Part shown: piece after piece, positions 1 to 64,000 of the stretch
Layout: the number at the start of each line of letters is the position of its first letter
How positions within the stretch are numbered: position 1 is the first letter of the stretch
DNA from: Elusimicrobiales bacterium
GTDB lineage: Bacteria > Elusimicrobiota > Elusimicrobia > Elusimicrobiales > UBA9959
Assembly (NCBI GenBank): GCA_023701245.1
Contig: JAMPXK010000007.1
Coordinates: 1-64,000, forward strand
Reading direction: 5' to 3'
Length of the DNA stretch: 64,000 nt
Position numbers and translations under genes: made by a program
The notes under the pieces: model-generated
Databases searched by the model: none
What the model was told of the DNA's origin: nothing
What the model saw: only the letters and a program-made list of their open reading frames with translations

Positions 1-168
1 CTTGTCGGCCCCGGTGGTCAGCGCGTGCCAGTCGGCCACGAAAAAGTAGCAGTCGTACTTGCTCTGCAGCTCCACCCAGTTCTTGAGCGTGCCCCAGTAA
101 TTGCCCAGATGCAGCCGGCCGGTGGGCCTGGCGCCGGATACTACTACGGGTTTTTTTTCGGTTTCCAT
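1..168 (-). CDS. trpS: Tryptophan--tRNA ligase, N-terminal part (runs off window start)
   Basis: Reverse-strand translation METEKKPVVVSGARPTGRLHLGNYWGTLKNWVELQSKYDCYFFVADWHALTTGADK; class I HLGN motif, TrpRS-like. Confidence 0.9.
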   Translation of the reverse strand, partial: METEKKPVVVSGARPTGRLHLGNYWGTLKNWVELQSKYDCYFFVADWHALTTGADK

Positions 169-174
169 ATGGAT

Positions 175-804
175 CTAGAAGGCTCCCATGAGCGGCGTGA
201 CCAGCAGCAGCGCGGCGTTGAGCACGGGGCGCATGATGCCCTGCAGCGCCCCGGTGAACACCAGGGCCAGCAGGATGTAGACGCCGAAGGGGATATGCTT
301 TTCGTACAGTTCCAGCGCGCGCCCTTTAAGCAGGCCCAGCGCCACCTGGCTGCCGTCCAGCGGGAACAGCGGGATCATGTTGAAAACGGCCAGCATCAGG
401 TTTATCACCACCGCGAAGCCGAACATCCGCAGCAGGGTGAAGGCCAGGTCCCCGGCCATGAACAGCGTGATCAGTTTGAAAGCGACGGCGGCCAGCACGG
501 CCAGCAGGATATTGGAGACCGGGCCGCTGAAGGCCACCAGCGCCATGTCGCGGCGGGGGCTGTGCATGCGGTACGGGTTCACCGGCACCGGCTTGGCCCA
601 GCCGATGGCCGGGAAATTCATCAGGATGCAGGCCGCAGGGATGAGCACGGTCCCCACCGGGTCTATATGCGGCAGCGGGTTGAAGGACAGCCGGCCGGAA
701 AGATAGGCCGTATCGTCCCCGCGCCTGTAGGCCGCAAAGCCGTGGGCGAACTCGTGGAAAATGACGGAAAAAAACAGCACCGGCAACTGTAAAATCCACT
801 CCAT
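175..804 (-). CDS. Site-2 protease (M50) family membrane metalloprotease
   Basis: HEFAHG zinc motif near N-terminus, FNMIPLFPLDGSQ motif, hydrophobic segments. Confidence 0.9.
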   Translation of the reverse strand: MEWILQLPVLFFSVIFHEFAHGFAAYRRGDDTAYLSGRLSFNPLPHIDPVGTVLIPAACILMNFPAIGWAKPVPVNPYRMHSPRRDMALVAFSGPVSNILLAVLAAVAFKLITLFMAGDLAFTLLRMFGFAVVINLMLAVFNMIPLFPLDGSQVALGLLKGRALELYEKHIPFGVYILLALVFTGALQGIMRPVLNAALLLVTPLMGAF

Positions 805-906
805 AGATTTATAATTATATTAATATATCCACTACTAAAGGAAGTACGGGGCCAAAATTCCGGTTTTTTAGTATAATTCTAGGTGAATTTTCAGGGGACA
901 GGAATA

Positions 907-2205
907 ATGCAAAAACTTAAAAAACTCATACAGAACCGCGAGGCCCGCATAGGCATAGTGGGCCTGGGCTACGTGGGGCTGCCGCTGGCGGCCGAGTTCG
1001 GCAAAGGCGGCTTCCGGGTGACCGGGTTCGAAGTGGACGGCCAGAAGGTGCGCGATATAAAGGCCGCGCAGTCCTATATCCCCGACGTGCCCACCCGCGA
1101 GGTAGCCTCGCTGGTAAAAAAAGGCCTCCTGACCGCCACCCTGGATTTTTCCGGCCTCAGGAAGATGGACGCCGTAATTATCTGCGTGCCCACCCCCCTG
1201 CGCAAGAGCAAGGACCCGGACGTCTCCTATATCGTGGCCTCGGTAAAAGAGGCCCGCAAGCACCTGCGCCGCGGCCAGCTGATAGTGCTGGAGAGCACCA
1301 CCTACCCCGGCACCACCCGCGAACTGGTAAAGCCCATGCTGGAAGCCGGCGGTCTCAAAGCCGGCAAGGATTTCTTCCTGGCTTTCTCCCCTGAGCGGGT
1401 AGACCCGGGCAACAAGAAGTACGGCGTCAAGAACACCCCCAAGGTGGTGGGCGGCCATACCGCCGCCTGCACGGACCTCGCCGGCCTGCTTTACGGCGCG
1501 GTGATAGACCAGGTGCTGAAGGTTTCCAGCACCGAAGCCGCCGAACTGGTGAAGCTGCTGGAGAACACTTTCCGCGCCGTCAACATAGCCATGATAAACG
1601 AGATGGCCCTGATGTGCCACAAACTGGGCCTGGACGTCTGGGAAGTTATAGGCGCGGCGGCCTCCAAGCCTTTCGGCTTCATGCCTTTCTACCCCGGCCC
1701 CGGCATAGGCGGCCACTGCATCCCGCTGGATCCGCATTACCTCGGCTGGAAAATGAAGACGCTCAACTTCGAGCCGCGCTTCATAGAACTGGCGGGGGCC
1801 ATCAACTCCTCTATGCCCGACCACGTGGTGGAACGCCTGGGCGAGATCCTCAACAGCCGCGGCCTGGCGCTGAGCCGCTCCAAGGTGCTGATGATAGGCA
1901 TGGCCTACAAGCCAGACATTTCCGACCCGCGCGAAAGCCCGGCGCGGGACGTGCTGATACTGCTGGAGAAGACCGGCGCCAGGGCGGATTTTTACGACCC
2001 GTACGTATCCGAAACGGACGTGGAAGGGGAAGTGCGCCGCTCCCGCAGGGACGCGCTCAAGAAGATAAAGGACTACGACTGCGTGATGATAGTCACGCCG
2101 CATTCCTGCATAAACTACGCCGAGATAGTAAAAAAAGCCAGGCTCGTCTTCGACACCAGGAACGCCACCAAAGGCCTGAAAGGGAAGAACATATTCCGCC
2201 TATGA
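907..2205 (+). CDS. Nucleotide sugar dehydrogenase (UDP-GlcNAc/ManNAc 6-dehydrogenase type)
   Basis: GLGYVGLPLA Rossmann motif, GPGIGGHCIPLDPHYL active-site Cys motif; start at 907 preferred over 883 (AGGGGACAGG upstream). Confidence 0.92.
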   Translation: MQKLKKLIQNREARIGIVGLGYVGLPLAAEFGKGGFRVTGFEVDGQKVRDIKAAQSYIPDVPTREVASLVKKGLLTATLDFSGLRKMDAVIICVPTPLRKSKDPDVSYIVASVKEARKHLRRGQLIVLESTTYPGTTRELVKPMLEAGGLKAGKDFFLAFSPERVDPGNKKYGVKNTPKVVGGHTAACTDLAGLLYGAVIDQVLKVSSTEAAELVKLLENTFRAVNIAMINEMALMCHKLGLDVWEVIGAAASKPFGFMPFYPGPGIGGHCIPLDPHYLGWKMKTLNFEPRFIELAGAINSSMPDHVVERLGEILNSRGLALSRSKVLMIGMAYKPDISDPRESPARDVLILLEKTGARADFYDPYVSETDVEGEVRRSRRDALKKIKDYDCVMIVTPHSCINYAEIVKKARLVFDTRNATKGLKGKNIFRL

Positions 2206-4037
2206 CCGACGCCCAGGACCCAAAGCTCCTCTGGTTCAGTTTCCTCAAGACCTTCACCCGCGCGCTGGTACAGATCAACCTGTACAAGCCCGACCATCCC
2301 CAGGTGCGCCAGGCGCTGGACGAAGGCCAGGCCCTGCTGGGCCAGATAGCCGACTCCCTGGGCGGCGGGGACCTCTCCGTCACCATAGACAACGATAAAC
2401 TGCTCATAAACGGCGTGCCGCTGGTGGCCGCCGACAAACTGCCCAATTCCCTGCGCAACCTCTACACCAAGTTCCGCCTCCAGACCATCACCTTCAAGCC
2501 CGGCGCCTCCGGGGAGGACCTGCTGGCCCTCTGCCAGGTGCAGGCCCACAAGGGCGAAGCCAAAGCGTTCCTGGCCGAACGCGGCGTGGAGAAGATAAAG
2601 CTCGACGAGGCCGTTTACGCCAAGGTGGACTCCGCCCGCACTCCCGGCGCGGCGTCCGTGGTGACCCCCGGCCAGACCGGCGCCGCCGGCCAGGCCGCCT
2701 CCCCGCAGGAAAAAGTGGCCGAAAAGATCTCCGGCCAGAGTTTCGAGTCGGCGCTGGCCACCGTGGTGGGCCGCGTCACCTCGGACCCGGAAGAGCAGCG
2801 CCGGGTCATAGCCCTGCTGGAAGCCAAATTCAGGGACGCCGTGGAAGCCGGCGTCACCCGGGCGCTGGAAGAAGTGCGCCGCGAGAAGAAAAAAGTCGAG
2901 AACGACATGGCCCGCACCGAGTCCGTCATGACCAGCATGGCCGACGGCGTGGTGGTGGTGGACAAGGACGGCAAGATCCTGATGATGAACCCGCAGGCGG
3001 AGGCCATTTCCGGCAAGCCCCTGGCTGAGCTGTCCGGCAAGAAGATCGTGGACCTGTCGCAGATCGAGAACCAGGTGGTCTCGCTGGCCAAAGAGATCAA
3101 GAGCGAGAACCGGGCGGATATCTCCAAAGAGATCATCAAGACCGGCTCCGCAGAAATCGCCGAGACCGTAAAAAAGGCCACCGCCCTGATCCAGAACGAG
3201 GACGGCAAGATAGTCGGCTCCGTCTCCATCCCCACCGACGCGGTGAAGCTCAAGCAGGTGGAGCAGCTGCAGCAGGACTTCATCGCCAACATGACGCACG
3301 AGCTGCGCTCGCCGCTCACTTCCATAAAAGCCGCCCTGGAGATCATGGGCCGGGAAGCCGGCGCCCCCACCGAATCGGCGCGCGGCATTCTCAACACCGC
3401 CATCCGCAATACCGAACGCCTGAACTCCATAATCACCGACATCCTGGACTTCTCCAAACTGCAGTCGGGCAAGATGGTCTTCCACCAGGAAGGCGCCGCG
3501 GCGGGCGACATAGTAAGGGAAGCGGCCGAGGCCATGCGCGCCTGGACCACCTCCAAGGGCATAACCCTGAACGTGAACGTGGAGCCCGGTGTGCAGCACG
3601 TCTACGCGGACAAACGCCGCACGGTCCAGGTGCTGATAAACCTCGTCTCCAACGCCATCAAGTTCACGCCGCAGGGCGGGACCATAGAGATCTCCGCCGA
3701 CGCGGGCAAGGAAGCGCTCTCCGGCTTTTCCTTCTTCTCCGTCAAGGACACCGGCTGCGGCATAAAGAAAGAGGACCAGGGCAAGATCTTCGAGAAGTTC
3801 GTGCAGGTGGCCTCCGGGGAGAAGGTGGGCGGCACCGGCCTGGGGCTGTCCATCACCAAGGCCATGGTGGTAATGCAGGGCGGCCGCATCACGCTGGAAA
3901 GCGAGCCGGGCAAAGGCTCCACCTTCCGGGTGGGCATGCCCGTCTACAAGGGCCAGGGCGACCAGCAGGTCTTCGAGCAGGTGCCGGAAGTAAAAGAGGC
4001 CCCGAAGCCCTGGTGGAAGAAGCTGCTGGGAATGTAG
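2202..4037 (+). CDS. PAS-domain sensor histidine kinase
   Basis: THELRSPLTSIK H-box, NLVSNAIKF N-box, DTGCGI and GTGLGLSI G-boxes; ATGA overlap with upstream gene. Confidence 0.92.
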   Translation: MTDAQDPKLLWFSFLKTFTRALVQINLYKPDHPQVRQALDEGQALLGQIADSLGGGDLSVTIDNDKLLINGVPLVAADKLPNSLRNLYTKFRLQTITFKPGASGEDLLALCQVQAHKGEAKAFLAERGVEKIKLDEAVYAKVDSARTPGAASVVTPGQTGAAGQAASPQEKVAEKISGQSFESALATVVGRVTSDPEEQRRVIALLEAKFRDAVEAGVTRALEEVRREKKKVENDMARTESVMTSMADGVVVVDKDGKILMMNPQAEAISGKPLAELSGKKIVDLSQIENQVVSLAKEIKSENRADISKEIIKTGSAEIAETVKKATALIQNEDGKIVGSVSIPTDAVKLKQVEQLQQDFIANMTHELRSPLTSIKAALEIMGREAGAPTESARGILNTAIRNTERLNSIITDILDFSKLQSGKMVFHQEGAAAGDIVREAAEAMRAWTTSKGITLNVNVEPGVQHVYADKRRTVQVLINLVSNAIKFTPQGGTIEISADAGKEALSGFSFFSVKDTGCGIKKEDQGKIFEKFVQVASGEKVGGTGLGLSITKAMVVMQGGRITLESEPGKGSTFRVGMPVYKGQGDQQVFEQVPEVKEAPKPWWKKLLGM

Positions 4038-4115
4038 CCCAGCAAGGCCGCCGGCAGGGCCGGGGATTGTTATCCCCCACCGATAAATAATAAAATATCC
4101 CTTCAGCAGTTCTTT

Positions 4116-4190
4116 GCGCCCGTATCTCAACGGATAGAGTCCCGCCCTGCGAAGGCGGTTATACAGGTTCGATTCCTGTCGGGCGCACCA
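4116..4190 (+). tRNA. tRNA-Arg (anticodon GCG), CCA encoded
   Basis: Cloverleaf by eye: acceptor GCGCCCG/CGGGCGC, anticodon stem CCGCC/GGCGG with loop CTGCGAA, T-arm ACAGG-TTCGATT-CCTGT, 3' ACCA. Confidence 0.95.
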
Positions 4191-4363
4191 AATTTCTTCG
4201 TAAAGAACCCGAAGCGTGCCATAATAATGGCACGCGGCAGGAATCGAAAGGCGGAGCCGCGAGGCCAGCGGGCCGCAGCGGCGAGCCGGGGTCGCGGCCT
4301 CGAGCGAGCGACGGCGAGCGAGAGAGCCGTGACCGCTTAATGTCGGGCGCACCAAATTTCTTC
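4177..4363 (+). repeat. 23-bp direct repeat of the tRNA-Arg 3' end bounding a ~141-bp insert
   Basis: TGTCGGGCGCACCAAATTTCTTC at 4177-4199 and exactly at 4341-4363; insert has hairpin GCGTGCCAT-AATA-ATGGCACGC (4214-4235) and CAGGAATCGAA, the reverse complement of the tRNA T-arm. Confidence 0.85.
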
Positions 4364-4365
4364 CT

Positions 4366-4560
4366 ATGTCAGAACATAAAGAGACAAAAAAGACCGAGAA
4401 CAAGACCGGCCGCTACGTCTACGACGCCAAGCTGGGCAAAGTGGTAAAGGTCTCCGACGCTATCCCCGGCCTCAAGAAGGGCGGCTCGCCCCAGGGCGGC
4501 ACCTGCCCCATGAACCCGGGCGGCCACCAGTGCGGCGGCGGCTGCGGCTGCGGCGGCTAA
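4366..4560 (+). CDS. Small Cys/Gly-rich protein (64 aa), unknown function
   Basis: MSEHKETKKTENKTGRYVYDAKLGKVVKVSDAIPGLKKGGSPQGGTCPMNPGGHQCGGGCGCGG; starts 2 nt after the second tRNA-end repeat; no clear Shine-Dalgarno. Confidence 0.55.
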   Translation: MSEHKETKKTENKTGRYVYDAKLGKVVKVSDAIPGLKKGGSPQGGTCPMNPGGHQCGGGCGCGG

Positions 4561-4647
4561 GGCCCCGGAGCCGGCCCGAAGGGCTTGAGAGTCAAGGGTT
4601 TTGGGCCCGGCGCTTTCAGGCCTTTTTGCTTTTTAAAGGAACTCCCC

Positions 4648-6153
4648 ATGGAAAAGAAATTCTCGCAGCTGCGCAGAAAATACGAGGAAGTGGCGGCCCT
4701 GGGCTCGGCCGCCTCGGTACTGGGCTGGGACCAGCGCGTCTACATGCCGCCCAAAGGCGCCGAAGCCCGCGGCCGCGCGCTGGCCGCCCTGGAAGAAACC
4801 CTGCACGTCAAATTCACGGCCCCGGAAACGGGCGCCCTTATCGCGGAGCTCTACGACTGGGCGCAGGCCAGGGGCGGCGACAGCTTCGAAGCGGCCTACC
4901 TGCGCGCCCTCAAGCGCGACTATGACAAGGCCGTAAAACTGCCGGCGGCCTTCGTCTCCGAATTCTCGCTGGCCTGCACCGCCGCCTACGAAGCCTGGCA
5001 CAAAGCCAAACAGGCGTCGGACTTCTCCGTCTTCGCTCCCCACCTTGAAAAGATGCTGCAGCTGAACCTGCGCAAGGCCGCCATCCTCGACCCCAAGGCC
5101 GCCCCTTACGACGCCCTGCTCGACATCTACGAACCGGGCATGACCCGCGCCCGGCTGGACGCGATCTTCGCGGAACTGCTGGCGGGCCTGAAACCCGTGA
5201 TAAAGGCCATAGCCGCCAAAAGCGGCAAAGTCTCCGACGCCCCCTTCCGCGGGGATTTCGACCCCGCCGCGCAGCTTCGCCTGGCCGACGAGCTCGTAAA
5301 AGCTCTGGGCTTCGACTTCGACCGCGGCCGCCAGGACCGCTCGCCGCACCCCTTCACCACCGGCGGTTCCATCAACGACATCCGCATCACCACGCGCGCC
5401 CACGCCGACTGGCTGCCCGCCTGCGTCTACGCCTCCATCCACGAATGCGGCCACGCCCTCTATGAACTGGGATCGCCGCAGGACTTCGAATTCACCCCGC
5501 TGGCCGGCGGCGCATCCCTGGGCATGCACGAATCCCAGTCGCGCTTCTGGGAGAACGTGGTAGGCCGCAGCCGGCCGTTCGCGGCCTGGGCCCTGCCGCT
5601 GTACCGCAAACACTTCCCCGGCAAGTTCGACAACCTCACCCCGGAGGACCTGTACCGGGCGGCCAATAAGTCCGCGCCCTCCCTGGTGCGCGTGGAGGCC
5701 GACGAGGTGACCTACAATCTCCACATAGCGCTGCGCTACGAAATAGAGACCATGCTGCTCGACGGCAGCCTGAAGGTGAAGGACGCGCCGGCCATGTGGA
5801 ACTCCAGGATGAAGGACTACCTGGGGATAGCCCCGGCCAACGACGCCGAGGGCATACTGCAGGACGTGCACTGGTCGCAGGGCACGCTGGGCTATTTCCC
5901 CACCTATACGCTGGGCAACCTGGCCGCGGCCCAGCTCTTTAACGCCATGAAGAGAGACCTTGGGGATACCGACGCCCTGGTGGCCCGCGGCGAGTTCGCG
6001 CCGCTGCTGGCCTGGCTGGGCGGGAAAATCCACGTGCACGGCCGCAAGTACCTGCCGGAGGAACTGCTGCAGCGGGCTATCGGCGAGAAACTCAGCGTGG
6101 GACCTTTTGTGGACTACATAAAGGCCAAATATTCGGAGATCTACGGCTTCTGA
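4648..6153 (+). CDS. M32 family metallocarboxypeptidase (carboxypeptidase Taq type)
   Basis: HECGHALYE zinc motif, GMHESQSRFWEN, LGWDQRVYMPP N-terminus. Confidence 0.93.
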   Translation: MEKKFSQLRRKYEEVAALGSAASVLGWDQRVYMPPKGAEARGRALAALEETLHVKFTAPETGALIAELYDWAQARGGDSFEAAYLRALKRDYDKAVKLPAAFVSEFSLACTAAYEAWHKAKQASDFSVFAPHLEKMLQLNLRKAAILDPKAAPYDALLDIYEPGMTRARLDAIFAELLAGLKPVIKAIAAKSGKVSDAPFRGDFDPAAQLRLADELVKALGFDFDRGRQDRSPHPFTTGGSINDIRITTRAHADWLPACVYASIHECGHALYELGSPQDFEFTPLAGGASLGMHESQSRFWENVVGRSRPFAAWALPLYRKHFPGKFDNLTPEDLYRAANKSAPSLVRVEADEVTYNLHIALRYEIETMLLDGSLKVKDAPAMWNSRMKDYLGIAPANDAEGILQDVHWSQGTLGYFPTYTLGNLAAAQLFNAMKRDLGDTDALVARGEFAPLLAWLGGKIHVHGRKYLPEELLQRAIGEKLSVGPFVDYIKAKYSEIYGF

Positions 6154-6204
6154 CCAGGCGGATTTAGCGGCGGAACTTCTGACAGGACCAAAGGGGAGAG
6201 AACA

Positions 6205-6489
6205 ATGTTCAAGACCAATGAATACTTCGACGGCAAGGTTAAATCGATAGCTTTCGCGGCCGGCGGCGGCGCCGCCACCGTGGGGGTGATGGCGCCCGGC
6301 GACTACGAGTTCGGCACCGGCAAGAAAGAGATAATGAGCGTGGTCAGCGGCCGGCTCACGGTAAAGCTGCCCGGCCAGACGCAATGGAAGGACTTCCCTA
6401 AAGGCAGCACGTTCACCGTGGCGCCCAATTCCAAGTTCCAGCTGAAAGTGGCCGAAGACACCGCCTACCTCTGCCTCTACGTGGATTAA
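6205..6489 (+). CDS. ppnP: Pyrimidine/purine nucleoside phosphorylase PpnP (YaiE/DUF1255 family)
   Basis: 94-aa single cupin; [16 protein letters not shown] start, [32 protein letters not shown]. Confidence 0.88.
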
Positions 6490-6510
6490 AGGCGGCGGCT
6501 TTTAAAGAGA

Positions 6511-6541
6511 AAGCCCCGGCGAAAGCCGGGGCTTTTCTTTT
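6511..6541. terminator. Intrinsic terminator between convergent genes
   Basis: AGCCCCGGC-GAAA-GCCGGGGCTTTTCTTTT. Confidence 0.85.
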
Positions 6542-6556
6542 CCCTGCCTGAGGCGC

Positions 6557-6784
6557 TCAACCGCCGGAGTAGATGTGGGAAATAACCACGCGGTCGCCTT
6601 CGGCCAGGGCGTCGCCCGGGGCCACGGCTTTACCGTTGCGCGTCATGATGGTGGGACGTTTCTTGTTTATCTTCACGAACGCGGACAGCTCCCCGGCCGT
6701 CATCGGGCCGGGGAGTTCCAGCGTCTTCTCGCTGAAGCCGCCTTCGTAGATAAGCGGGCCTATAAGTTTCACCGTCACTTTCAT
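6557..6784 (-). CDS. MoaD/ThiS family sulfur carrier protein
   Basis: 75-aa beta-grasp-like protein ending SGG; directly downstream of the AOR gene. Confidence 0.85.
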   Translation of the reverse strand: MKVTVKLIGPLIYEGGFSEKTLELPGPMTAGELSAFVKINKKRPTIMTRNGKAVAPGDALAEGDRVVISHIYSGG

Positions 6785-8622
6785 CAGTTCAATTTCGCGT
6801 ATTTCCCGGCCGCGGCGGCCTCGCCTTCGAGGCCCAGTTTCCGGAGCGTTTCCATGGTGGGGATACCGCGCTTGTCGTAGCCGCGCTGGTCGTAGTAATG
6901 CTGCAGCAGCGAGTCGTACTTGTCATACTCCAGCACCACGCCTTTCTGCGGGCCTTCGGTATCGGCGTTGCTCTTATCGAACCAGACCGCCGGCGGGTAA
7001 TCGTCCTTGCGGGTGACGTTCGGGAACTCGCGCAGGTAATGCAGCTTTATCATGGAGTAGGCGCGGTCTGCCGCGGTCCAGAAATTCTCCAGCGTCCAGT
7101 CCAGACCCGTGACGGCGTTGAAGAACTTGGGATAGTTCTCCAGTTCGTAGCCCACTTCCACCCAGGGAAAGCGGCAGGCCACCAGCATTTCGAACAGGCC
7201 GCCGCGGATGCGCTGCAGTTCTATCACCTTGGCCGCCTTCTCGGGGCCGTAGCTCTCGCGCTTGCTGTGCTTGAGCTCGAAGGTGATGATCCAGGCCTCG
7301 CGGTGGTGGCCGCCTATGGCCGCCACGCCGAAGGCCAGCGCCTGACCGGGAATGGACTTGCAGTTGTAGGCGGCCATCTCCAGGCCTTTGACCTGCATGG
7401 CGTAGTCCGCGGAGTTCTTGCCGTAGACCTTGGCGGCCTTCAGCGCGCCGTCGGCCAGCAGGTTGCCGGCCTCGCCCTTACGGGTGGCTATGTCCCAGAG
7501 CAGCGTTTTGCCCTTATCGGCGTCGCCGAATTTGAAGTCGCCCTTGGCGGCGCCGTGCTCTATGGCGTCGGCGTAGAAGCCCAGCACCGCGCCCGCGGAG
7601 ATGGTGTCCAGGCCATAGTCGTCGCACAGGTAATTCAGCGAGCCCACCTTTTTGAGGTCGAACACGTTCACGTTCGGGCCCAGCATACCGATATTCTCGT
7701 AGTCCAGCTCGCTCTCGCGGCCTTCGTCGTCGTGGATGGTGATGCCGCAATGCATGGTGCAGCTGGGGCAGCCGTAGGTGGCTATGCGGGCGGCGTCCAG
7801 GCGCTCGCCGTCTATCTTGTGGGCCTCCGGATGGGAAGTTTTGCGCATGTTCTGCACGGGCAGGCCGTTGACCTCGTTGCACCAGGCCAGCACGGCGTTG
7901 GTGCTCTGCTTCGACCAGCCGCTTTTCTGGTCCAGCTCGCGGGCCTTCTTCAGGCCGTCTATGCCGAGCTTGCGCATCAGCTCCGGGTCCGCCTGCGGGA
8001 TCTGCTTGGTGCCTTTCACCACTATGGCCTTGAGCATTTTGGAACCCATCACGGCGCCTATGCCGGGGCGGCCGCCGGCGCGGCCTTCCAGGCTGCGGAT
8101 CACGGCGAACAGTACCTTGTTCTCGCCGGCCTGGCCGATATTGAGCACGCCGGCGTTCTTGCCGTGCTTCTTATAGATCCATTCGTTGGAGAAGTAGGTG
8201 CCCTTGCCCCACATCTCGTCCGCGGGCAGGAACTCCACCTTGTCGTCCTCTATGTTGAGGTAGGTCGGCTTATCGGCCTTGCCCTCTATTATCATGGCGT
8301 CGTAGCCGGCCTTGCGCAGCTGGCTGGAAACGTTGGAGCCCAGGTTGCCGTCGCCGTAGAAACCGGTGAGCGGGGACTTAGCCGCCACCACCACTTTGCC
8401 GGTGTTCGGGGCCGGGATGCCGGCTATGGGGCCCAGGGCCACCACCAGTTTGTTCTCGGGACCCAGCGGGTCTATGCCGGGTTTGAGTTCGTCGAAAAGT
8501 ATTTTGGAGGCGAAACCTCGCCCGCCTACCCATTTTTTGGCGAAGTCTTCCGTAAAGCTTTCTTTCTTCCAGGTTTTGTCGGTGAGGTTCACCCTCAGGA
8601 TATAGCCGGTCCAGCCTTTCAT
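6784..8622 (-). CDS. aor: Aldehyde:ferredoxin oxidoreductase (tungsten-type) family
   Basis: MKGWTGYILRVNLTDKTW start, GGRGFASKILFDEL, GCPSCTMHCG cluster motif, YGLDTISAGAVLGF. Confidence 0.93.
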   Translation of the reverse strand: MKGWTGYILRVNLTDKTWKKESFTEDFAKKWVGGRGFASKILFDELKPGIDPLGPENKLVVALGPIAGIPAPNTGKVVVAAKSPLTGFYGDGNLGSNVSSQLRKAGYDAMIIEGKADKPTYLNIEDDKVEFLPADEMWGKGTYFSNEWIYKKHGKNAGVLNIGQAGENKVLFAVIRSLEGRAGGRPGIGAVMGSKMLKAIVVKGTKQIPQADPELMRKLGIDGLKKARELDQKSGWSKQSTNAVLAWCNEVNGLPVQNMRKTSHPEAHKIDGERLDAARIATYGCPSCTMHCGITIHDDEGRESELDYENIGMLGPNVNVFDLKKVGSLNYLCDDYGLDTISAGAVLGFYADAIEHGAAKGDFKFGDADKGKTLLWDIATRKGEAGNLLADGALKAAKVYGKNSADYAMQVKGLEMAAYNCKSIPGQALAFGVAAIGGHHREAWIITFELKHSKRESYGPEKAAKVIELQRIRGGLFEMLVACRFPWVEVGYELENYPKFFNAVTGLDWTLENFWTAADRAYSMIKLHYLREFPNVTRKDDYPPAVWFDKSNADTEGPQKGVVLEYDKYDSLLQHYYDQRGYDKRGIPTMETLRKLGLEGEAAAAGKYAKLN

Positions 8623-8825
8623 GTTCCCTCCGTTGGATTGAACTGCAAAAGATAATTAATTTTACCTTTTTAAAAAGGCGGCGCGCGGTACTTTGGGCCC
8701 AGCCGGACCTGGGCCCTAATACGCGGTTTTTTTAGGCACAAAGCCTTATGTGCGCAAGCACCGCTAATTTGTAACCTAGTCTTGCAAGATCTTGGGCCTT
8801 ACCGGGCCACTTTAAGGAGCTAACG

Positions 8826-9287
8826 ATGAAAATATTAATGACCGCCGTACTGCTTGCCTCGGGATTTTCCCCGCTGGCCGCAGGTTCTTTCGCCGACCTG
8901 AGCTCGCAGGCCCCGGCCAGCGAGATCAAACTCCCATCCCCGGTACTGGTTCCCGCCCAGGACAAAGCCGTTCAGAGCTGGGCCGAAGCCGCCAAGCTCG
9001 CTTTCGAGCGCGAAATCGAGGCCGGCGGCCTGACCAATTTCGCCGACCTTAAAGAGCTCCCCCCCGGCGCCCGCGCCAGGCTGGAAAAAGAGCTGGCCAC
9101 CCTGCCCGAGGGCCCCGGCAACACTTCCGAAGCCTTCAAACTGAACGTCAACGGCCGCACCGCCTTCGTGGTGCAGAGCTACGTGCACGACGACACCATG
9201 CGCGCCTGGCTCTTCAACGCGGCCGGCGTGCTGGTGGCCCGCGGCGAAGGCAGCGTGGACAAAGAATTCGCCTGGCTGCCGCTGTAA
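8826..9287 (+). CDS. Hypothetical secreted protein
   Basis: Signal-peptide-like N-terminus MKILMTAVLLASGFSPLAAGSF; AAGGAG upstream; followed by terminator. Confidence 0.65.
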   Translation: MKILMTAVLLASGFSPLAAGSFADLSSQAPASEIKLPSPVLVPAQDKAVQSWAEAAKLAFEREIEAGGLTNFADLKELPPGARARLEKELATLPEGPGNTSEAFKLNVNGRTAFVVQSYVHDDTMRAWLFNAAGVLVARGEGSVDKEFAWLPL

Positions 9288-9301
9288 GACAGCGGCGGAC
9301 A

Positions 9302-9333
9302 AAAAAGGCCTGGGGTTACCCCCAGGCCTTTTT
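9302..9333. terminator. Bidirectional intrinsic terminator
   Basis: AAAAAGGCCTGGGG-TTA-CCCCCAGGCCTTTTT. Confidence 0.85.
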
Positions 9334-9359
9334 ATTTAACGACCGGTTATGGCCGGCGC

Positions 9360-10028
9360 TTATCTGCCGCCGGTGAACATGCGGCCGGTTATCACATAAA
9401 GTTCCCTGCCGCTCTTTTCGGTCCAGATCTCAGAGTAGTCGAAGTGCAGGCCGCTGACCTTTATGGTGGTCAGGATATCGACGTTCTCACTGTAAGCCTC
9501 TTTCAGCACCACGGTCCCTTTCTCATAGGAGCCGGCTTCCGCGCCGTTCTGGTCCAGCAGCAGCGGACCTTGCTTGGTCCAGCGCGCCGGCTCCGAGGCC
9601 AGGCCAACGAAGCCGCAGTCGAAGTAACCATCCTTGCGCTCCAGGTGATCTTTCTTGTCCTCGAAGATCAGCCACATGACGTCGCAGCGGGTACCGGAAC
9701 CCTGGTAGGTCCACTCGCCCCAGCCGGTCCATTTTCCGGCCAGGCTGTTCTCCGGGTTGGCGGCGCGCCCATCGGCCGCAGGCAGGGACTGCCCGGGCCG
9801 GGAGTTGTCCGCGGGGCGGCCGGCGGCGGGCTGAAAAGCTCTGGCCATGGCGGGCCTTCCGGGCAGGGTCACGGCGGGAAGTTCGCCGCCGGGTAAAGCC
9901 CCCCCGAGGGCGGCAACGCCGGCCAGCAGGCTGTCCGGCCGCGGGGCCGCCTGCGCGAAAGCGCCCTGAACAACGGCCAGAACTGCGGCCGCGCCCAGCA
10001 TAGCCGCAAAACTCTTTTTCAGTTTCAT
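9360..10028 (-). CDS. Hypothetical secreted protein
   Basis: MKLKKSFAAMLGAAAVLAVVQGAFAQAAP signal peptide; start chosen at 10028. Confidence 0.65.
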   Translation of the reverse strand: MKLKKSFAAMLGAAAVLAVVQGAFAQAAPRPDSLLAGVAALGGALPGGELPAVTLPGRPAMARAFQPAAGRPADNSRPGQSLPAADGRAANPENSLAGKWTGWGEWTYQGSGTRCDVMWLIFEDKKDHLERKDGYFDCGFVGLASEPARWTKQGPLLLDQNGAEAGSYEKGTVVLKEAYSENVDILTTIKVSGLHFDYSEIWTEKSGRELYVITGRMFTGGR

Positions 10029-10090
10029 GATCAGCACCTGTCCTTTCCTTGAATTAACCTTACCTCTGCCGCGGCGCGGTTTCCCGCGCG

Positions 10091-10489
10091 CTACGCCTTG
10101 CCGTACTCCGCCAGGGCCTTCTGCACCAGGCCCAGCACCGTAGCGGACGGCGTCATCTTGGGCAGGAAGGCCCGGCACTCCTTGCACTGGCCTATCACGT
10201 AGTGTTCCTTCATCTTGGCGTAGTCCTCGCCGGTCAGCACGATGAAAGGGATCCTGGCCAGTTCCGGCCGGGACGAGGCCAGCTTGTTGACTTCCTTTAT
10301 GAAGGTCACCCCGTCCATCACCGGCATGGAAATGTCCACCAGCATCAGGTCGGGGATGAAAGTCTCCATCTTCTCCAGGGCCTTCTGGCCGTCCGCCGCC
10401 ACCTGCGCGGTATATCCGGCCTCCATGAACATAAACTGGTACATGGTGCGCATGGCGTAATCGTCGTCTATCACCAGGATATTTGCCAT
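10091..10489 (-). CDS. Single-domain response regulator (CheY-like)
   Basis: DDD acidic pocket, MLVDISMPVMDG, LTGEDY; no output domain. Confidence 0.92.
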   Translation of the reverse strand: MANILVIDDDYAMRTMYQFMFMEAGYTAQVAADGQKALEKMETFIPDLMLVDISMPVMDGVTFIKEVNKLASSRPELARIPFIVLTGEDYAKMKEHYVIGQCKECRAFLPKMTPSATVLGLVQKALAEYGKA

Positions 10490-10502
10490 AAATGTCCCCC
10501 CG

Positions 10503-10985
10503 CTAATGCCCGCCGCCCCGGAGCATCTCCAGGGCGTGCGGTATCAGGTCCAGCACCGCTTCCAGGGATTCCTTCACGGCCTTGGGGCTGCCGGGCAGGT
10601 TCAGGATGATGGTGCCGCCGCGTATGCCGCAGATGCCGCGCGAAAGCGCGGCTTTTTTCGTCTTCCTGAGCCCTTCGGCGCGCATCAGCTCCGGCAGGCC
10701 GGGGATATTCTTTTCCAGCACCTGGGCGGTGGCCTCGGGCGTGACGTCGCGGCCGCTGAAGCCGGTGCCGCCTGTAGTGACGGCCACGTCGACCCTGAGC
10801 GTGTCGCAGTAATGCAGCAGTTTCTCTTTGATGGCGGGGATCTCGTCGGGCACCAGGTCGTAGGCGGCCACGCGGCCGCCTATGGCCTTCACCATTTCAC
10901 CCACCAGCTTGCCGCTGACGTCCTCGGCTTCGCCGCGGGAGCAGCGGTCGCTGGAGGTAAGTACGGCTATTTCAATAAAGGCCAA
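10503..10985 (-). CDS. mog: Molybdenum cofactor biosynthesis protein, MogA/MoaB family
   Basis: TSDRCSRGEAEDVSG, TTGGTGFSGRDVTPEAT, NLPGSPKAV motifs. Confidence 0.92.
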   Translation of the reverse strand: MAFIEIAVLTSSDRCSRGEAEDVSGKLVGEMVKAIGGRVAAYDLVPDEIPAIKEKLLHYCDTLRVDVAVTTGGTGFSGRDVTPEATAQVLEKNIPGLPELMRAEGLRKTKKAALSRGICGIRGGTIILNLPGSPKAVKESLEAVLDLIPHALEMLRGGGH

Positions 10986-11421
10986 TGGGGTCTCCCACGG
11001 CGATCTCGCCGCCTTCCACGACTTCCGCGAAAATGCCCTTTCGCGGCATTATGCAGTCTCCCACCTGATGGTAGATGGCGCAGCGGCTGTGGCATTCTTT
11101 GCCTATCTTGGAGATTTTCAGCACGGCGGTACTGCCGGCGCGGAGTTTATCGCCCAGCTTCAGGGCGGCCAGGTCCAAGCCCTCGGTGGTAAGGTTCTCC
11201 GCGTAAATACCGGGGCGGATCTCCACCCCGGCGCCTTTGGCCCTGGCATCGGCCATCTGGCCGCGCACGCTTTCCATGTCCAGCAGGCTGACCTGGCGGA
11301 CGTCGGTACCGGCATGGGCGTCCCCGGCTATGCCAAGGCCTTTTACCAGCACGGCCTTCTGAACGCCCTCTTTCGGGACGCCCTTGGCGGCGCTGCAGTT
11401 TATCGAGAAGATCTTTCCCAT
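10972..11421 (-). CDS. MOSC domain protein
   Basis: GIAGDAHAGTDVRQVSLLD, AENLTTEGLDLAALKLGDKLRAG, ECHSRCAIY; start overlaps moaC stop. Confidence 0.88.
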   Translation of the reverse strand: MGKIFSINCSAAKGVPKEGVQKAVLVKGLGIAGDAHAGTDVRQVSLLDMESVRGQMADARAKGAGVEIRPGIYAENLTTEGLDLAALKLGDKLRAGSTAVLKISKIGKECHSRCAIYHQVGDCIMPRKGIFAEVVEGGEIAVGDPIGLY

Positions 11422-11849
11422 TAATCGCGCTTGTAATGCCCGCTTTTGCCGCCCAGCTTCTCCAGCAGGAAAATTTCGCCTATCTCCAGGTCCTGGGCGT
11501 ACATCTTGCACATGTCGTAAATGGTGAGGGCCGCGGCGCTGGCGGCCACCAGGGCCTCCATCTCCACGCCGGTCTTGCCCGTGCAGCGGGCCTCGGTGGT
11601 TATGCGCACCCCCGCTTTTTCCACCTTGAACTCCACTCCCACGAAATTCAGCGGCAGGTTATGGCACAGCGGGATAAGCCCGGCGGTGTTCTTGGCGGCG
11701 AGGATGCCGGCGAAGCGCGCGGCCTCCAGCACGTTCCCCTTGGCCAGCGTGCCGGCTTTTATCAGCCGGACGATGGCGGGGGTAAGGCGTATGTACGCCT
11801 GCGCCCGCGCGGTGCGCCTGGTATCTTTTTTATCGCCTACGTCTATCAT
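11421..11849 (-). CDS. moaC: Cyclic pyranopterin monophosphate synthase MoaC
   Basis: MIDVGDKKDTRRTARA, LIPLCHNLPL, GKTGVEMEAL, YDMCK. Confidence 0.95.
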   Translation of the reverse strand: MIDVGDKKDTRRTARAQAYIRLTPAIVRLIKAGTLAKGNVLEAARFAGILAAKNTAGLIPLCHNLPLNFVGVEFKVEKAGVRITTEARCTGKTGVEMEALVAASAAALTIYDMCKMYAQDLEIGEIFLLEKLGGKSGHYKRD

Positions 11850-11857
11850 AGCAGCCC

Positions 11858-12814
11858 CTACCCGCCTATACTGCTCATCTCGACATGACCCGCCGAAGGC
11901 GAGTCTTTCCTGTAACTAGATTTTACTAAAAATATCTTTTTAATACGGTCGTCCAGGACCGCGTCGGGCGCGCCGCCGCGCAGCAGGTCCTTAAGGCCGT
12001 GAGTGGCCGGCGAGAACAGGCAGGGATAGACCCGGCCCGCGCAGTCCATGCGCACCCGGTTGCAGCTGCCGCAGAAATAGTCGCTGCGGCCGCTGATAAA
12101 CCCCACGCGGCCCTTGGCGCCGCGCAGCCTGTAAACGCTGGCGGGTCCGTCGGAAGCGGCGGCCGGCAGCCGCTCCAGGGGTCCCAGGGCGTCCTCTATC
12201 CTGCGCTTGGTTTCCGCGGTGGTGAACAGCGCGCCCTTAAGGCGGGCGGACCGCTCGTTGGCCGGGTAAAACTCTATGAACCGCACGGTAAGCGGCAGCT
12301 CCAGGGAAAGCCGCGCGAAGTCGGCGGCTTCGCCGTCGTTCAGGCCCTTCATAAGCACGGTATTGAGCTTCACCCCGGAGTACCCGGCGGCCAGAGCGGC
12401 GCTTATCCCCGCCCAGACCTTGTCCAGCCCGGAAGAGCCGGTGATCTTCCTGAAAGTCTCTTCCCTGAGGGAGTCCAGGCTGATGTTGACCCTGTCCAGG
12501 CCGGCTTCGCGCAGCGGACCGGCCAGTTTGCCCAGCAGCAGGCCGTTGGTGGTCAGCGCCAGTTCCCTCAGGCCGGGAACGGCGGCGAGCATCCCCACCA
12601 GGCCCACCACGTTCTTCTTTACCAGAGGCTCACCGCCGGTAAGGCGGATCTTCCTTACGCCAGCCCGCACGAAAGCCGCGGCGGCGCGCGTCAGTTCCTC
12701 GTGGCGCAGCAGTTCCTCATGCCGGAGGAACTTCCCCTTCTCCAGCGGGGTACAGTAGACGCAGTTAAGATTGCACCTGTCGGTAAGCGACAGCCTGAGG
12801 TAATCTACAGCCAT
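11858..12814 (-). CDS. moaA: GTP 3',8-cyclase MoaA (radical SAM)
   Basis: DYLRLSLTDRCNLNCVYC radical-SAM motif, LTGGEPL, C-terminal CGSCNR. Confidence 0.95.
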   Translation of the reverse strand: MAVDYLRLSLTDRCNLNCVYCTPLEKGKFLRHEELLRHEELTRAAAAFVRAGVRKIRLTGGEPLVKKNVVGLVGMLAAVPGLRELALTTNGLLLGKLAGPLREAGLDRVNISLDSLREETFRKITGSSGLDKVWAGISAALAAGYSGVKLNTVLMKGLNDGEAADFARLSLELPLTVRFIEFYPANERSARLKGALFTTAETKRRIEDALGPLERLPAAASDGPASVYRLRGAKGRVGFISGRSDYFCGSCNRVRMDCAGRVYPCLFSPATHGLKDLLRGGAPDAVLDDRIKKIFLVKSSYRKDSPSAGHVEMSSIGG

Positions 12815-13986
12815 GAGATGAATTTCGCCTTTTCGCCTTTCTTTACGGCGCCGTTCTCCTTCACCATCGTAAAGCCGCCGGCCGCGGCCAGCGCCAGAAT
12901 GTCCGCCGAGCCGTTATTGGAGATCTCTTTCAGCGAGAACCGGGCGTCTACGCCTACCGTGGAAAGCATCATGGCCCGGCGCGGGGTGCGGGGTTCGAAA
13001 GCCGCGGCGCAGACGCCGTCCAGGAAGACCGGCGCGAAGTCGGGGCGGCCGGCCATCTTGCGGATGGCGGGCCGGATATAGGCGAGGTAGGCCATAAAGT
13101 TGGCCACCGGGTTGCCGGGAATGCCGAATACGAGCGTGCGGCCCCTTACGCCGAAGAACATGGGCTTGCCGGGACGCACGCGCACGGCGTGAAAAAGTTT
13201 TTTTACGCCGAGTTCTTCAAGCACGCCGGGCACCAGATCATAGTCGCCCATGGATACCCCCCCCGAGACCAGGGCGATATCCGCTTTCAGGGCTTTCGCC
13301 AGGGCGGCCCGGAGTTTTTTGTGCTCGTCGCGGACTATCACCGGCGCCGCGCCAATGCCGTCGGCTTTCAGCAGGGCTGAAAGCATGGGGCCATTGCTGT
13401 TGTAGATCCGGTCCTTGCCGAGGGGCTTGCCGGGCGGCACTATTTCTCCTCCGGTATTTATCAGCGACACCGAAGGCAACCGGCCGCATTTCACGGTACC
13501 CCGGCCGGCGGCCGCCAGGGCCGCCACGTGCTGCGCGCCGATTACTGTCCCGCGCCGCATTATCACCCGGCCTTTCTTTATGTCCTCGCCGCGCAGCGCT
13601 ATGTTATCTCTTTTGCCCGCGTTCTTGGAGAACCACACCAGGCCGCCGCTCTCCGCAGAGTACTCCACCATTATAACGGCGTCGGCGCCGGCCGGCACGG
13701 GCGCGCCGGTCATGATCTTGACGCAGCAGCCGGAAGCCAGCCTGCCCCTGAAACTTTTTCCGGCCTGTATAAGGCCAAGACATCTGAAGCCGCGGCCGGG
13801 CTTCACGTCCGCGGCGCGCACGGCGTAGCCGTCCACGGCGCTTTTGTCGAAAGGCGGCATGTCCAGGGCGGAACGTATCTCTTCGGCCAGCGCGCGGCCC
13901 ACGGCGTCTTCCACGCGGACCAGGACCGGCGGCAGCGGCCGGGCGCTCTTCATCACCACTTCCATCGCCTCTTCGAAAGTTATCAT
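12805..13986 (-). CDS. moeA: Molybdopterin molybdenumtransferase MoeA
   Basis: MITFEEAMEVV, PPFDKSAVDGYAVRAAD, IMTGAPVPAGADAVIMVE, SGGVSMGDYD, GIPGNPV. Confidence 0.94.
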   Translation of the reverse strand: MITFEEAMEVVMKSARPLPPVLVRVEDAVGRALAEEIRSALDMPPFDKSAVDGYAVRAADVKPGRGFRCLGLIQAGKSFRGRLASGCCVKIMTGAPVPAGADAVIMVEYSAESGGLVWFSKNAGKRDNIALRGEDIKKGRVIMRRGTVIGAQHVAALAAAGRGTVKCGRLPSVSLINTGGEIVPPGKPLGKDRIYNSNGPMLSALLKADGIGAAPVIVRDEHKKLRAALAKALKADIALVSGGVSMGDYDLVPGVLEELGVKKLFHAVRVRPGKPMFFGVRGRTLVFGIPGNPVANFMAYLAYIRPAIRKMAGRPDFAPVFLDGVCAAAFEPRTPRRAMMLSTVGVDARFSLKEISNNGSADILALAAAGGFTMVKENGAVKKGEKAKFISWL

Positions 13987-15047
13987 AGTTCCCTCTTTAT
14001 AAGGTGCGCGGCGGTCGCCTTGAACGAGGCGTACACTTGCGCGCCGGCCTTTAAGCCCAAGCCGTCCACCAGCTGCTTGGTCACGGCGGCCTGCAAGGTA
14101 AAACCGCAATCCAGTTCCACCTTATACTCCAGCCCCCACGGGGCCACCGAAACCACTTCCGCCTTAAAATTGTTGCGCCGCCCGCCGGCATCCGCGTTCA
14201 GGGAAACGCTGACGTCCTCGGGCCGCAGACAGAAGAACACGCTGTCGCCGGCCCCGCAGGAAGAAACCGCCATCAGCGTCCGGCCCCCGGCCTCTACCGA
14301 GCAGAGGTTCTCGCTATTGGCGGCCACGCGCCCGGGCAGGATGGTCTCCACCCCAACGAAATCCGCCACTTCTTTGGAAGCGGGCCGGGAGAAGATCTCC
14401 TGCGGCTCGCCTTGCTGCAGTATGCGACCGTTCACCAGCACCGCCAGCTTGTCGGCCAGCGTCAGCGCACCGGCCTGGTCCTGCGTCACCAGCACCACGG
14501 CGGCCCCGGAGGTTTTTATGACCTTGCGCAGGTCTCGGGCAATAGAGTCCTTTACCCGTTCGTCCAGGGCGGCGAACGGTTCGTCGAGCAGCAGCAGCTT
14601 CGGCCTGGTGACAAAGGCCCGCGCCAGGACGGCGCGGTGGCTTTCGCCCTGGGAAAGGGTCTTGGCGTTGCGCTCTTTGAGGTGCGCGATGCGCAACAGC
14701 TCCAGCGCCGCGTCCACCGCGGCGGCGTCGCGCAGGCCCCGCAGCCGCAGCGGCAGGGCCACGTTATTAAAAACGGTATCGTTGAGCAGGTAAGGCTGCG
14801 ACAGGACGGCTGCCATGGCCCGGCGCAACGGCAATTTATTGGCGGCCGCCAGCGCGTCGCGCCCCATGATCTCCAGGGTCCCGGCGGCAGGCTTGTTCAG
14901 CAGCGCCATGGCATTGAGCAGGGTGGTCTTCCCCGCGCCGTTGGGACCGATGATGGCGAACACCTCGCCTTCGCGGATGCGGAGCGACTCCACCTCCAGC
15001 CTGAAGCCGGAGTCGAAAGCGAGGCGCAGGCCGGAGAGCTTTATCAT
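13983..15047 (-). CDS. tupC: ABC transporter ATP-binding protein, tungstate/molybdate type (TupC/ModC-like)
   Basis: GPNGAGKTTLL Walker A, LLLDEPFAALDE Walker B, C-terminal TOBE-like region; next to tupBA. Confidence 0.85.
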   Translation of the reverse strand: MIKLSGLRLAFDSGFRLEVESLRIREGEVFAIIGPNGAGKTTLLNAMALLNKPAAGTLEIMGRDALAAANKLPLRRAMAAVLSQPYLLNDTVFNNVALPLRLRGLRDAAAVDAALELLRIAHLKERNAKTLSQGESHRAVLARAFVTRPKLLLLDEPFAALDERVKDSIARDLRKVIKTSGAAVVLVTQDQAGALTLADKLAVLVNGRILQQGEPQEIFSRPASKEVADFVGVETILPGRVAANSENLCSVEAGGRTLMAVSSCGAGDSVFFCLRPEDVSVSLNADAGGRRNNFKAEVVSVAPWGLEYKVELDCGFTLQAAVTKQLVDGLGLKAGAQVYASFKATAAHLIKREL

Positions 15048-15745
15048 CGCGTCAGCACCTTGTTCTGCTGGATGACGGTGAGCGCTAAATTCACTATAAA
15101 GCCCAGCGCAAGCAGCACCAGGCCAATGGCTATGGCCATGTCAAAATTCCCCATCTGGGTTTCCATAACGGTGGCGGTGGTGAGCATGCGCGTCTGGTGG
15201 CGGATATTGCCGCCCACTATCATCACGGCGCCGACTTCCGCCACCAGCCGGCCGAAACCGGCTATCACCGCGGCCACTATCGTAAGACGTATTTCCTTGA
15301 GACAGATCCAGACGGCCTGCCGGTCGCTGGCGCCCAGCGCCAGGATCTGGTTGTAGAACTTGGGGTCCACGTTCTGCATGGCGGAGATGGACAGCGCCGT
15401 GATGATGGGCAGCGCTATGATGAACTGCGCGATGATCATGCCCTTGGGCGTGTACAGCCAGTTGAGGAAACCCAGCGGCCCGCTGCGCGCGAGGAACAGC
15501 ATGACCACCAGCCCGGCCACCACCGGCGGCAGGCCCATGCCGGTATTCACCAGCGCTATCAGGAGTTTTTTAAGCGGGAATTTCTTTACAGCGATCCAGC
15601 TGCCCAGCGGCACCCCCGCCAGCACGGCGAAAGCCGTGGCCGCGAGCGAGACCATAAGCGACAGCCGCGCGATGGCGAAGATCTCGGGGTTGCCCGAGAG
15701 GATAAGGTGCAGGGCCTTTTGAAAGCCCTGCAGGATGAACTCCAT
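15044..15745 (-). CDS. tupB: ABC transporter permease, tungstate type (TupB-like)
   Basis: Multi-TM permease with NTGMGLPPVVAGLVV, EVGAVMIVGGNI. Confidence 0.87.
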   Translation of the reverse strand: MEFILQGFQKALHLILSGNPEIFAIARLSLMVSLAATAFAVLAGVPLGSWIAVKKFPLKKLLIALVNTGMGLPPVVAGLVVMLFLARSGPLGFLNWLYTPKGMIIAQFIIALPIITALSISAMQNVDPKFYNQILALGASDRQAVWICLKEIRLTIVAAVIAGFGRLVAEVGAVMIVGGNIRHQTRMLTTATVMETQMGNFDMAIAIGLVLLALGFIVNLALTVIQQNKVLTR

Positions 15746-15754
15746 CAGGTTCCT

Positions 15755-16582
15755 TTACTTTACGGCGTGATCGTAGAAAAAAAGCCGCTGACCATACTTC
15801 TGAACGCCGAAATTTTCGATTATATCCCTGGCCGGCTTTGAAAGGACGAAGTCGTAGTAGGCGCGGGCGCCGCTGGCGTTTATCTTTTTGAACTTGGCCT
15901 GGTTGGCCAGGATCAGGCTATAGCGGTTCACCAGGGCTTCGTCCCCTTCGCAAAGGACCGCAAGCGCCAGGTTCTTCTTCATGGACAGCCAGGTAGACCT
16001 GTCCGCCAGCACATAGGCCTTCTTTTCGCCGGCTATCGAGAGGGTCCCGGCCATGCCCTGCCCGGCTTCCAGGTAGGCCGCCGCCGCCGGCCTGGCCCCG
16101 GCGGCAGCCCAGAGTTTAAGTTCCTTTTTGTGCGTACCGCTCTGGTCCGCGCGCGAAACGAACAGGGCCCCTGAAGCGGAAATTTTAGCCAAAGCCTCCG
16201 CGGCTGTTTTCGTTCCTTTCACTTTAGCCGGGTCCGCGGCCGGGCCCAGCAGCACAAAATCGTTATGCATGAAGGTCACGCGGCCGGTGCCGTACCCCTC
16301 GGCCACGAAACGCACCTCGTCTTCCGGGCTGTGCACCAGGAGGAGGTCCGCCTCTCCGGTGCGGCCCAGCTGCATGGCCTGCCCGGACCCCACGGCGATG
16401 GCCTGGAGCTTGTATTTGCCGTCATTCTGGAAGGCTTCATTGAGCGCGTCCAGCAGGCCGGTGTCGCGCACGCTGGTAGTGGTGGCCAGCCGTACGGTAT
16501 CATCGGGCGGCTGACATTCCTGGCAGCAGGAGGAAAGAACCAGAGCTGCGAACGCTGAAAGAAGGAATTTTAATTTTTTCAT
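15755..16582 (-). CDS. tupA: Tungstate-binding ABC transporter lipoprotein (TupA-like)
   Basis: LSSCC lipobox; VRLATTTSVRDTGLLDAL signature; YVLADRSTWLS. Confidence 0.87.
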   Translation of the reverse strand: MKKLKFLLSAFAALVLSSCCQECQPPDDTVRLATTTSVRDTGLLDALNEAFQNDGKYKLQAIAVGSGQAMQLGRTGEADLLLVHSPEDEVRFVAEGYGTGRVTFMHNDFVLLGPAADPAKVKGTKTAAEALAKISASGALFVSRADQSGTHKKELKLWAAAGARPAAAAYLEAGQGMAGTLSIAGEKKAYVLADRSTWLSMKKNLALAVLCEGDEALVNRYSLILANQAKFKKINASGARAYYDFVLSKPARDIIENFGVQKYGQRLFFYDHAVK

Positions 16583-16685
16583 AGGCACCTCGACCGGCTG
16601 AGATCTTTCAATAATGATATCAAATACCACTTTTCCCTCAAAAACAGGCAAAAACCGGGATACCCCTCCGACTTTCCAGCCGGAG

Positions 16686-17663
16686 TTATGGCCTCAGAAG
16701 CTCCACCTTGGCCATGGAGCGCACATTGCGGTCCACGAAAAAGTCGGCGGTGGAGAACAGCGCGAAGCGGCCGTCTTTCCCGCTCCCCTTGTCCTGCACT
16801 ATGAAGTCGGCGTTATCGCCGCGGTTGACGATCTCGGACAGGCTGAAAGCGGCCCGGTAAGCGTCGCCGGCCGACACCACCACCAGCCAGCCGGCCGACT
16901 CCTGCGGGGGTATGCCGGCCTGCGCCAGCGCATCCTTGAACAGGAAACCGCCGGCCTCTTTGACTTCCTTGAACCCGGTGCCGTGCCCATAGCCGGAAAT
17001 CAGATATTCACGCTTGGCGGCCTTACCCGCGGATTTCACCGCGTAAACCTTGCCGCCCTTGATCACCTGGAAAGCCGGCGCGTAGGCGGCCTTGTGCTTC
17101 TCGCCGGGGTAATTGCCCGGGGCGGACATTACGGTAATTTTGGACGGGTTCTCTATGAACCGCGCGCTATAGAGGTCGTCGGCGCAGACCAGCCGGGAGA
17201 CTTCGGGCAGCGGCCAGTCTGTTTTCTTCTTGCCCGGTGTTATGGAGCGAGCGCTCTTATAGATCAGCGACTGGAAGTTATTGCGGGCATAGTATATCTC
17301 GCCCCAGCTGAACACGGCTTTGTCGCCCTTCTCGTTCTCCACCGCCACGAACAGATCCACCTCGGGATGAAAATCCTCCCGGGCCTTTTTTATCTTCTTC
17401 GCCTCCAGGATATCGTAGAGAGCATAGCCGGTGAAGAAATAGGCTCCTTTAAAAACGGGCTTACCCTGCTCCCAGGCCAGTTCCTTTACGGCCGCGGACC
17501 GCTGCGGCAGCGCGGCCAGGTCCACCAGGCCCGGGCTCTCCACTTCGCCGCCCACGTAAACGTTTTTCACTTCGTAGTCCCGGCCGGCTCCCTGGTACAG
17601 GCTGTTCTGGGCCGCCGCCGGCGCGGCGGCCAGCAGCAGCGCCATGGGCAGAATGTTCTTCAT
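16686..17663 (-). CDS. Secreted protein, possible tandem sulfite-oxidase-fold (molybdopterin-binding-like) domains
   Basis: Signal peptide MKNILPMALLLAAAPAAAQ; two similar-looking halves (YFFTGYALYDILEAKKI...FSWGEIY and FLFKDALAQAGI...FSLSEIVNRGDNADFIV); family call tentative. Confidence 0.5.
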   Translation of the reverse strand: MKNILPMALLLAAAPAAAQNSLYQGAGRDYEVKNVYVGGEVESPGLVDLAALPQRSAAVKELAWEQGKPVFKGAYFFTGYALYDILEAKKIKKAREDFHPEVDLFVAVENEKGDKAVFSWGEIYYARNNFQSLIYKSARSITPGKKKTDWPLPEVSRLVCADDLYSARFIENPSKITVMSAPGNYPGEKHKAAYAPAFQVIKGGKVYAVKSAGKAAKREYLISGYGHGTGFKEVKEAGGFLFKDALAQAGIPPQESAGWLVVVSAGDAYRAAFSLSEIVNRGDNADFIVQDKGSGKDGRFALFSTADFFVDRNVRSMAKVELLRP

Positions 17664-17674
17664 AGTTCTCCCTT

Positions 17675-18598
17675 TCACGCCTTCGACAGCTGCGTGGACT
17701 TGATATGCAAAAGGTATTCGGCCAGTGCCTTGTGGCGGGCCAGGCCGGCCTTGCCGGACTTCTGGTACAGGTAAAAGTAATCTTCCAGCAGCTTCAGGCG
17801 CGGGAACACATCGGCGAGCGCACCCGATCTCAGTTCTTTCAGCACGCAGTAGCGCGGCACGAAGCCCGCGCCCATGCCCTCCATCGCGGCGTTTATCACG
17901 GCGCGGATATGCGTCATTTGCGTTATGTCGCGGAACTCGGGACGTTCGGCTACGGGCAGAGCATTCAGGAAATTCCCCCACCAGCGCCCGGCCTTGTCGA
18001 GCGACAGCACCGGGCAGCGCTCCAGGTCCTTCGGCTCTTTCAGGCCGCGCCGGCGGATGAACTCGGGCGAGGCTATGACGGCGTACTCCTCACGGAACAG
18101 CGGGCGGCGGTCTATGCCTTCCACGCGGTGCTCGCGGCAGTCTATGACCATGTCCAGCTCGTCGTTGAGCAGGGGCCGCAGCAGCTCGTGGCTGAAGGTG
18201 AAGTCCACGTGCACGCCGGGATTGGCGGCGATGAAGCCCTTGAGGTATTTCACCAGCAGGGTGGTGCCGAATTCCACCGTGGCTCCCAGCTTTATGGTGC
18301 CGCCGCCCCGGCGGCCGGCCAGCTGCTCCTGCGCCTTCTCCAACTCGTAGAAGACCGTCTCGCAGGCCTTGTAGAGGATGCGGCCCGCCTCGGTCAGCTC
18401 CAGGCCGCGGGGGGGCTTTTTGAACAACTGGTCCCCGGCAGAGCGCTGCAGTTTCTTCACGGCGTGGCTGACCGCCGGCTGCGTCACGCAGAGGCGTCTG
18501 GCGGCTTCGGTAAAATTGAGCGTCTGCGCCACCGCGAAAAAGGCCCGCAGCTGGTACAGGTCCAGCGGCAGGCGCGGCGCAGCATTACTTTTATTCAT
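17675..18598 (-). CDS. LysR family transcriptional regulator
   Basis: N-terminal HTH LYQLRAFFAVAQTLNFTEAARRLCVTQPAVSHAVKKLQ; divergent from pruA-like gene. Confidence 0.93.
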   Translation of the reverse strand: MNKSNAAPRLPLDLYQLRAFFAVAQTLNFTEAARRLCVTQPAVSHAVKKLQRSAGDQLFKKPPRGLELTEAGRILYKACETVFYELEKAQEQLAGRRGGGTIKLGATVEFGTTLLVKYLKGFIAANPGVHVDFTFSHELLRPLLNDELDMVIDCREHRVEGIDRRPLFREEYAVIASPEFIRRRGLKEPKDLERCPVLSLDKAGRWWGNFLNALPVAERPEFRDITQMTHIRAVINAAMEGMGAGFVPRYCVLKELRSGALADVFPRLKLLEDYFYLYQKSGKAGLARHKALAEYLLHIKSTQLSKA

Positions 18599-18660
18599 AG
18601 TTACCATTAACACTATGAATTATACTAATGTCGCGCCGATTGTTACCATAGTTAAAACAG
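18596..18660. promoter_or_regulatory. Divergent LysR/pruA regulatory region
   Basis: CATAGT-N10-ACTATG inverted repeat (18596-18617); GTTACCAT direct repeat at 18600-18607 and 18642-18649 (42 bp apart). Confidence 0.5.
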
Positions 18661-18674
18661 CTACAGGAGGCCTC

Positions 18675-20312
18675 ATGAACACCCTCAACACCATCTTCCA
18701 GATACCCGAGCCGGTGAACGAACCCATACTCAACTACGCCCCAGGCAGCCGGGAGCGCGCCGAGCTCAAAGCCAAGATAACCGAACTGCGCGGCCAGGTG
18801 ATAGACATCCCCCTGCTCATAGGCGGCAAGGAAGTGCGCACAGGCCGTACCGTGGACATAGTGGTGCCGCATGAGAACAAGAAAGTGATAGGCCGCTTCC
18901 ACAAGGCCGGCCCGAAAGAGGTGGAAATGGCCGTGCAGGCCGCGGCCGACGCGCGCGAGACCTGGGGCCGCATGCCCTGGCATGCCAGGGCCGCCATCTT
19001 CCTGAAGGCCGGGGAACTCCTGGCCACCACCTGGCGCTCTACCTTGAACGCCGCCACCATGATAGGCCAGAGCAAGAACCCCTACCAGGCCGAAATAGAC
19101 TCCGCCTGCGAGCTCGTGGACTTCTACCGCTTCAATACCTGGTTCGCCGAGCAGATCCACGACCAGCAGCCATTGTCCCCCTCCGGCAGCTGGAACTACG
19201 TGGACTACCGCCCGCTGGAAGGCTTCGTCTTCGCGGTGACGCCGTTCAACTTCACTTCCATCGCCGGCAATCTGCCCACGGCCCCGGCCATCATGGGCAA
19301 TACCGTGATCTGGAAGCCGGCCTCCACCGCTGTTTACTCCGGCTACTTCCTCATGAAGCTCTGGCAGGCCGCGGGCCTGCCCGCCGGCGCCATCAACATG
19401 CTGCCCGGCTCCGGCGGCGAGGTAGGCAACCCGGTCATAGCCAGCCGCGACCTGATGGGCCTGCACTTTACCGGCTCCACCGGGGTCTTCAACGGCATGT
19501 GGTCCTCCATCACCGGGAACTTCAGCCGGTACCGCGGCTACCCGCGCGTGGTAGGCGAGACCGGCGGCAAGGATTTCATCTTCGCCCACGAGAGCTGCGA
19601 TACCGAGGCGCTCAAATGCGCCATCGTGCGCGGCGCCTTCGAATACCAGGGCCAGAAATGCTCCGCGGCCAGCCGCTCCTATATCCCGCGCTCGGTCTGG
19701 AACGCCATAAAGGACGACCTGGTGGCCCAGGTGAAGAGCGTGAAGATGGGCCCGGCGGAGGACTTCACCAACTTCTTCAACGCCGTCATAGATAAAGGCG
19801 CCTTCAACACCATCAAAGAGTACATCGACTTCGCGAAGAACGCCCCCGACGCCAAGATCCTGGCCGGCGGCGGCTGCGATGACTCACAGGGCTATTTCAT
19901 ACAGCCCACGCTCATAGAGACCAGCAACCCCAGGTTCAGGACCATGGAAGAAGAGATCTTCGGGCCGGTGATGACCGTGTACGTCTATGAGGACGGCAAA
20001 TTCGACGAGACGCTGCGGCTCTGCGATGAAACTTCTCCCTACGCGCTGACCGGGGCCATCTTCGCCCAGGACCGCGCCGCGGTGCTGAAGGCCGAGGACG
20101 CCCTGCGCAACGCGGCGGGAAACTTCTACATCAACGACAAGCCCACCGGAGCCGTGGTGGGCCAGCAGCCTTTCGGCGGCGCAAGAGCCAGCGGCACCAA
20201 CGACAAGGCCGGCTCCATCATCAACATGATGCGCTGGACCTCGCCGCGAGCCGTGAAGGAGAACTTCACCCCCCCGCATGACTACCGCTACCCGTTCATG
20301 CTGGAGAAGTAG
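18675..20312 (+). CDS. pruA: L-glutamate gamma-semialdehyde dehydrogenase (1-pyrroline-5-carboxylate dehydrogenase)
   Basis: VVGETGGKDFIFAH, EYQGQKCSAASR catalytic Cys, FGGARASGTNDKAG; AGGAGG SD before 18675. Confidence 0.93.
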   Translation: MNTLNTIFQIPEPVNEPILNYAPGSRERAELKAKITELRGQVIDIPLLIGGKEVRTGRTVDIVVPHENKKVIGRFHKAGPKEVEMAVQAAADARETWGRMPWHARAAIFLKAGELLATTWRSTLNAATMIGQSKNPYQAEIDSACELVDFYRFNTWFAEQIHDQQPLSPSGSWNYVDYRPLEGFVFAVTPFNFTSIAGNLPTAPAIMGNTVIWKPASTAVYSGYFLMKLWQAAGLPAGAINMLPGSGGEVGNPVIASRDLMGLHFTGSTGVFNGMWSSITGNFSRYRGYPRVVGETGGKDFIFAHESCDTEALKCAIVRGAFEYQGQKCSAASRSYIPRSVWNAIKDDLVAQVKSVKMGPAEDFTNFFNAVIDKGAFNTIKEYIDFAKNAPDAKILAGGGCDDSQGYFIQPTLIETSNPRFRTMEEEIFGPVMTVYVYEDGKFDETLRLCDETSPYALTGAIFAQDRAAVLKAEDALRNAAGNFYINDKPTGAVVGQQPFGGARASGTNDKAGSIINMMRWTSPRAVKENFTPPHDYRYPFMLEK

Positions 20313-20327
20313 GTCCGGCGGAAAATA

Positions 20328-20362
20328 AAAAAAGACCCGGGGGTGTTCCCCGGGTCTTTTTT
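20328..20362. terminator. Bidirectional intrinsic terminator
   Basis: AAAAAAGACCCGGGG-GTGT-TCCCCGGGTCTTTTTT. Confidence 0.88.
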
Positions 20363-20369
20363 ATGCCGG

Positions 20370-20717
20370 TCAAAGCCGGTCGTATTTGGTGTGTTTGTTC
20401 CTGGCTTTCTTTACGGGGTATTTTTTGGCGTTCTTTTTGAGCTTGCGCGCCACGGCGGCAGGCAGGTCTATGGCCAGGTCGTGGCCGAGCAGCAGCACCC
20501 AGTACAGCACGTCGGCGAGCTCATCGGAGATGTCGGCCTTTTTCGCTTTCACGTGGCGGGTTATCTCCTCCGGGTTTTTCCACTGGAAATGCTCCAGCAG
20601 CTCCGCGGCCTCCAGCGCCAGCGAAATGGCCACGTCCTTAGGGTTATGGAACTGCCGCCAGTTGCGGGCGTCGCGGAAGGCGATCACTTTTTTTGTCAGG
20701 TTTTTTATATCGGGCAT
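20370..20717 (-). CDS. MazG-like nucleotide pyrophosphohydrolase (dCTPase/RS21-C6-like)
   Basis: RNWRQFHNPKDVAISLALEAAELLEHFQW, ELADVLYWVLLL. Confidence 0.9.
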   Translation of the reverse strand: MPDIKNLTKKVIAFRDARNWRQFHNPKDVAISLALEAAELLEHFQWKNPEEITRHVKAKKADISDELADVLYWVLLLGHDLAIDLPAAVARKLKKNAKKYPVKKARNKHTKYDRL

Positions 20718-20725
20718 AAGGGTTA

Positions 20726-21628
20726 TCAGGCGAACACAGAGAACAGCAGGCCGGCGGTCAGCGCGAAAACCAGCCAGTAGGCCGCGTAGAACAGCAGGCC
20801 GCGGCGTCCTATGAGCTTCTGCGACATTATCATGGTCGGAATGCAGGTGCCTACCGACCCCAGCAGGAAAGTGAAGGCCGGACCGGGCCCGAGGCCGAGC
20901 TTCATCAGCGACAGCGTGAGCGGGATCTCCTCGCCTTCGCAGACATAGAGCGGCACGCCCAGCAGGGCGCTCGCCAGGTAGGCCAGCGGCCCCGAAGCGC
21001 CGATATACTTCATGATGAAGCCGGGCGGCAGCAGCACGGTCAAGAGAGAAGCGATGGCCATGCCTATAAGAAAGTATTTACCGAGGTCTTTGAGGATATC
21101 CACGAACACCGGCCAGAATTTTTTAGGCTCGTCCTCTTCGGCGCCCCCCCCGCAGCCGCAGCCGGAACAGCATTTCTTATCGGCCGCCGGCGCCGGGATT
21201 TCCAGGGCGGCACCATAATGCTTTTCCAGCCAGATGAACAGCGCCCCGACCCCCATTGCGCCCAGCAGGGCCGCCAACGCGCGGGCCAGGGTGAACTTCC
21301 AGCCGAGCACCGCGAAGGTGAGTATCAGCGTCTGCGGGCTTACCAGGGGCGAGGCCAGCAGGAAACTGGTGACGGTGCCGAGGTCAGCCCCCTTGCGGCG
21401 CAGGCCTTCGGCCATGGGCATGGTGGCGCAGGAACAGCCGGGCATAACCATGCCGAGCACGGCCGCTTTCGCCATGGACAGCCAGCCGCCGCGCAGGTGT
21501 TTCAGCGCGAACTCCGGCCTCAGGAACACGTCCAGCGCCGCCCCGAAAGCCGCGCCGCCCAGGAAGTAAGGCAGCACCAGCCAGGTAAGCGACAGGAATT
21601 CTTTGGCGAAAGAGTAAAGGTATTCCAT
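20726..21628 (-). CDS. SO_0444/ArsP-like permease (DUF318 family) with Cys-rich cytoplasmic loop
   Basis: PGCSCATMP motif, KKCCSGCGCGGGAEED loop, multi-TM. Confidence 0.85.
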   Translation of the reverse strand: MEYLYSFAKEFLSLTWLVLPYFLGGAAFGAALDVFLRPEFALKHLRGGWLSMAKAAVLGMVMPGCSCATMPMAEGLRRKGADLGTVTSFLLASPLVSPQTLILTFAVLGWKFTLARALAALLGAMGVGALFIWLEKHYGAALEIPAPAADKKCCSGCGCGGGAEEDEPKKFWPVFVDILKDLGKYFLIGMAIASLLTVLLPPGFIMKYIGASGPLAYLASALLGVPLYVCEGEEIPLTLSLMKLGLGPGPAFTFLLGSVGTCIPTMIMSQKLIGRRGLLFYAAYWLVFALTAGLLFSVFA

Positions 21629-21631
21629 CGT

Positions 21632-24202
21632 TTAATCCAAAAGTTTCGAGAGCGCCGCGGCCAGGTCCTCTACCCGGTACGGCTTGGACAGGACGCCGTC
21701 GAAACCGTGCGTCGAATACTCGGCCATGATCGGGTCTTCGGCATAACCGCTGGAGACTATCACCTTGGCGGCAGGGTCTATCTGCTTAAGGCGCTTCACT
21801 GCCTCAGCCCCGCCCATGCCGCCGGCTATGGTCAGGTCCATGATGGCGGCGGCAAAAGGCCGGCCGGCGGCCCGCGCGTCGCCCCAGGCCTTAAGCGCGT
21901 CCTCGCCCCTGACGGCCACCTCCGCTTCGAAACCCAGGGCCGCCAGCATCCGGCGCAGGGCTTTGTAGACGACTTCTTCGTCGTCGAGGATAAGCACACG
22001 GCCTCCGCTCTTCAGCTGTTTTCCGGCCGTTGCGCCGGCCGCGGGCTGCGCGGCCTTGTCGGTCAGAGGCAGATAAACGGTAAAGACGCTCCCCGCGCCG
22101 GACGCGGAACTGGCGCAGATGTGACCGTCATGCTTTACTATTATGGAGCGCGCCACCGCCAGGCCCAGACCGCGCCCGCTGCCCTTGGTGCTGAAATACG
22201 GCTCGAAAAGCCGGGCCATTACCGGTTCAGGGATGCCGCCGCCGGAGTCACGGACGGAGAATTCGGCGTACCGGCCCGGCGGCAGATGAACGGCTTCCAC
22301 GGCGGCATGGGAAGCCAGGTCCAGGGAAACTTGTATAGCGCCGCCGCCGGGCATGGACTGGGCGGCGTTGAGCGCCAGGTTCTGCACCACCTGGAAAAGC
22401 TGGTCCCTGTCCCCCATTACGGTAAAAGAACCGTCGGGCAGCTTCAACTCGGGCTTCACCGGGGAACCGTGCAGGGAGAAAGAAACGGCTTCCCTGACCA
22501 GTTTGGAGAGGTCCAGCGGGAACTTGACCGGCTCGCCGCCTGAAGCGAAGGTGAGCAGCTGGCGAGCCAGGCCTTTGGCCGCCAGGCACGCGGAGTCGGC
22601 CTCTTCCATCAGTTCTTTAAGGTCGCCGCCTTCCGCGGAGATCTTCCTGATAAGGGAAATATTGCCGGCTATCCCGGTAAGGATATTGTTGAAATCGTGG
22701 GCGATACCGCCGGCCAGGGTTCCTAAGGACTCCAGCTTCTGGGCCACACGCATGGCCTCTTCTGCGCGCTTCATCTCGGTAATATCCCAGATTATGCCGT
22801 CTATACGTTCCGGGGCACCCATACTGTCGCGCCGCAGAAGCCCGCGGGCCGCGAGGTGATGTGTGGAGCCGTCGGGCCAGACCGCGCGGTATTCCATCGA
22901 ATACTGACCGCCGGTCTCCACCACCCGCGCCAGGGCGCTCTTGACCCTGCTCCTGTCAGCCGGGTGCAGCGCGGAAAAAAATTCCTCCGCCCGCCCGGTA
23001 AATGAGGCGTGATCCAAGCCCAGCAGCCGGCAGACCTGCTCGTCGAAATGGCGGCGGTTCTCTTTGATGTCCAGGTACCAGGTCCCCATGCGCGCGGAAC
23101 GCAGCGCCAGGCCCAGCCGCTCGGCGGTGTCCCTAAGGCAGGCCTCTCCATTTTTGCGCGCGGTGATATCCTGCGCGTAGCCTTTCAGCACCGCCGGCTT
23201 GCCCGTCTCGTCTTTGACCAGTTCGGAGGCCTCGGCGTGAACCCAGTGCAGGCTGCCGTCCGGCCAGAGCACCCGGTACTCCAGCGGCGCCGGTTTGTTG
23301 GCCTCGATGACCTGGCGGTTAGAGGCCTCCACGGCGGCTTTGTCGTCCGGGTGGATGGCGCTCGCCAGCACATCGGCCAGGTTGCCGCCAAATCCGGTTT
23401 TATCTATACCGAAGATGGAATACATCTCGTCGGACCAACTGAGGAGGTTGGTCTTAATATCCCAGCGCCAGGTACCCAGTTTAGCCACCCGCAAGGCCCC
23501 AGAAAGGACTTTTTCCGCCTCTATACGGCCCTCGTAATCGTCCCGGGTTTCGGCCATAAGGCGGCGGTTGACGATAAGAAAAAGGCTGTAGGTCAGCAGG
23601 ATCACAAGGCCGGAATAAAGAAGGAAAAGCGCGGTATCCGTGGGGCAGGGGTCGAAGAAGTCATGGGAATGCCGCCAAAAGAGCGCGGAAATTATGCGGG
23701 CCAGGCTGACCAGTATGAACGCGGAGAAGGTGTGAGCGGCCGCCCTCCCCAGGCGCCGCAGCCCGCTCGGGTAGGAGCGCAGCAGCACGATTATCCTGAG
23801 GCTGTAAAAAACGAGAAAAACGTTGAAGTTTATGTTGCGCGCCGGAAAGTCGGGGTCCAGAATGGAGAAGTAATAATGAATGGCCGCGAACAGGGCCAAC
23901 GCGGCGATATTAAGCCGGTCCAGGGACGGGAATCCCGCAAAACTGGCCAGCCCGGAGTAAAGCAGCGCCACGCCGCCCAGCGCCAGCACGTTGGCGACGA
24001 CCATCGACAGAAGGTCTGGGATCTGCCCGCGCAGCATTATCAGCACCATCCCGGCCAGCTGCAGCACGAAGGTCGCTACCCAGAATTCCAGGCCGCGATA
24101 ACGCTCCCGGTTATTGCGCCACAACAGCCAGACGACAACGGTACAGACCAGGTGCGTCAGCAGCTGGCTGAAAAGCACGGTGCGTATATCCAGAAAATCC
24201 AT
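21632..24202 (-). CDS. Membrane hybrid histidine kinase (multi-TM, PAS x2, HK, receiver)
   Basis: GGIAHDFNNILTGI H-box, DSGGGIP/GRGLGLAV, C-terminal receiver LILDDEEVVYKAL...IMDLTIAGGMGG. Confidence 0.92.
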   Translation of the reverse strand: MDFLDIRTVLFSQLLTHLVCTVVVWLLWRNNRERYRGLEFWVATFVLQLAGMVLIMLRGQIPDLLSMVVANVLALGGVALLYSGLASFAGFPSLDRLNIAALALFAAIHYYFSILDPDFPARNINFNVFLVFYSLRIIVLLRSYPSGLRRLGRAAAHTFSAFILVSLARIISALFWRHSHDFFDPCPTDTALFLLYSGLVILLTYSLFLIVNRRLMAETRDDYEGRIEAEKVLSGALRVAKLGTWRWDIKTNLLSWSDEMYSIFGIDKTGFGGNLADVLASAIHPDDKAAVEASNRQVIEANKPAPLEYRVLWPDGSLHWVHAEASELVKDETGKPAVLKGYAQDITARKNGEACLRDTAERLGLALRSARMGTWYLDIKENRRHFDEQVCRLLGLDHASFTGRAEEFFSALHPADRSRVKSALARVVETGGQYSMEYRAVWPDGSTHHLAARGLLRRDSMGAPERIDGIIWDITEMKRAEEAMRVAQKLESLGTLAGGIAHDFNNILTGIAGNISLIRKISAEGGDLKELMEEADSACLAAKGLARQLLTFASGGEPVKFPLDLSKLVREAVSFSLHGSPVKPELKLPDGSFTVMGDRDQLFQVVQNLALNAAQSMPGGGAIQVSLDLASHAAVEAVHLPPGRYAEFSVRDSGGGIPEPVMARLFEPYFSTKGSGRGLGLAVARSIIVKHDGHICASSASGAGSVFTVYLPLTDKAAQPAAGATAGKQLKSGGRVLILDDEEVVYKALRRMLAALGFEAEVAVRGEDALKAWGDARAAGRPFAAAIMDLTIAGGMGGAEAVKRLKQIDPAAKVIVSSGYAEDPIMAEYSTHGFDGVLSKPYRVEDLAAALSKLLD

Positions 24203-24299
24203 ACCGATATTCTCCCAGACCAGCGGCTAAAAGTCAACCGGAGCGGCTAAAAAAAACGGCCGGGCTGCCCCGGCCGTTCCCCAGGCGGTCGCCTGCGCC

Positions 24300-24743
24300 T
24301 TAATGCTTGCCGGTGCTGCCGAAGCCGCCTTCGCCGCGGGTGGTGGCGGCCAGTTCCGCGGTCTCGCGGAATTCGGCGTGCTTTACTTTGGCGAAGACCA
24401 TCTGCGCCACTTTCTCGCCTTTCTTTATCTCGTAGGGGGTCTTGGGGTCGAGGTTCACCAGGATGACACCGACTTCGCCGCGGTAAGGGGCGTCCACGGT
24501 GCCGGGGGTGTTGAGCACGGAGATGCCGTGCTTGAGGGCGAGGCCGCTCTTGGGGCGCACCTGGCCTTCGTAACCTTCGGGGATGGCCATCTTGAGGCCG
24601 GTGGGCACCAGCACGCGCGCGCCGGGCTGCAGGGTGTGGTCGATAACAGAATACAGGTCCACGCCGGCGTCGCCGTGGTGGGCGTAGGCGGGCAATTTGG
24701 CCTCGGGATTTATTTTCTGTATCTCTATTTCCAGTTTTGACAT
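24300..24743 (-). CDS. dut: dUTP diphosphatase
   Basis: HHGDAGVDLYS, RPKSGLALKHGISVLNTPGTVDAPYRGEV, TTRGEGGFGSTGKH. Confidence 0.96.
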   Translation of the reverse strand: MSKLEIEIQKINPEAKLPAYAHHGDAGVDLYSVIDHTLQPGARVLVPTGLKMAIPEGYEGQVRPKSGLALKHGISVLNTPGTVDAPYRGEVGVILVNLDPKTPYEIKKGEKVAQMVFAKVKHAEFRETAELAATTRGEGGFGSTGKH

Positions 24744-24747
24744 TGTA

Positions 24748-25473
24748 TTATCCTCTTACCTGGGTATTGGGCAGGTGCTTGAGCACTTCCTTGTGGATGT
24801 CCTGTAAAAGCTGCGGCGGGGTTTCCGGGAAATTCTCCAGGCGCTTGTCCAGCAGGCCGTCTTTGCGGGGCACGAACTTCTGCACGTAGTACTTGTGCGC
24901 CGGCGTGCCGGTGGCCTGTATGATATGGCGCGCCGCGGCCGCCATCTCCTGCACGGTGAGGAAGGAGATCTCCCCGTCGCCGCGCACTACCGGCGCCACC
25001 GTGGTGCGGAACTCGTAAACCGGGAACCGGGCCACCAGGCGCAGGCTTTCGTCCATGGCCGAGCAATGCCCCTCCACGCCGGCGGTCTCGGGCCAGAGGA
25101 ACTTGGGACCTTTCACGTCCATGGCCACGTAGTCCACGAGTTTTCCGGCCAGCAGGCGCTCCAGCACTTTGGGATTGCTGCCGTTGGTGTCGAGCTTTAC
25201 AGACAGCCCTTTGGCGCGCACCTTCTCGATGAAAGGGACGAGGTCCGGCTGCAGGGTGGGCTCGCCGCCGCAGATCACTACGCCGTTGACCCAGTCTTTT
25301 ACGGTGTCGAGGTAGTCGAAGAACCCGGCGTCGCCGATATCTTTGGCGTTGGCCAGCAGGGGTGCGGCGTGGCAATGGGGACAGAGGTAATTGCAGCCGG
25401 GCGTAAAAGCCACCGCCGCTATCCGCCCCGGATAGTCAATAAGATTAAACCCTAAAGCCGCGCCTATTTTCAT
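24748..25473 (-). CDS. nrdG: Anaerobic ribonucleoside-triphosphate reductase activating protein (radical SAM)
   Basis: FTPGCNYLCPHCH CxxxCxxC-type motif, VICGGEPTLQ; next to nrdD. Confidence 0.88.
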   Translation of the reverse strand: MKIGAALGFNLIDYPGRIAAVAFTPGCNYLCPHCHAAPLLANAKDIGDAGFFDYLDTVKDWVNGVVICGGEPTLQPDLVPFIEKVRAKGLSVKLDTNGSNPKVLERLLAGKLVDYVAMDVKGPKFLWPETAGVEGHCSAMDESLRLVARFPVYEFRTTVAPVVRGDGEISFLTVQEMAAAARHIIQATGTPAHKYYVQKFVPRKDGLLDKRLENFPETPPQLLQDIHKEVLKHLPNTQVRG

Positions 25474-25515
25474 GTTTGGATAATTAAAGCACGAGATTCC
25501 CGGTCGGTGCTGCCA

Positions 25516-25654
25516 CAGGGGGGCAGAACGCAAAAACAGGGTCGCTGCGGTGTCGCCTCGCTCCACCCGCACACCGTGCTCGCCCTTCCCTGTCTCGGCC
25601 CTCGCGCTATGCAAGCTCGGGCCTCCGACAGGGTTTTGCTAACCTGCCCCCCTG
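25516..25654 (-). repeat. Structured interspersed repeat, copy A (core read on minus strand)
   Basis: TIRs CAGGGGGGCAG/CTGCCCCCCTG around core GTTAGCAAAACCCT...GAGCACGGTGTGCG...TTTTTGCGTT. Confidence 0.85.
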
Positions 25655-25692
25655 CGTCAGCCCCTCAGACATTTATTCACGTATGCGGATGA

Positions 25693-25810
25693 CAAGGGGA
25701 CAGGGTGAGCAAAACCCTCGCGGAGGCCGAGCCTTGCGCAGCGGCGAGGCCGAGTGGGGAGCGGCGGCCACGGTGTGGCCGACCGCGTGTTTTGCGTTCC
25801 TGTCCCCTTG
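25693..25810 (+). repeat. Structured interspersed repeat, copy B
   Basis: TIRs CAAGGGGACAGG/CCTGTCCCCTTG around core GTGAGCAAAACCCT...GGCCACGGTGTGGCC...TTTTGCGTT; inverted relative to copy A. Confidence 0.85.
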
Positions 25811-25822
25811 GCGTCCGCTCGC

Positions 25823-28800
25823 CTACTTTACGGCGTAGGCGCCTTCCACCATCTTGTAGTATTCCACTTCCTTGCGGTGCACCGGCTTGCCGCGCTTGAA
25901 CTCCAGCTCGTAGCGCGACGCGGTGCCGTTATTCTTGACGAGCACGGTGGGGATGGGGTCCAGCGGCACGTTCCAGCGGGCGGCCGTCAGGCGAGCCTCG
26001 GGCGTGGTCAGGTCGTGGAATTCCACCGGGATCTCCATGCCCTTTTCCTTCAGGGCCTTGGTCAGCGCCACCTTGGCCTCCTCGCACATGCCGCAGCCGG
26101 CCTTGCCGAACACCATCACTTTCTTGGACGGGTCCTTTTCGTGCAGCCAGCTCACCTTCGGGGAGAAGTCCGCGTAGTGGTGCGCCACGGCCTCACGGGC
26201 GCGGCTGATCTCCAGCTGGGAATCGTTCCAGCCGGGGAGGTTGGAGAAGTAACCGACGATCTTGGTGCGCTTGGTCATGTTCTCGCTGCCGCATTTGCCG
26301 CACTTGTCCTTGAAGCCGAAGTAGTTGGTATGGCAGCCGTTGCAGTGCGTGAACTCCGGGGACACGGTTACCTGGGAAGCCCTGGTATTGCGGTAGGTCT
26401 TCTCTATCAGCGTGCCGATGCTCTCCGGCGGGATCTGGCTCTCGCCGCAGTACACGTGGATGATGGAACCGGATTCTATCATGTCGTGGAACTTGCTCTG
26501 CAGTTCGATGCGGTCCAGGATGCTCACGTCCGCGCCGGGGTTGAGGTGGATGGAGTTGGTGTAGTACGGGGCCTTCACCAGGTCGCCCTTGATCACCTTC
26601 TTGGCCTCGGGGTAGCGGGCCATGTCGCCCTTGGCGAGCTTCTGCGTGGCCGATTCCGCCGGGGTTTCCTCCAGGGTCACCTTCAGGCCGGTCTGCGCCT
26701 TAAGATCGTTGATCTTGGTGTACATGTAGTCTATGACCTGCAGGCCGGTCTCGTAGGCGTCCTTGCCCTCATGCAGCTCTTTGCCGGTGAGGTACTGCAC
26801 CACCTCGTTGAGGCCGATAAGGCCCATGATGTAGGTGGCCTTCTCCAGGTTCACGTAAGGCGTGCCGTCGTCCGAGGCCACGCCGAGCGAGCGCAGCGGG
26901 GAGCCGTCGGTGTCCAGCAGGGTCTGCGTGTAGGCCTTCTTCTCCAGGTGGGCGCGCATGGCTATGTCCATGGCGCGGCCGATCTGGTCCAGCGTGCCCT
27001 GCAGGGTCTTGCCTTTGAAGGCGGCCTGCGGCAGGTTGATGGTCACGTTCTGGAAACCCGTGAAGCGGATGTTCTCGGGGTGCTTGAGCAGGTACGGGTC
27101 GGTGACCTTTTCCTTGAGGCGGCAGCACTGGGCGAGCGTCGCCCCGGCGCCGTCGCGGTCGAACATGAAGTAAGTGGAGCCGTTCTTGGTGGCCAGGCGG
27201 CAGCCGTAGTCGTACACTTCGCGCTCGTCGGGGTTCTCCAGGGCTTCCTTGCTCACGTGCAGGTCGCACTTGGGGAAGGCGAACTGGATGCCGTACTTGT
27301 CGCCGTCCTCCCATACCTTCATGAGCTCGATGGCGAACTCCTGCGAGGTCTTCACCATGCGGGGGTCGCCATAGGTGATGAACTTGCGGCCGTCGGCGGG
27401 ATGCACCACGTCGCCGTTGCGGCTGTCGCCGTCCACACCCTTGAAGCGCGGCGCCTCGTCCACCAGCTCTATATTGCCGGCGGCGTCTTCCAGCATGTAC
27501 TTGCCGCCGGGGCCCATGGCCGGCACATTGTGCATATACTGCGGCACGCCGGTGTGGATGTTAAAGTCTATGAACAGCGTCTGGCCGCCGCGGCTGAACG
27601 CGTTCTGGCTGGCGGAGAAGATGAGGTTCTGGGCTATCTGGCGCATTTCCCGGCGGGAATGCTTGGAGAGCACGCGCACCTCGCCGGTCTTCTTGAAGTA
27701 GGGGACCGGGGTGCCGTCCTGCAGGCTGACGGAGCCAGCCTCCACCATGGCTTCCAGCGCGTCTTTCTTCAGGCGCACGGGCTTGCCTTCCAGCTCGCCT
27801 TCCACCATCACCTCGGGGCAGTTGAGCATGGGCGCGTAGAGGATGTTGAGGAAGCCGAACCCCAGCGCCCCGGCGTAGCGGCTCTGCATGGCCGCCAGGA
27901 AAGTCTGGATATGGCCGTTGAGCACCATGGCGGACTTGGCCGGGCGGCTCTTGTTCTGCAGGTTGGACACGATCTTGTCCAGGCCGTACTTCTTTATATA
28001 TTCCACGGAATGGGAAGAGCAGTACACGCGCTGGGGGTAGCCCAGGTCGTGGATGTGCACCATGCCGTTGTTGTGGGCCTGCGCCACTTCCTCGCTGAAC
28101 ACCTTGCGCAGGTTGTACTGCTTCAGCACGTATTCCGCTATGCCCAGGTTCACGGCCTCGGGGTTATTGGTGGTGATGTTGGAGTTTTCCTTGCTGTTGC
28201 CTATCACCAGGCTCTCCACGGTGGAGATGGGCATGGCCAGCGCCGAGTTCTTGAGCGGGATGCCCATCATGGACAGGTGGGATTCCGCTATGCGGCGCAG
28301 GAACTGCGTGTCGTAGCTCTTGGTGCCGTACTTCTCGGAGAGCTCGTAGGCGTTGTTCTCGGTCTCCTTGGCTATCATGGCGGCCAGGTCCGGGGTCAGC
28401 GCGTATTCCTTCTCCAGGGCCTCGGCCAGCTTCTTGCGGGAGAAAGGCTCTATGGTCTCGTTGGTGATGCTCTGCACCAGCAGCATCTGGTCGGTGATGT
28501 CGGCCTTGCCGGCCTTCTTCTTGACGGTCAGGCCGCTGCGGCGCACGCGGTTGCGGTCCAGGGCGTAAAATTCGAACTTGTCGGCGGTGCGGTCGAACTT
28601 CTTCTCGCGCAGCACGGTAACGCACATGGCGTTGGAATCGTCCACGGTGGGAATGGCGCCCTTAAGGGTAAATTCGGTATTGAGCCGGCGGGCCACTTCG
28701 TTGGCCACGTCCACGGCCTTGTCTTCGTCGCGGCCGCCCAGGGTAAGGGCCGCCTTGGAGATGGCGGTCTTTATCTTGTCCAGGTTGAAAGGCGCCACTT

Positions 28801-28843
28801 TGCCGTCACGCTTCTTGATCACTTTCGGAAAAAATTCGTTCAT
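25823..28843 (-). CDS. nrdD: Anaerobic ribonucleoside-triphosphate reductase with N-terminal ATP-cone region and C-terminal glutaredoxin-like domain
   Basis: KRDGKVAPFNLDKI ATP cone; CNGCHTNYFGFKDKCGKCG zinc motif, KIVGYFS glycyl-radical region; C-terminal VMVFGKAGCGMCEEAKVAL. Confidence 0.94.
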   Translation of the reverse strand: MNEFFPKVIKKRDGKVAPFNLDKIKTAISKAALTLGGRDEDKAVDVANEVARRLNTEFTLKGAIPTVDDSNAMCVTVLREKKFDRTADKFEFYALDRNRVRRSGLTVKKKAGKADITDQMLLVQSITNETIEPFSRKKLAEALEKEYALTPDLAAMIAKETENNAYELSEKYGTKSYDTQFLRRIAESHLSMMGIPLKNSALAMPISTVESLVIGNSKENSNITTNNPEAVNLGIAEYVLKQYNLRKVFSEEVAQAHNNGMVHIHDLGYPQRVYCSSHSVEYIKKYGLDKIVSNLQNKSRPAKSAMVLNGHIQTFLAAMQSRYAGALGFGFLNILYAPMLNCPEVMVEGELEGKPVRLKKDALEAMVEAGSVSLQDGTPVPYFKKTGEVRVLSKHSRREMRQIAQNLIFSASQNAFSRGGQTLFIDFNIHTGVPQYMHNVPAMGPGGKYMLEDAAGNIELVDEAPRFKGVDGDSRNGDVVHPADGRKFITYGDPRMVKTSQEFAIELMKVWEDGDKYGIQFAFPKCDLHVSKEALENPDEREVYDYGCRLATKNGSTYFMFDRDGAGATLAQCCRLKEKVTDPYLLKHPENIRFTGFQNVTINLPQAAFKGKTLQGTLDQIGRAMDIAMRAHLEKKAYTQTLLDTDGSPLRSLGVASDDGTPYVNLEKATYIMGLIGLNEVVQYLTGKELHEGKDAYETGLQVIDYMYTKINDLKAQTGLKVTLEETPAESATQKLAKGDMARYPEAKKVIKGDLVKAPYYTNSIHLNPGADVSILDRIELQSKFHDMIESGSIIHVYCGESQIPPESIGTLIEKTYRNTRASQVTVSPEFTHCNGCHTNYFGFKDKCGKCGSENMTKRTKIVGYFSNLPGWNDSQLEISRAREAVAHHYADFSPKVSWLHEKDPSKKVMVFGKAGCGMCEEAKVALTKALKEKGMEIPVEFHDLTTPEARLTAARWNVPLDPIPTVLVKNNGTASRYELEFKRGKPVHRKEVEYYKMVEGAYAVK

Positions 28844-28875
28844 TTTATGTCTTGTCCCCTCTTAAATTTCTGATT

Positions 28876-29325
28876 TCACTTCTTAATGGATTTTATCTCT
28901 TTCTCGAAATCCGTCACGTCCTCGAAATCCTTGTAGATGGACGCGAACCGGATATACGCGACTTTGTCGAGCTTCTTGAGTTTCTTGGCCACCAGCTCCC
29001 CTATCAGGCCGCTGGGGATCTCGTATTTATCCTCGCTCCTCAAGACCGCTTCGATCTCACTGCCCGCCTCCTCCATTTTCTCCATGCTGACGTCCCGCTT
29101 CTGGCAGGACTTCACTATGCCGTTCATCAGCTTGTCGCGCAGGAAACTTTCGCGCCGGCCGTCCTTCTTGATGACGACCAGCGGGTGGGATTCTATGCGC
29201 TCGTAGGTGGTGAACCGCTTCTCGCACTTTTCGCATTCGCGCCGGCGCCGTATTTCAAAGGCTTCGGACGAGTCACGGCTGTCCGTCACCTTGGTATCTT
29301 CGGCTCCGCAGAATGGGCATTTCAT
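28876..29325 (-). CDS. nrdR: Transcriptional repressor NrdR
   Basis: MKCPFCGAEDTKVTDSRDSSEAFEIRRRRECEKCEKRFTTYERI; ATP-cone region. Confidence 0.96.
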   Translation of the reverse strand: MKCPFCGAEDTKVTDSRDSSEAFEIRRRRECEKCEKRFTTYERIESHPLVVIKKDGRRESFLRDKLMNGIVKSCQKRDVSMEKMEEAGSEIEAVLRSEDKYEIPSGLIGELVAKKLKKLDKVAYIRFASIYKDFEDVTDFEKEIKSIKK

Positions 29326-29377
29326 CTTTTCTTTTTTCCCTGTTCACGAGGGCCGAAAGGCCCTCCGGGCGTGGCCG

Positions 29378-29422
29378 GTACTATACTATCCTCGGCACTC
29401 GCCAGACTACTATACATTGTGC
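29378..29422 (-). promoter_or_regulatory. Candidate NrdR box(es) upstream of nrdR
   Basis: Minus-strand GCACAATGTATAGTAG (29407-29422) matches ACACWATATNTWGTGT at about 12/16 by hand; weaker half-site 29 bp away. Confidence 0.45.
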
Positions 29423-29716
29423 TTTAAACTGCCCCCGCCACTATTAGTAGTAGTGCGGATATTTTACACCATATGGGATTTTTTATGCAAATTTCAGGCC
29501 GTTTTTCATTGGTAAAAATTAATGTTGACATAAAACACGGCAAATACAGCGCTCCGCGCGCGCGCAAAAAGCGGCCGGCGCGCGGCCTGTGACTTTGGGC
29601 ACATGTAACCGGCTGAGCATGGATAAAAGGCCCCCCGGAGGGTAGACTATCTGGTGACGGCGTCCGCGGGTCATTATTCATCTATTATCCCGGGGATACG
29701 GCGTCAAGGAGGCAGT

Positions 29717-30166
29717 ATGAAAGACAAGGCGAGGCAGGGGTTCACCCTGATAGAGCTGATGATAGTGGTGGCGATCATAGGTATCCTGGCGGCCATAGCG
29801 ATACCCAAGTTCGCCGACCTCATCAACAAGTCAAAAGAGGGCGCTACCAAAGGCGCGCTCTCTTCGGTCAGGAGCGCGCTGCAGGTGTACTACGGCGACA
29901 ACGAGGGCTGGTTCCCGACGGACACCCTGGCGATACTGACGGCCAACGCCAAGTACATCAATGAGATACCGGCGGCGAAGCTGCCGACCACCGGGCACGC
30001 GGACAGCCGCGACGTGGTGACGGCGGTGGACGAGACCGGCGGCTGGGCTTACTACAACGACCCGGCCAGCAGCGCCCTGTGGGGCACGTTCGTGGCGAAC
30101 TGCACCCATGAAGACATCAAAGGCCAGGGGATAACAGGGACCCAGGCCACGTGGTCCACCTTCTAA
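29717..30166 (+). CDS. Type IV pilin-like / pseudopilin protein
   Basis: RQGFTLIELMIVVAIIGILAAIAIPKFADL class III signal; AAGGAGG SD. Confidence 0.93.
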   Translation: MKDKARQGFTLIELMIVVAIIGILAAIAIPKFADLINKSKEGATKGALSSVRSALQVYYGDNEGWFPTDTLAILTANAKYINEIPAAKLPTTGHADSRDVVTAVDETGGWAYYNDPASSALWGTFVANCTHEDIKGQGITGTQATWSTF

Positions 30167-30180
30167 CAGGAGGAAAGGAG

Positions 30181-30218
30181 AAAAAAAGACCCCGCGCCGT
30201 AAGCGCGGGGTCTTTTTT
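30181..30218. terminator. Bidirectional intrinsic terminator
   Basis: AAAAAAAGACCCCGCGC-CGTAA-GCGCGGGGTCTTTTTT. Confidence 0.88.
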
Positions 30219-30233
30219 GCGGGAGCGCCCGGG

Positions 30234-32165
30234 TCAGAACCTGTAAGTCAAGTCGGCTCCGTACCGCGCCCCTATCTTTTCTCCTCCGGCGTCGGGGTGT
30301 ATCTCGTAATGGCGGTTGTCCAGGAGATTGAACGCGGTCAGCCCGGCCTCCAGTCCCTCCAGCCTCCCCGGGAATTTGTAGCCGGCCCGGGCGTTGAGCA
30401 GCAGGTAGCTGCCCACGCTGTCTCCGCCGTCCGAGTTCCACCAGGTCTTCCCGGCCCAATAGGCCCAAAGCATGCCGGCCATGGCGCCGTCGTCGTAGCG
30501 CAGGCCGCCGGCGCTCTTGTAGCGCGGGGAATTGCGCATTTTAGTGGCCTCGCCCTTGCTGGCGTTGAAATAGGAATAAGAGGCGAAGCCGCTGGCGCCG
30601 CCGCGGATATGCAGATCTACCCTGGCCTCCGCCCCGAAGGCCCTGGCCTTATCCCTGTTGGCCCAGGACTGGTCCACGCTGATATCCGGAGCGGCAGGAG
30701 TAACGGCCTCGTCCGCATAGCCGATCATGTTTTTCATCCTGTAAGCGTAAATGGTGACGCTGGTCTTGACCCTGCCGTATTCGCCCCTGTGCGCCGCCTC
30801 CACCGATTCTATCTTCTCCGGGTCTATGTCCCGGTTGCCGCGCAGGTTGTAGATCAGGTTCCCGGTGTACCCGCCGCCGGTGGTGAGGCCGGGAATGCTG
30901 TTGTCATAGGCGCTGACGCGCGTGTAATCCATGTAATTTTCCAGGAGCGTGGGATTGCGGAACGCTTCCCCCGCGGAAACACGGAACACGTTGCCTTGGT
31001 CGGGCAGGAAAGAAACGCTGGCCTTGGGGGAGAAGACGCTGCCTGCCAGCGGGTGACGGTCCAACCGGCCGCTCAGCGCCAGGCTCCAGCGCTCGCCCGG
31101 CTCCCAGGTATCTTCCAGGAACAGGGAGTACATGTTCTGCGAGTGCAGGCCCGCGGGGAACAGATCGCCGCGCAGCGTGTTGCGCCTGTACTCCGCGCCG
31201 GCGGTGGCGCGGTTGCCTTCGCCCAAGGGCAGCGAATACTCAGCCTGCAGGTCATAAGTGTCGGAATTCAGCGAGGCCTCTTCGCCGGGCGAGAACTCCC
31301 GCAGCCGGGAGTTGTTCTGGTTCCAGAAAAACCGGGTCTTGAGCCCTTCCAGGGCGTAATCAGCGCGCAGGTAGGCCGCGCGCGAGACCGGCAGGCTCTC
31401 TTCGGGCGTCAGCAAGGTCATCTCGTTGCTGAGCCTGGAAACGCCGCCGGACACGCTTACCCTGCTCTCAGGCCGGGCCGAATACTCCGCCAGGAAATTA
31501 GCCTTGGAAACCCGCGACCCTAGGCGGCCGGCGTCCTCGAACCTGTTCATGGTGCGGTGCTCGCCGCCGACCTTGTAACCGAGGGCGCCGAGTTTTTTGC
31601 CATAAAGGAAAGCGCCGGAAGCCGAAGCCCGGTTCCCGGCGGAGGCGGTCAGCGCGGCCCCGTTTATCTTCTCCGGGGACTTGGTGATGATGTTAACGAC
31701 GCCCTGCAGGGCGCTGGCGCCGTAAAGGGCGGAAAAAGGCCCCTCCACTATCTCTATGCGGTCTATTTCCAGCAGGCTGACCGGGATGCTCTCCCAAAGG
31801 ACCATCCCGTAAAAGTCCTGCAGGACGGTCTTGCCGTCCAGCAGCACCAGCACCCGGTTGCTGAGGCTCTGGTTGAAGCCCCGGATGGCCACGTCACCCT
31901 GGCCGGTGCGGGTCTCTATCACGTCCACCCCTGGCGCCAGCCGCAGGACGTCCCACAGCGTGCGGGCCCCGGAGAGGCGGATATCGTCGGCGGTTATCAC
32001 GGACACCGAAGCCGGCGCTTTGGCCTGGGAGGTGGGAAAGAAGGTGGCCGTCAGGAACTTGGCCTCCTCGCGGAAGAACTCCAGGTCGTCATCATAGGTT
32101 CCGGCCGCGACCGGTCCGGCGCAAAGCAGGCAGCCCAGGAAAGCAAGCAAGAACGTGTTTGTCAT
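30234..32165 (-). CDS. TonB-dependent receptor, outer membrane
   Basis: Signal peptide; plug VSVITADDIRLSGARTLWDVLRLAPGVDV; terminal YRF; beta-barrel repeats. Confidence 0.9.
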   Translation of the reverse strand: MTNTFLLAFLGCLLCAGPVAAGTYDDDLEFFREEAKFLTATFFPTSQAKAPASVSVITADDIRLSGARTLWDVLRLAPGVDVIETRTGQGDVAIRGFNQSLSNRVLVLLDGKTVLQDFYGMVLWESIPVSLLEIDRIEIVEGPFSALYGASALQGVVNIITKSPEKINGAALTASAGNRASASGAFLYGKKLGALGYKVGGEHRTMNRFEDAGRLGSRVSKANFLAEYSARPESRVSVSGGVSRLSNEMTLLTPEESLPVSRAAYLRADYALEGLKTRFFWNQNNSRLREFSPGEEASLNSDTYDLQAEYSLPLGEGNRATAGAEYRRNTLRGDLFPAGLHSQNMYSLFLEDTWEPGERWSLALSGRLDRHPLAGSVFSPKASVSFLPDQGNVFRVSAGEAFRNPTLLENYMDYTRVSAYDNSIPGLTTGGGYTGNLIYNLRGNRDIDPEKIESVEAAHRGEYGRVKTSVTIYAYRMKNMIGYADEAVTPAAPDISVDQSWANRDKARAFGAEARVDLHIRGGASGFASYSYFNASKGEATKMRNSPRYKSAGGLRYDDGAMAGMLWAYWAGKTWWNSDGGDSVGSYLLLNARAGYKFPGRLEGLEAGLTAFNLLDNRHYEIHPDAGGEKIGARYGADLTYRF

Positions 32166-32209
32166 AATGTTCGGTCTTACTTGATTATATTATAAACGGG
32201 AGGCGCCGC

Positions 32210-34285
32210 TTAAGAAAGGTCTATCAGGTTCCAGCGGGCGGCGTAAAGGTCGCGCAGCTTAAGGCGCAGGCGGGCGTTTTCGGGCTTTACCAGGTCCGGG
32301 TCTTCGGCCAGCAGCCGCTCGCGGTCCGCTATCGCCAGCTCCAGGATATCCTTGTCCCGGGACATGTCCGCCAGCTTGAAATCCATGTCGCCGTGCTGGC
32401 GCACCCCCAGGATCTCGCCGGCGCCGCGGATGTAGATGTCCTTTTCGCTCAGCTCGAAACCGTTGGCCGTCTGCACCATGGCCCGCAGCCGTTCGGAGGC
32501 GTCGCCGGAGCGCGCGTGCGGCACCAGCAGGCAGCGCGAATCCCACCGGCCGCGCCCCACCCGGCCGCGCAGCTGGTGCAGGCTCGCCAGGCCGTAGCGC
32601 TCGGCGTTGTTTATCACCATCAGCGTGGCGTTGGGCACGTCTATGCCCACCTCTATCACCTGCGTCGCCACCAGGACGTCGGTGCGCCCGGCCGCGAAAT
32701 CTTCCATCACCTTTTTCTTCAGTTCCCCCGGCATGCGGCCATGCAGCATATCCACCCGGCGCCCGCGGAAAAAAGCCCGCAGCCGCTCGAATTCCGACTT
32801 CACCGACTTCAGGTCGGCTTCGGCGGTCTCCTCGATGACCGGGTAGACCACGTAAACCTGCCTCCCCTTGGCGACCTCGTCCGCGGCGGCCTGGAGCGCC
32901 ACGTCCTCGGTGGCCTCCGCGGTCTTTACCGGGCGCCGGCCGGGCGGCATTTCCTTTATGACGGAAAGGTCCAGGTCCCCGTACAGGGCCAGGAACAGCG
33001 TGCGGGGAATGGGCGTGGCCGTCATTATCAGCATGTCCGCGCGGTCGCCCTTGGCCCGCAGGGCGGCGCGCTGGCGCACCCCGAAGCGGTGCTGCTCGTC
33101 TATGACCACCAGGCGCAGGTTGCCGAACTTCACGCCCTCGCCCATTACGGCGTGGGTGCCCAGGAGGATGTCTATCTTCCCCGCGGCCAGGTCGGCCAGT
33201 ATTTTTTTCTTTTCGGCGGCCTTCACGCGGCCCGTCAGCAGCGCCACGCGCACCCCGAGTCCTCTGAGGAAGCGCTCGAAAGTGAGGAAATGCTGCTCGG
33301 CCAGGATCTCGGTAGGCGCGGCGAACGCGCTCTGCCCGCCGTTCTCGGCCGCCAGCAGCATGGCGCTGAGCGCCACCACCGTCTTGCCGGACCCCACGTC
33401 GCCTTCCAGCAGGCGCGCCATGGGGGTGGGGCCCTGCATATCGGCGAAGATCTCGTTTATGGCGTGCGCCTGGGCGCCGGTAAGGGCGAAGCCCAGGTTG
33501 TCGCGGAAAGGCGTAAGCAGGGTCTTCTTCACCTCGTAGGAAAAACCCTTGGTCACGCCGCGGGTCTGGCGCTTTTTAATGGCCCAGGCCAGCGTCAGCA
33601 GCAGCAGTTCCTCGTAGATGAAGCGGCGGCGGGCCTGCTCCAGTTCGAAGTTGTTCTCCGGGAAATGGATGCCCCGGGCGGCCAGGTCCCGGGCGGCCAG
33701 GCCCCGCCGCAGCACCAGCTCCGGCGGCAGGAAATCGGCCACGGCCTCGTGGCCGGCCAGGACCGCCTCGTAGGCGGCCTCGCGCATGAACCGCGCGGTC
33801 AGGCCCTCGGTCAGCGGGTACACCGGCACTATCCGTCCCACGTGCATTTTCAGCGCGCGGGCGTCGTCGTCGCCGTAATATTCGTCCGCGCGCAGGCGGC
33901 TCAGGAACAGCGGGTCTTCGGGGGTGCCGGTGACCCAGACCGTGCGCCCTTCCCGCAGGTCCTTGCGCAGCGTCGCAAAAACGTCGAAGCGCGGGCTGTG
34001 CCGCTTGAAGAAGCTGGCCTCCGCCTCACCGTAGGGGGTCTCCAGCACGACCTTGAAGATGCGCAGGCCGCTGCCGGTGTAAAGGTCGCGGACCGATCTT
34101 ATCTTCCCCCTGACGACGGGAGAGTCCTCCAGGAACGGCAGGGGCTCCTTGCGGCCGGGCAGGCGGCGGTCCTCCCATTTGCGGGGGAAATAGAACAGCA
34201 GGTCGTCCAGCGTTCCGATGCCGAGGCGCGAAAAAAGCTCCGCTTTTTTGGGGCCGACGCCCTTCAGGAATTGTATGGAAGGCAT
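32210..34285 (-). CDS. recG: ATP-dependent DNA helicase RecG
   Basis: LEGDVGSGKTVVA, VIDEQHRFGVRQR, TATPIPRTL, QLRGRVGRG. Confidence 0.96.
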   Translation of the reverse strand: MPSIQFLKGVGPKKAELFSRLGIGTLDDLLFYFPRKWEDRRLPGRKEPLPFLEDSPVVRGKIRSVRDLYTGSGLRIFKVVLETPYGEAEASFFKRHSPRFDVFATLRKDLREGRTVWVTGTPEDPLFLSRLRADEYYGDDDARALKMHVGRIVPVYPLTEGLTARFMREAAYEAVLAGHEAVADFLPPELVLRRGLAARDLAARGIHFPENNFELEQARRRFIYEELLLLTLAWAIKKRQTRGVTKGFSYEVKKTLLTPFRDNLGFALTGAQAHAINEIFADMQGPTPMARLLEGDVGSGKTVVALSAMLLAAENGGQSAFAAPTEILAEQHFLTFERFLRGLGVRVALLTGRVKAAEKKKILADLAAGKIDILLGTHAVMGEGVKFGNLRLVVIDEQHRFGVRQRAALRAKGDRADMLIMTATPIPRTLFLALYGDLDLSVIKEMPPGRRPVKTAEATEDVALQAAADEVAKGRQVYVVYPVIEETAEADLKSVKSEFERLRAFFRGRRVDMLHGRMPGELKKKVMEDFAAGRTDVLVATQVIEVGIDVPNATLMVINNAERYGLASLHQLRGRVGRGRWDSRCLLVPHARSGDASERLRAMVQTANGFELSEKDIYIRGAGEILGVRQHGDMDFKLADMSRDKDILELAIADRERLLAEDPDLVKPENARLRLKLRDLYAARWNLIDLS

Positions 34286-34347
34286 GTTTTTTACCGCAAA
34301 CCTATTATATTATTTCCCGCGCCCGTCGTAAAAAGCAGCCAGGCAGG

Positions 34348-34402
34348 TTTGAGCGCCTTTTGAGGCGGATTTGAGCGATTCTTGAACGCTCTTTGTTATA
34401 CT
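34348..34402 (+). promoter_or_regulatory. Pho-box-like promoter 1: four 11-bp tandem half-sites plus -10
   Basis: TTTGAGC 34348, TTTGAGG 34359, TTTGAGC 34370, CTTGAAC 34381, then TATACT 34397-34402. Confidence 0.75.
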
Positions 34403-34408
34403 TTCTAT

Positions 34409-34618
34409 GTAGCAAAACGTTCTTTAAAAAACAGATCCCCAGCGTTGTAGGTGCGCCCCCCTAACCCAAACCCCCAAGACTCGGGGCTTCGGCCCCGTGC
34501 TCTATGCATCTGCAGCGCTGGCTTTTTAAAAGCCCCGCCGGGCTACAACAGTTAAGACTCCACTCGTAAGGCATACTGTACCTCTCCCCAGAACGTCCCG
34601 GCGGGGCGCTTTTTTTTA
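34409..34618 (+). ncRNA. Candidate small RNA or structured leader ending in an intrinsic terminator
   Basis: Lies between promoter 1 and the PhoB-type gene; UUCG hairpin CGGGGC-TTCG-GCCCCG (34482-34497), GTTGTAG/CTACAAC pairing, CCCCGCCGGG/CCCGGCGGGG stem then T8. Confidence 0.45.
34533..34618 (+). terminator. Long-loop intrinsic terminator upstream of the regulator gene
   Basis: CCCCGCCGGG (34533-34542) pairs with CCCGGCGGGG (34597-34606), followed by CGCTTTTTTTT. Confidence 0.6.
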
Positions 34619-34632
34619 TTATAATCAGGATT

Positions 34633-35319
34633 ATGAAGGAAAGAGCGCTCATAGTCGACGACGACCCCGAACTGCTGGGGATCCTCCGCAAATACCTGGA
34701 GAACCACGGACTGGAGACCATCAGCGCCGCCAACGGCGCCGAGGCTCTGGCCGCCGCCCCCTCCCGCCGCCCCGACATCATCATAACGGACGTGGAAATG
34801 CCCCGCATGGACGGGTTCACCCTCTGCCGCCGCATCAAGGACAACAAGGCCCTGGCGGACATCCCCGTCATCATCATGACCGGCAAGAAGGTGACCGAAG
34901 CCGACCACGTGGCCGGCTACGGCTACGGCGCCGACGACTACGTGGTAAAACCATTTTCCTACGCGGTGCTGCTGGCCAAGATCAAGGCCATGCTGCGGCG
35001 GGCCGCGCGCGGCAGGAAGAAAGAGGCGGTCAAGAAGAAGGGAGACCTGGAAGTCAACCTGGAGGCCAGGACCATAAAGATAAAGGGCCGCCCGGTAAAA
35101 CTCACCTCCAAGGAATTCGACCTGCTCAATACCCTCACTTCCAACCCCGGCCGGGTGCTCAGCCTCAACAGCCTGCTGGAAGCGGTCTGGGGCTACAACA
35201 CCGCCGACTACAACGACCCCCACACGGTGGAGGTCCACGTGTCCAACCTGCGCCGCAAGATCGGCGCCTTCGGCAAACGCATCAAGGCCGTACCGGGCCA
35301 CGGCTACAAGTTCGAATAA
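34633..35319 (+). CDS. OmpR/PhoB-family response regulator (RR1)
   Basis: Receiver VDDDPELLGIL...IIITDVEMPRMDG; winged helix LTSKEFDLLNTL...VEVHVSNLRRKIG...VPGHGYKFE. Confidence 0.94.
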   Translation: MKERALIVDDDPELLGILRKYLENHGLETISAANGAEALAAAPSRRPDIIITDVEMPRMDGFTLCRRIKDNKALADIPVIIMTGKKVTEADHVAGYGYGADDYVVKPFSYAVLLAKIKAMLRRAARGRKKEAVKKKGDLEVNLEARTIKIKGRPVKLTSKEFDLLNTLTSNPGRVLSLNSLLEAVWGYNTADYNDPHTVEVHVSNLRRKIGAFGKRIKAVPGHGYKFE

Positions 35320-35371
35320 GGGCGCCCCGGCCTTCTTTTGTATAATTACCCCGACGGGGTTTGGCTTTAAC

Positions 35372-37327
35372 ATGAAAAGATCCGGCGTAAAAAGTCAGGA
35401 CAAAGCGGCTTTTGGAAATATCCTCCAGGCCATGCTGCTCACCGCTTTTTCGCCGGACAATTTCGACCCTTTCCTTAAAAAGATAGCCGCCCTGCTCTCC
35501 GGGCCGGAAGGCCTGGGGGCCGGCGCCAAGGTGGCCGTGCTGCTGAAAGGCGAGAACGGCAGGCCGCTGCGCTGCGCCGCCGCCGGGTTCTCCAAAGGAG
35601 CGCTGGCGCAGCTGGCCGGCGGGGCCCGGCTCCACGCCGCCGGCGGCCGCTTCTTTTCCGCGCCCGTTTGCGCCGGCAACGCCAAGGTAGGCCGCCTGGC
35701 GGCCCTGCTGCCCGCCCCCCCTGAAAACCCCCAGGCGGCGGCAGGCATGCTGGAAATGGCGGCCAAGGTGGTAGGCGCGCGCCTGACAGGGGAAAAGCGC
35801 GACGCGGAGCTGAACGCGGAAAAGGATATCGCGGACTCGGTAAAGCACGTGGAAGAACTCTACCTGGCCTTTCCCGGCATCTCCATAGAGGAGATCTCCC
35901 GGGCGGTGCTGGACGAGGCCCGCCGCCTCACCGGCAGCGCTTTCGGTTTCGCGGCCATGATAGACCCTGGGACCGGCTTCATGAACGTGGCGTCCATGAC
36001 CACGGAAACCTGGGACGTCTGCCGCATGAAGGAAAAGCCGGTGATCTTCAAAGAATTCACCGGGCTCTGGGGCTGGGTGCTCAAACACAAGAAACCCCTG
36101 CTCTCCAACAAGGCGGGCAAGGACCGCCGCTCCTCCGGCACCCCGCGCGGCCACATAAAAATAGATAAATTCCTGGCCGTGCCCGCCATGTCGGGCAGGA
36201 AGCTCCTGGGCATCCTGGGCCTGGCCAATCCCGGGGCAGATTACGGCCCGGCGGACCTGGACGCCGCCCAGAAACTGGCCCGGGTCTACGCCATCATCCT
36301 CCAGCGCAAGCTGGCGGAAGACCGCCAGCGCGAAGAGGACAGCCGCTTCAAGGCCATTATCGCCTCCTCCAAGGACATCATCTACACCGCCAATCTGAAA
36401 GGCCAGATCACCTATATCAGCCCCCAGGCGCGCGAATACGGCTACGAACCGGAGGAACTGCTGGGGCGCGGCGTAGTCCAGATGGCGCACCCGGAAGACC
36501 AGGATTTCGTGATAAAGGCCTTCGCCAACGCCGTGAGCACGGGCCGCACGCTGCCCATCCTCCCGTACCGGATCCGCAAGAAGGACAACACCTATTTTTA
36601 CGCCGAGCAGAAGAGCGGCATAGTGACCCGCAACGGGGCCCCGCTCTACATCACCGGGGTCATCCGCGACGTCACGGAGCAGAAAAAGACGGACCTGCTG
36701 CTCAAGGAGAACGAAGCCCTGCTGCGCATGGTCTTCGACACGGCCAAGGACGCCATCTTCATAAAGGACATGAACGGGATGTACGTAAAGGTCAACAAGG
36801 CCTGCGCCGACATCTTCGGGCTGACCCCGGAGCAGATGCTCTACAAGCGCGACAGCGAACTTTTCGAACCGGAGGCGGCGGCCGAGATCTTCAAGGACGA
36901 TTCGGACGTGGTCCTGAGCGGTAAAACGCTGCTGCTCAACAAGGTGCGCCGGCTGCCGGCCGGCACCCTGCACCTGAGCGTGGTGAAGACGCCCCTGCGC
37001 GATATCCGCGGCCGGATCATAGGCGTGCTGGGCATCTCGCGCGACATCAGCGAACTCAAGAAGATGGAGCGCGAACTCGCCATCTCCACCGCGGCCGCGG
37101 CCGTCAGCAAGGTGGCCCGCCCCATGGCCCACGATTTCAACAACGCGCTGGCGGCCATAAACGGCTACGCCACGCTGATAGAGGACGGCCTTACGGAGAC
37201 CAGCCCCATCAAGACCGAGATCGCGCAGATCATCAAGGCCGTAAAGCGCGCCGCGGAACTCACTTCCAAGTTCCAGGATTTCGCGCGCAATCCCAAACTG
37301 GAAGAACACGGGGGCGGTAATGTCTAA
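35372..37327 (+). CDS. GAF/PAS sensor protein ending in a DHp-like segment, without a HATPase domain
   Basis: Two PAS/PAC regions; AHDFNNALAAINGYATLIEDGL near C-terminus; stops 50-60 aa later with no N/G boxes. Confidence 0.85.
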   Translation: MKRSGVKSQDKAAFGNILQAMLLTAFSPDNFDPFLKKIAALLSGPEGLGAGAKVAVLLKGENGRPLRCAAAGFSKGALAQLAGGARLHAAGGRFFSAPVCAGNAKVGRLAALLPAPPENPQAAAGMLEMAAKVVGARLTGEKRDAELNAEKDIADSVKHVEELYLAFPGISIEEISRAVLDEARRLTGSAFGFAAMIDPGTGFMNVASMTTETWDVCRMKEKPVIFKEFTGLWGWVLKHKKPLLSNKAGKDRRSSGTPRGHIKIDKFLAVPAMSGRKLLGILGLANPGADYGPADLDAAQKLARVYAIILQRKLAEDRQREEDSRFKAIIASSKDIIYTANLKGQITYISPQAREYGYEPEELLGRGVVQMAHPEDQDFVIKAFANAVSTGRTLPILPYRIRKKDNTYFYAEQKSGIVTRNGAPLYITGVIRDVTEQKKTDLLLKENEALLRMVFDTAKDAIFIKDMNGMYVKVNKACADIFGLTPEQMLYKRDSELFEPEAAAEIFKDDSDVVLSGKTLLLNKVRRLPAGTLHLSVVKTPLRDIRGRIIGVLGISRDISELKKMERELAISTAAAAVSKVARPMAHDFNNALAAINGYATLIEDGLTETSPIKTEIAQIIKAVKRAAELTSKFQDFARNPKLEEHGGGNV

Positions 37328-38006
37328 AAAGATCCTGCTGGTGGACGACGACAGGAAGATGCTGGAAGTGATGCGGCGCTACCTGGAGAACCACGACTAC
37401 ACGGTGATCTTCACCGACAACGGGTCCGAGGCCCTCATCATCGCCAGGGATTCCCGGCCCGACGCCGTGATCACCGACGTGGCGCTGCCGGGGCTGGACG
37501 GCTTCTCGCTGTGCAAGGCGCTCAAAGGCTCGCCGGAAACCGCCGCCATCCCGGTCATAATCATCTCCGGGGACCGCACCGAGGACGAGGACGTGGTGGA
37601 AGGCTACGGCCGGGGCGCGGACGACTACCTGACCAAGCCTTTCGCTTTTCCCGTGCTGGCCGCCAAGCTCAACGCCGTGATGCGCCGCTACGAGGCGGCC
37701 GGCGCCGGCGGCCGGATAAAGGAGCAGGGCGTGGAGCTGGACCCGGGCGCGCGCGCCGTGAAGGTGGCCGGCAAGCCGGTACAGCTGACCCGCAAGGAAT
37801 TCGACCTGCTCACCCTGCTGCTGGAGAAAAAGGGCCGCGTACTGGGCGTGCCCTACATCCTGGAAACGGTCTGGGGCTACGACCTGGCCAATTACGACAA
37901 CCCGCACACGGTGGAAACGCACGTTTCCTCCCTGCGCAAGAAACTCGGGACAAAACTGGCCGGGCGCATCGCCAGCGTCACCGGGCACGGCTACAAGTTC
38001 GAATAG
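37320..38006 (+). CDS. OmpR/PhoB-family response regulator (RR2), paralogue of RR1
   Basis: VDDDRKMLEVMRRYLENHDY...VITDVALPGLDG; LTRKEFDLLTLL...VETHVSSLRKKLG...VTGHGYKFE. Confidence 0.94.
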   Translation: MSKKILLVDDDRKMLEVMRRYLENHDYTVIFTDNGSEALIIARDSRPDAVITDVALPGLDGFSLCKALKGSPETAAIPVIIISGDRTEDEDVVEGYGRGADDYLTKPFAFPVLAAKLNAVMRRYEAAGAGGRIKEQGVELDPGARAVKVAGKPVQLTRKEFDLLTLLLEKKGRVLGVPYILETVWGYDLANYDNPHTVETHVSSLRKKLGTKLAGRIASVTGHGYKFE

Positions 38007-38017
38007 CGGGGACCCTT

Positions 38018-38731
38018 ATGGCAAAACTCATACCGGACAAGGCCAAGATGACCGCCGTAGGGCGGCTGGCCGGCGGCGTGGCCCACGACATGAACAATAT
38101 CCTGGGGGCCATAGAAGGCTACGCCAGCCTGATGGGCACCACCCTCAAGCAGGACGACCCCATGAAACAGGACCTGGAGGAGATCCGCAAGGCCGTGGTC
38201 CGGGCCACCGCCCTTACCCGGCAGCTTTTCGCCTTCGGCCTGCGCTACCCCGCCCAGACCAGGAGCAGCGACGCCGCGGCGGCGGTTGAAACCCTCAAGA
38301 AGGACGCGGCCGCGCTGGCGGCCAGGGGGATAACCCTGACCGTGGACGCCGCCCCGGGCCTGCCGCCCGTGACCGGCGACCAGGCCCAGCTGGAGCTGGC
38401 CCTGGCCCACCTGCTCTCCAATGCCCGGGACGCCATGCCCTCCGGGGGTTCCGTAACCGTAACGCTGCGCCAGGCGCCGCCGGCCGCGGACGGGGCGCGC
38501 TTTGTGGAGATCTCGGTGACCGACACCGGCACCGGCATTACCCCGGAGACCATGCAGTATCTTTTCGAGCCCTTTTTCACCACCAAGGAACGGGGCCGGG
38601 GCGCCGGCCTGGGCCTGCCCACGGTCTACGGCATGGCCAAACAGCGCGGCGGCTGGGTGGAAGCCGAAAGCGAGCCCGGCCGCGGGGCCAGGTTCTCCGT
38701 CTTCCTCCCGGAAGCCCCTCATAAGACTTGA
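38018..38731 (+). CDS. Stand-alone histidine kinase core (DHp-CA), no sensor domain
   Basis: VGRLAGGVAHDMNNILGAIEGYASL; LLSNARDAM; DTGTGI; GAGLGLPTVYG. Confidence 0.9.
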   Translation: MAKLIPDKAKMTAVGRLAGGVAHDMNNILGAIEGYASLMGTTLKQDDPMKQDLEEIRKAVVRATALTRQLFAFGLRYPAQTRSSDAAAAVETLKKDAAALAARGITLTVDAAPGLPPVTGDQAQLELALAHLLSNARDAMPSGGSVTVTLRQAPPAADGARFVEISVTDTGTGITPETMQYLFEPFFTTKERGRGAGLGLPTVYGMAKQRGGWVEAESEPGRGARFSVFLPEAPHKT

Positions 38732-38781
38732 GGAATATCTGAGCCCTTCCTGAACTATCCCGTAGCTCCCCCTCCTATACT
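38727..38781 (+). promoter_or_regulatory. Pho-box-like promoter 2, same register as promoter 1
   Basis: CTTGAGG 38727, TCTGAGC 38738, CCTGAAC 38749, degenerate CCGTAGC 38760, then TATACT 38776-38781. Confidence 0.75.
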
Positions 38782-38804
38782 ATTAGTGTAGCCAAGGGGG
38801 AGTT

Positions 38805-39638
38805 ATGAAAACCATATTTAAAACCTTCACCGTGCAGAGCCTGGCGCTGGCCTTCTTTTCGGCCGCCTGCTTTGCGGCGGACTACAACGGCCTGGCCCTG
38901 GGGCTGGCCGCTGCCGCCAGGGAGAACGGCATCTCCCGCGTGCTGCTGGGCTCTTTCTCGGCGGCCGCCGGCGCCGAAAGCGAAGCCGGCTACGCCCTGG
39001 AGAAGACCGCCGCCGGGCTCGCCCTGCAGCGGGACCTGACGGTCATGGACCAGGAATCCCTGCAGGCCTACACCGGCTCCCGGGAAGGCTGGCTCAAGCA
39101 GCTGCCCTCTAAAATGCGCCCCCAGGGTTTCATAAAAGGCGCCGTCTTCCAGGACGGCGACAGCGTGAGCGTGATGATAAAGCTGGTGGACGCCCGCAGC
39201 GGCCGGGTGCTCCGCGCCGTGGAGCTCAGGTCCGCGGCCCGCTTCAACCCGGCCCCGCAGGCCGAACTGCCCGGCCTGAACTGGGGAGACCTGCCCCCCG
39301 TGCCCGAGGCGCCCAAGGACCTGCGCGACGCCCTTAACGAAGGCGACAGCTGCCAGGCCTCTTACCGGCACATGAACCGCCTTAACGAAGCCGCCGTGGA
39401 CCTGAAAGCCCGCTACTGGGCCCGCAAGATGAAGCAGCCCGGCTTCGCGGCCGGCAGCCTGAGCCGCAACCCCGGCAGCGAGATCCGCGACAGCCAGGTA
39501 AAGCAGAAGTTCTACGAACTGCTGAGCAAGTATTACGGCCAGGAGGAAGTTCCGGCGCTGCCCGAAGCCCGCCAGCGGCAGCTGGAGGACTTCATGGACA
39601 AAGAGAAGTCCGTGATCGACAGATGCGGGATAAATTAA
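38805..39638 (+). CDS. Secreted protein with FlgO/CsgG-like N-terminal region
   Basis: Signal peptide AFFSAACFAADY; ISRVLLGSF...LQRDLTVMDQESLQAY...IKGAVFQDGDSVSVMIKLVDARSGRVL; AAGGGGG SD. Confidence 0.6.
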   Translation: MKTIFKTFTVQSLALAFFSAACFAADYNGLALGLAAAARENGISRVLLGSFSAAAGAESEAGYALEKTAAGLALQRDLTVMDQESLQAYTGSREGWLKQLPSKMRPQGFIKGAVFQDGDSVSVMIKLVDARSGRVLRAVELRSAARFNPAPQAELPGLNWGDLPPVPEAPKDLRDALNEGDSCQASYRHMNRLNEAAVDLKARYWARKMKQPGFAAGSLSRNPGSEIRDSQVKQKFYELLSKYYGQEEVPALPEARQRQLEDFMDKEKSVIDRCGIN

Positions 39639-39668
39639 GGGTTTGGGGCGAAGGGGCCAGGGGGAGTT

Positions 39669-40607
39669 ATGAACAGGAAACTTTTAATAGCGGATGACGA
39701 CAAGGCGTTCCAGAAGATCATCGCGCGGGCTTTCGAAGGCACGGACTGGGAAGTGACCAGCGCCGATGACGGCGTGACCGCCCTGGAGCGCATAGCGGCC
39801 CAGGCGCCCGACGTTATCCTGCTGGACCTGAACATGCCCCGCCTGGGCGGCCGGGAACTGCTGGCCCGCATCCGCAAGGACGCCCGCCTGGCCCTCATCC
39901 CCGTGATCATAATCAGCGGCGACAACAGCCCCCAGGAGCAGGCGGCCGAGTTCGGCCTGGGCGCCGACGACTTCATCTCCAAACCTTTCAGCACCCTGGA
40001 ACTGACCTCCCGGGTGGAAAGCGCCAGCCGCAGGACGCGCAGGATGCTGGCCGCCAACCCGCTGACCTTCCTGCCGGGCGGCCCGGCCATAGAGGAGGAG
40101 GTTTCCCACCGCATCAAGACCGGCCTGCCCCTGGGCTTCTTCTATATCGATATCGACAACTTCAAGGCCTACAACGACAATTACGGCTACCTCAACGGCG
40201 ACAACGCCATCAAGCAGGCCGCCGCCCTGTTCACAGAGATCCAGAACGAGTTCGCCTCGGAGAACGTGTTCGTGGGACACGTAGGCGGCGACGACTTCGT
40301 GATGATGTCCGACCCCGGGCGGGCCGAGGAGATCGCCAAACTTATAGCGACCAGGTTCGACGCCCTGGCCCCCAGGCTCTACAACAAAGAGGACCGGGAG
40401 CGCGGCTACACCTCCTCCAAGGACCGCATGGGCAATGTCCGCCAGTTCCCGCTGATGTCGCTCACCATAGCCGTGGCCACCAACGAAAAACGCAGCCTGG
40501 ACCATTACGCCAAGATAGTGGACATAGCTTCGGAGATCAAGAAATACCTGAAAGGCCTGAAGAACCGCACCGGCAGCGTCTACCTTAAAGACCGCAGGCT
40601 GGACTAA
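39669..40607 (+). CDS. Receiver-GGDEF response regulator with GGDDF signature
   Basis: IADDDKAFQKII...VILLDLNMPRLGG; FFYIDIDNFKAYNDNYGYLNGD...VGGDDFVMM. Confidence 0.88.
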   Translation: MNRKLLIADDDKAFQKIIARAFEGTDWEVTSADDGVTALERIAAQAPDVILLDLNMPRLGGRELLARIRKDARLALIPVIIISGDNSPQEQAAEFGLGADDFISKPFSTLELTSRVESASRRTRRMLAANPLTFLPGGPAIEEEVSHRIKTGLPLGFFYIDIDNFKAYNDNYGYLNGDNAIKQAAALFTEIQNEFASENVFVGHVGGDDFVMMSDPGRAEEIAKLIATRFDALAPRLYNKEDRERGYTSSKDRMGNVRQFPLMSLTIAVATNEKRSLDHYAKIVDIASEIKKYLKGLKNRTGSVYLKDRRLD

Positions 40608-40643
40608 GCCGCCGGTTTTTATAATATAATCTAGGCACAAGTT

Positions 40644-41441
40644 ATGGCCAAGATACTTATTATAGACGACGACGGGATAGTGCGCGACGCGCTGACGGTA
40701 TTCTTCACGCGCGCCGGGCACCAGGTCTTTTCCGCGGCCGACGGCGGCAACGGCGTGCTGCTGTTCAAGAACGTCGGTCCGGACCTGGTGGTGCTGGACC
40801 GCGACATGCCGGTCAAGACCGGTTCCGTGGTCTTTAAAGAGATCCGGGAAATCTCTAAAGGCACTCCGGTGATAATCCTGACCGGCTACGACGCCCCTGA
40901 AGACGCCGAAGCCTACCTGCGCGACGGAGCCGCGTCCTTTCTCTCCAAGGGCGACGGGCTTTCCGTAGTGCTGGACGCGGTGGACAAACTGCTGGGCCGC
41001 CAGCGCCCGCGCCAGGAAACGGCCGCCTCCGCCCGGCAGCCGGTAAAACCCGCCCAGGCGGGATCGAGAGGCCTGCTGCTGGCCGCCGACGACGACCCCG
41101 CCATCCTCAACATTCTCAAGCGCTTTCTCACTTCGCTCGGGTTCGAAGTGATAACGGCCGAGGACGGGACCCGCACCGTGGCCCTGGCCCGCGAACGCCG
41201 GCCCGATATCATACTGCTGGACATCCTCATGCCCGGCAAGGACGGCATAGAGGTGCTCAAGGACCTGCGGCCGGAGATGCCCGGCACCGGCTTTATCATG
41301 ATAACCGGCAACGAGGACGAGGACGTGGCCAAGGCCTGCCTGAACCTGGGCGCTTTCGATTACATCGAGAAGCCGGTGAACCTGGACCTGCTGGGCAATA
41401 TCCTGAAAGCCCGCATGCTGATACAGCGCTCCCAGGGCTGA
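40644..41441 (+). CDS. Tandem double-receiver protein
   Basis: Receiver 1 IDDDGIVRDAL...VVLDRDMPVKTG; receiver 2 ADDDPAILNIL...ILLDILMPGKDG; no output domain. Confidence 0.92.
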   Translation: MAKILIIDDDGIVRDALTVFFTRAGHQVFSAADGGNGVLLFKNVGPDLVVLDRDMPVKTGSVVFKEIREISKGTPVIILTGYDAPEDAEAYLRDGAASFLSKGDGLSVVLDAVDKLLGRQRPRQETAASARQPVKPAQAGSRGLLLAADDDPAILNILKRFLTSLGFEVITAEDGTRTVALARERRPDIILLDILMPGKDGIEVLKDLRPEMPGTGFIMITGNEDEDVAKACLNLGAFDYIEKPVNLDLLGNILKARMLIQRSQG

Positions 41442-41460
41442 CGCCCCGCCGGCAAATAAA

Positions 41461-41487
41461 AAGCCCGCCTCCAGGCGGGCTTTTTTT
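41461..41487. terminator. Intrinsic terminator
   Basis: AAGCCCGCCT-CC-AGGCGGGCTTTTTTT. Confidence 0.88.
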
Positions 41488-41505
41488 GCGCCTCTCCCGG
41501 GCGGG

Positions 41506-42393
41506 TCAGGCCCGCTCCCCCCGCTTCGCGGCCAGGGCGGCCAGTTCAGCCGTTTCTTTTTTTGACAGGTTAAGCCCGGCCAGGAATTCCGCCCCGGCGG
41601 GGCCCATCAGCGCGGCCACGCCGGCCAGGCGCGGGCGGCCGGGCGGCAGGGCCAGGAGCGCGGGCCCGAAAGCGAAAGCCGGGTGCAGGAACGCCAGCGC
41701 CCCCAGGTCCTTGAGCAGCCCCAGCGCCGGCAGCGGGTCGGCCTCTGAAAGTATTTTCACCAGTTCGTTGCGCAGGCGCTCCCGGCTTAAAAGGCCCGGC
41801 AGGCCGTCTTTGACCGCCGCCAGCGCCAGCTCCAGCGTGCCGCCTTCCAGCCGCCAGCCGAAGCGCCCCGCGAAACGGGCCGCCCGGTAAACGCGGGTGG
41901 GATCGTCCTGGAAACTTTTAGCGTGCAGGACGCGCAGCGCGCCGGCCGCCAGGTCTTCCAGGCCTTTATAAGGGTCCAGCAGCGAAAATTTTTCCGGGCC
42001 GTTAAGGCGCACGGCCATGGCGTTGCAGGCGAAGTCGCGGCGCCCCAGGTCTTCGGCCGCGGACAGCGCCTGGGAAACTTCCGGCAGCGCGGCCGGCCGG
42101 GGATAGGTCTCCTTGCGGAACCTGGCGAAGTCCAGGCGGCGGCCGGTCCCGTCGAAGAACCGCACGGTGAGGAAGGGCGAGAATTTTTTATGCGTGCCGC
42201 CGTACTCCCGCTCCAGGCCGGCCACCAGCGGAGCGGGGTCCCCGCTCACCAGGAAATCTATGTCCGCGCTGGCGCGGCCCAGCGCCCAGTCCCGCGCGCA
42301 GCCGCCCACGGCGTAAAGCTCCAGCCCGGCCGCGTCGGCCAGGGCGGCCGCCTGTTCCAGCAGGGGCAGGTCGTTGAGCGGGCGCAGCAGCAT
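41506..42393 (-). CDS. CCA tRNA nucleotidyltransferase / poly(A) polymerase family
   Basis: YAVGGCARDWALGRASADIDFLVSGD; RRDFACNAMAVRLNG; DDPTRVYRAARFAGRFG. Confidence 0.94.
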   Translation of the reverse strand: MLLRPLNDLPLLEQAAALADAAGLELYAVGGCARDWALGRASADIDFLVSGDPAPLVAGLEREYGGTHKKFSPFLTVRFFDGTGRRLDFARFRKETYPRPAALPEVSQALSAAEDLGRRDFACNAMAVRLNGPEKFSLLDPYKGLEDLAAGALRVLHAKSFQDDPTRVYRAARFAGRFGWRLEGGTLELALAAVKDGLPGLLSRERLRNELVKILSEADPLPALGLLKDLGALAFLHPAFAFGPALLALPPGRPRLAGVAALMGPAGAEFLAGLNLSKKETAELAALAAKRGERA

Positions 42394-43037
42394 CAGATCT
42401 TTACGAAGGGGAGGGTGTCTTCCTTGCCGGCCTTAAGGACGTCCACCAGCTTCTTCAGCCGGGGCAAAGCGTCGTTCCTGGCGTACAAGGCCTCGGCGGC
42501 CTTCAGGGCCGCGGCGCGGCCGAACAGGCCGGTCGGCATAGGGAGAGTGAAAGGGATGTCCAGCTCGCGGGCGGCTACCGGGTTCACGGGCAGCAGCTTC
42601 AGGCCTTCCTCGCGCGCCATGAACTCCATCACTTCGGTCTCTTCTTCGCGGTCCCGGTCGTTCTCCAGCCTGGCCGTCAGTTGGCCGAGGCCGAAAAGAT
42701 AGAGCGGCGCCGCCGTCAGGCCCTGCCCGGAGAAGAGGGAGGCCTTCAGGGGCTCGTAATCGGCGTTCATGCGCGCCACCCACTTTTCTTTTTCCTTCTC
42801 GTAGGCCTCGGGCATGACGAAAGCCAGCAGGTCCCGCTGCGGGTCGATGTAGAGGAAAGGCTCTTCGTGCTGCAGCATCTCCTCGCACTGGGGACAGACC
42901 AGCAGGTCGAACTCTCCGCTGAGGATAAGTTCCTTCACGTCGTGGTCGCGGTCCCCGCGGACCACGGTCCAGAAGTCCGCGTCGAAACTTTCCCCGCAGT
43001 GCGGGCACTCTACCCTGAAGACGCCTTTCGTGGCCAT
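42393..43037 (-). CDS. CpXC domain protein
   Basis: FRVECPHCGESFDADFWTVV...LVCPQCEEMLQHEEPFLYID. Confidence 0.82.
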   Translation of the reverse strand: MATKGVFRVECPHCGESFDADFWTVVRGDRDHDVKELILSGEFDLLVCPQCEEMLQHEEPFLYIDPQRDLLAFVMPEAYEKEKEKWVARMNADYEPLKASLFSGQGLTAAPLYLFGLGQLTARLENDRDREEETEVMEFMAREEGLKLLPVNPVAARELDIPFTLPMPTGLFGRAAALKAAEALYARNDALPRLKKLVDVLKAGKEDTLPFVKI

Positions 43038-43038
43038 G

Positions 43039-44487
43039 TTACAGGCCCACTTCCCGGTTGAAGGCCTCTATCAGGCGGTCATACTCTTCCGCCATGGCGA
43101 AGGACTCGTCCCAGAAGGCCGGGTCCCAGAGGCGGCGCAGGTCTTCGGAGGTGCGGCCCTGCTGCTCCACCCAGGTGAAGTACTTGAGGTTGTGCACGGC
43201 TTTGCGGTCGGTGTAGGTGAGCTCCTTGAGGTAGTTCACGCTCTCGCCCAGCAGGCGGCGCTCCAAGTCCACCAGCGCGTTCTCGCGGGTGTACTTGCCC
43301 ATTTCCTTTTCCATTTCCTTGAGGCGGGAACCGTAGAGGTCCATGGAATCGGTGAACACGGTGACGATGACGTCGTCTTTGCCCATTTCGTAGTACTTGG
43401 CGGTCTTGATGGCGCTGAGCAGGTTGGAGATGCCGGAGAAACCGAGCAGGGCGAGCTTCTCGATAACGTCCTTCTTCACGCCGTACTCGGCCAGCACTTT
43501 TTTACCCTCGGGCTCGTTGAAGAGGCGGGCTATGCGCACGCAGGCCTCGTCGTCGATGGCGGTGACCACGTCGGTGTTGCGCACGTTATGCACCCACGGG
43601 ATGTGCTTGTCGCCTATGCCCTCTATGCGGTGCTCGCCGAAGCCGTTATTGAGGATGGTGGGGCACTGCAGGGCCTCGGAGGCGGTGATCTTCATGCCGG
43701 GGAACTTCTTCTTGAGGTAGTCGCCCGCGCCTATGGTGCCGGCCGACCCAGTGGCGGAAGTGAAGGCCGCCAGGCGGCTCTTCGGGCCCTTTATGGCATT
43801 GAAGGCCTCTTCCAGCGCGCTTCCGGTCACGTGGTAATGCCAGGTGGGGTTGCCCATCTCCTCGAACTGGTTGAAGATCACGCAGTCCTTGCGGGTCTTC
43901 TTGATCTCCCAGCACTTGTCGTAAATTTCCTTGACGTTGCTTTCGGTGCCGGGGGTGGCTATCACCTCGGAGCCGATCTCCTTGAGCCAGTCGAAGCGCT
44001 CTTTGCTCATCCCCTCGGGCAGGATGGCCACGGGCGTGGTGCCCAGCAGCTTTGAATCGAAGGCGCCGCCGCGGCAGTAGTTGCCGGTGGAAGGCCATAC
44101 GGCTTTCTGCGCCTCGGCGTCGAACTCGCCCGTGACCATGCGGGGGGCCAGGCAGCCGTAAGCCGCGCCGACCTTGTGCGCGCCGGTGGGGAAGTACTTG
44201 CCCACGATGCCTATCACGCGGGCGTCGAGGCCGGTGATCTCGCGGGGGATCTCCAGCATGTTGACGGGGCCGAAGCCGCCGGTCTTGGGGTCGTTATGCC
44301 AGTTGATGCGGAAGAGGTTGATGGGATTGACGTCCCAGAGGCCGACGGGTTTAAGGGCCTTCTTGATTTTGTCCGGGATGAGGTTGGGGTCCTTCATCTG
44401 CGCGAAAGTGGGCATCACTATCTTGCGCTTGCGGCAGAGCGCGGCGTTCCTTTTAACGATGACGGGATTGACTTTGAGTTTAGCCAT
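43039..44487 (-). CDS. PLP-dependent enzyme, cysteine synthase-like fold
   Basis: FPTGAHKVGAAYG Lys motif, STGNYCRGGAFDSKLLG, SATGSAGTIGAGDYL. Confidence 0.85.
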   Translation of the reverse strand: MAKLKVNPVIVKRNAALCRKRKIVMPTFAQMKDPNLIPDKIKKALKPVGLWDVNPINLFRINWHNDPKTGGFGPVNMLEIPREITGLDARVIGIVGKYFPTGAHKVGAAYGCLAPRMVTGEFDAEAQKAVWPSTGNYCRGGAFDSKLLGTTPVAILPEGMSKERFDWLKEIGSEVIATPGTESNVKEIYDKCWEIKKTRKDCVIFNQFEEMGNPTWHYHVTGSALEEAFNAIKGPKSRLAAFTSATGSAGTIGAGDYLKKKFPGMKITASEALQCPTILNNGFGEHRIEGIGDKHIPWVHNVRNTDVVTAIDDEACVRIARLFNEPEGKKVLAEYGVKKDVIEKLALLGFSGISNLLSAIKTAKYYEMGKDDVIVTVFTDSMDLYGSRLKEMEKEMGKYTRENALVDLERRLLGESVNYLKELTYTDRKAVHNLKYFTWVEQQGRTSEDLRRLWDPAFWDESFAMAEEYDRLIEAFNREVGL

Positions 44488-44528
44488 GGGAGCCTCCGGT
44501 GTATATCTTCGCGAAAATCTTTTTTAAA

Positions 44529-46058
44529 TTATACCAATATACCGGGCTTTTGGCCTCGGCCGGGCAGCCAGAGCGGGAACAGGTACGCCTCGTCCCTGCG
44601 GCAGCCCTTGGCGCGCCCGAAGGTCCGCTCCAGCGCGGCCAGCAGTTTTTTCGGCTCCCCGGCAAGGCTTTCCAGCCCGCGGTAAAGCCGTTCGGTCGGG
44701 GCGGCGCCGCGGCAGGCCCCGGCGAGCAGCGCCAGGTCACGGCGCGCCAGCGCGTAGTCGCGCTTTTCCAGGGCGGAGAGCACCAGGTTCAGCGCCGCCC
44801 AGAGCGCGTGCCGGTACGGGAACGCCCCTTTCAGCGCCTTCAGCAGGTCCGCCCTGGCGCGGCCATGGTTCTTTTTCAGGCGCCAGACTTCGCCGCGCAC
44901 CACCAGCGCTTCGCCGTCCCTGGGGTTGGCCTTAACCGCGCGGTCGGCCGCCGCCAGGGCGCGGTCCAGGCGGCCGGTCTTCATAAGCGCTATGGCCAGC
45001 CAGGTATCGGCATAGTAAGCTTTTTTAGCCGCCGCCGCCGCCAGGTCGGCGAGGGCGCCGGCGTAGTCTCCGGTAAAAAGTTTAAGTTCGCCGCGCCACG
45101 CCCTCAGCGGCCCCTCCTGGTCCGGGCAAGCTTTCAGTCCCTTGGCCAGCCATCCGAAGGCGGCCCGCCGGCGGCCCAGGCAGAGTTCGGCCTCGGCCAG
45201 CCGCCCGAAAGCGTCTCCCTCCGGCGGCGGCGAGGCCAGCGCCCTGGCGAAAGCCGCCCGCGCGCCGCGGTGGTCGGGCGGCAGGGAAAAAAGCCGCTTG
45301 CGCCCTATCTCCTTGAACATCCAGCCGTAGCGGCGCAGGTTGGCCGGGCGCACCCGGCGCCATTCGCCCAGCGCCTTTTTACGCGCCCGCTCCCAGGCCG
45401 GGGCAGGCCCGGAAACCGGCACGCTGGCCAGGTAGGTCAGGTAGTAACGCTTCCAGACATCCAGCCCCGCCGGCAGCCTTGCCGCGCAAAGCGCGCGGAT
45501 GCGTCCGGCGCAGACCGCGGCCGGGTAAAGCACGCTCTGGAAGGTGACCGGGGCCGCCAGGACGGAAATTATTTCGTTGCCGGCGGGCGCGCGCAGGTTC
45601 AGCAGGTTTTCGGCCAGCAGGAAAGCCGCCGCGTACTCGCCCGCCGCGAAGCGGGCTTTGAACAGGGCGAGCAAACCCGGCACCTCGCAGGACAGGTTGA
45701 AGCGCTTGACGTCCCCGGCGAGGATGGCGGCGGCATTGGGCGCCCACTGCGGCCCGAGGCCCCGCGCGGCCAGGCGCGCGGCGGCCGGCCGGCCGGCAAC
45801 CAGGTAAAGCTGCGCCAGAACGATCTGCGCCCGCGGGTCCGCCGGCTTAAGGCTGGCGGCCAGCGCCGCGGCGCTCAGCGCGTCCGCAATTCTGCCTTCG
45901 GCCCAGAACGCCTCCGCGCGGACGCGCAGCAGGAAAGACGAGCGGTCTCCGGCGGCCAGGCGCCGCCCGGCCAGCGCCGCGGCTTCGCCAAAGCGCCCTT
46001 CGCGCATCAGGCTCTCCGCGAGTTTTACGGCTTCGCTGTCGGCGCCGGAGGTTTGCAT
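44529..46058 (-). CDS. TPR-repeat protein
   Basis: Repeated TPR-like helices (GRFGEAAALAGRRLAAGD, GRLDRALAAADRAVKANPRDGEALVVRGEVW). Confidence 0.8.
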   Translation of the reverse strand: MQTSGADSEAVKLAESLMREGRFGEAAALAGRRLAAGDRSSFLLRVRAEAFWAEGRIADALSAAALAASLKPADPRAQIVLAQLYLVAGRPAAARLAARGLGPQWAPNAAAILAGDVKRFNLSCEVPGLLALFKARFAAGEYAAAFLLAENLLNLRAPAGNEIISVLAAPVTFQSVLYPAAVCAGRIRALCAARLPAGLDVWKRYYLTYLASVPVSGPAPAWERARKKALGEWRRVRPANLRRYGWMFKEIGRKRLFSLPPDHRGARAAFARALASPPPEGDAFGRLAEAELCLGRRRAAFGWLAKGLKACPDQEGPLRAWRGELKLFTGDYAGALADLAAAAAKKAYYADTWLAIALMKTGRLDRALAAADRAVKANPRDGEALVVRGEVWRLKKNHGRARADLLKALKGAFPYRHALWAALNLVLSALEKRDYALARRDLALLAGACRGAAPTERLYRGLESLAGEPKKLLAALERTFGRAKGCRRDEAYLFPLWLPGRGQKPGILV

Positions 46059-46090
46059 AGTTAAAATTTAGCAATTCTGGGGGCAAAAAA

Positions 46091-46120
46091 ATACCCGCCG
46101 GCAAGGGCGGGTATCTTTTC
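46091..46120. terminator. Intrinsic terminator
   Basis: ATACCCGCC-GGCAA-GGGCGGGTAT with flanking A/T tracts. Confidence 0.75.
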
Positions 46121-46133
46121 GCGCGGCGGCGGC

Positions 46134-47021
46134 TTACTTCACTTCCACGCTGGGGGTCTTGTCCTTCTTTACGAAGTTGTCCTTGGAAATAACGCCCAGG
46201 CGCTTGAAGCCCCACTTCAGGAAATACTTCTTGGCGCCGCGGTCGCCGCTTACCGGGTCGGCCGGCTCGGGCCGCGTCAGTTCGCTCTCGGCGAAGGTCA
46301 TCGTATACCCTTCGGCGGCGGCGAAGGAGAACTCCTTCTCGCCCTTGAAGGTATCGAAGAACACCGCGTTGTCCTTATAGAGTTCCACCTTTATGGCCAC
46401 GTTCTCTCCGGCGTATTCCTTGGCCCACTTGTCGGTCACCTTGAAGGTGTATTTGCCGTCGGCATAGGAGAAGTCGGCGTAGCTCAGGCCGTCCTCGTCG
46501 GCCTTCATCGGGGTCCTTTCGTGGGAAGTCAGGGTGAACAGCGTGTAGCCGGGCTTGCTCTCGCGCTTGGCGCTGTAGCGGTAAGCGGCGGCGTTAAGGT
46601 AGAGGTCCAGCCAGGGCCCCTGCAGGCACATGTCGAAGCTCTCTTTTTCCCAGGGCAGCAGCGCGCGGTCGGCCATCTTTATCTGGCCGTACTCGTACCA
46701 GGTCATGCCGGGGCGCTCGCTGCAGTGCTGCACGGGCTGGTTGTTGGGGCCCACGGTGGTATAGCACTCGGTCACGTATTCCTGGCTGCGCAGGTAGACC
46801 TTTTGGGTCAGGGCGCCGGAATCCTCGGGGCCGAACGTGAAGCGCACGCAGTCGCGGGTGGTGTGGGTGCGGCCGGGCAGGGCCAGCGGGACCTGCACAT
46901 CGGCCGAAACGGCCTGGCCGACGAAGTCGTTCACGCTCACGCCCTGGTCGAAGTTCACCTGGGCGCTGGCGGCGGCCGCCAGGCCGAAGGCCGCCGTTGC
47001 GGCTAATATTGCTTTTTTCAT
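46134..47021 (-). CDS. Hypothetical secreted protein
   Basis: MKKAILAATAAFGLAAAASAQ signal peptide; 295 aa. Confidence 0.8.
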   Translation of the reverse strand: MKKAILAATAAFGLAAAASAQVNFDQGVSVNDFVGQAVSADVQVPLALPGRTHTTRDCVRFTFGPEDSGALTQKVYLRSQEYVTECYTTVGPNNQPVQHCSERPGMTWYEYGQIKMADRALLPWEKESFDMCLQGPWLDLYLNAAAYRYSAKRESKPGYTLFTLTSHERTPMKADEDGLSYADFSYADGKYTFKVTDKWAKEYAGENVAIKVELYKDNAVFFDTFKGEKEFSFAAAEGYTMTFAESELTRPEPADPVSGDRGAKKYFLKWGFKRLGVISKDNFVKKDKTPSVEVK

Positions 47022-47110
47022 TATGCTTTCATTCCTCCGGATCTATATTTCCCCCCCGGAAAACTACCGGGTTATAGCGATATTTTACCTTATTTCCCGC
47101 TGCGGGCGGC

Positions 47111-47383
47111 CTAGGCCACTTTCACGTTCTTTCCTATCCAGACAAAGGCGGAAGGCAGCACCATGCACTGGCAGTGCGAACTGAGTATGGAATTGTGTTC
47201 CGGCATGATGTTCACTATGCCGTTGGTCCAGGACACGTAGCGGATATGCTCCCCTTCCACCCATTCGTAAACGCGGGGGCCCACCCGCGGCATGATGGTC
47301 CACACCACCGCGTTGTCCCAGGGGATCTCCTCCGCGTTGGACGAGTACTTTATCTCCGGTATCTTGGCCGCCATCGAATCCAT
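47111..47383 (-). CDS. Hypothetical protein (90 aa)
   Basis: MDSMAAKIPEIKYSSNAEEIPWDNAVVWTIMPRVGPRVYEWVEGEHIRYVSW; AAGGAG upstream. Confidence 0.6.
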   Translation of the reverse strand: MDSMAAKIPEIKYSSNAEEIPWDNAVVWTIMPRVGPRVYEWVEGEHIRYVSWTNGIVNIMPEHNSILSSHCQCMVLPSAFVWIGKNVKVA

Positions 47384-47420
47384 GAATTTCTCCTTATTTT
47401 ATACCCGTGAAGGGGCCTGA

Positions 47421-47537
47421 CGCGGGGGCCGGGTTAGCAAAACCCTGCCGGAGCCCGACGCTTGCGTAAGCGCGGAGGGCGAGGCGGGGAGGCGCGAGCA
47501 CGGTGTGCGAGACGCCGTTTTTGCGTTCCGGCCCGCG
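47421..47537 (+). repeat. Structured interspersed repeat, copy C
   Basis: TIR-like CGCGGGGGCCGG/CCGGCCCGCG around core GTTAGCAAAACCCT...CGAGCACGGTGTGCGAG...GTTTTTGCGTT. Confidence 0.85.
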
Positions 47538-47558
47538 TGGCGGGCCCCGAAACTTTTT

Positions 47559-47941
47559 AGACCGCGGACTGTACCCCGAATTCTGTCCGGCGCCTTGCGG
47601 CGCCTGGAGGACCATTTATCTGTTGCGGCCCACTCTGCGCCGCCCCCCGGAGGGGGCCGGACGGGCAGTCCGAGCGCAATTTTGGCCTTGCTTCAGGAGG
47701 GGCTTGCCCTGCCGCGCCGGTCTCCCGGCGCGCGGTGCGCTCTTACCGCACCTTTTCACCCTTACCCTTGCGGGCGGTATGTTCTCTGTGGCGCTGTCCG
47801 TCGACGGGGGATCTGGCCCCCGCCTCCCGGCCTATGCCGCGCACATATTATGCTGCGCGGTTTGAACCGGCACCCTGCCCTGTGAAGTTCGGAAGTTCCT
47901 CCCACCCCTCGCGGGGAGAGCGGCCCTCCGTCCGCGGTCTA
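47559..47941 (-). ncRNA. rnpB: RNase P RNA, bacterial class A
   Basis: Reverse complement has AGACCGCGGAC...GTCCGCGGTCT (P1), GGAGGAACTTCCGAACTTCACAGGGCAGGGTGCC, GGTAAGGGTGAAAAGGTGCGGTAAGAGCGCACCGC, AGATAAATGGTCCTCC, ACAGAATTCGGGGTACAG. Confidence 0.96.
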
Positions 47942-47946
47942 AAGCG

Positions 47947-48693
47947 TCAGCCGTTTATGGTCTGCTCCAGGAACATCAGGCGCCGGCAGTCGGCGCAAAC
48001 GGCAAAAGCGTCCTGCTTCTTGATGTCCACCGTCTTCTGCGGCGTAAGCGACATGTGGCAGCCCCCGCACGAGTACTTGCCCGTGGCCGGGTCCTGGTAG
48101 GCCGCCGCCACCGCCAGGCCCGCTCGGCTGGCGCGGATGGCCTCGTATTTATCCAGGAGATCGGGGCTGATGTCGGCCGCCGCCTCGTCCCGGTCCTTTT
48201 TAGCCGCCTCTATGGCGGCGGCGAGCTCCGCTGCGGAAGCCTCCAGCGCGGCCGCCTCCGAATTCATGACCCCCTCCAGCTTCTTCACCTCGGCCGCCTC
48301 CGCCTTCTCCAGCACGGCCGCCTTGTCTATCTCCTCTAGGATCAGCAGCTCCCGGGTTTCCAGCTCGTCCTTAACGGCCTTGTCCCGCTCGATCTCGCTC
48401 AACAGGGCCTTGAAAGCGTCGTTCTCCTTCACCAGGTTCAGTTCGCGCTGGTGCTTGCGGATGCCCTCTTCCGCTTCGGCTATGCGCAGCTCGGCGTCCT
48501 TCTTGGCGACCTGCAGCGCGCAAAGGGCCTCTTTGGCCGCGGCCATGGAAAGCTTCTTGTCCTCGAACGCCTTGCGCAGGGCGGCCAGCTTTACCGGCAC
48601 CTCGGCCGCGCGGGCGGTCAGCGCGCCTATGGCCGTGTCTTTGCGCTGCAGTTCCACCAGCGCGCGCACTTCGGTCGTGTGAACTATTTCCAT
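47947..48693 (-). CDS. Coiled-coil protein with C-terminal C4-type zinc ribbon (DUF164-like)
   Basis: Long helical region; YSCGGCHMSLTPQ...FAVCADCRRLMF. Confidence 0.9.
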   Translation of the reverse strand: MEIVHTTEVRALVELQRKDTAIGALTARAAEVPVKLAALRKAFEDKKLSMAAAKEALCALQVAKKDAELRIAEAEEGIRKHQRELNLVKENDAFKALLSEIERDKAVKDELETRELLILEEIDKAAVLEKAEAAEVKKLEGVMNSEAAALEASAAELAAAIEAAKKDRDEAAADISPDLLDKYEAIRASRAGLAVAAAYQDPATGKYSCGGCHMSLTPQKTVDIKKQDAFAVCADCRRLMFLEQTING

Positions 48694-48713
48694 GGTTTTT
48701 CCGGTCCCGGCCT

Positions 48714-49586
48714 TTAAGCTGCCGCCCTGGGCGCGCCCTTTACGTTCTTAAGGATGGCTATGGCCGCGCGGCTGCGGTTGAGGGTGTAGAGATGCAGCCC
48801 GGGCGCCCCTCCGTCGAGCAGGGCCCGCGCCTGGCGGGAGGCGTACTCCACGCTGAACTTGAACATCCCGTCCTTGTCGCCCTCCCAGCGCTCTATCCCG
48901 CGGCGCAGTTCGTCGGGCACGGTCACCTGCATCATCTTCGTGAAATTCTGCATCTGCTTGTAGCCGGTCAGCGGCATCAGGCCCGGCAGCACCGGCACGG
49001 AAATCCCCGCGGCCGCGGCCTTCTCCAGGAACCTGAAATAATAGCTGTTGTCGAAGAACAGCTGGGTGATAAGGTACTCCGCCCCGGCGTCCACCTTCTC
49101 CCTGAGCCTGGCGATATCCGCCTCCAGGCTGGCCGCCTCCGGGTGCTTTTCCGGGTAACAGGCGCCGCCCAGGGAGAACCCGCCCTCCCGTTTGAGGTCG
49201 GCGATAAGCTGCGCGGCGTAACTGTAGTCGCTGCGGCGCGCGCCGGAATCCACGTTGTGCGGGTCGCCGCGCAGGGCCAGGACGTTGGTGATGTCCATTT
49301 TCTTAAGCCCGTCGCAGATCTCCGCTATCTCCCGGCGGGTGTGGGCCAGGCAGGTCAGGTGCGCCACTATCTCCAGCCCGAACTGCGCCTTGAGCACCCC
49401 GCAGAGCGCCACCGTGCGGTACGGGGTCACCCCGCTGGAGGAATTTGTGACCGAGACGAAATCCGGCGACAGCGCCTTGAGCTCCAGCGCCGTATTGAAC
49501 AGCCGCGCCGTGTCCTCCGCCGTCTTGGGCGGATAGAACTCGAAGGAATAGACCGTGCCGGTCCTAAGGCGCTCTGGCAGGTTCAT
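48714..49586 (-). CDS. metF: Methylenetetrahydrofolate reductase
   Basis: FEFYPPKTAEDTARL, VTNSSSG, NVLALRGDPH, YLITQLFFDNSYYFRF, PVLPGLMPLT. Confidence 0.95.
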   Translation of the reverse strand: MNLPERLRTGTVYSFEFYPPKTAEDTARLFNTALELKALSPDFVSVTNSSSGVTPYRTVALCGVLKAQFGLEIVAHLTCLAHTRREIAEICDGLKKMDITNVLALRGDPHNVDSGARRSDYSYAAQLIADLKREGGFSLGGACYPEKHPEAASLEADIARLREKVDAGAEYLITQLFFDNSYYFRFLEKAAAAGISVPVLPGLMPLTGYKQMQNFTKMMQVTVPDELRRGIERWEGDKDGMFKFSVEYASRQARALLDGGAPGLHLYTLNRSRAAIAILKNVKGAPRAAA

Positions 49587-49588
49587 GG

Positions 49589-50581
49589 CTAGTCCGGGAA
49601 CCCCACGCGCGAGGGCGGCCAGTAGGTGAACCAGGCCGTGCCCTTTATATTGGCTTCCGGGACCGGGCCCCAGTAGCGCGAGTCGCAGGACCGGTCGCGG
49701 TTGTCGCCCATCACCAGGTAGCTGCCGGTCGGCACGGTCACCGGACCGAAATTGTCGCGGATATACTCGGAGAACATCTTGCCGAGCATGCGGTCATCCC
49801 AGAATCTCTGGTAATCCGCCGGGGTAAGCCTGCCGGCGCCGGCGGGATAGCGGCCCGGGTCCAGGTACTGGGCGTAGCCTTCTTCCTTGAGCGGTTCCCC
49901 GTTGACGAGGACCTTGCCGGCCCGCACCTCGAAGACGTCGCCGGGCATGCCTATGACGCGCTTGATGAAATCCTTGCCGTACTGGCTGCCGCCGCACTGG
50001 AACTCCGCGGGGTCCTCGGAAGGGAAGCGGAAGACCACGATGTCGCCTCGCTTCACTTTCCGGAACTTCAGGAACTTCTTCTGGGTGTAGGGGACGCGGA
50101 AGCCGTAGATGAACTTGTTGACGAACAGGTGGTCCCCTATGAGGAACGTGCGCTCCATGGAGCCGGACGGGATCTTGAAGGCCTGGATAAAGAGGTACAT
50201 CACCACCGAGGCCAGCAGCACCGCGGAGAAGACCGTTTCGGACCACTCCATGTCCTTCTTCATGGTCTGGTTCAGGCCGTCCTTAACCTCGCCCGCCCCC
50301 CCCTTCCACCAGGCGTAGGCCGCGCCGGCCAGGCCGGCCAGGAGGCCGTAGGTCAGCTGGCGGGAACTGAACAGCATGGTGGTCGTCACGTCGCCGCGGC
50401 GGTTGTCCAGGCTGACCGAGAGCAGCACCATGCCCACGAAAGAGACCAGACCGGCGAAAACGGCGTGCCAGCCCCGCGTAAAGGGCGTGGCGTCCTTGAA
50501 CCGCCCCTTCTCCTTGAAATGGTGCGACAGGAACAGGTGCGCGCCCATCAGTATGCCTATCCAGAAAAGTTTTTCTTCCAT
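49589..50581 (-). CDS. lepB: Signal peptidase I
   Basis: IPSGSMERTFLIGDHLFVNKFIYGFRVP, KRVIGMPGDVFEVR, MGDNRDRSCDSRYWGPV. Confidence 0.95.
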   Translation of the reverse strand: MEEKLFWIGILMGAHLFLSHHFKEKGRFKDATPFTRGWHAVFAGLVSFVGMVLLSVSLDNRRGDVTTTMLFSSRQLTYGLLAGLAGAAYAWWKGGAGEVKDGLNQTMKKDMEWSETVFSAVLLASVVMYLFIQAFKIPSGSMERTFLIGDHLFVNKFIYGFRVPYTQKKFLKFRKVKRGDIVVFRFPSEDPAEFQCGGSQYGKDFIKRVIGMPGDVFEVRAGKVLVNGEPLKEEGYAQYLDPGRYPAGAGRLTPADYQRFWDDRMLGKMFSEYIRDNFGPVTVPTGSYLVMGDNRDRSCDSRYWGPVPEANIKGTAWFTYWPPSRVGFPD

Positions 50582-50591
50582 TGTTGCGTCC

Positions 50592-52403
50592 TTATTTATC
50601 CTGACTGATCTTCAAAAGCGACATGAAGGCTTCCTGCGGGATCTCCACGGAGCCCATCAGCTTCATCTTGCGCTTGCCTTCCTTCTGCGCTTCCAGCAGT
50701 TTGCGTTTGCGGGTGATGTCTCCGCCGTAACACTTCGCCAGCACGTCCTTGCGCTGGGCGCCTATGGTCTCGCGGGCTATGATCTTGCCGTTGACCTGCG
50801 CCTGCACGGCGATCTCGAACATATGCTTGGGGATGAGGCCCTTGAGCTTCTCGCAGATCTGCCGGGAGTTGCCCAGCGCCTTGGTCTTGTGCGTTATGAA
50901 GGAGAGCGCGTCCACCGGCTCGGAGTGCAGCAGGATCTCTATCTTGACCATGTCCGAGGAGCGGTATTCGTGCGGTTCGTAGTCGAACGAGGCGTAGCCG
51001 CGCGACACGGACTTCAGTTTGTCGTAGAAGTCCAGGATGATCTCGGAGAGCGGCAGGTAATACTCCACGATAACCCTCGTGGTGGAGATGTACTCTATCT
51101 TTATGTGCTCGCCGCGTTTTTCCTTGAGGAGGTTCATGATGCCCTCCATGTATGTCAGCGGCGCTATGATGTTGGCTTTGACGTAGGGCTCCATGATATC
51201 CATCACATCGCCGTAATGGGGGAAATCCGCCGGGTTGGTCACCTCTATATATTTCCCTTTCAGGCCCTGCTTGTCCTTGGCCTGCACCTTGTAGATGACG
51301 TTGGGGTTGGTGGCGATGAGCGGGATGTCGAACTCGCGCTCTATGCGCTCCCGGATGATGTCGAGGTGCAGCAGGCCCATGAAGCCCAGGCGGAAGCCGA
51401 AGCCCAGCGCCTTGGAGGTCTCGCCCTGGAAGTTGAACGAGGAATCGGTGAGGTTCAGCTTTTCTATGGCGGTCTTCAAGGCGGTGTAGTCGGTGGTGTT
51501 GACCGGGTAGAAACCGGCGAAGACCACGGGGTTCACTTCCTTGTAGCCGGGCAGCGGCGCGTCGAGCTTTACGCCCTTTTCGAAGATGGTGTCGCCCATC
51601 TTGATCTCGTGGATGTCGCGGATGCCGGCCACGATGTAGCCGACCTCGCCGGTCCTGATGGACTGGCCCTTGATGAGCTTGGGCGTAAGGTAGCCGACCT
51701 CTTCCACCTTGTAGCTGGTGCCCTTGGAGTGGAAAGTGATGTACTTGCCGGCGGAGATGGAACCGTCCACCACGCGGGTATAGATGACCACGCCCTTGTA
51801 GACGTCGTAGAAAGAGTCGAAGACCAGGGCCTTCAGGGGCCGTTCGGAAGAGCCCACCGGCGGCGGGATCTCCTTGATCACGCGCTCCAGCACTTCGCGC
51901 GCGCCGCGGCCGTCCTTGGCGCTGATGCGGGAGGAATCCTTCGGGTCCCTGAGCACCTCCCAGATCTGCTCCTCGGTGGCGTCGGGGTTGGCGTGCTCCA
52001 GGTCGATCTTGTTGATGACGGGGATGATGGTAAGGCCCAGGCTCTGCGCCAGGTGCGCGTGCGCCAGCGTCTGCGCCTCCACGCCCTGCGACGCGTCCAC
52101 CAGCAGGATGGCGCCCTCGCAGGCGGCCATGGCGCGGCTCACCTCGTAGGAAAAGTCCACGTGGCCGGGCGTGTCGATGAGGTTGAGGATGTATTCCTCG
52201 CCGTCGGCCTCGCTCTTGTAGAGCATGCGCACGGCCTTGGCCTTGATGGTGATGCCGCGCTCCCGCTCCAGTTCCATGCCGTCGAGGAACTGTTCCTTCA
52301 TCTGACGGTCCGGCACCGTGTCGGTGAGCTGGATAAAGCGGTCGGCCAGCGTGCTCTTGCCGTGGTCTATATGCGCGATGATGCAGAAGTTGCGTATCTT
52401 CAT
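50592..52403 (-). CDS. lepA: Translation elongation factor 4 (LepA)
   Basis: IAHIDHGKSTLADRFIQLT, IDTPGHVDFSYEV, C-terminal GGDITRKRKLLEAQKEGKRKMK. Confidence 0.97.
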   Translation of the reverse strand: MKIRNFCIIAHIDHGKSTLADRFIQLTDTVPDRQMKEQFLDGMELERERGITIKAKAVRMLYKSEADGEEYILNLIDTPGHVDFSYEVSRAMAACEGAILLVDASQGVEAQTLAHAHLAQSLGLTIIPVINKIDLEHANPDATEEQIWEVLRDPKDSSRISAKDGRGAREVLERVIKEIPPPVGSSERPLKALVFDSFYDVYKGVVIYTRVVDGSISAGKYITFHSKGTSYKVEEVGYLTPKLIKGQSIRTGEVGYIVAGIRDIHEIKMGDTIFEKGVKLDAPLPGYKEVNPVVFAGFYPVNTTDYTALKTAIEKLNLTDSSFNFQGETSKALGFGFRLGFMGLLHLDIIRERIEREFDIPLIATNPNVIYKVQAKDKQGLKGKYIEVTNPADFPHYGDVMDIMEPYVKANIIAPLTYMEGIMNLLKEKRGEHIKIEYISTTRVIVEYYLPLSEIILDFYDKLKSVSRGYASFDYEPHEYRSSDMVKIEILLHSEPVDALSFITHKTKALGNSRQICEKLKGLIPKHMFEIAVQAQVNGKIIARETIGAQRKDVLAKCYGGDITRKRKLLEAQKEGKRKMKLMGSVEIPQEAFMSLLKISQDK

Positions 52404-52412
52404 GTTGTTTGA

Positions 52413-52505
52413 GGGACGTTGTTGACTATTTGACTATTTTTCACCGGTCTTTAAAATTTTAGCGTCATATCTTGACTGAAATAGTCAAATAGTCAACAAC
52501 GTCCC
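52413..52505. repeat. 93-bp element with perfect 27-bp inverted repeats (REP/MITE-like)
   Basis: GGGACGTTGTTGACTATTTGACTATTT (52413-52439) and exact reverse complement (52479-52505), 39-nt loop. Confidence 0.9.
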
Positions 52506-52515
52506 GGTCCTATAT

Positions 52516-54243
52516 CTATTTCACCTCGTCCTCTATCAGGCGGCGGATCTCTTCGGAGGTGGGCAGACCCAGGGCGCGCTGGCCCAGGGCGGAGAATTTC
52601 TCGAAGTTGATGGCCCGCACCGAATGCTTGGAGCGCAGGTACATCTTGGCCGGCACGGAGAGGATGTCCACGCCCAGCCCCACCAGCAACGGGATGGCGT
52701 ACGGGTCGGAGGCCATTTCGCCGCAGACGCTCACCGGCTTGCCCTTCTTGTGCGCGGTCTGAACCACCAGGTTGATAAGGCGCAGCACGGCGGGATGGAA
52801 CGGCTCGTAGAGCTCCGACACGTACTGGTTGATGCGGTCCACCGCCAGCGTGTACTGCACCAGGTCGTTGGTGCCTATGGAGACGAAGTCGATCTCCGGC
52901 AGCAGCGAGTCCAGGATAATGGCGGCCGCGGGGATCTCTATCATCACGCCGAACTCCGGGTCTTTCTTTACGGGGAACCCCTCTTCGGCCAGCTCGGTCC
53001 GGACGTCGGAAGCTATCTTCTTGACCGTCAGCAGCTCGTCCACGGAGGAGAGCATGGGGATCATGATCTTGATGTTGCCCTCGGTGTTGGCCTTGTAGAT
53101 GGCGCGCAGCTGCGTCTTGAGCAGTTCCGGGTACTTGATGAACAGGCGGATGCCGCGGAAGCCCATGAACGGGTTGCGCTCGTCCTTGAGGCCCTTGATG
53201 CCCAGTTCCGTGGCGCGGTCGCCGCCGATGTCCGCGGTGCGGATGGTGAGCGGGATGCCGGGGGCGGCCTTGACCACGGAGGCGTAGGCCTTGAGCTGCT
53301 CTTCCTCCGTGGGAACGCTCGCCCGGTTCATGTAAAGGAACTCCGTGCGGTACAGGCCCACGCCCTCGGCCTTCACGGCCATCAGTTCGGGGGCGTCCTC
53401 GGCCGAGTCCAGGTTGCACATCAGGCTGATCTTGTGGCCGTCGCGCGTGGTGGCCGGCAGGCCCTTGAGGCGGTGGAAGAAATGCTCCTGCTTCTGCAGC
53501 TCTTCCTTGCGGGCCTTGTACTTCTCGATTATCTCCGGCGAGGGCGAAATGATGACCATGCCCTGCTCGCCGTCCACTATCAGCGTGTCGCCGCTCTGGA
53601 TCTGGCGGCTGATGTCGGAGAGGCCCACCACGGCCGGGATGCCCATGCTCTGGGCGAAGATGGCCGTATGGCTGGACTTGGACCCCAGGTCCATGCAGAA
53701 ACCGAGCACCTTGTTGGATTCGCGGATGTGCAGCGTGTCCGAGGGGTAGAGGTTGTGCGCCACTATGATGACCGGCTCTTTCAGGTCCTTCAGCGAGGTC
53801 TTCTCGGAGTTCACCAGGTTGGAGATGATCTTTTTACCCACGTCGAAAATGTCGTGCTTGCGCTCGTGGAAGAATTCGTCGTCGATCTTTTCGAACTGCT
53901 CCTCGGCCTTGTCCAGGATCTCCGACAGCGCGAACTCCGCGTTCATGGCCTTGGCCACGATCAGCTTGGGGACCTCCTTGGTGATCAGGGGGTCCTGCAG
54001 GATAAGGTGGTGGGCGTCTATGAGCTTGGCGTGGTTCTTGCCGAGCACGTTGAGGATCTTGGCGCGGATCACGTCCAAGTCCTCGCGGGTCTTCTCGAGG
54101 GCGTCCTTGAAGCGTTTTACCTCGGCCTTTATCTTTTCAGGCTCTATCTCCTTCTGCTCAATGAGGATGTTCTCCTCCTTGACGATATGGGCCTTGCCGA
54201 TGGCGATGCCGAGGCTGGCAGCTACGCCTTTTTTTATTAGCAT
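52516..54243 (-). CDS. ptsI: Phosphoenolpyruvate-protein phosphotransferase (EI)
   Basis: LGSKSSHTAIFAQSMGIPAVVG His site; LYRTEFLYMNRASVPTEEEQ; SIGTNDLVQYTLAVDR. Confidence 0.96.
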   Translation of the reverse strand: MLIKKGVAASLGIAIGKAHIVKEENILIEQKEIEPEKIKAEVKRFKDALEKTREDLDVIRAKILNVLGKNHAKLIDAHHLILQDPLITKEVPKLIVAKAMNAEFALSEILDKAEEQFEKIDDEFFHERKHDIFDVGKKIISNLVNSEKTSLKDLKEPVIIVAHNLYPSDTLHIRESNKVLGFCMDLGSKSSHTAIFAQSMGIPAVVGLSDISRQIQSGDTLIVDGEQGMVIISPSPEIIEKYKARKEELQKQEHFFHRLKGLPATTRDGHKISLMCNLDSAEDAPELMAVKAEGVGLYRTEFLYMNRASVPTEEEQLKAYASVVKAAPGIPLTIRTADIGGDRATELGIKGLKDERNPFMGFRGIRLFIKYPELLKTQLRAIYKANTEGNIKIMIPMLSSVDELLTVKKIASDVRTELAEEGFPVKKDPEFGVMIEIPAAAIILDSLLPEIDFVSIGTNDLVQYTLAVDRINQYVSELYEPFHPAVLRLINLVVQTAHKKGKPVSVCGEMASDPYAIPLLVGLGVDILSVPAKMYLRSKHSVRAINFEKFSALGQRALGLPTSEEIRRLIEDEVK

Positions 54244-54265
54244 GATCCGCTCCGGTTAGAAGTCA

Positions 54266-54532
54266 TTATTCCTCGTCGAACTTTCTCGCGAACAGTTCCT
54301 CTATGGCCTTCACGGCCTCGGCCTCGTCCTTCCCCTTGGCCGTCACCTCTATCACGCTGCCCTTGCCGGCGGCCAGGGTCATGATGCCCATGATGCTCTT
54401 GGCGTTGACCTCCATACCGTCCTTGACCAGCTTAATGTCGCTGGCGAAGCGCGAGGCGGTGTTGGCCACCATGCCGGCGGGCCGGGCGTGGATGCCAAGT
54501 TCGTTGATGATGGTTATGGCTCGTTTTGTCAT
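54266..54532 (-). CDS. ptsH: Phosphocarrier protein HPr
   Basis: ELGIHARPAGMVANTAS (His15), NAKSIMGIMTLAA (Ser46 region). Confidence 0.96.
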   Translation of the reverse strand: MTKRAITIINELGIHARPAGMVANTASRFASDIKLVKDGMEVNAKSIMGIMTLAAGKGSVIEVTAKGKDEAEAVKAIEELFARKFDEE

Positions 54533-55359
54533 AGGTAAAGTTTGAAGGGCTCCAGTTTAAGCAGACCGAAAAGCAGCACCGAGGCCGCCAGGATCAGGCC
54601 GGCCGAGAAAAAGACGGAACGCCCGAAAGCGCGCGCTACCCGATGCAGGGCCAGCACGGCGATCGGCAGGCCTATCTTCAGCAGCAGGTCCGCCGGGCGG
54701 CAGGCGCCGCAGTTGAACCCGGCGAGCAGCCCGAAGGCCAGCAGCACTATGGCCAGCGACATGGCGAACCCGGCCGCCGAGAGCAGGCGGATGAGGCGCG
54801 GCCAGTTGGCGGCGTCGAGCGCGCAGTTGGCCGAGCCGCCGCAGGCGTAGCCGGCCTTGAGGCCTTTCCAGCGGATGTAGACCGAGAAGACCGAATAGAC
54901 CGCGATGCCCGACAGCGGCCCCGCCAGCAGCACGCCGAAGGCCGGGGTCTCCGTCATGTCGGTGAACAGCCAGCCGTAAAAGCCGCAGCCCGCCCAGACC
55001 AGCAGGCAGAGCTGCACGGTCATGGGCTTGAGCCGGCCCCAGAAGATCCGGTCGCCGATGGAGGCGAAACTGGAGGCCAGCGCCTGTTTCACTCCGGGCA
55101 GGTGCTTGACCATGTCCTGGTCTCCGGCCGCGGCCCGCTCTTCCATGCGGGCTACATTGCCCAGCACGAACGACGCCATGTAGGGCTGGGTATTGAAGAT
55201 CTCCAGGTGGCGCAGGAGGGCGGCCTTCAGGCGGTCGCCGCCGGCATAGGCCTTCTCCAGGGCGGGCTGCAGGGCAAAAGCGAAGCCCAGGTTCTGGAAC
55301 CTTTCATAGTTCCAACCCGCCTGGAGCAAGAACGACCGCAGGAACATCTTGAACAGCAT
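54529..55359 (-). CDS. PTS mannose-family IID component
   Basis: RSFLLQAGWNYERFQNLGFAFALQPAL; IGDRIFWGRLKP; C-terminal TM segments. Confidence 0.9.
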   Translation of the reverse strand: MLFKMFLRSFLLQAGWNYERFQNLGFAFALQPALEKAYAGGDRLKAALLRHLEIFNTQPYMASFVLGNVARMEERAAAGDQDMVKHLPGVKQALASSFASIGDRIFWGRLKPMTVQLCLLVWAGCGFYGWLFTDMTETPAFGVLLAGPLSGIAVYSVFSVYIRWKGLKAGYACGGSANCALDAANWPRLIRLLSAAGFAMSLAIVLLAFGLLAGFNCGACRPADLLLKIGLPIAVLALHRVARAFGRSVFFSAGLILAASVLLFGLLKLEPFKLYL

Positions 55360-55365
55360 TCGACC

Positions 55366-55980
55366 CTATCCTTTCTTGTAGATCTGCGTCCTGAACCTGA
55401 AATACAGCCCGCTGAGGCCCAGCCAGGGCATCAGCGAATAAGCGAAATCGGCGCCGGGATAAAGCCGGGAGACCCCCGGCAGCAGGCCCAGCAGCGCGGC
55501 CAGGCCCGTCATGGCCAGCACGTAGCCGGCCAGGGCGGCGTTCTCCATGACCAGCGCCCGGGCCAGCCAGCGGCGCAGCCGGAGATCTCCCGCCGCCACC
55601 TGCGCCTCTATAAGGGCGTTCAGGCCGGAACGGGCGGCGCGCAGGCGGTACTCTACCGGGGAATAAGCGACGCCGGCGGCCACGCCGATGAAGAAAGCCA
55701 GCGAAGGCGCCAGCCCCCCCGCCGCGTGGGCCAGCACGCCGACGGCGGCGGCGGCGGTGCCGTTGGGCGGCACCACGCCGCCCACCGGGATGAAATCGAT
55801 GTAGAGCAGTTCCAGCAGGATGCCGATCTTGGCGCCTTCCAGCGGGCAGCCGTTGAGCCAGCCGAGCAGGGGCCCCACCAGCGCCGGGCGCGAGAGCAGG
55901 AACTGGCCCGCCTGCACGGAGTCCAGGCCCAGCAGGCCGGCCAGGGCGGAAGAGATAAGGGCTTTGAGGGCCAGGGTCAC
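55366..55980 (-). CDS. PTS mannose-family IIC component (GTG start)
   Basis: Multi-TM, GILLELLYIDFIPVGGVVPPNGTAAAAV; GTGA overlap with upstream GH57 gene. Confidence 0.85.
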   Translation of the reverse strand: MTLALKALISSALAGLLGLDSVQAGQFLLSRPALVGPLLGWLNGCPLEGAKIGILLELLYIDFIPVGGVVPPNGTAAAAVGVLAHAAGGLAPSLAFFIGVAAGVAYSPVEYRLRAARSGLNALIEAQVAAGDLRLRRWLARALVMENAALAGYVLAMTGLAALLGLLPGVSRLYPGADFAYSLMPWLGLSGLYFRFRTQIYKKG

Positions 55981-57965
55981 AGCGGCCGCACCTCCAGGGT
56001 AAAAGCCAGCGACGCCCCGGGCTCCAGCTCGCGCTTCAAATGCGCCAGCATTACCGCGCCCTGGTAGGTCTTTTCCGCGCCCTCTTCGGAACGCGAGACG
56101 GTCTCCAGCGGGAAGCTCCACAGGTCCAGCGGCTGGTCGAACTCTATTTCCACGCCGCCGTAAACCGGGTCCCGGAAAGTTTTTTTCTTCACCTTATGGA
56201 ACTCGCCGGGAGGACAATGCTCCTTATTGGAGAAAGCCAGCGCCAGTTCCGTGCCGAACCAGACCGCGGCCTTATGGCCGCCCAGGTTGGAAACCTTGTA
56301 GGCGGCGCGCCAGGAGCCGTCGCCGCGCAGCAGCACGCTCTTCTCCACGCGCACCGGAGAAGACGCCCCGCCGGCCCAGACCGCGCCTTCGCGCGCGAAG
56401 CGCAGCGCCAGGCCTTCCGCCTCCTCGGCCTGACGGAAAGAATACTCACCGGTGACGAAATCGCCCTGCTCGCCGTAAGAGGCCTTGGAGAAGGCCTGGA
56501 AAGAGGTGTCGGCGTGCAGGAAATGGTCCAGCAGGCTCATGCGCGGGTGCCAGTCGTAGGCCAGGTCTTTCTTGAGCTCCGCCTCGGCCGCCCGGCGCTT
56601 TTCGCTGGAGGAAATGCTCCTGGCGTCCGCCTCGTGGTAGGCCTCGGGGTGGCGCCAGACCAGCGACCCGAAGTTCACGCCGCGCGGCTTATAGTCCCAC
56701 TCCCACATACCCGCGCCCTTGGCCGGGGAAAAATAGAAATTGGCCTGCTCGCCCTCCGCCAGCAGTTCCGGGGAACCGTCGGCGTCCCAGTCTTCCAGGG
56801 CCACCTCGAAACCGCGGCCGCGCCGCGCCGGCAGCGCACCTTCCGCCTCCAGGATGTTCTTATACACAGCCATGCGGATATGGGGCAGGTAGATGCCGCC
56901 GAACACGCCGTGCCAGTACCCGCAGTTGCACTGCGCCCGGTAAAGCGCCTGGCGGCCGTGATTGGAGCCGGAACCGCGCACCCTGGCGCTGGCCCGCAGC
57001 ATCCGCCGGTATAGCCGGTTGGCTTCCGGGTACTTGGAGAAGAAATTGCGGAAATAACCGCCGCGCAGGAAACTGCGGAAATCCTCGGAGGAATCCTCCC
57101 AGAGGCCGGCCAGCCGGCGCGACCGTTCGGCCGGCAGCGCCCACTGCGCCAGCTCGTGGTAGGAAGTGGTAGGCAGGTAGGCCAGACCCTTCGAGGGCTT
57201 GTCCAGGCAATCGGAGAACCGGGCGGTGGACAGCCACGCGCCGTTCTGCTCCAGCAGGGTGAACAGGCGGTCCAGCCAGCCTTTTTTGTAGACCAGGTCG
57301 TGCGTGCCCGGCCAGAGGCCGAACTTCTCGCCGTCGTCGGCCATCACCAGCACGGCGTCCCGGCCCTCGAAGCCCCGCAGGTAGTCTATGACCTTCTGGG
57401 GCTCGGCGAAAGGCATCAGGTAGCGCAGGCGGTGGTTTATGGGGAACACGTCCAGGTGGCGGCCGTTGTGCTCGGTGGTGAAGCGCCCGGTCAGGTCCCG
57501 CTCCTCGAAACCGGCCGAGAAGAAATGCACGTCGTCGAGCGCGGTGTAGCGCACGCCCAGGCCGGCCAGGGAGCCGGCCAGCTCCGGTTCCCACACCCTT
57601 TCGGCCAGCCACAGGCCGGCCGGGTCCGCGGCGAAGCGCCCGCGCACGTAGTCGCGCATCATGTTCACCTGGCCGCGGCGGTCCTCTTCCGGGAGCAGGG
57701 CCAGGATGGGCTCGTAATAGCCGCCGGAAAGTATTTCCAGGCGCCCGGCCTTCACCAGGCCGGCCAGCCGGTCCAGGAAATCAGGGTGCGCCTTTTCCAG
57801 CCAGTCGTAGAGGATCCCGGAGAAATGAGCGCTGACGCGCACGCCCGGGTGCCTGTCCAGCACGTCGAAGAACGGCCTGTAGCTGAGCGCGAAGGCCTCC
57901 TCGAGCACGCTCTCGAAGTTGCCCACCGGCTGGTGGTTATGCAGGGCTATTACCAGTTTTACCAT
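55977..57965 (-). CDS. Glycoside hydrolase family 57 (4-alpha-glucanotransferase/amylase-like)
   Basis: LVIALHNHQPVGNFE, EILSGGYYEPILALLPEEDRRGQV, WLAERVWEPEL, MADDGEKFGLWPGTH. Confidence 0.92.
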   Translation of the reverse strand: MVKLVIALHNHQPVGNFESVLEEAFALSYRPFFDVLDRHPGVRVSAHFSGILYDWLEKAHPDFLDRLAGLVKAGRLEILSGGYYEPILALLPEEDRRGQVNMMRDYVRGRFAADPAGLWLAERVWEPELAGSLAGLGVRYTALDDVHFFSAGFEERDLTGRFTTEHNGRHLDVFPINHRLRYLMPFAEPQKVIDYLRGFEGRDAVLVMADDGEKFGLWPGTHDLVYKKGWLDRLFTLLEQNGAWLSTARFSDCLDKPSKGLAYLPTTSYHELAQWALPAERSRRLAGLWEDSSEDFRSFLRGGYFRNFFSKYPEANRLYRRMLRASARVRGSGSNHGRQALYRAQCNCGYWHGVFGGIYLPHIRMAVYKNILEAEGALPARRGRGFEVALEDWDADGSPELLAEGEQANFYFSPAKGAGMWEWDYKPRGVNFGSLVWRHPEAYHEADARSISSSEKRRAAEAELKKDLAYDWHPRMSLLDHFLHADTSFQAFSKASYGEQGDFVTGEYSFRQAEEAEGLALRFAREGAVWAGGASSPVRVEKSVLLRGDGSWRAAYKVSNLGGHKAAVWFGTELALAFSNKEHCPPGEFHKVKKKTFRDPVYGGVEIEFDQPLDLWSFPLETVSRSEEGAEKTYQGAVMLAHLKRELEPGASLAFTLEVRPL

Positions 57966-57975
57966 TAAAGCTGTT

Positions 57976-58452
57976 TCAGGCTATCGCTTCCATCAGGTCC
58001 ACCGGAGTGTCGGAGGGCACGCCGCGCCCCTCTATCTTTATGCCGGACGAGGACAGGGTTTTGAGGGCCGAACAATCCTGGTCGTTGAGGAAGATGGCCT
58101 TGCCGATGGATAAATTCTTGCCGGCGGAATAATGCATGCCGCCGATATTGAGCGAGGGGATCCGGAGGCCTTTGCCGGCCAGCTCCACGGCCTCGGCCAG
58201 GCCGGGCAGCAGCAGCAGCACCTTGCGCGCGGACTTCTCCGCCTCCGGCAGGTACGCGGAGGCCTCGGCCACGGTCAGGATCTTCAGGTCCACGCCCTCG
58301 GGCGTGGCGAAACGCATGATCATGCGGCGCATCTCGTCGCCGGCTATCTCGTCGGACACTACGGCCAGCTCTTCGGCGCGCAAATGCGGCACCCAGCCTT
58401 CCACCACCTGGCCGTGCACCAGCCTGTCGTCCACCCGGTAAAGAATTATCAT
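57976..58452 (-). CDS. PTS mannose-family IIB component
   Basis: MIILYRVDDRLVHGQVVEGWVP (phospho-His motif). Confidence 0.94.
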   Translation of the reverse strand: MIILYRVDDRLVHGQVVEGWVPHLRAEELAVVSDEIAGDEMRRMIMRFATPEGVDLKILTVAEASAYLPEAEKSARKVLLLLPGLAEAVELAGKGLRIPSLNIGGMHYSAGKNLSIGKAIFLNDQDCSALKTLSSSGIKIEGRGVPSDTPVDLMEAIA

Positions 58453-58462
58453 CCGCGGTTCC

Positions 58463-58870
58463 TCACTTCTTGAGCAGCAGGCTTTTGACCTCGCAGATGG
58501 CCTTGCGGCCGTCCTCTATGATCTTGGCGGTCAGCCTGTCGAAATCCAGCGTGGTCCTGTAGGAGAAGGCGGACGTCATCATGTTGATGTTGACGCCGCA
58601 GATGACCGCGCACTTGTCGATGTCCTTGGCCAGCGGCAGCACCACGTTCATGGGCGTGCCCCCAGGCATGTCCAGCAGGAAGACCAGCCCGTCTCCGGAG
58701 CGCATCTCCTCTATGGCGCGGCCCACCGTTTCCTTGACCCGCTCCAGGGTCATGCGCGGCGAGATGGAGATGTTCTTGAGGCCCTCGGCCTGGACGCCGA
58801 CGATGCCTTCGGCGGCCTCTATGAGGTACGCGCCGAACTCCCCGTGGGTAATGACGATGATATTGATCAT
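58463..58870 (-). CDS. PTS mannose-family IIA component
   Basis: INIIVITHGEFGAYLIEAAEGIVG; LDMPGGTPMNV. Confidence 0.93.
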   Translation of the reverse strand: MINIIVITHGEFGAYLIEAAEGIVGVQAEGLKNISISPRMTLERVKETVGRAIEEMRSGDGLVFLLDMPGGTPMNVVLPLAKDIDKCAVICGVNINMMTSAFSYRTTLDFDRLTAKIIEDGRKAICEVKSLLLKK

Positions 58871-58903
58871 AGAACCTGCGCTTCGGGCGCCCGCGGGCGG
58901 CCC

Positions 58904-59761
58904 TTATTTACGGATGTCCCGGTGATACTCGGAGACGGAAAAACCGCCGGCGGCCAGCTTTTTGGCCAGTTCGCCGGTGATGTAAACGCTGCGGTGCCGG
59001 CCGCCGGTGCAGCCTATGGCGATGGTGAGATAGGACTTGCCTTCCTTGACGTAGAGCGGCAGCAGGGCCTTGATCTGCTCGGAGTAGTTCTTCATGAACG
59101 AGCGGAACCCGGGCTTGGAGCGGAGGTAGCGGCCTATCGGGGCGTCCAGGCCGGTCCTGGCGCGCAGCGACGGCACGTAGTAGGGATTGGGCAGGAAGCG
59201 CACGTCCATCACTATGTCCGCGTCTAGCGGGATGCCGTACTTGTAGCCGAAAGAAATTATGGAGAGCTTCATCTCGGCGGTGCGCTTGAGCTCCAGCATG
59301 CCGGAGAGATGTTCTTTAAGTTCGCCCAGCGTCAGCTTGGAGGTGTCTATCACCTTGTTGGCGCGCGCCTTCAGGTCGGTCAGGATGCGGCGCTCTTCCT
59401 TGACGGCCGCGGCGATGTTCTTGCCGAGCGGGTGGCGGTGGCGGGTCTCCGAGAAGCGCTGCATCAGCACCGCGTCGGAGGCGTCCAGGAACACCACGCG
59501 GTACTCCAGGCCCAGTTTGCCCAGGCTGTCGAGGGTGCGGATGAAATCCTTGAAGAACCGGCCTTCCCGGATGTCTATGCCCAGGGCCACGTTCTTAAGG
59601 TAGCGGCGGCTCTGGACGAGCGCGGCGAAGGACGGGATCAGCGCGATGGGGAGGTTGTCCACGCAATAGAAGCCCAGGTCCTCGAAAGACTTGAGAGCCT
59701 GGCTCTTGCCGGCGCCGGACATGCCGGTTATGATGAAGATCCTGCCTTTGGCCTGGGGCAT
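58904..59761 (-). CDS. rapZ: RapZ/YvcJ family nucleotide-binding protein
   Basis: ITGMSGAGKSQALKSFEDLGFYCVDNLP; FSFGYKYG-like; CTGGRHRSVY. Confidence 0.95.
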   Translation of the reverse strand: MPQAKGRIFIITGMSGAGKSQALKSFEDLGFYCVDNLPIALIPSFAALVQSRRYLKNVALGIDIREGRFFKDFIRTLDSLGKLGLEYRVVFLDASDAVLMQRFSETRHRHPLGKNIAAAVKEERRILTDLKARANKVIDTSKLTLGELKEHLSGMLELKRTAEMKLSIISFGYKYGIPLDADIVMDVRFLPNPYYVPSLRARTGLDAPIGRYLRSKPGFRSFMKNYSEQIKALLPLYVKEGKSYLTIAIGCTGGRHRSVYITGELAKKLAAGGFSVSEYHRDIRK

Positions 59762-59762
59762 A

Positions 59763-60728
59763 TTATTTCTTGCTCATCTCCCGGATAAGGCTTTCGTTGA
59801 ACTTCTTGGCCACGAAGTAGCCCTGGTTCTTGAGGCGCTGGTTGAGCGAGGCCACCTCTATGAGGACGGCCAGGTTGCGGCCCGGGGTGACCGGCAGCCG
59901 CAGCGAAGGCACCGGCACTTCCAGGATGTTTACCTCGGCCTGCGCCAGGCCGGTGCGGTCGTAATTACCGAGCGTCCCGGCCACCACGCTTTCCAGCTTC
60001 ACGTGCATCTCTATGAGCGACTGGTCCATGATGGAGCCTATACCGAAGAGCAGCTCCACGTCAATGATGCCCAGCCCGCGCACTTCCATGTAATGCTTGA
60101 TGTTCTTGGGCGAGTTGCCCACCAGCATGTAGCCGATGCGGCGCTTGACCTCGACCACGTCGTCGGCGATGAGGATATGGCCGCGCTTCAAAAGTTCCAG
60201 CGCGCACTCCGACTTGCCCACGCCCGAGTCGCCCTGGATGAGCACGCCCAGGCCGTAGACGTTCACCAGCACGCCGTGCACGTAGGTGGTGGCGGCCAGC
60301 TGGTCGTCGAGGTAGGTGGTGATCTCCCGGATGAAGGTGGAGGTGTCCTCCGTGGTGCACAACAGCGGGATGGAGGCCTTGGAACAGGCCTGTTTGATCA
60401 CCGGCAGGGGCTTCACGCCGCCGGTCACTATCACGCAGGGGATGTCTGGCGCGGCGAACATCTTCTGCAGGTTCGCCAGCACCCGGCGGGGGTCTTCTTT
60501 CTGGCAGTAGGCGTATTCGCCCTGCCCGATGATCTGTATGCGTTCCGAGCGGAACTGCTCCATGTGCCCGGCGATGGCCAGGCCGGGCCGGTTGATCTCG
60601 CTGACCGTGATCTGCCGGCCGAGGTTCCCGGCCCCGGAAACGGGCTTAAGCCCCAGGATCTTGCCCCGGGACTTAAGCAGTTCCCTGACCGTAAGGGATT
60701 TCCCCTGTTTTTTCGGCTGCTGGGTCAT
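59763..60728 (-). CDS. hprK: HPr kinase/phosphorylase
   Basis: LIQGDSGVGKSECALELLKRGHILIADD; MEVRGLGIIDVELLFG. Confidence 0.96.
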   Translation of the reverse strand: MTQQPKKQGKSLTVRELLKSRGKILGLKPVSGAGNLGRQITVSEINRPGLAIAGHMEQFRSERIQIIGQGEYAYCQKEDPRRVLANLQKMFAAPDIPCVIVTGGVKPLPVIKQACSKASIPLLCTTEDTSTFIREITTYLDDQLAATTYVHGVLVNVYGLGVLIQGDSGVGKSECALELLKRGHILIADDVVEVKRRIGYMLVGNSPKNIKHYMEVRGLGIIDVELLFGIGSIMDQSLIEMHVKLESVVAGTLGNYDRTGLAQAEVNILEVPVPSLRLPVTPGRNLAVLIEVASLNQRLKNQGYFVAKKFNESLIREMSKK

Positions 60729-60743
60729 GGAGCGCGGCGCGGT

Positions 60744-61265
60744 CTACTTCTTCACCGGCTGCAGCAGCCCGTAGGTGCTGTCGAGCCGCTTGAAGACCAC
60801 CTGCAGCTGCTTGCTGCCGCGGTCCTGGAACATCCAGAAATTGTAGCCGATCTTTTCCATCTCTATGACGGCCTCTTCCTTGTTCATGGGCTTAAGCGGC
60901 ACATCCTTGACTACGGAGAAGCGGATCTCGGGACCCACCAGGGTGGCGAACTCGCCCAGGTCGATGGTCTCGGTGGCGCGGTGGTCGGTAAAGCGCTCCT
61001 TGTACTTCTTGATCTGCGCTTCCATCTTGTCCATGGCTTTGTCGATGGCGGAATACATCTCGTCGGATACCCCGGCGGCCTTCATGGTCTGGTGGCCGGC
61101 GTGGACCACCACTTCGGCGGAGTGGATCTTCTTCTCCACGGAAACTATGACCTGGGCCCAGACTATGTTATCGATGTACTCGTGAAGCTTGGAAAGCTTG
61201 GTCTCGATGAAGTCCTTTATCGGCTTCGTCATCTTTATCTTGCGGGCCACTATGTGTATCCTCAT
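60744..61265 (-). CDS. hpf: Ribosome hibernation promoting factor, long form
   Basis: MRIHIVARKIKMTKPIKDFIETKLSKL; C-terminal domain PMNKEEAVIEMEKIGYNFWMFQDRGSKQLQVVFKR. Confidence 0.93.
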   Translation of the reverse strand: MRIHIVARKIKMTKPIKDFIETKLSKLHEYIDNIVWAQVIVSVEKKIHSAEVVVHAGHQTMKAAGVSDEMYSAIDKAMDKMEAQIKKYKERFTDHRATETIDLGEFATLVGPEIRFSVVKDVPLKPMNKEEAVIEMEKIGYNFWMFQDRGSKQLQVVFKRLDSTYGLLQPVKK

Positions 61266-61350
61266 TGTATCCTCCGTTGCTGCTATTGATAAAACAGGTC
61301 CGGCCCGGCAAACGGCGCCGGGGGCCTTATTAATATATTTTATCATAAAA

Positions 61351-61436
61351 GGGGTCAGGTCTTTACTTTTGACCTCTCTCTCCATAAGCCGGCGGCAAAC
61401 CCGCAGCTGAAAGGTCAAAAGTAAAGACCTGACCCC
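61351..61436. repeat. 86-bp element with perfect 25-bp inverted repeats (REP/RAYT-like)
   Basis: GGGGTCAGGTCTTTACTTTTGACCT (61351-61375) and exact reverse complement (61412-61436), 36-nt loop. Confidence 0.9.
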
Positions 61437-61456
61437 CATTTTGCTATTATCTTGAC

Positions 61457-62128
61457 ATGCGGCTGGAGGTAAAGGGTTTGGTGAAGGTGTTCCCGGCCCC
61501 GCTTTTTTCGGGCGGGACGGACCTGCGCGCCCTGGACGGGGCGGACCTGGACGCGGATACGGGGGTAACTGGCGTAGGCGGGGCCAACGGCTCCGGGAAA
61601 ACCACACTTTTCAAGACTTTGGCCGGCATTTTGGAGGCCGACGGCGGCACCATCCTGGCCGGCGGCGCGGTCTCCGGCGCCGGGCGTCTGCGCCAACTGG
61701 CGGCCTACTGTCCCGCCAACCCGCGCTCCTTCTATTTCAGGCTGACGGCGGCCGAGAACCTGCGTTTCTTCGGCGCGCTGGCCGGCCTGCCCCCCGCCGA
61801 AGCCGCCGCCAGGGCGGCAAAACTGGCCGACAGGGTGGGCTTGGCCACTGCGGACCTGGAGCGCCGTTTCGACCGGCTTTCGGAAGGCAATATGCAGAAG
61901 GTGTCGCTCATCCGCGCCTTCTCCCGCCGCGCCCCGCTGCTGCTCCTGGACGAACCTTTCCGCGGGCTGGACGGCATAGCCTGCCGCGGCCTGCTGGAGC
62001 TGATAGCCGAAACCGGCCTGACCGCCACCGTGCTGGTGACCAGCCACAGCCGGGAACTGCTGGGCGCCGCCGCGAAACAGACCCTGCGCATAGAAAAAGG
62101 ACGTATGCCGCCGGGAGGCACGCAATGA
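61457..62128 (+). CDS. ABC transporter ATP-binding protein
   Basis: GGANGSGKTTLFKTLAG Walker A; LSEGNMQKVSLIRAFSRRAPLLLLDEPFRGLDG. Confidence 0.92.
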   Translation: MRLEVKGLVKVFPAPLFSGGTDLRALDGADLDADTGVTGVGGANGSGKTTLFKTLAGILEADGGTILAGGAVSGAGRLRQLAAYCPANPRSFYFRLTAAENLRFFGALAGLPPAEAAARAAKLADRVGLATADLERRFDRLSEGNMQKVSLIRAFSRRAPLLLLDEPFRGLDGIACRGLLELIAETGLTATVLVTSHSRELLGAAAKQTLRIEKGRMPPGGTQ

Positions 62129-62937
62129 GCGCCGCCGCCGTGGTGGCCGCCTTCGTCCGCCGGGATTTCCTGGCGGAAAGGAGCTACCGCCTCTCTTTCG
62201 CGCTGGGCGCGCTGGCCACCCTGGCCAACCTGGCGGTCTTTTATTTCATCGGCGAACTTTTCGGCGATTCCCTGGCCCCGCAGCTGGGAACTTTCGGCGC
62301 CTCCTACTTCGCCTACGTCTTTACCGCCATGGCGTTCTTCGGCTACATCGGCACCGGGGCCGGCTCTTACGCCGGGAGGCTGCGCCTGGAACAGACCCAG
62401 GGCACGCTGGAAGCCACGCTCTCCACGCCGCTGGGCGTGCCGCGCCTGCTCGCGGCCATGTCGGCCTGGAATTTCCTGTTCGCCACGTTCGAGCTGGCGG
62501 TTTACGCGCTGGCCGGGGTTCTTATCTTCAAGCTGGACCTGGGCGCCGCCAACTGGCCGGCGGCGGCGCTGGTGTTTGCCCTGGCGGCGGCGTGCTTCGC
62601 GGCCCTGGGAGTACTCTCGTCGTGTTTCGTGGTGCTGTTCAAGCGCGGCAACCCGCTGGCGTGGGTGCTGAATAATTTCGAGGGCCTGCTGGGCGGGGTC
62701 TACTTCCCGGTGGCGGTGCTGCCCTGGTGGCTGGCCTCCGTCTCCAACCTGCTGCCCGTCACCTACGCGGTGCGGGCCTTCCAGCTGGCCGTCCACAAAG
62801 GCGCCGGCCTGGCCGAAATAAAAGGCGACCTGCTTGCGCTGGCCGCCTTCGATCTGGTCCTCATCCCCGCCTCGGTCTGGCTGTTCGGCCTGGCCGTACG
62901 CCGCGCCCGCCGCGCGGGCACGCTCGGAGAATACTGA
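62125..62937 (+). CDS. ABC-2 type transporter permease
   Basis: Multi-TM; ATGA overlap with ATPase gene; FKRGNPLAWVLNNFEGLLGGVYFPVAVLPWWL. Confidence 0.9.
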   Translation: MSAAAVVAAFVRRDFLAERSYRLSFALGALATLANLAVFYFIGELFGDSLAPQLGTFGASYFAYVFTAMAFFGYIGTGAGSYAGRLRLEQTQGTLEATLSTPLGVPRLLAAMSAWNFLFATFELAVYALAGVLIFKLDLGAANWPAAALVFALAAACFAALGVLSSCFVVLFKRGNPLAWVLNNFEGLLGGVYFPVAVLPWWLASVSNLLPVTYAVRAFQLAVHKGAGLAEIKGDLLALAAFDLVLIPASVWLFGLAVRRARRAGTLGEY

Positions 62938-62943
62938 CCCCCC

Positions 62944-64000
62944 TTACTCTTTCACCGCCAGCACGTAATGCGTGCTGAGCGGGACTTTAGCCGCGACCGA
63001 ACACCCCCCCTCCGAGCATGCCGCCCCGCCGGAGGCCGCCTTGCGCCAGCCGGAAGAGGTGAGATAGAAAAATTCGGCCTTCTTACCGGCAGCGGCACCT
63101 TCCCGGAAACGTATCAGCAGCTCGAGCTCCCCTGTAACGCCCCAGAAACCGCCGCCGAACTCCCAGGCGGATAACTGCGTGTAGCCGGCAGGCAGTTTCA
63201 CTGCCAGAACCTGCGGAAGGCTGCCCTCCAATACCTCAAGCGCCGGCCCCTCCGCGCCCCCGCGCTGACGGGACTTAAAGGCCACACGGCCAAGTCCCGC
63301 TTCGGCCGAAACCGCCTCCACGGAGTAATCCACGCCGCGGGGAGAGATCTTCACCGGCTTCCTTACAACTGAATACTCCACACGCCGCGCGCCCTCAAGC
63401 CGCTCCACCGCGGGCACGGCCTCCGATGGCCGCCGGGCGGCGGGCCGTTCCTGGACCTTGAACCTGTATGCCAGCGAAAGCCTGTGCGCGGTACCCAGGT
63501 CCCCGAAGGGTGAGAAAGCGTAATCGAAGGAGAACTGGTTATATACGAAACCGAGCCCGGCGCCGAAACCGGAAAAAGCCCCGAGTTCATTGCCGTGCTG
63601 GCGGTAGCGGTAGCCGGTGCGCAGGAACAGGCGGCCGGAGAGCGGCTGCTCCAGGCCCAGCGCCACGGAAGGATAATTGTCAACGGGCTTGGAGACATCC
63701 AGGGCCACCAGCAGGCCGTTCTCATAGACCCGGTGCGCAAGGCCGGCCTTGAAAACAAGCGGCAGCCCGAAGCGTTTGTCGTTGAACTTTATCCCCGGGC
63801 CGAGATTCTGCACCGTGAAACCGGCCGTGAACTGGCGGTCCAGCCAATGGAAATCGTACAACGCGCCCAGGTCCAGCGCCGCGGTATTGCCGGAATCCGA
63901 ATCTATGCTCTGCCGTATGAACTTCAGGCCGGCGCCCAGGCGCAGGTCGCGGCTGTAATTGAACCCGTACGCGGCGGAAAAGGCCAGGTCGTAGGCCCTG
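62944..64000 (-). CDS. PorV/PorQ-like outer-membrane protein with extra C-terminal domain (runs off window end)
   Basis: Frame open to 64000 (RAYDLAFSAAYGFNYSRDLRLGAGLKFIRQS...); FTVQNLGPGIKFNDKRFGLPLVFKAGLAHRV; YGYRYRQHGNELGAFSGFGAGLGF-like barrel. Confidence 0.85.
   Translation of the reverse strand, partial: RAYDLAFSAAYGFNYSRDLRLGAGLKFIRQSIDSDSGNTAALDLGALYDFHWLDRQFTAGFTVQNLGPGIKFNDKRFGLPLVFKAGLAHRVYENGLLVALDVSKPVDNYPSVALGLEQPLSGRLFLRTGYRYRQHGNELGAFSGFGAGLGFVYNQFSFDYAFSPFGDLGTAHRLSLAYRFKVQERPAARRPSEAVPAVERLEGARRVEYSVVRKPVKISPRGVDYSVEAVSAEAGLGRVAFKSRQRGGAEGPALEVLEGSLPQVLAVKLPAGYTQLSAWEFGGGFWGVTGELELLIRFREGAAAGKKAEFFYLTSSGWRKAASGGAACSEGGCSVAAKVPLSTHYVLAVKE

Follow-up and report, generated by a model that had tools for sequence, protein, structure and literature searches.

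A structured small RNA and repeat-operator promoters at a locus of OmpR/PhoB-family response regulators in Elusimicrobiales

The window, by which we mean the whole 64,000-nt stretch of Elusimicrobiales DNA that was analyzed, contains a group of two-component genes with two promoters built on short direct repeats. The features of the locus, with their assigned or predicted roles, are as follows.

34348..34387, + strand: operator A, four half-sites in 11-bp phase (TTTGAGC at 34348, TTTGAGG at 34359, TTTGAGC at 34370, CTTGAAC at 34381)
34397..34402, + strand: −10 element of promoter A, TATACT; the last hexamer lies 10 nt before it and there is no −35 at normal spacing
~34409-34617, + strand: putative structured small RNA gene of ~209 nt, with its start placed ~7 nt past the −10 and its end at a T-run
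34439..34521, + strand: RNA hairpin 1, whose long stem is interrupted by a large, asymmetric, C-rich internal loop and capped by an apical hairpin, with covariation
34456..34480, + strand: C-rich segment CCCCCCTAACCCAAACCCCCAAGAC, which forms the 5′ side of the loop and varies little or not at all among 40 sequences
34532..34617, + strand: GC-rich terminator hairpin with T-run, its loop carrying short TMAGNC-related repeats
34620..34625, + strand: TATAAT, RR1's own promoter, 7 nt before the ATG, with the same layout in many relatives
34633..35319, + strand: RR1, OmpR/PhoB-family response regulator (Response_reg and Trans_reg_C), candidate activator of promoter A
35372..37327, + strand: HK1, GAF-PAS-PAS-HisKA sensor without ATPase domain, its truncated C-terminus kept in other genera
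37320..38006, + strand: RR2, OmpR/PhoB-family paralogue of RR1 (50% identity) and candidate for activating promoter B
38018..38731, + strand: HK2, HisKA and HATPase_c core without sensor domain; the stop codon and operator B overlap
38727..38766, + strand: operator B, four units in 11-bp phase (CTTGAGG at 38727, TCTGAGC at 38738, CCTGAAC at 38749, CCGTAGC at 38760)
38776..38781, + strand: −10 element of promoter B, TATACT, conserved with the operator before orthologues
38805..39638, + strand: promoter B gene, signal-peptide-like start, with orthologues in the genus
39669..40610, + strand: GGDEF-domain response regulator, here probably sharing an operon with 38805; in several relatives it is preceded by a B-type promoter of its own

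RR1 and RR2 both match PF00072 and PF00486 above the cut-off, placing them in the OmpR/PhoB subfamily. Against the PhoB equivalog of NCBIfam they score 176.6 and 173.6 bits, below the cut-off of 296.2, and they are not the PhoB of the phosphate regulon. The truncation of HK1 recurs beyond the genus, and its complete orthologues in several genera (L131-L142, L171 and L178) have just 49-72 residues after the H-box. HK1 and the adjacent HK2 could possibly form a split kinase. With no ATPase domain in the sensor, one may ask how phosphorylation takes place in the system. The protein encoded at 38805 has no match in Pfam or NCBIfam. Elsewhere in the window (47556-47939, minus strand) lies an RNase P RNA of bacterial class A.

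The two promoters share one geometry, in which successive repeats are a single turn of the helix apart. In A (34348-34402) and B (38727-38781) alike the repeats lie 49, 38, 27 and 16 bp from the −10 element, and the coordinates and spacing that an earlier note gave for both sets of repeats and their TATACT elements are exact throughout. Three TGA-type units in 11-bp register are found within the window only at A and B. In a scoring of the window operator A reaches 26/28, with 18/28 for the best unrelated site. The genome to which the window belongs (2.55 Mb, 92.8% complete) contains five occurrences of YTGAR-N6-YTGAR-N6-YTGAR, three of them inside A and B, and none of the reversed control. The other two exact three-unit matches look accidental: no B-like promoter follows the operator at C21:63416 (L001), and the match at C39:10491 (L005) lacks a −10 at +48. 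At C39:35613 (L008), ahead of a response regulator, a site with one mismatch has TACCCT where the B layout calls for it, but it is a weak site. Within the genus the pattern lies far above background, with 112 three-unit matches across 32 genomes and 3 for the reversed control. Stricter patterns with a fixed distance to the −10 give 43 against 1 for a two-unit A-type site and 19 against 0 for the B type, and the single strict A site of the genome is promoter A; these are counts from consensus patterns, which miss divergent sites, and they set a lower bound on regulon membership in metagenome-assembled genomes that are themselves incomplete.

How similar are the two operators when many orthologous sites are compared? 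The earlier note had called them identical, which holds for their spacing and fails for their sequence, for two consensus classes emerge. Throughout the genus the A class consists of repeated YTTGARC-N4 ending in CTTGAAC-N9-TATACTTT, while the B class is ATTTGAG-GAAAA-YCTGAAC-N4-CCTGAAC-TATC-NNTAAC-N9-TATACTAT. What the note said of a PhoB/OmpR-type architecture with a non-Pho half-site stands: there are four 11-bp-phased units at a fixed distance from the −10, and the half-sites, YTTGARC in A and TTGAG/YCTGAAC in B, are not CTGTCAT. Its placing of the operators around two PhoB-type regulators is likewise borne out, with RR1 and RR2 lying between promoters A and B, and both sites are kept as promoters in relatives. 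Upstream of the RNA across the genera of the family there are 2-4 TTGAR units with 11-bp spacing, and the −10 follows ten nt past the last hexamer. The self-contained regulon that the note envisaged at this locus does not survive the comparison, since in relatives B-type sites stand not only before orthologues of 38805 and of the GGDEF response regulator at 39669, usually near RR2, but also before a number of other genes elsewhere. A third regulator, moreover, has an operator variant of its own.

This third paralogue, RR3, lies at C41:20178-20858 of the same genome. Downstream of it comes ATTTGACTAAAATTTGACGTTTTTTTGTCC..., and a TAGACT is found at +49 relative to the first unit. This four-repeat promoter, with TTTGAC half-sites, precedes a 38805 paralogue, and its site is retained in two further genomes (RR3 region: L066, L067 and L245; G000:C41:18500-21500). 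The recognition helices read HTVEVHxSNLRRK in RR1, HTVETHxSSLRKK in RR2 and HTVGVHVSSLRKK in RR3. The helices vary in parallel with the operators: there are three regulators with three helix sequences, and three classes of half-site. RR1 orthologues (at least 67%) accompany the RNA, and RR2 orthologues lie near 38805 orthologues even where RR1 sits on another contig. We infer that each operator class has one regulator, RR1 for A, RR2 for B and RR3 for the third variant, a pairing that rests on synteny and co-divergence, with RR1 and RR2 adjoining one another in the window.

Two other accounts of the repeats can be set against this assignment. The few single matches in the genome that look accidental, L001 and L005, might suggest that the repeats reflect chance or general composition. 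We give this almost no credence in the face of the control counts above and of a register with the −10 that is fixed and kept across genera. It is also conceivable that A and B are one operator, (YTTGAGC-N4)n in the earlier note, read by a single regulator that would be either RR1 or RR2. The common geometry, the TGAR core and the presence of both regulators at one locus all fit such a scheme, but the consensus sequences of A and B differ systematically, as do the recognition helices of RR1 and RR2; B-type promoters keep to the neighborhood of RR2 in genomes with RR1 on a different contig, and RR3 comes with a third operator variant. We consider the single regulator unlikely, and the synteny suggests instead that A goes with RR1 and B with RR2.

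The stretch of ~200 nt between promoter A and RR1 folds with z = −3.7 relative to shuffled sequences. A DNA search with this region finds matches in most genomes of the same genus and in two other genera of the family. Two copies of the RNA often stand in tandem, and repeats, a TATACT and a terminator then accompany each of them. In an alignment of 40 copies the mean column identity is 81%. The consensus structure is paired in 98.2% of cells, and 14 pairs exhibit compensatory (double) changes; neither value was equalled in any of 500 shuffles, and sliding the partners destroys the pairing. Compensatory changes are found at 8 of the 16 pairs of the outer stem of hairpin 1, which adopts the same rod shape in other genera. 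In some genera a T-run follows directly after hairpin 1.

How widely is this RNA distributed? A covariance model finds it in 47 of 341 genomes of the phylum: 30 belong to the genus, which is represented by 32, and 17 to further genera of its family. It is thus present in nine genera of one Elusimicrobiota family; outside this family the model found none among the phylum genomes searched, under stricter filters that may lose weak matches. The two genomes of the genus without the RNA, G001 and G008, are 83-84% complete and also lack a close RR1 orthologue, a joint absence that may reflect a lost contig. Its position across genera is either upstream of RR1 or immediately behind an HK1-type gene. 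An exact-pattern scan for the C-rich core in 84,980 prokaryote genomes returned 33 stretches, of which the majority carry the name Elusimicrobia, Elusimicrobiales or Elusimicrobiota and the remainder just 'bacterium'. Weak matches of the model at a second locus in genus g15 (L143, 122-237; L146, 991-1089) have no repeat operator and were left out; this short locus has CCCTCCCTAACCCAAACCCCCAAG in common with the RNA.

No family of Rfam 15 matches the RNA at the gathering threshold, and for the copy in genome G155 there is none at E ≤ 1. Weak matches in the region (mir-7927, sX11 and ryfA, E = 0.3-3.6) were dismissed as chance. For 6S RNA (RF00013) the RNA region gave nothing at E ≤ 5 and the whole genome nothing at E ≤ 1, the latter in a search in which 6 of 14 controls were positive. 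A limited search of the open-access literature turned up no earlier description of the RNA. It appears to be a small-RNA family not described before, in a mostly uncultured phylum.

The anatomy of the RNA suggests where its function might reside. The C-rich segment CCCCCCTAACCCAAACCCCCAAGAC is near-invariant in the genus and recognizable in other genera, and forms a bulge free of G. The terminator loop carries a mean of 2.1 copies of TMAGNC against 0.2 in shuffles, and 15 RNAs of other genera contain 31 copies where 8 are expected, often ~12 nt apart; both counts ignore the shared ancestry of the copies. In the window the loop (34545-34596) has tandem repeats of ~12 nt around TMAGNC, and the L087 copy seemingly has about five. 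Together with the C-rich bulge there are loop stretches resembling CUCC and CACC. In RNA copies of several genomes (L013, L020, L024 and L034) a similar repeat element (TCCCGAATYCTGC...) sits between hairpin 1 and the terminator, which suggests a mobile repeat with a preferred site. The G-free bulge and the repeated single-stranded motifs are likely to be the working parts of the RNA. An extended complement of the C-rich loop occurs elsewhere in the genome only at background (17 matches versus 10 for the control, with up to 3 mismatches), and Hfq was looked for in the same genome and not found; a simple model of long antisense pairing is weakened by both.

A rival reading concerns what promoter A drives. 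Here the RNA is just 5′ of RR1 and in the same direction, with a terminator ending 15 nt before the ATG, so that it might be the leader of the RR1 operon, a riboswitch or attenuator behind an autoregulated promoter. Yet a TATAAT of RR1's own stands 6-7 nt upstream of its ATG in many relatives, RR1 begins ~1-4.5 kb past the RNA in five genomes (G005, G009, G023, G025 and G156), and in genera g2, g11, g12 and g14 the RNA is downstream of the HK gene. The RNA is therefore not consistently placed directly 5′ of a regulated gene in the manner of a cis-acting leader, and each tandem copy has both promoter and terminator. We regard a leader as very unlikely; the terminator, RR1's TATAAT and the tandem copies led us to drop A as the promoter of RR1. 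With TATAAT so close to the start codon, the mRNA of RR1 is probably leaderless. The sequence evidence argues that promoter A drives a terminated structured RNA and not the RR1 operon, and its product would be a trans-acting regulatory RNA of ~209 nt.

Such an RNA could act in either of two ways: its C-rich bulge and motifs might base-pair with ribosome-binding sites rich in G, or they might titrate a protein that binds RNA. Titration through repeated single-stranded motifs, like that by CsrB or RsmZ, is the less likely alternative, and three observations speak for it: TMAGNC is enriched both in the genus and beyond it, the bulge is near-invariant over 25 nt, longer than a short seed would have to be, and a search of the genome for Hfq found none. 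Against it, TMAGNC differs from the GGA of CsrA sites, and C-rich loops of other small RNAs commonly pair with ribosome-binding sites; UCCC motifs elsewhere pair with G-rich ribosome-binding sites in this way (PMC4132741). By this precedent, and with low confidence, we slightly favor pairing with mRNAs.

Taken with the assignment of regulators, regulatory RNA as the product of promoter A leads to the following scheme. An OmpR/PhoB-family regulator would bind the four 11-bp-phased half-sites as two tandem dimers, and so placed, with the last hexamer 10 nt from TATACT, it would recruit RNA polymerase to promoters A and B. RR1 would activate promoter A, RR2 promoter B and RR3 the third variant. 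We think it likely that every one of these PhoB-like paralogues has a −35-less promoter of its own, which it activates from four half-sites, and that the main output of RR1 is a regulatory RNA.

The elements of this scheme have precedents. PhoB binds pho boxes, 11-bp direct repeats that replace the −35, and the present operators resemble these in combining a PhoB-type regulator with 11-bp direct repeats at that position, while their half-sites are not CTGTCAT. In the Gac/Rsm system the response regulator GacA acts through the small RNAs RsmY and RsmZ, which have repeated single-stranded motifs; GacA belongs to a different DNA-binding family from OmpR/PhoB and uses a different type of site. The Elusimicrobia system is alike in having a response regulator that would act through a small RNA with repeated single-stranded motifs, but no GGA motifs were noted in the RNA, and titration is here only the rival hypothesis.

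The closest parallel is with CiaRH of Streptococcus, where the promoter pattern TTTAAG-N5-TTTAAG-N10-TATAAT was used to find the csRNAs (PMC3091779). Here too an OmpR-family regulator is associated with hexamer-N5-hexamer-N10 before the −10, as YTTGAR-N5-YTTGAR-N10-TATACT, and with several similar terminated small RNAs as the probable output of the regulon. Unpaired stretches of the csRNAs resemble anti-Shine-Dalgarno or anti-AUG sequences, to which the C-rich bulge and the CUCC- and CACC-like loops of the present RNA may correspond. In contrast, the CiaR half-site is TTTAAG with an invariant final G, whereas here it is YTTGAR with a TTGAR core; there are mostly four half-sites rather than two, the phylum is different and the sensor lacks the ATPase domain. 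The RNA is unrelated to the csRNAs, longer, and has a conserved C-rich internal loop. The LisRK-controlled LhrC RNAs of Listeria monocytogenes also come in several copies. They answer to a two-component system, as the present RNA is predicted to do, and their C-rich single-stranded sites are redundant (PMC4132741), but we see no sequence relation, the LisR site is undefined there (PMC4132741) and the internal-loop structure differs. The parallels with CiaR and LhrC are a likeness of working, not of membership.

The locus appears to link an RNA family to a two-component system. Three paralogous regulators with matching operators of one geometry also provide a ready test of how OmpR/PhoB specificity changes after duplication. 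A bolder view, which we think rather unlikely as a whole, is that this is a family-wide module of Elusimicrobiota. An ATPase-less sensor and a PhoB-like regulator would act mainly through an Hfq-independent RNA of new mechanism, whose invariant C-rich bulge and TMAGNC repeats bind a partner, and the duplicated regulator modules and their four-site operators would have diverged together, with the geometry unchanged. If true, the co-diverged modules would amount to a natural code for the DNA specificity of response regulators.

An A-like site of two units (YTTGARCGG..CTTGARCC..TGCTATAAT) is conserved before a NifU-like gene in five genomes (L240-L244). It is retained in G001, which has neither the RNA nor a close RR1, and another regulator may thus also read the A class.
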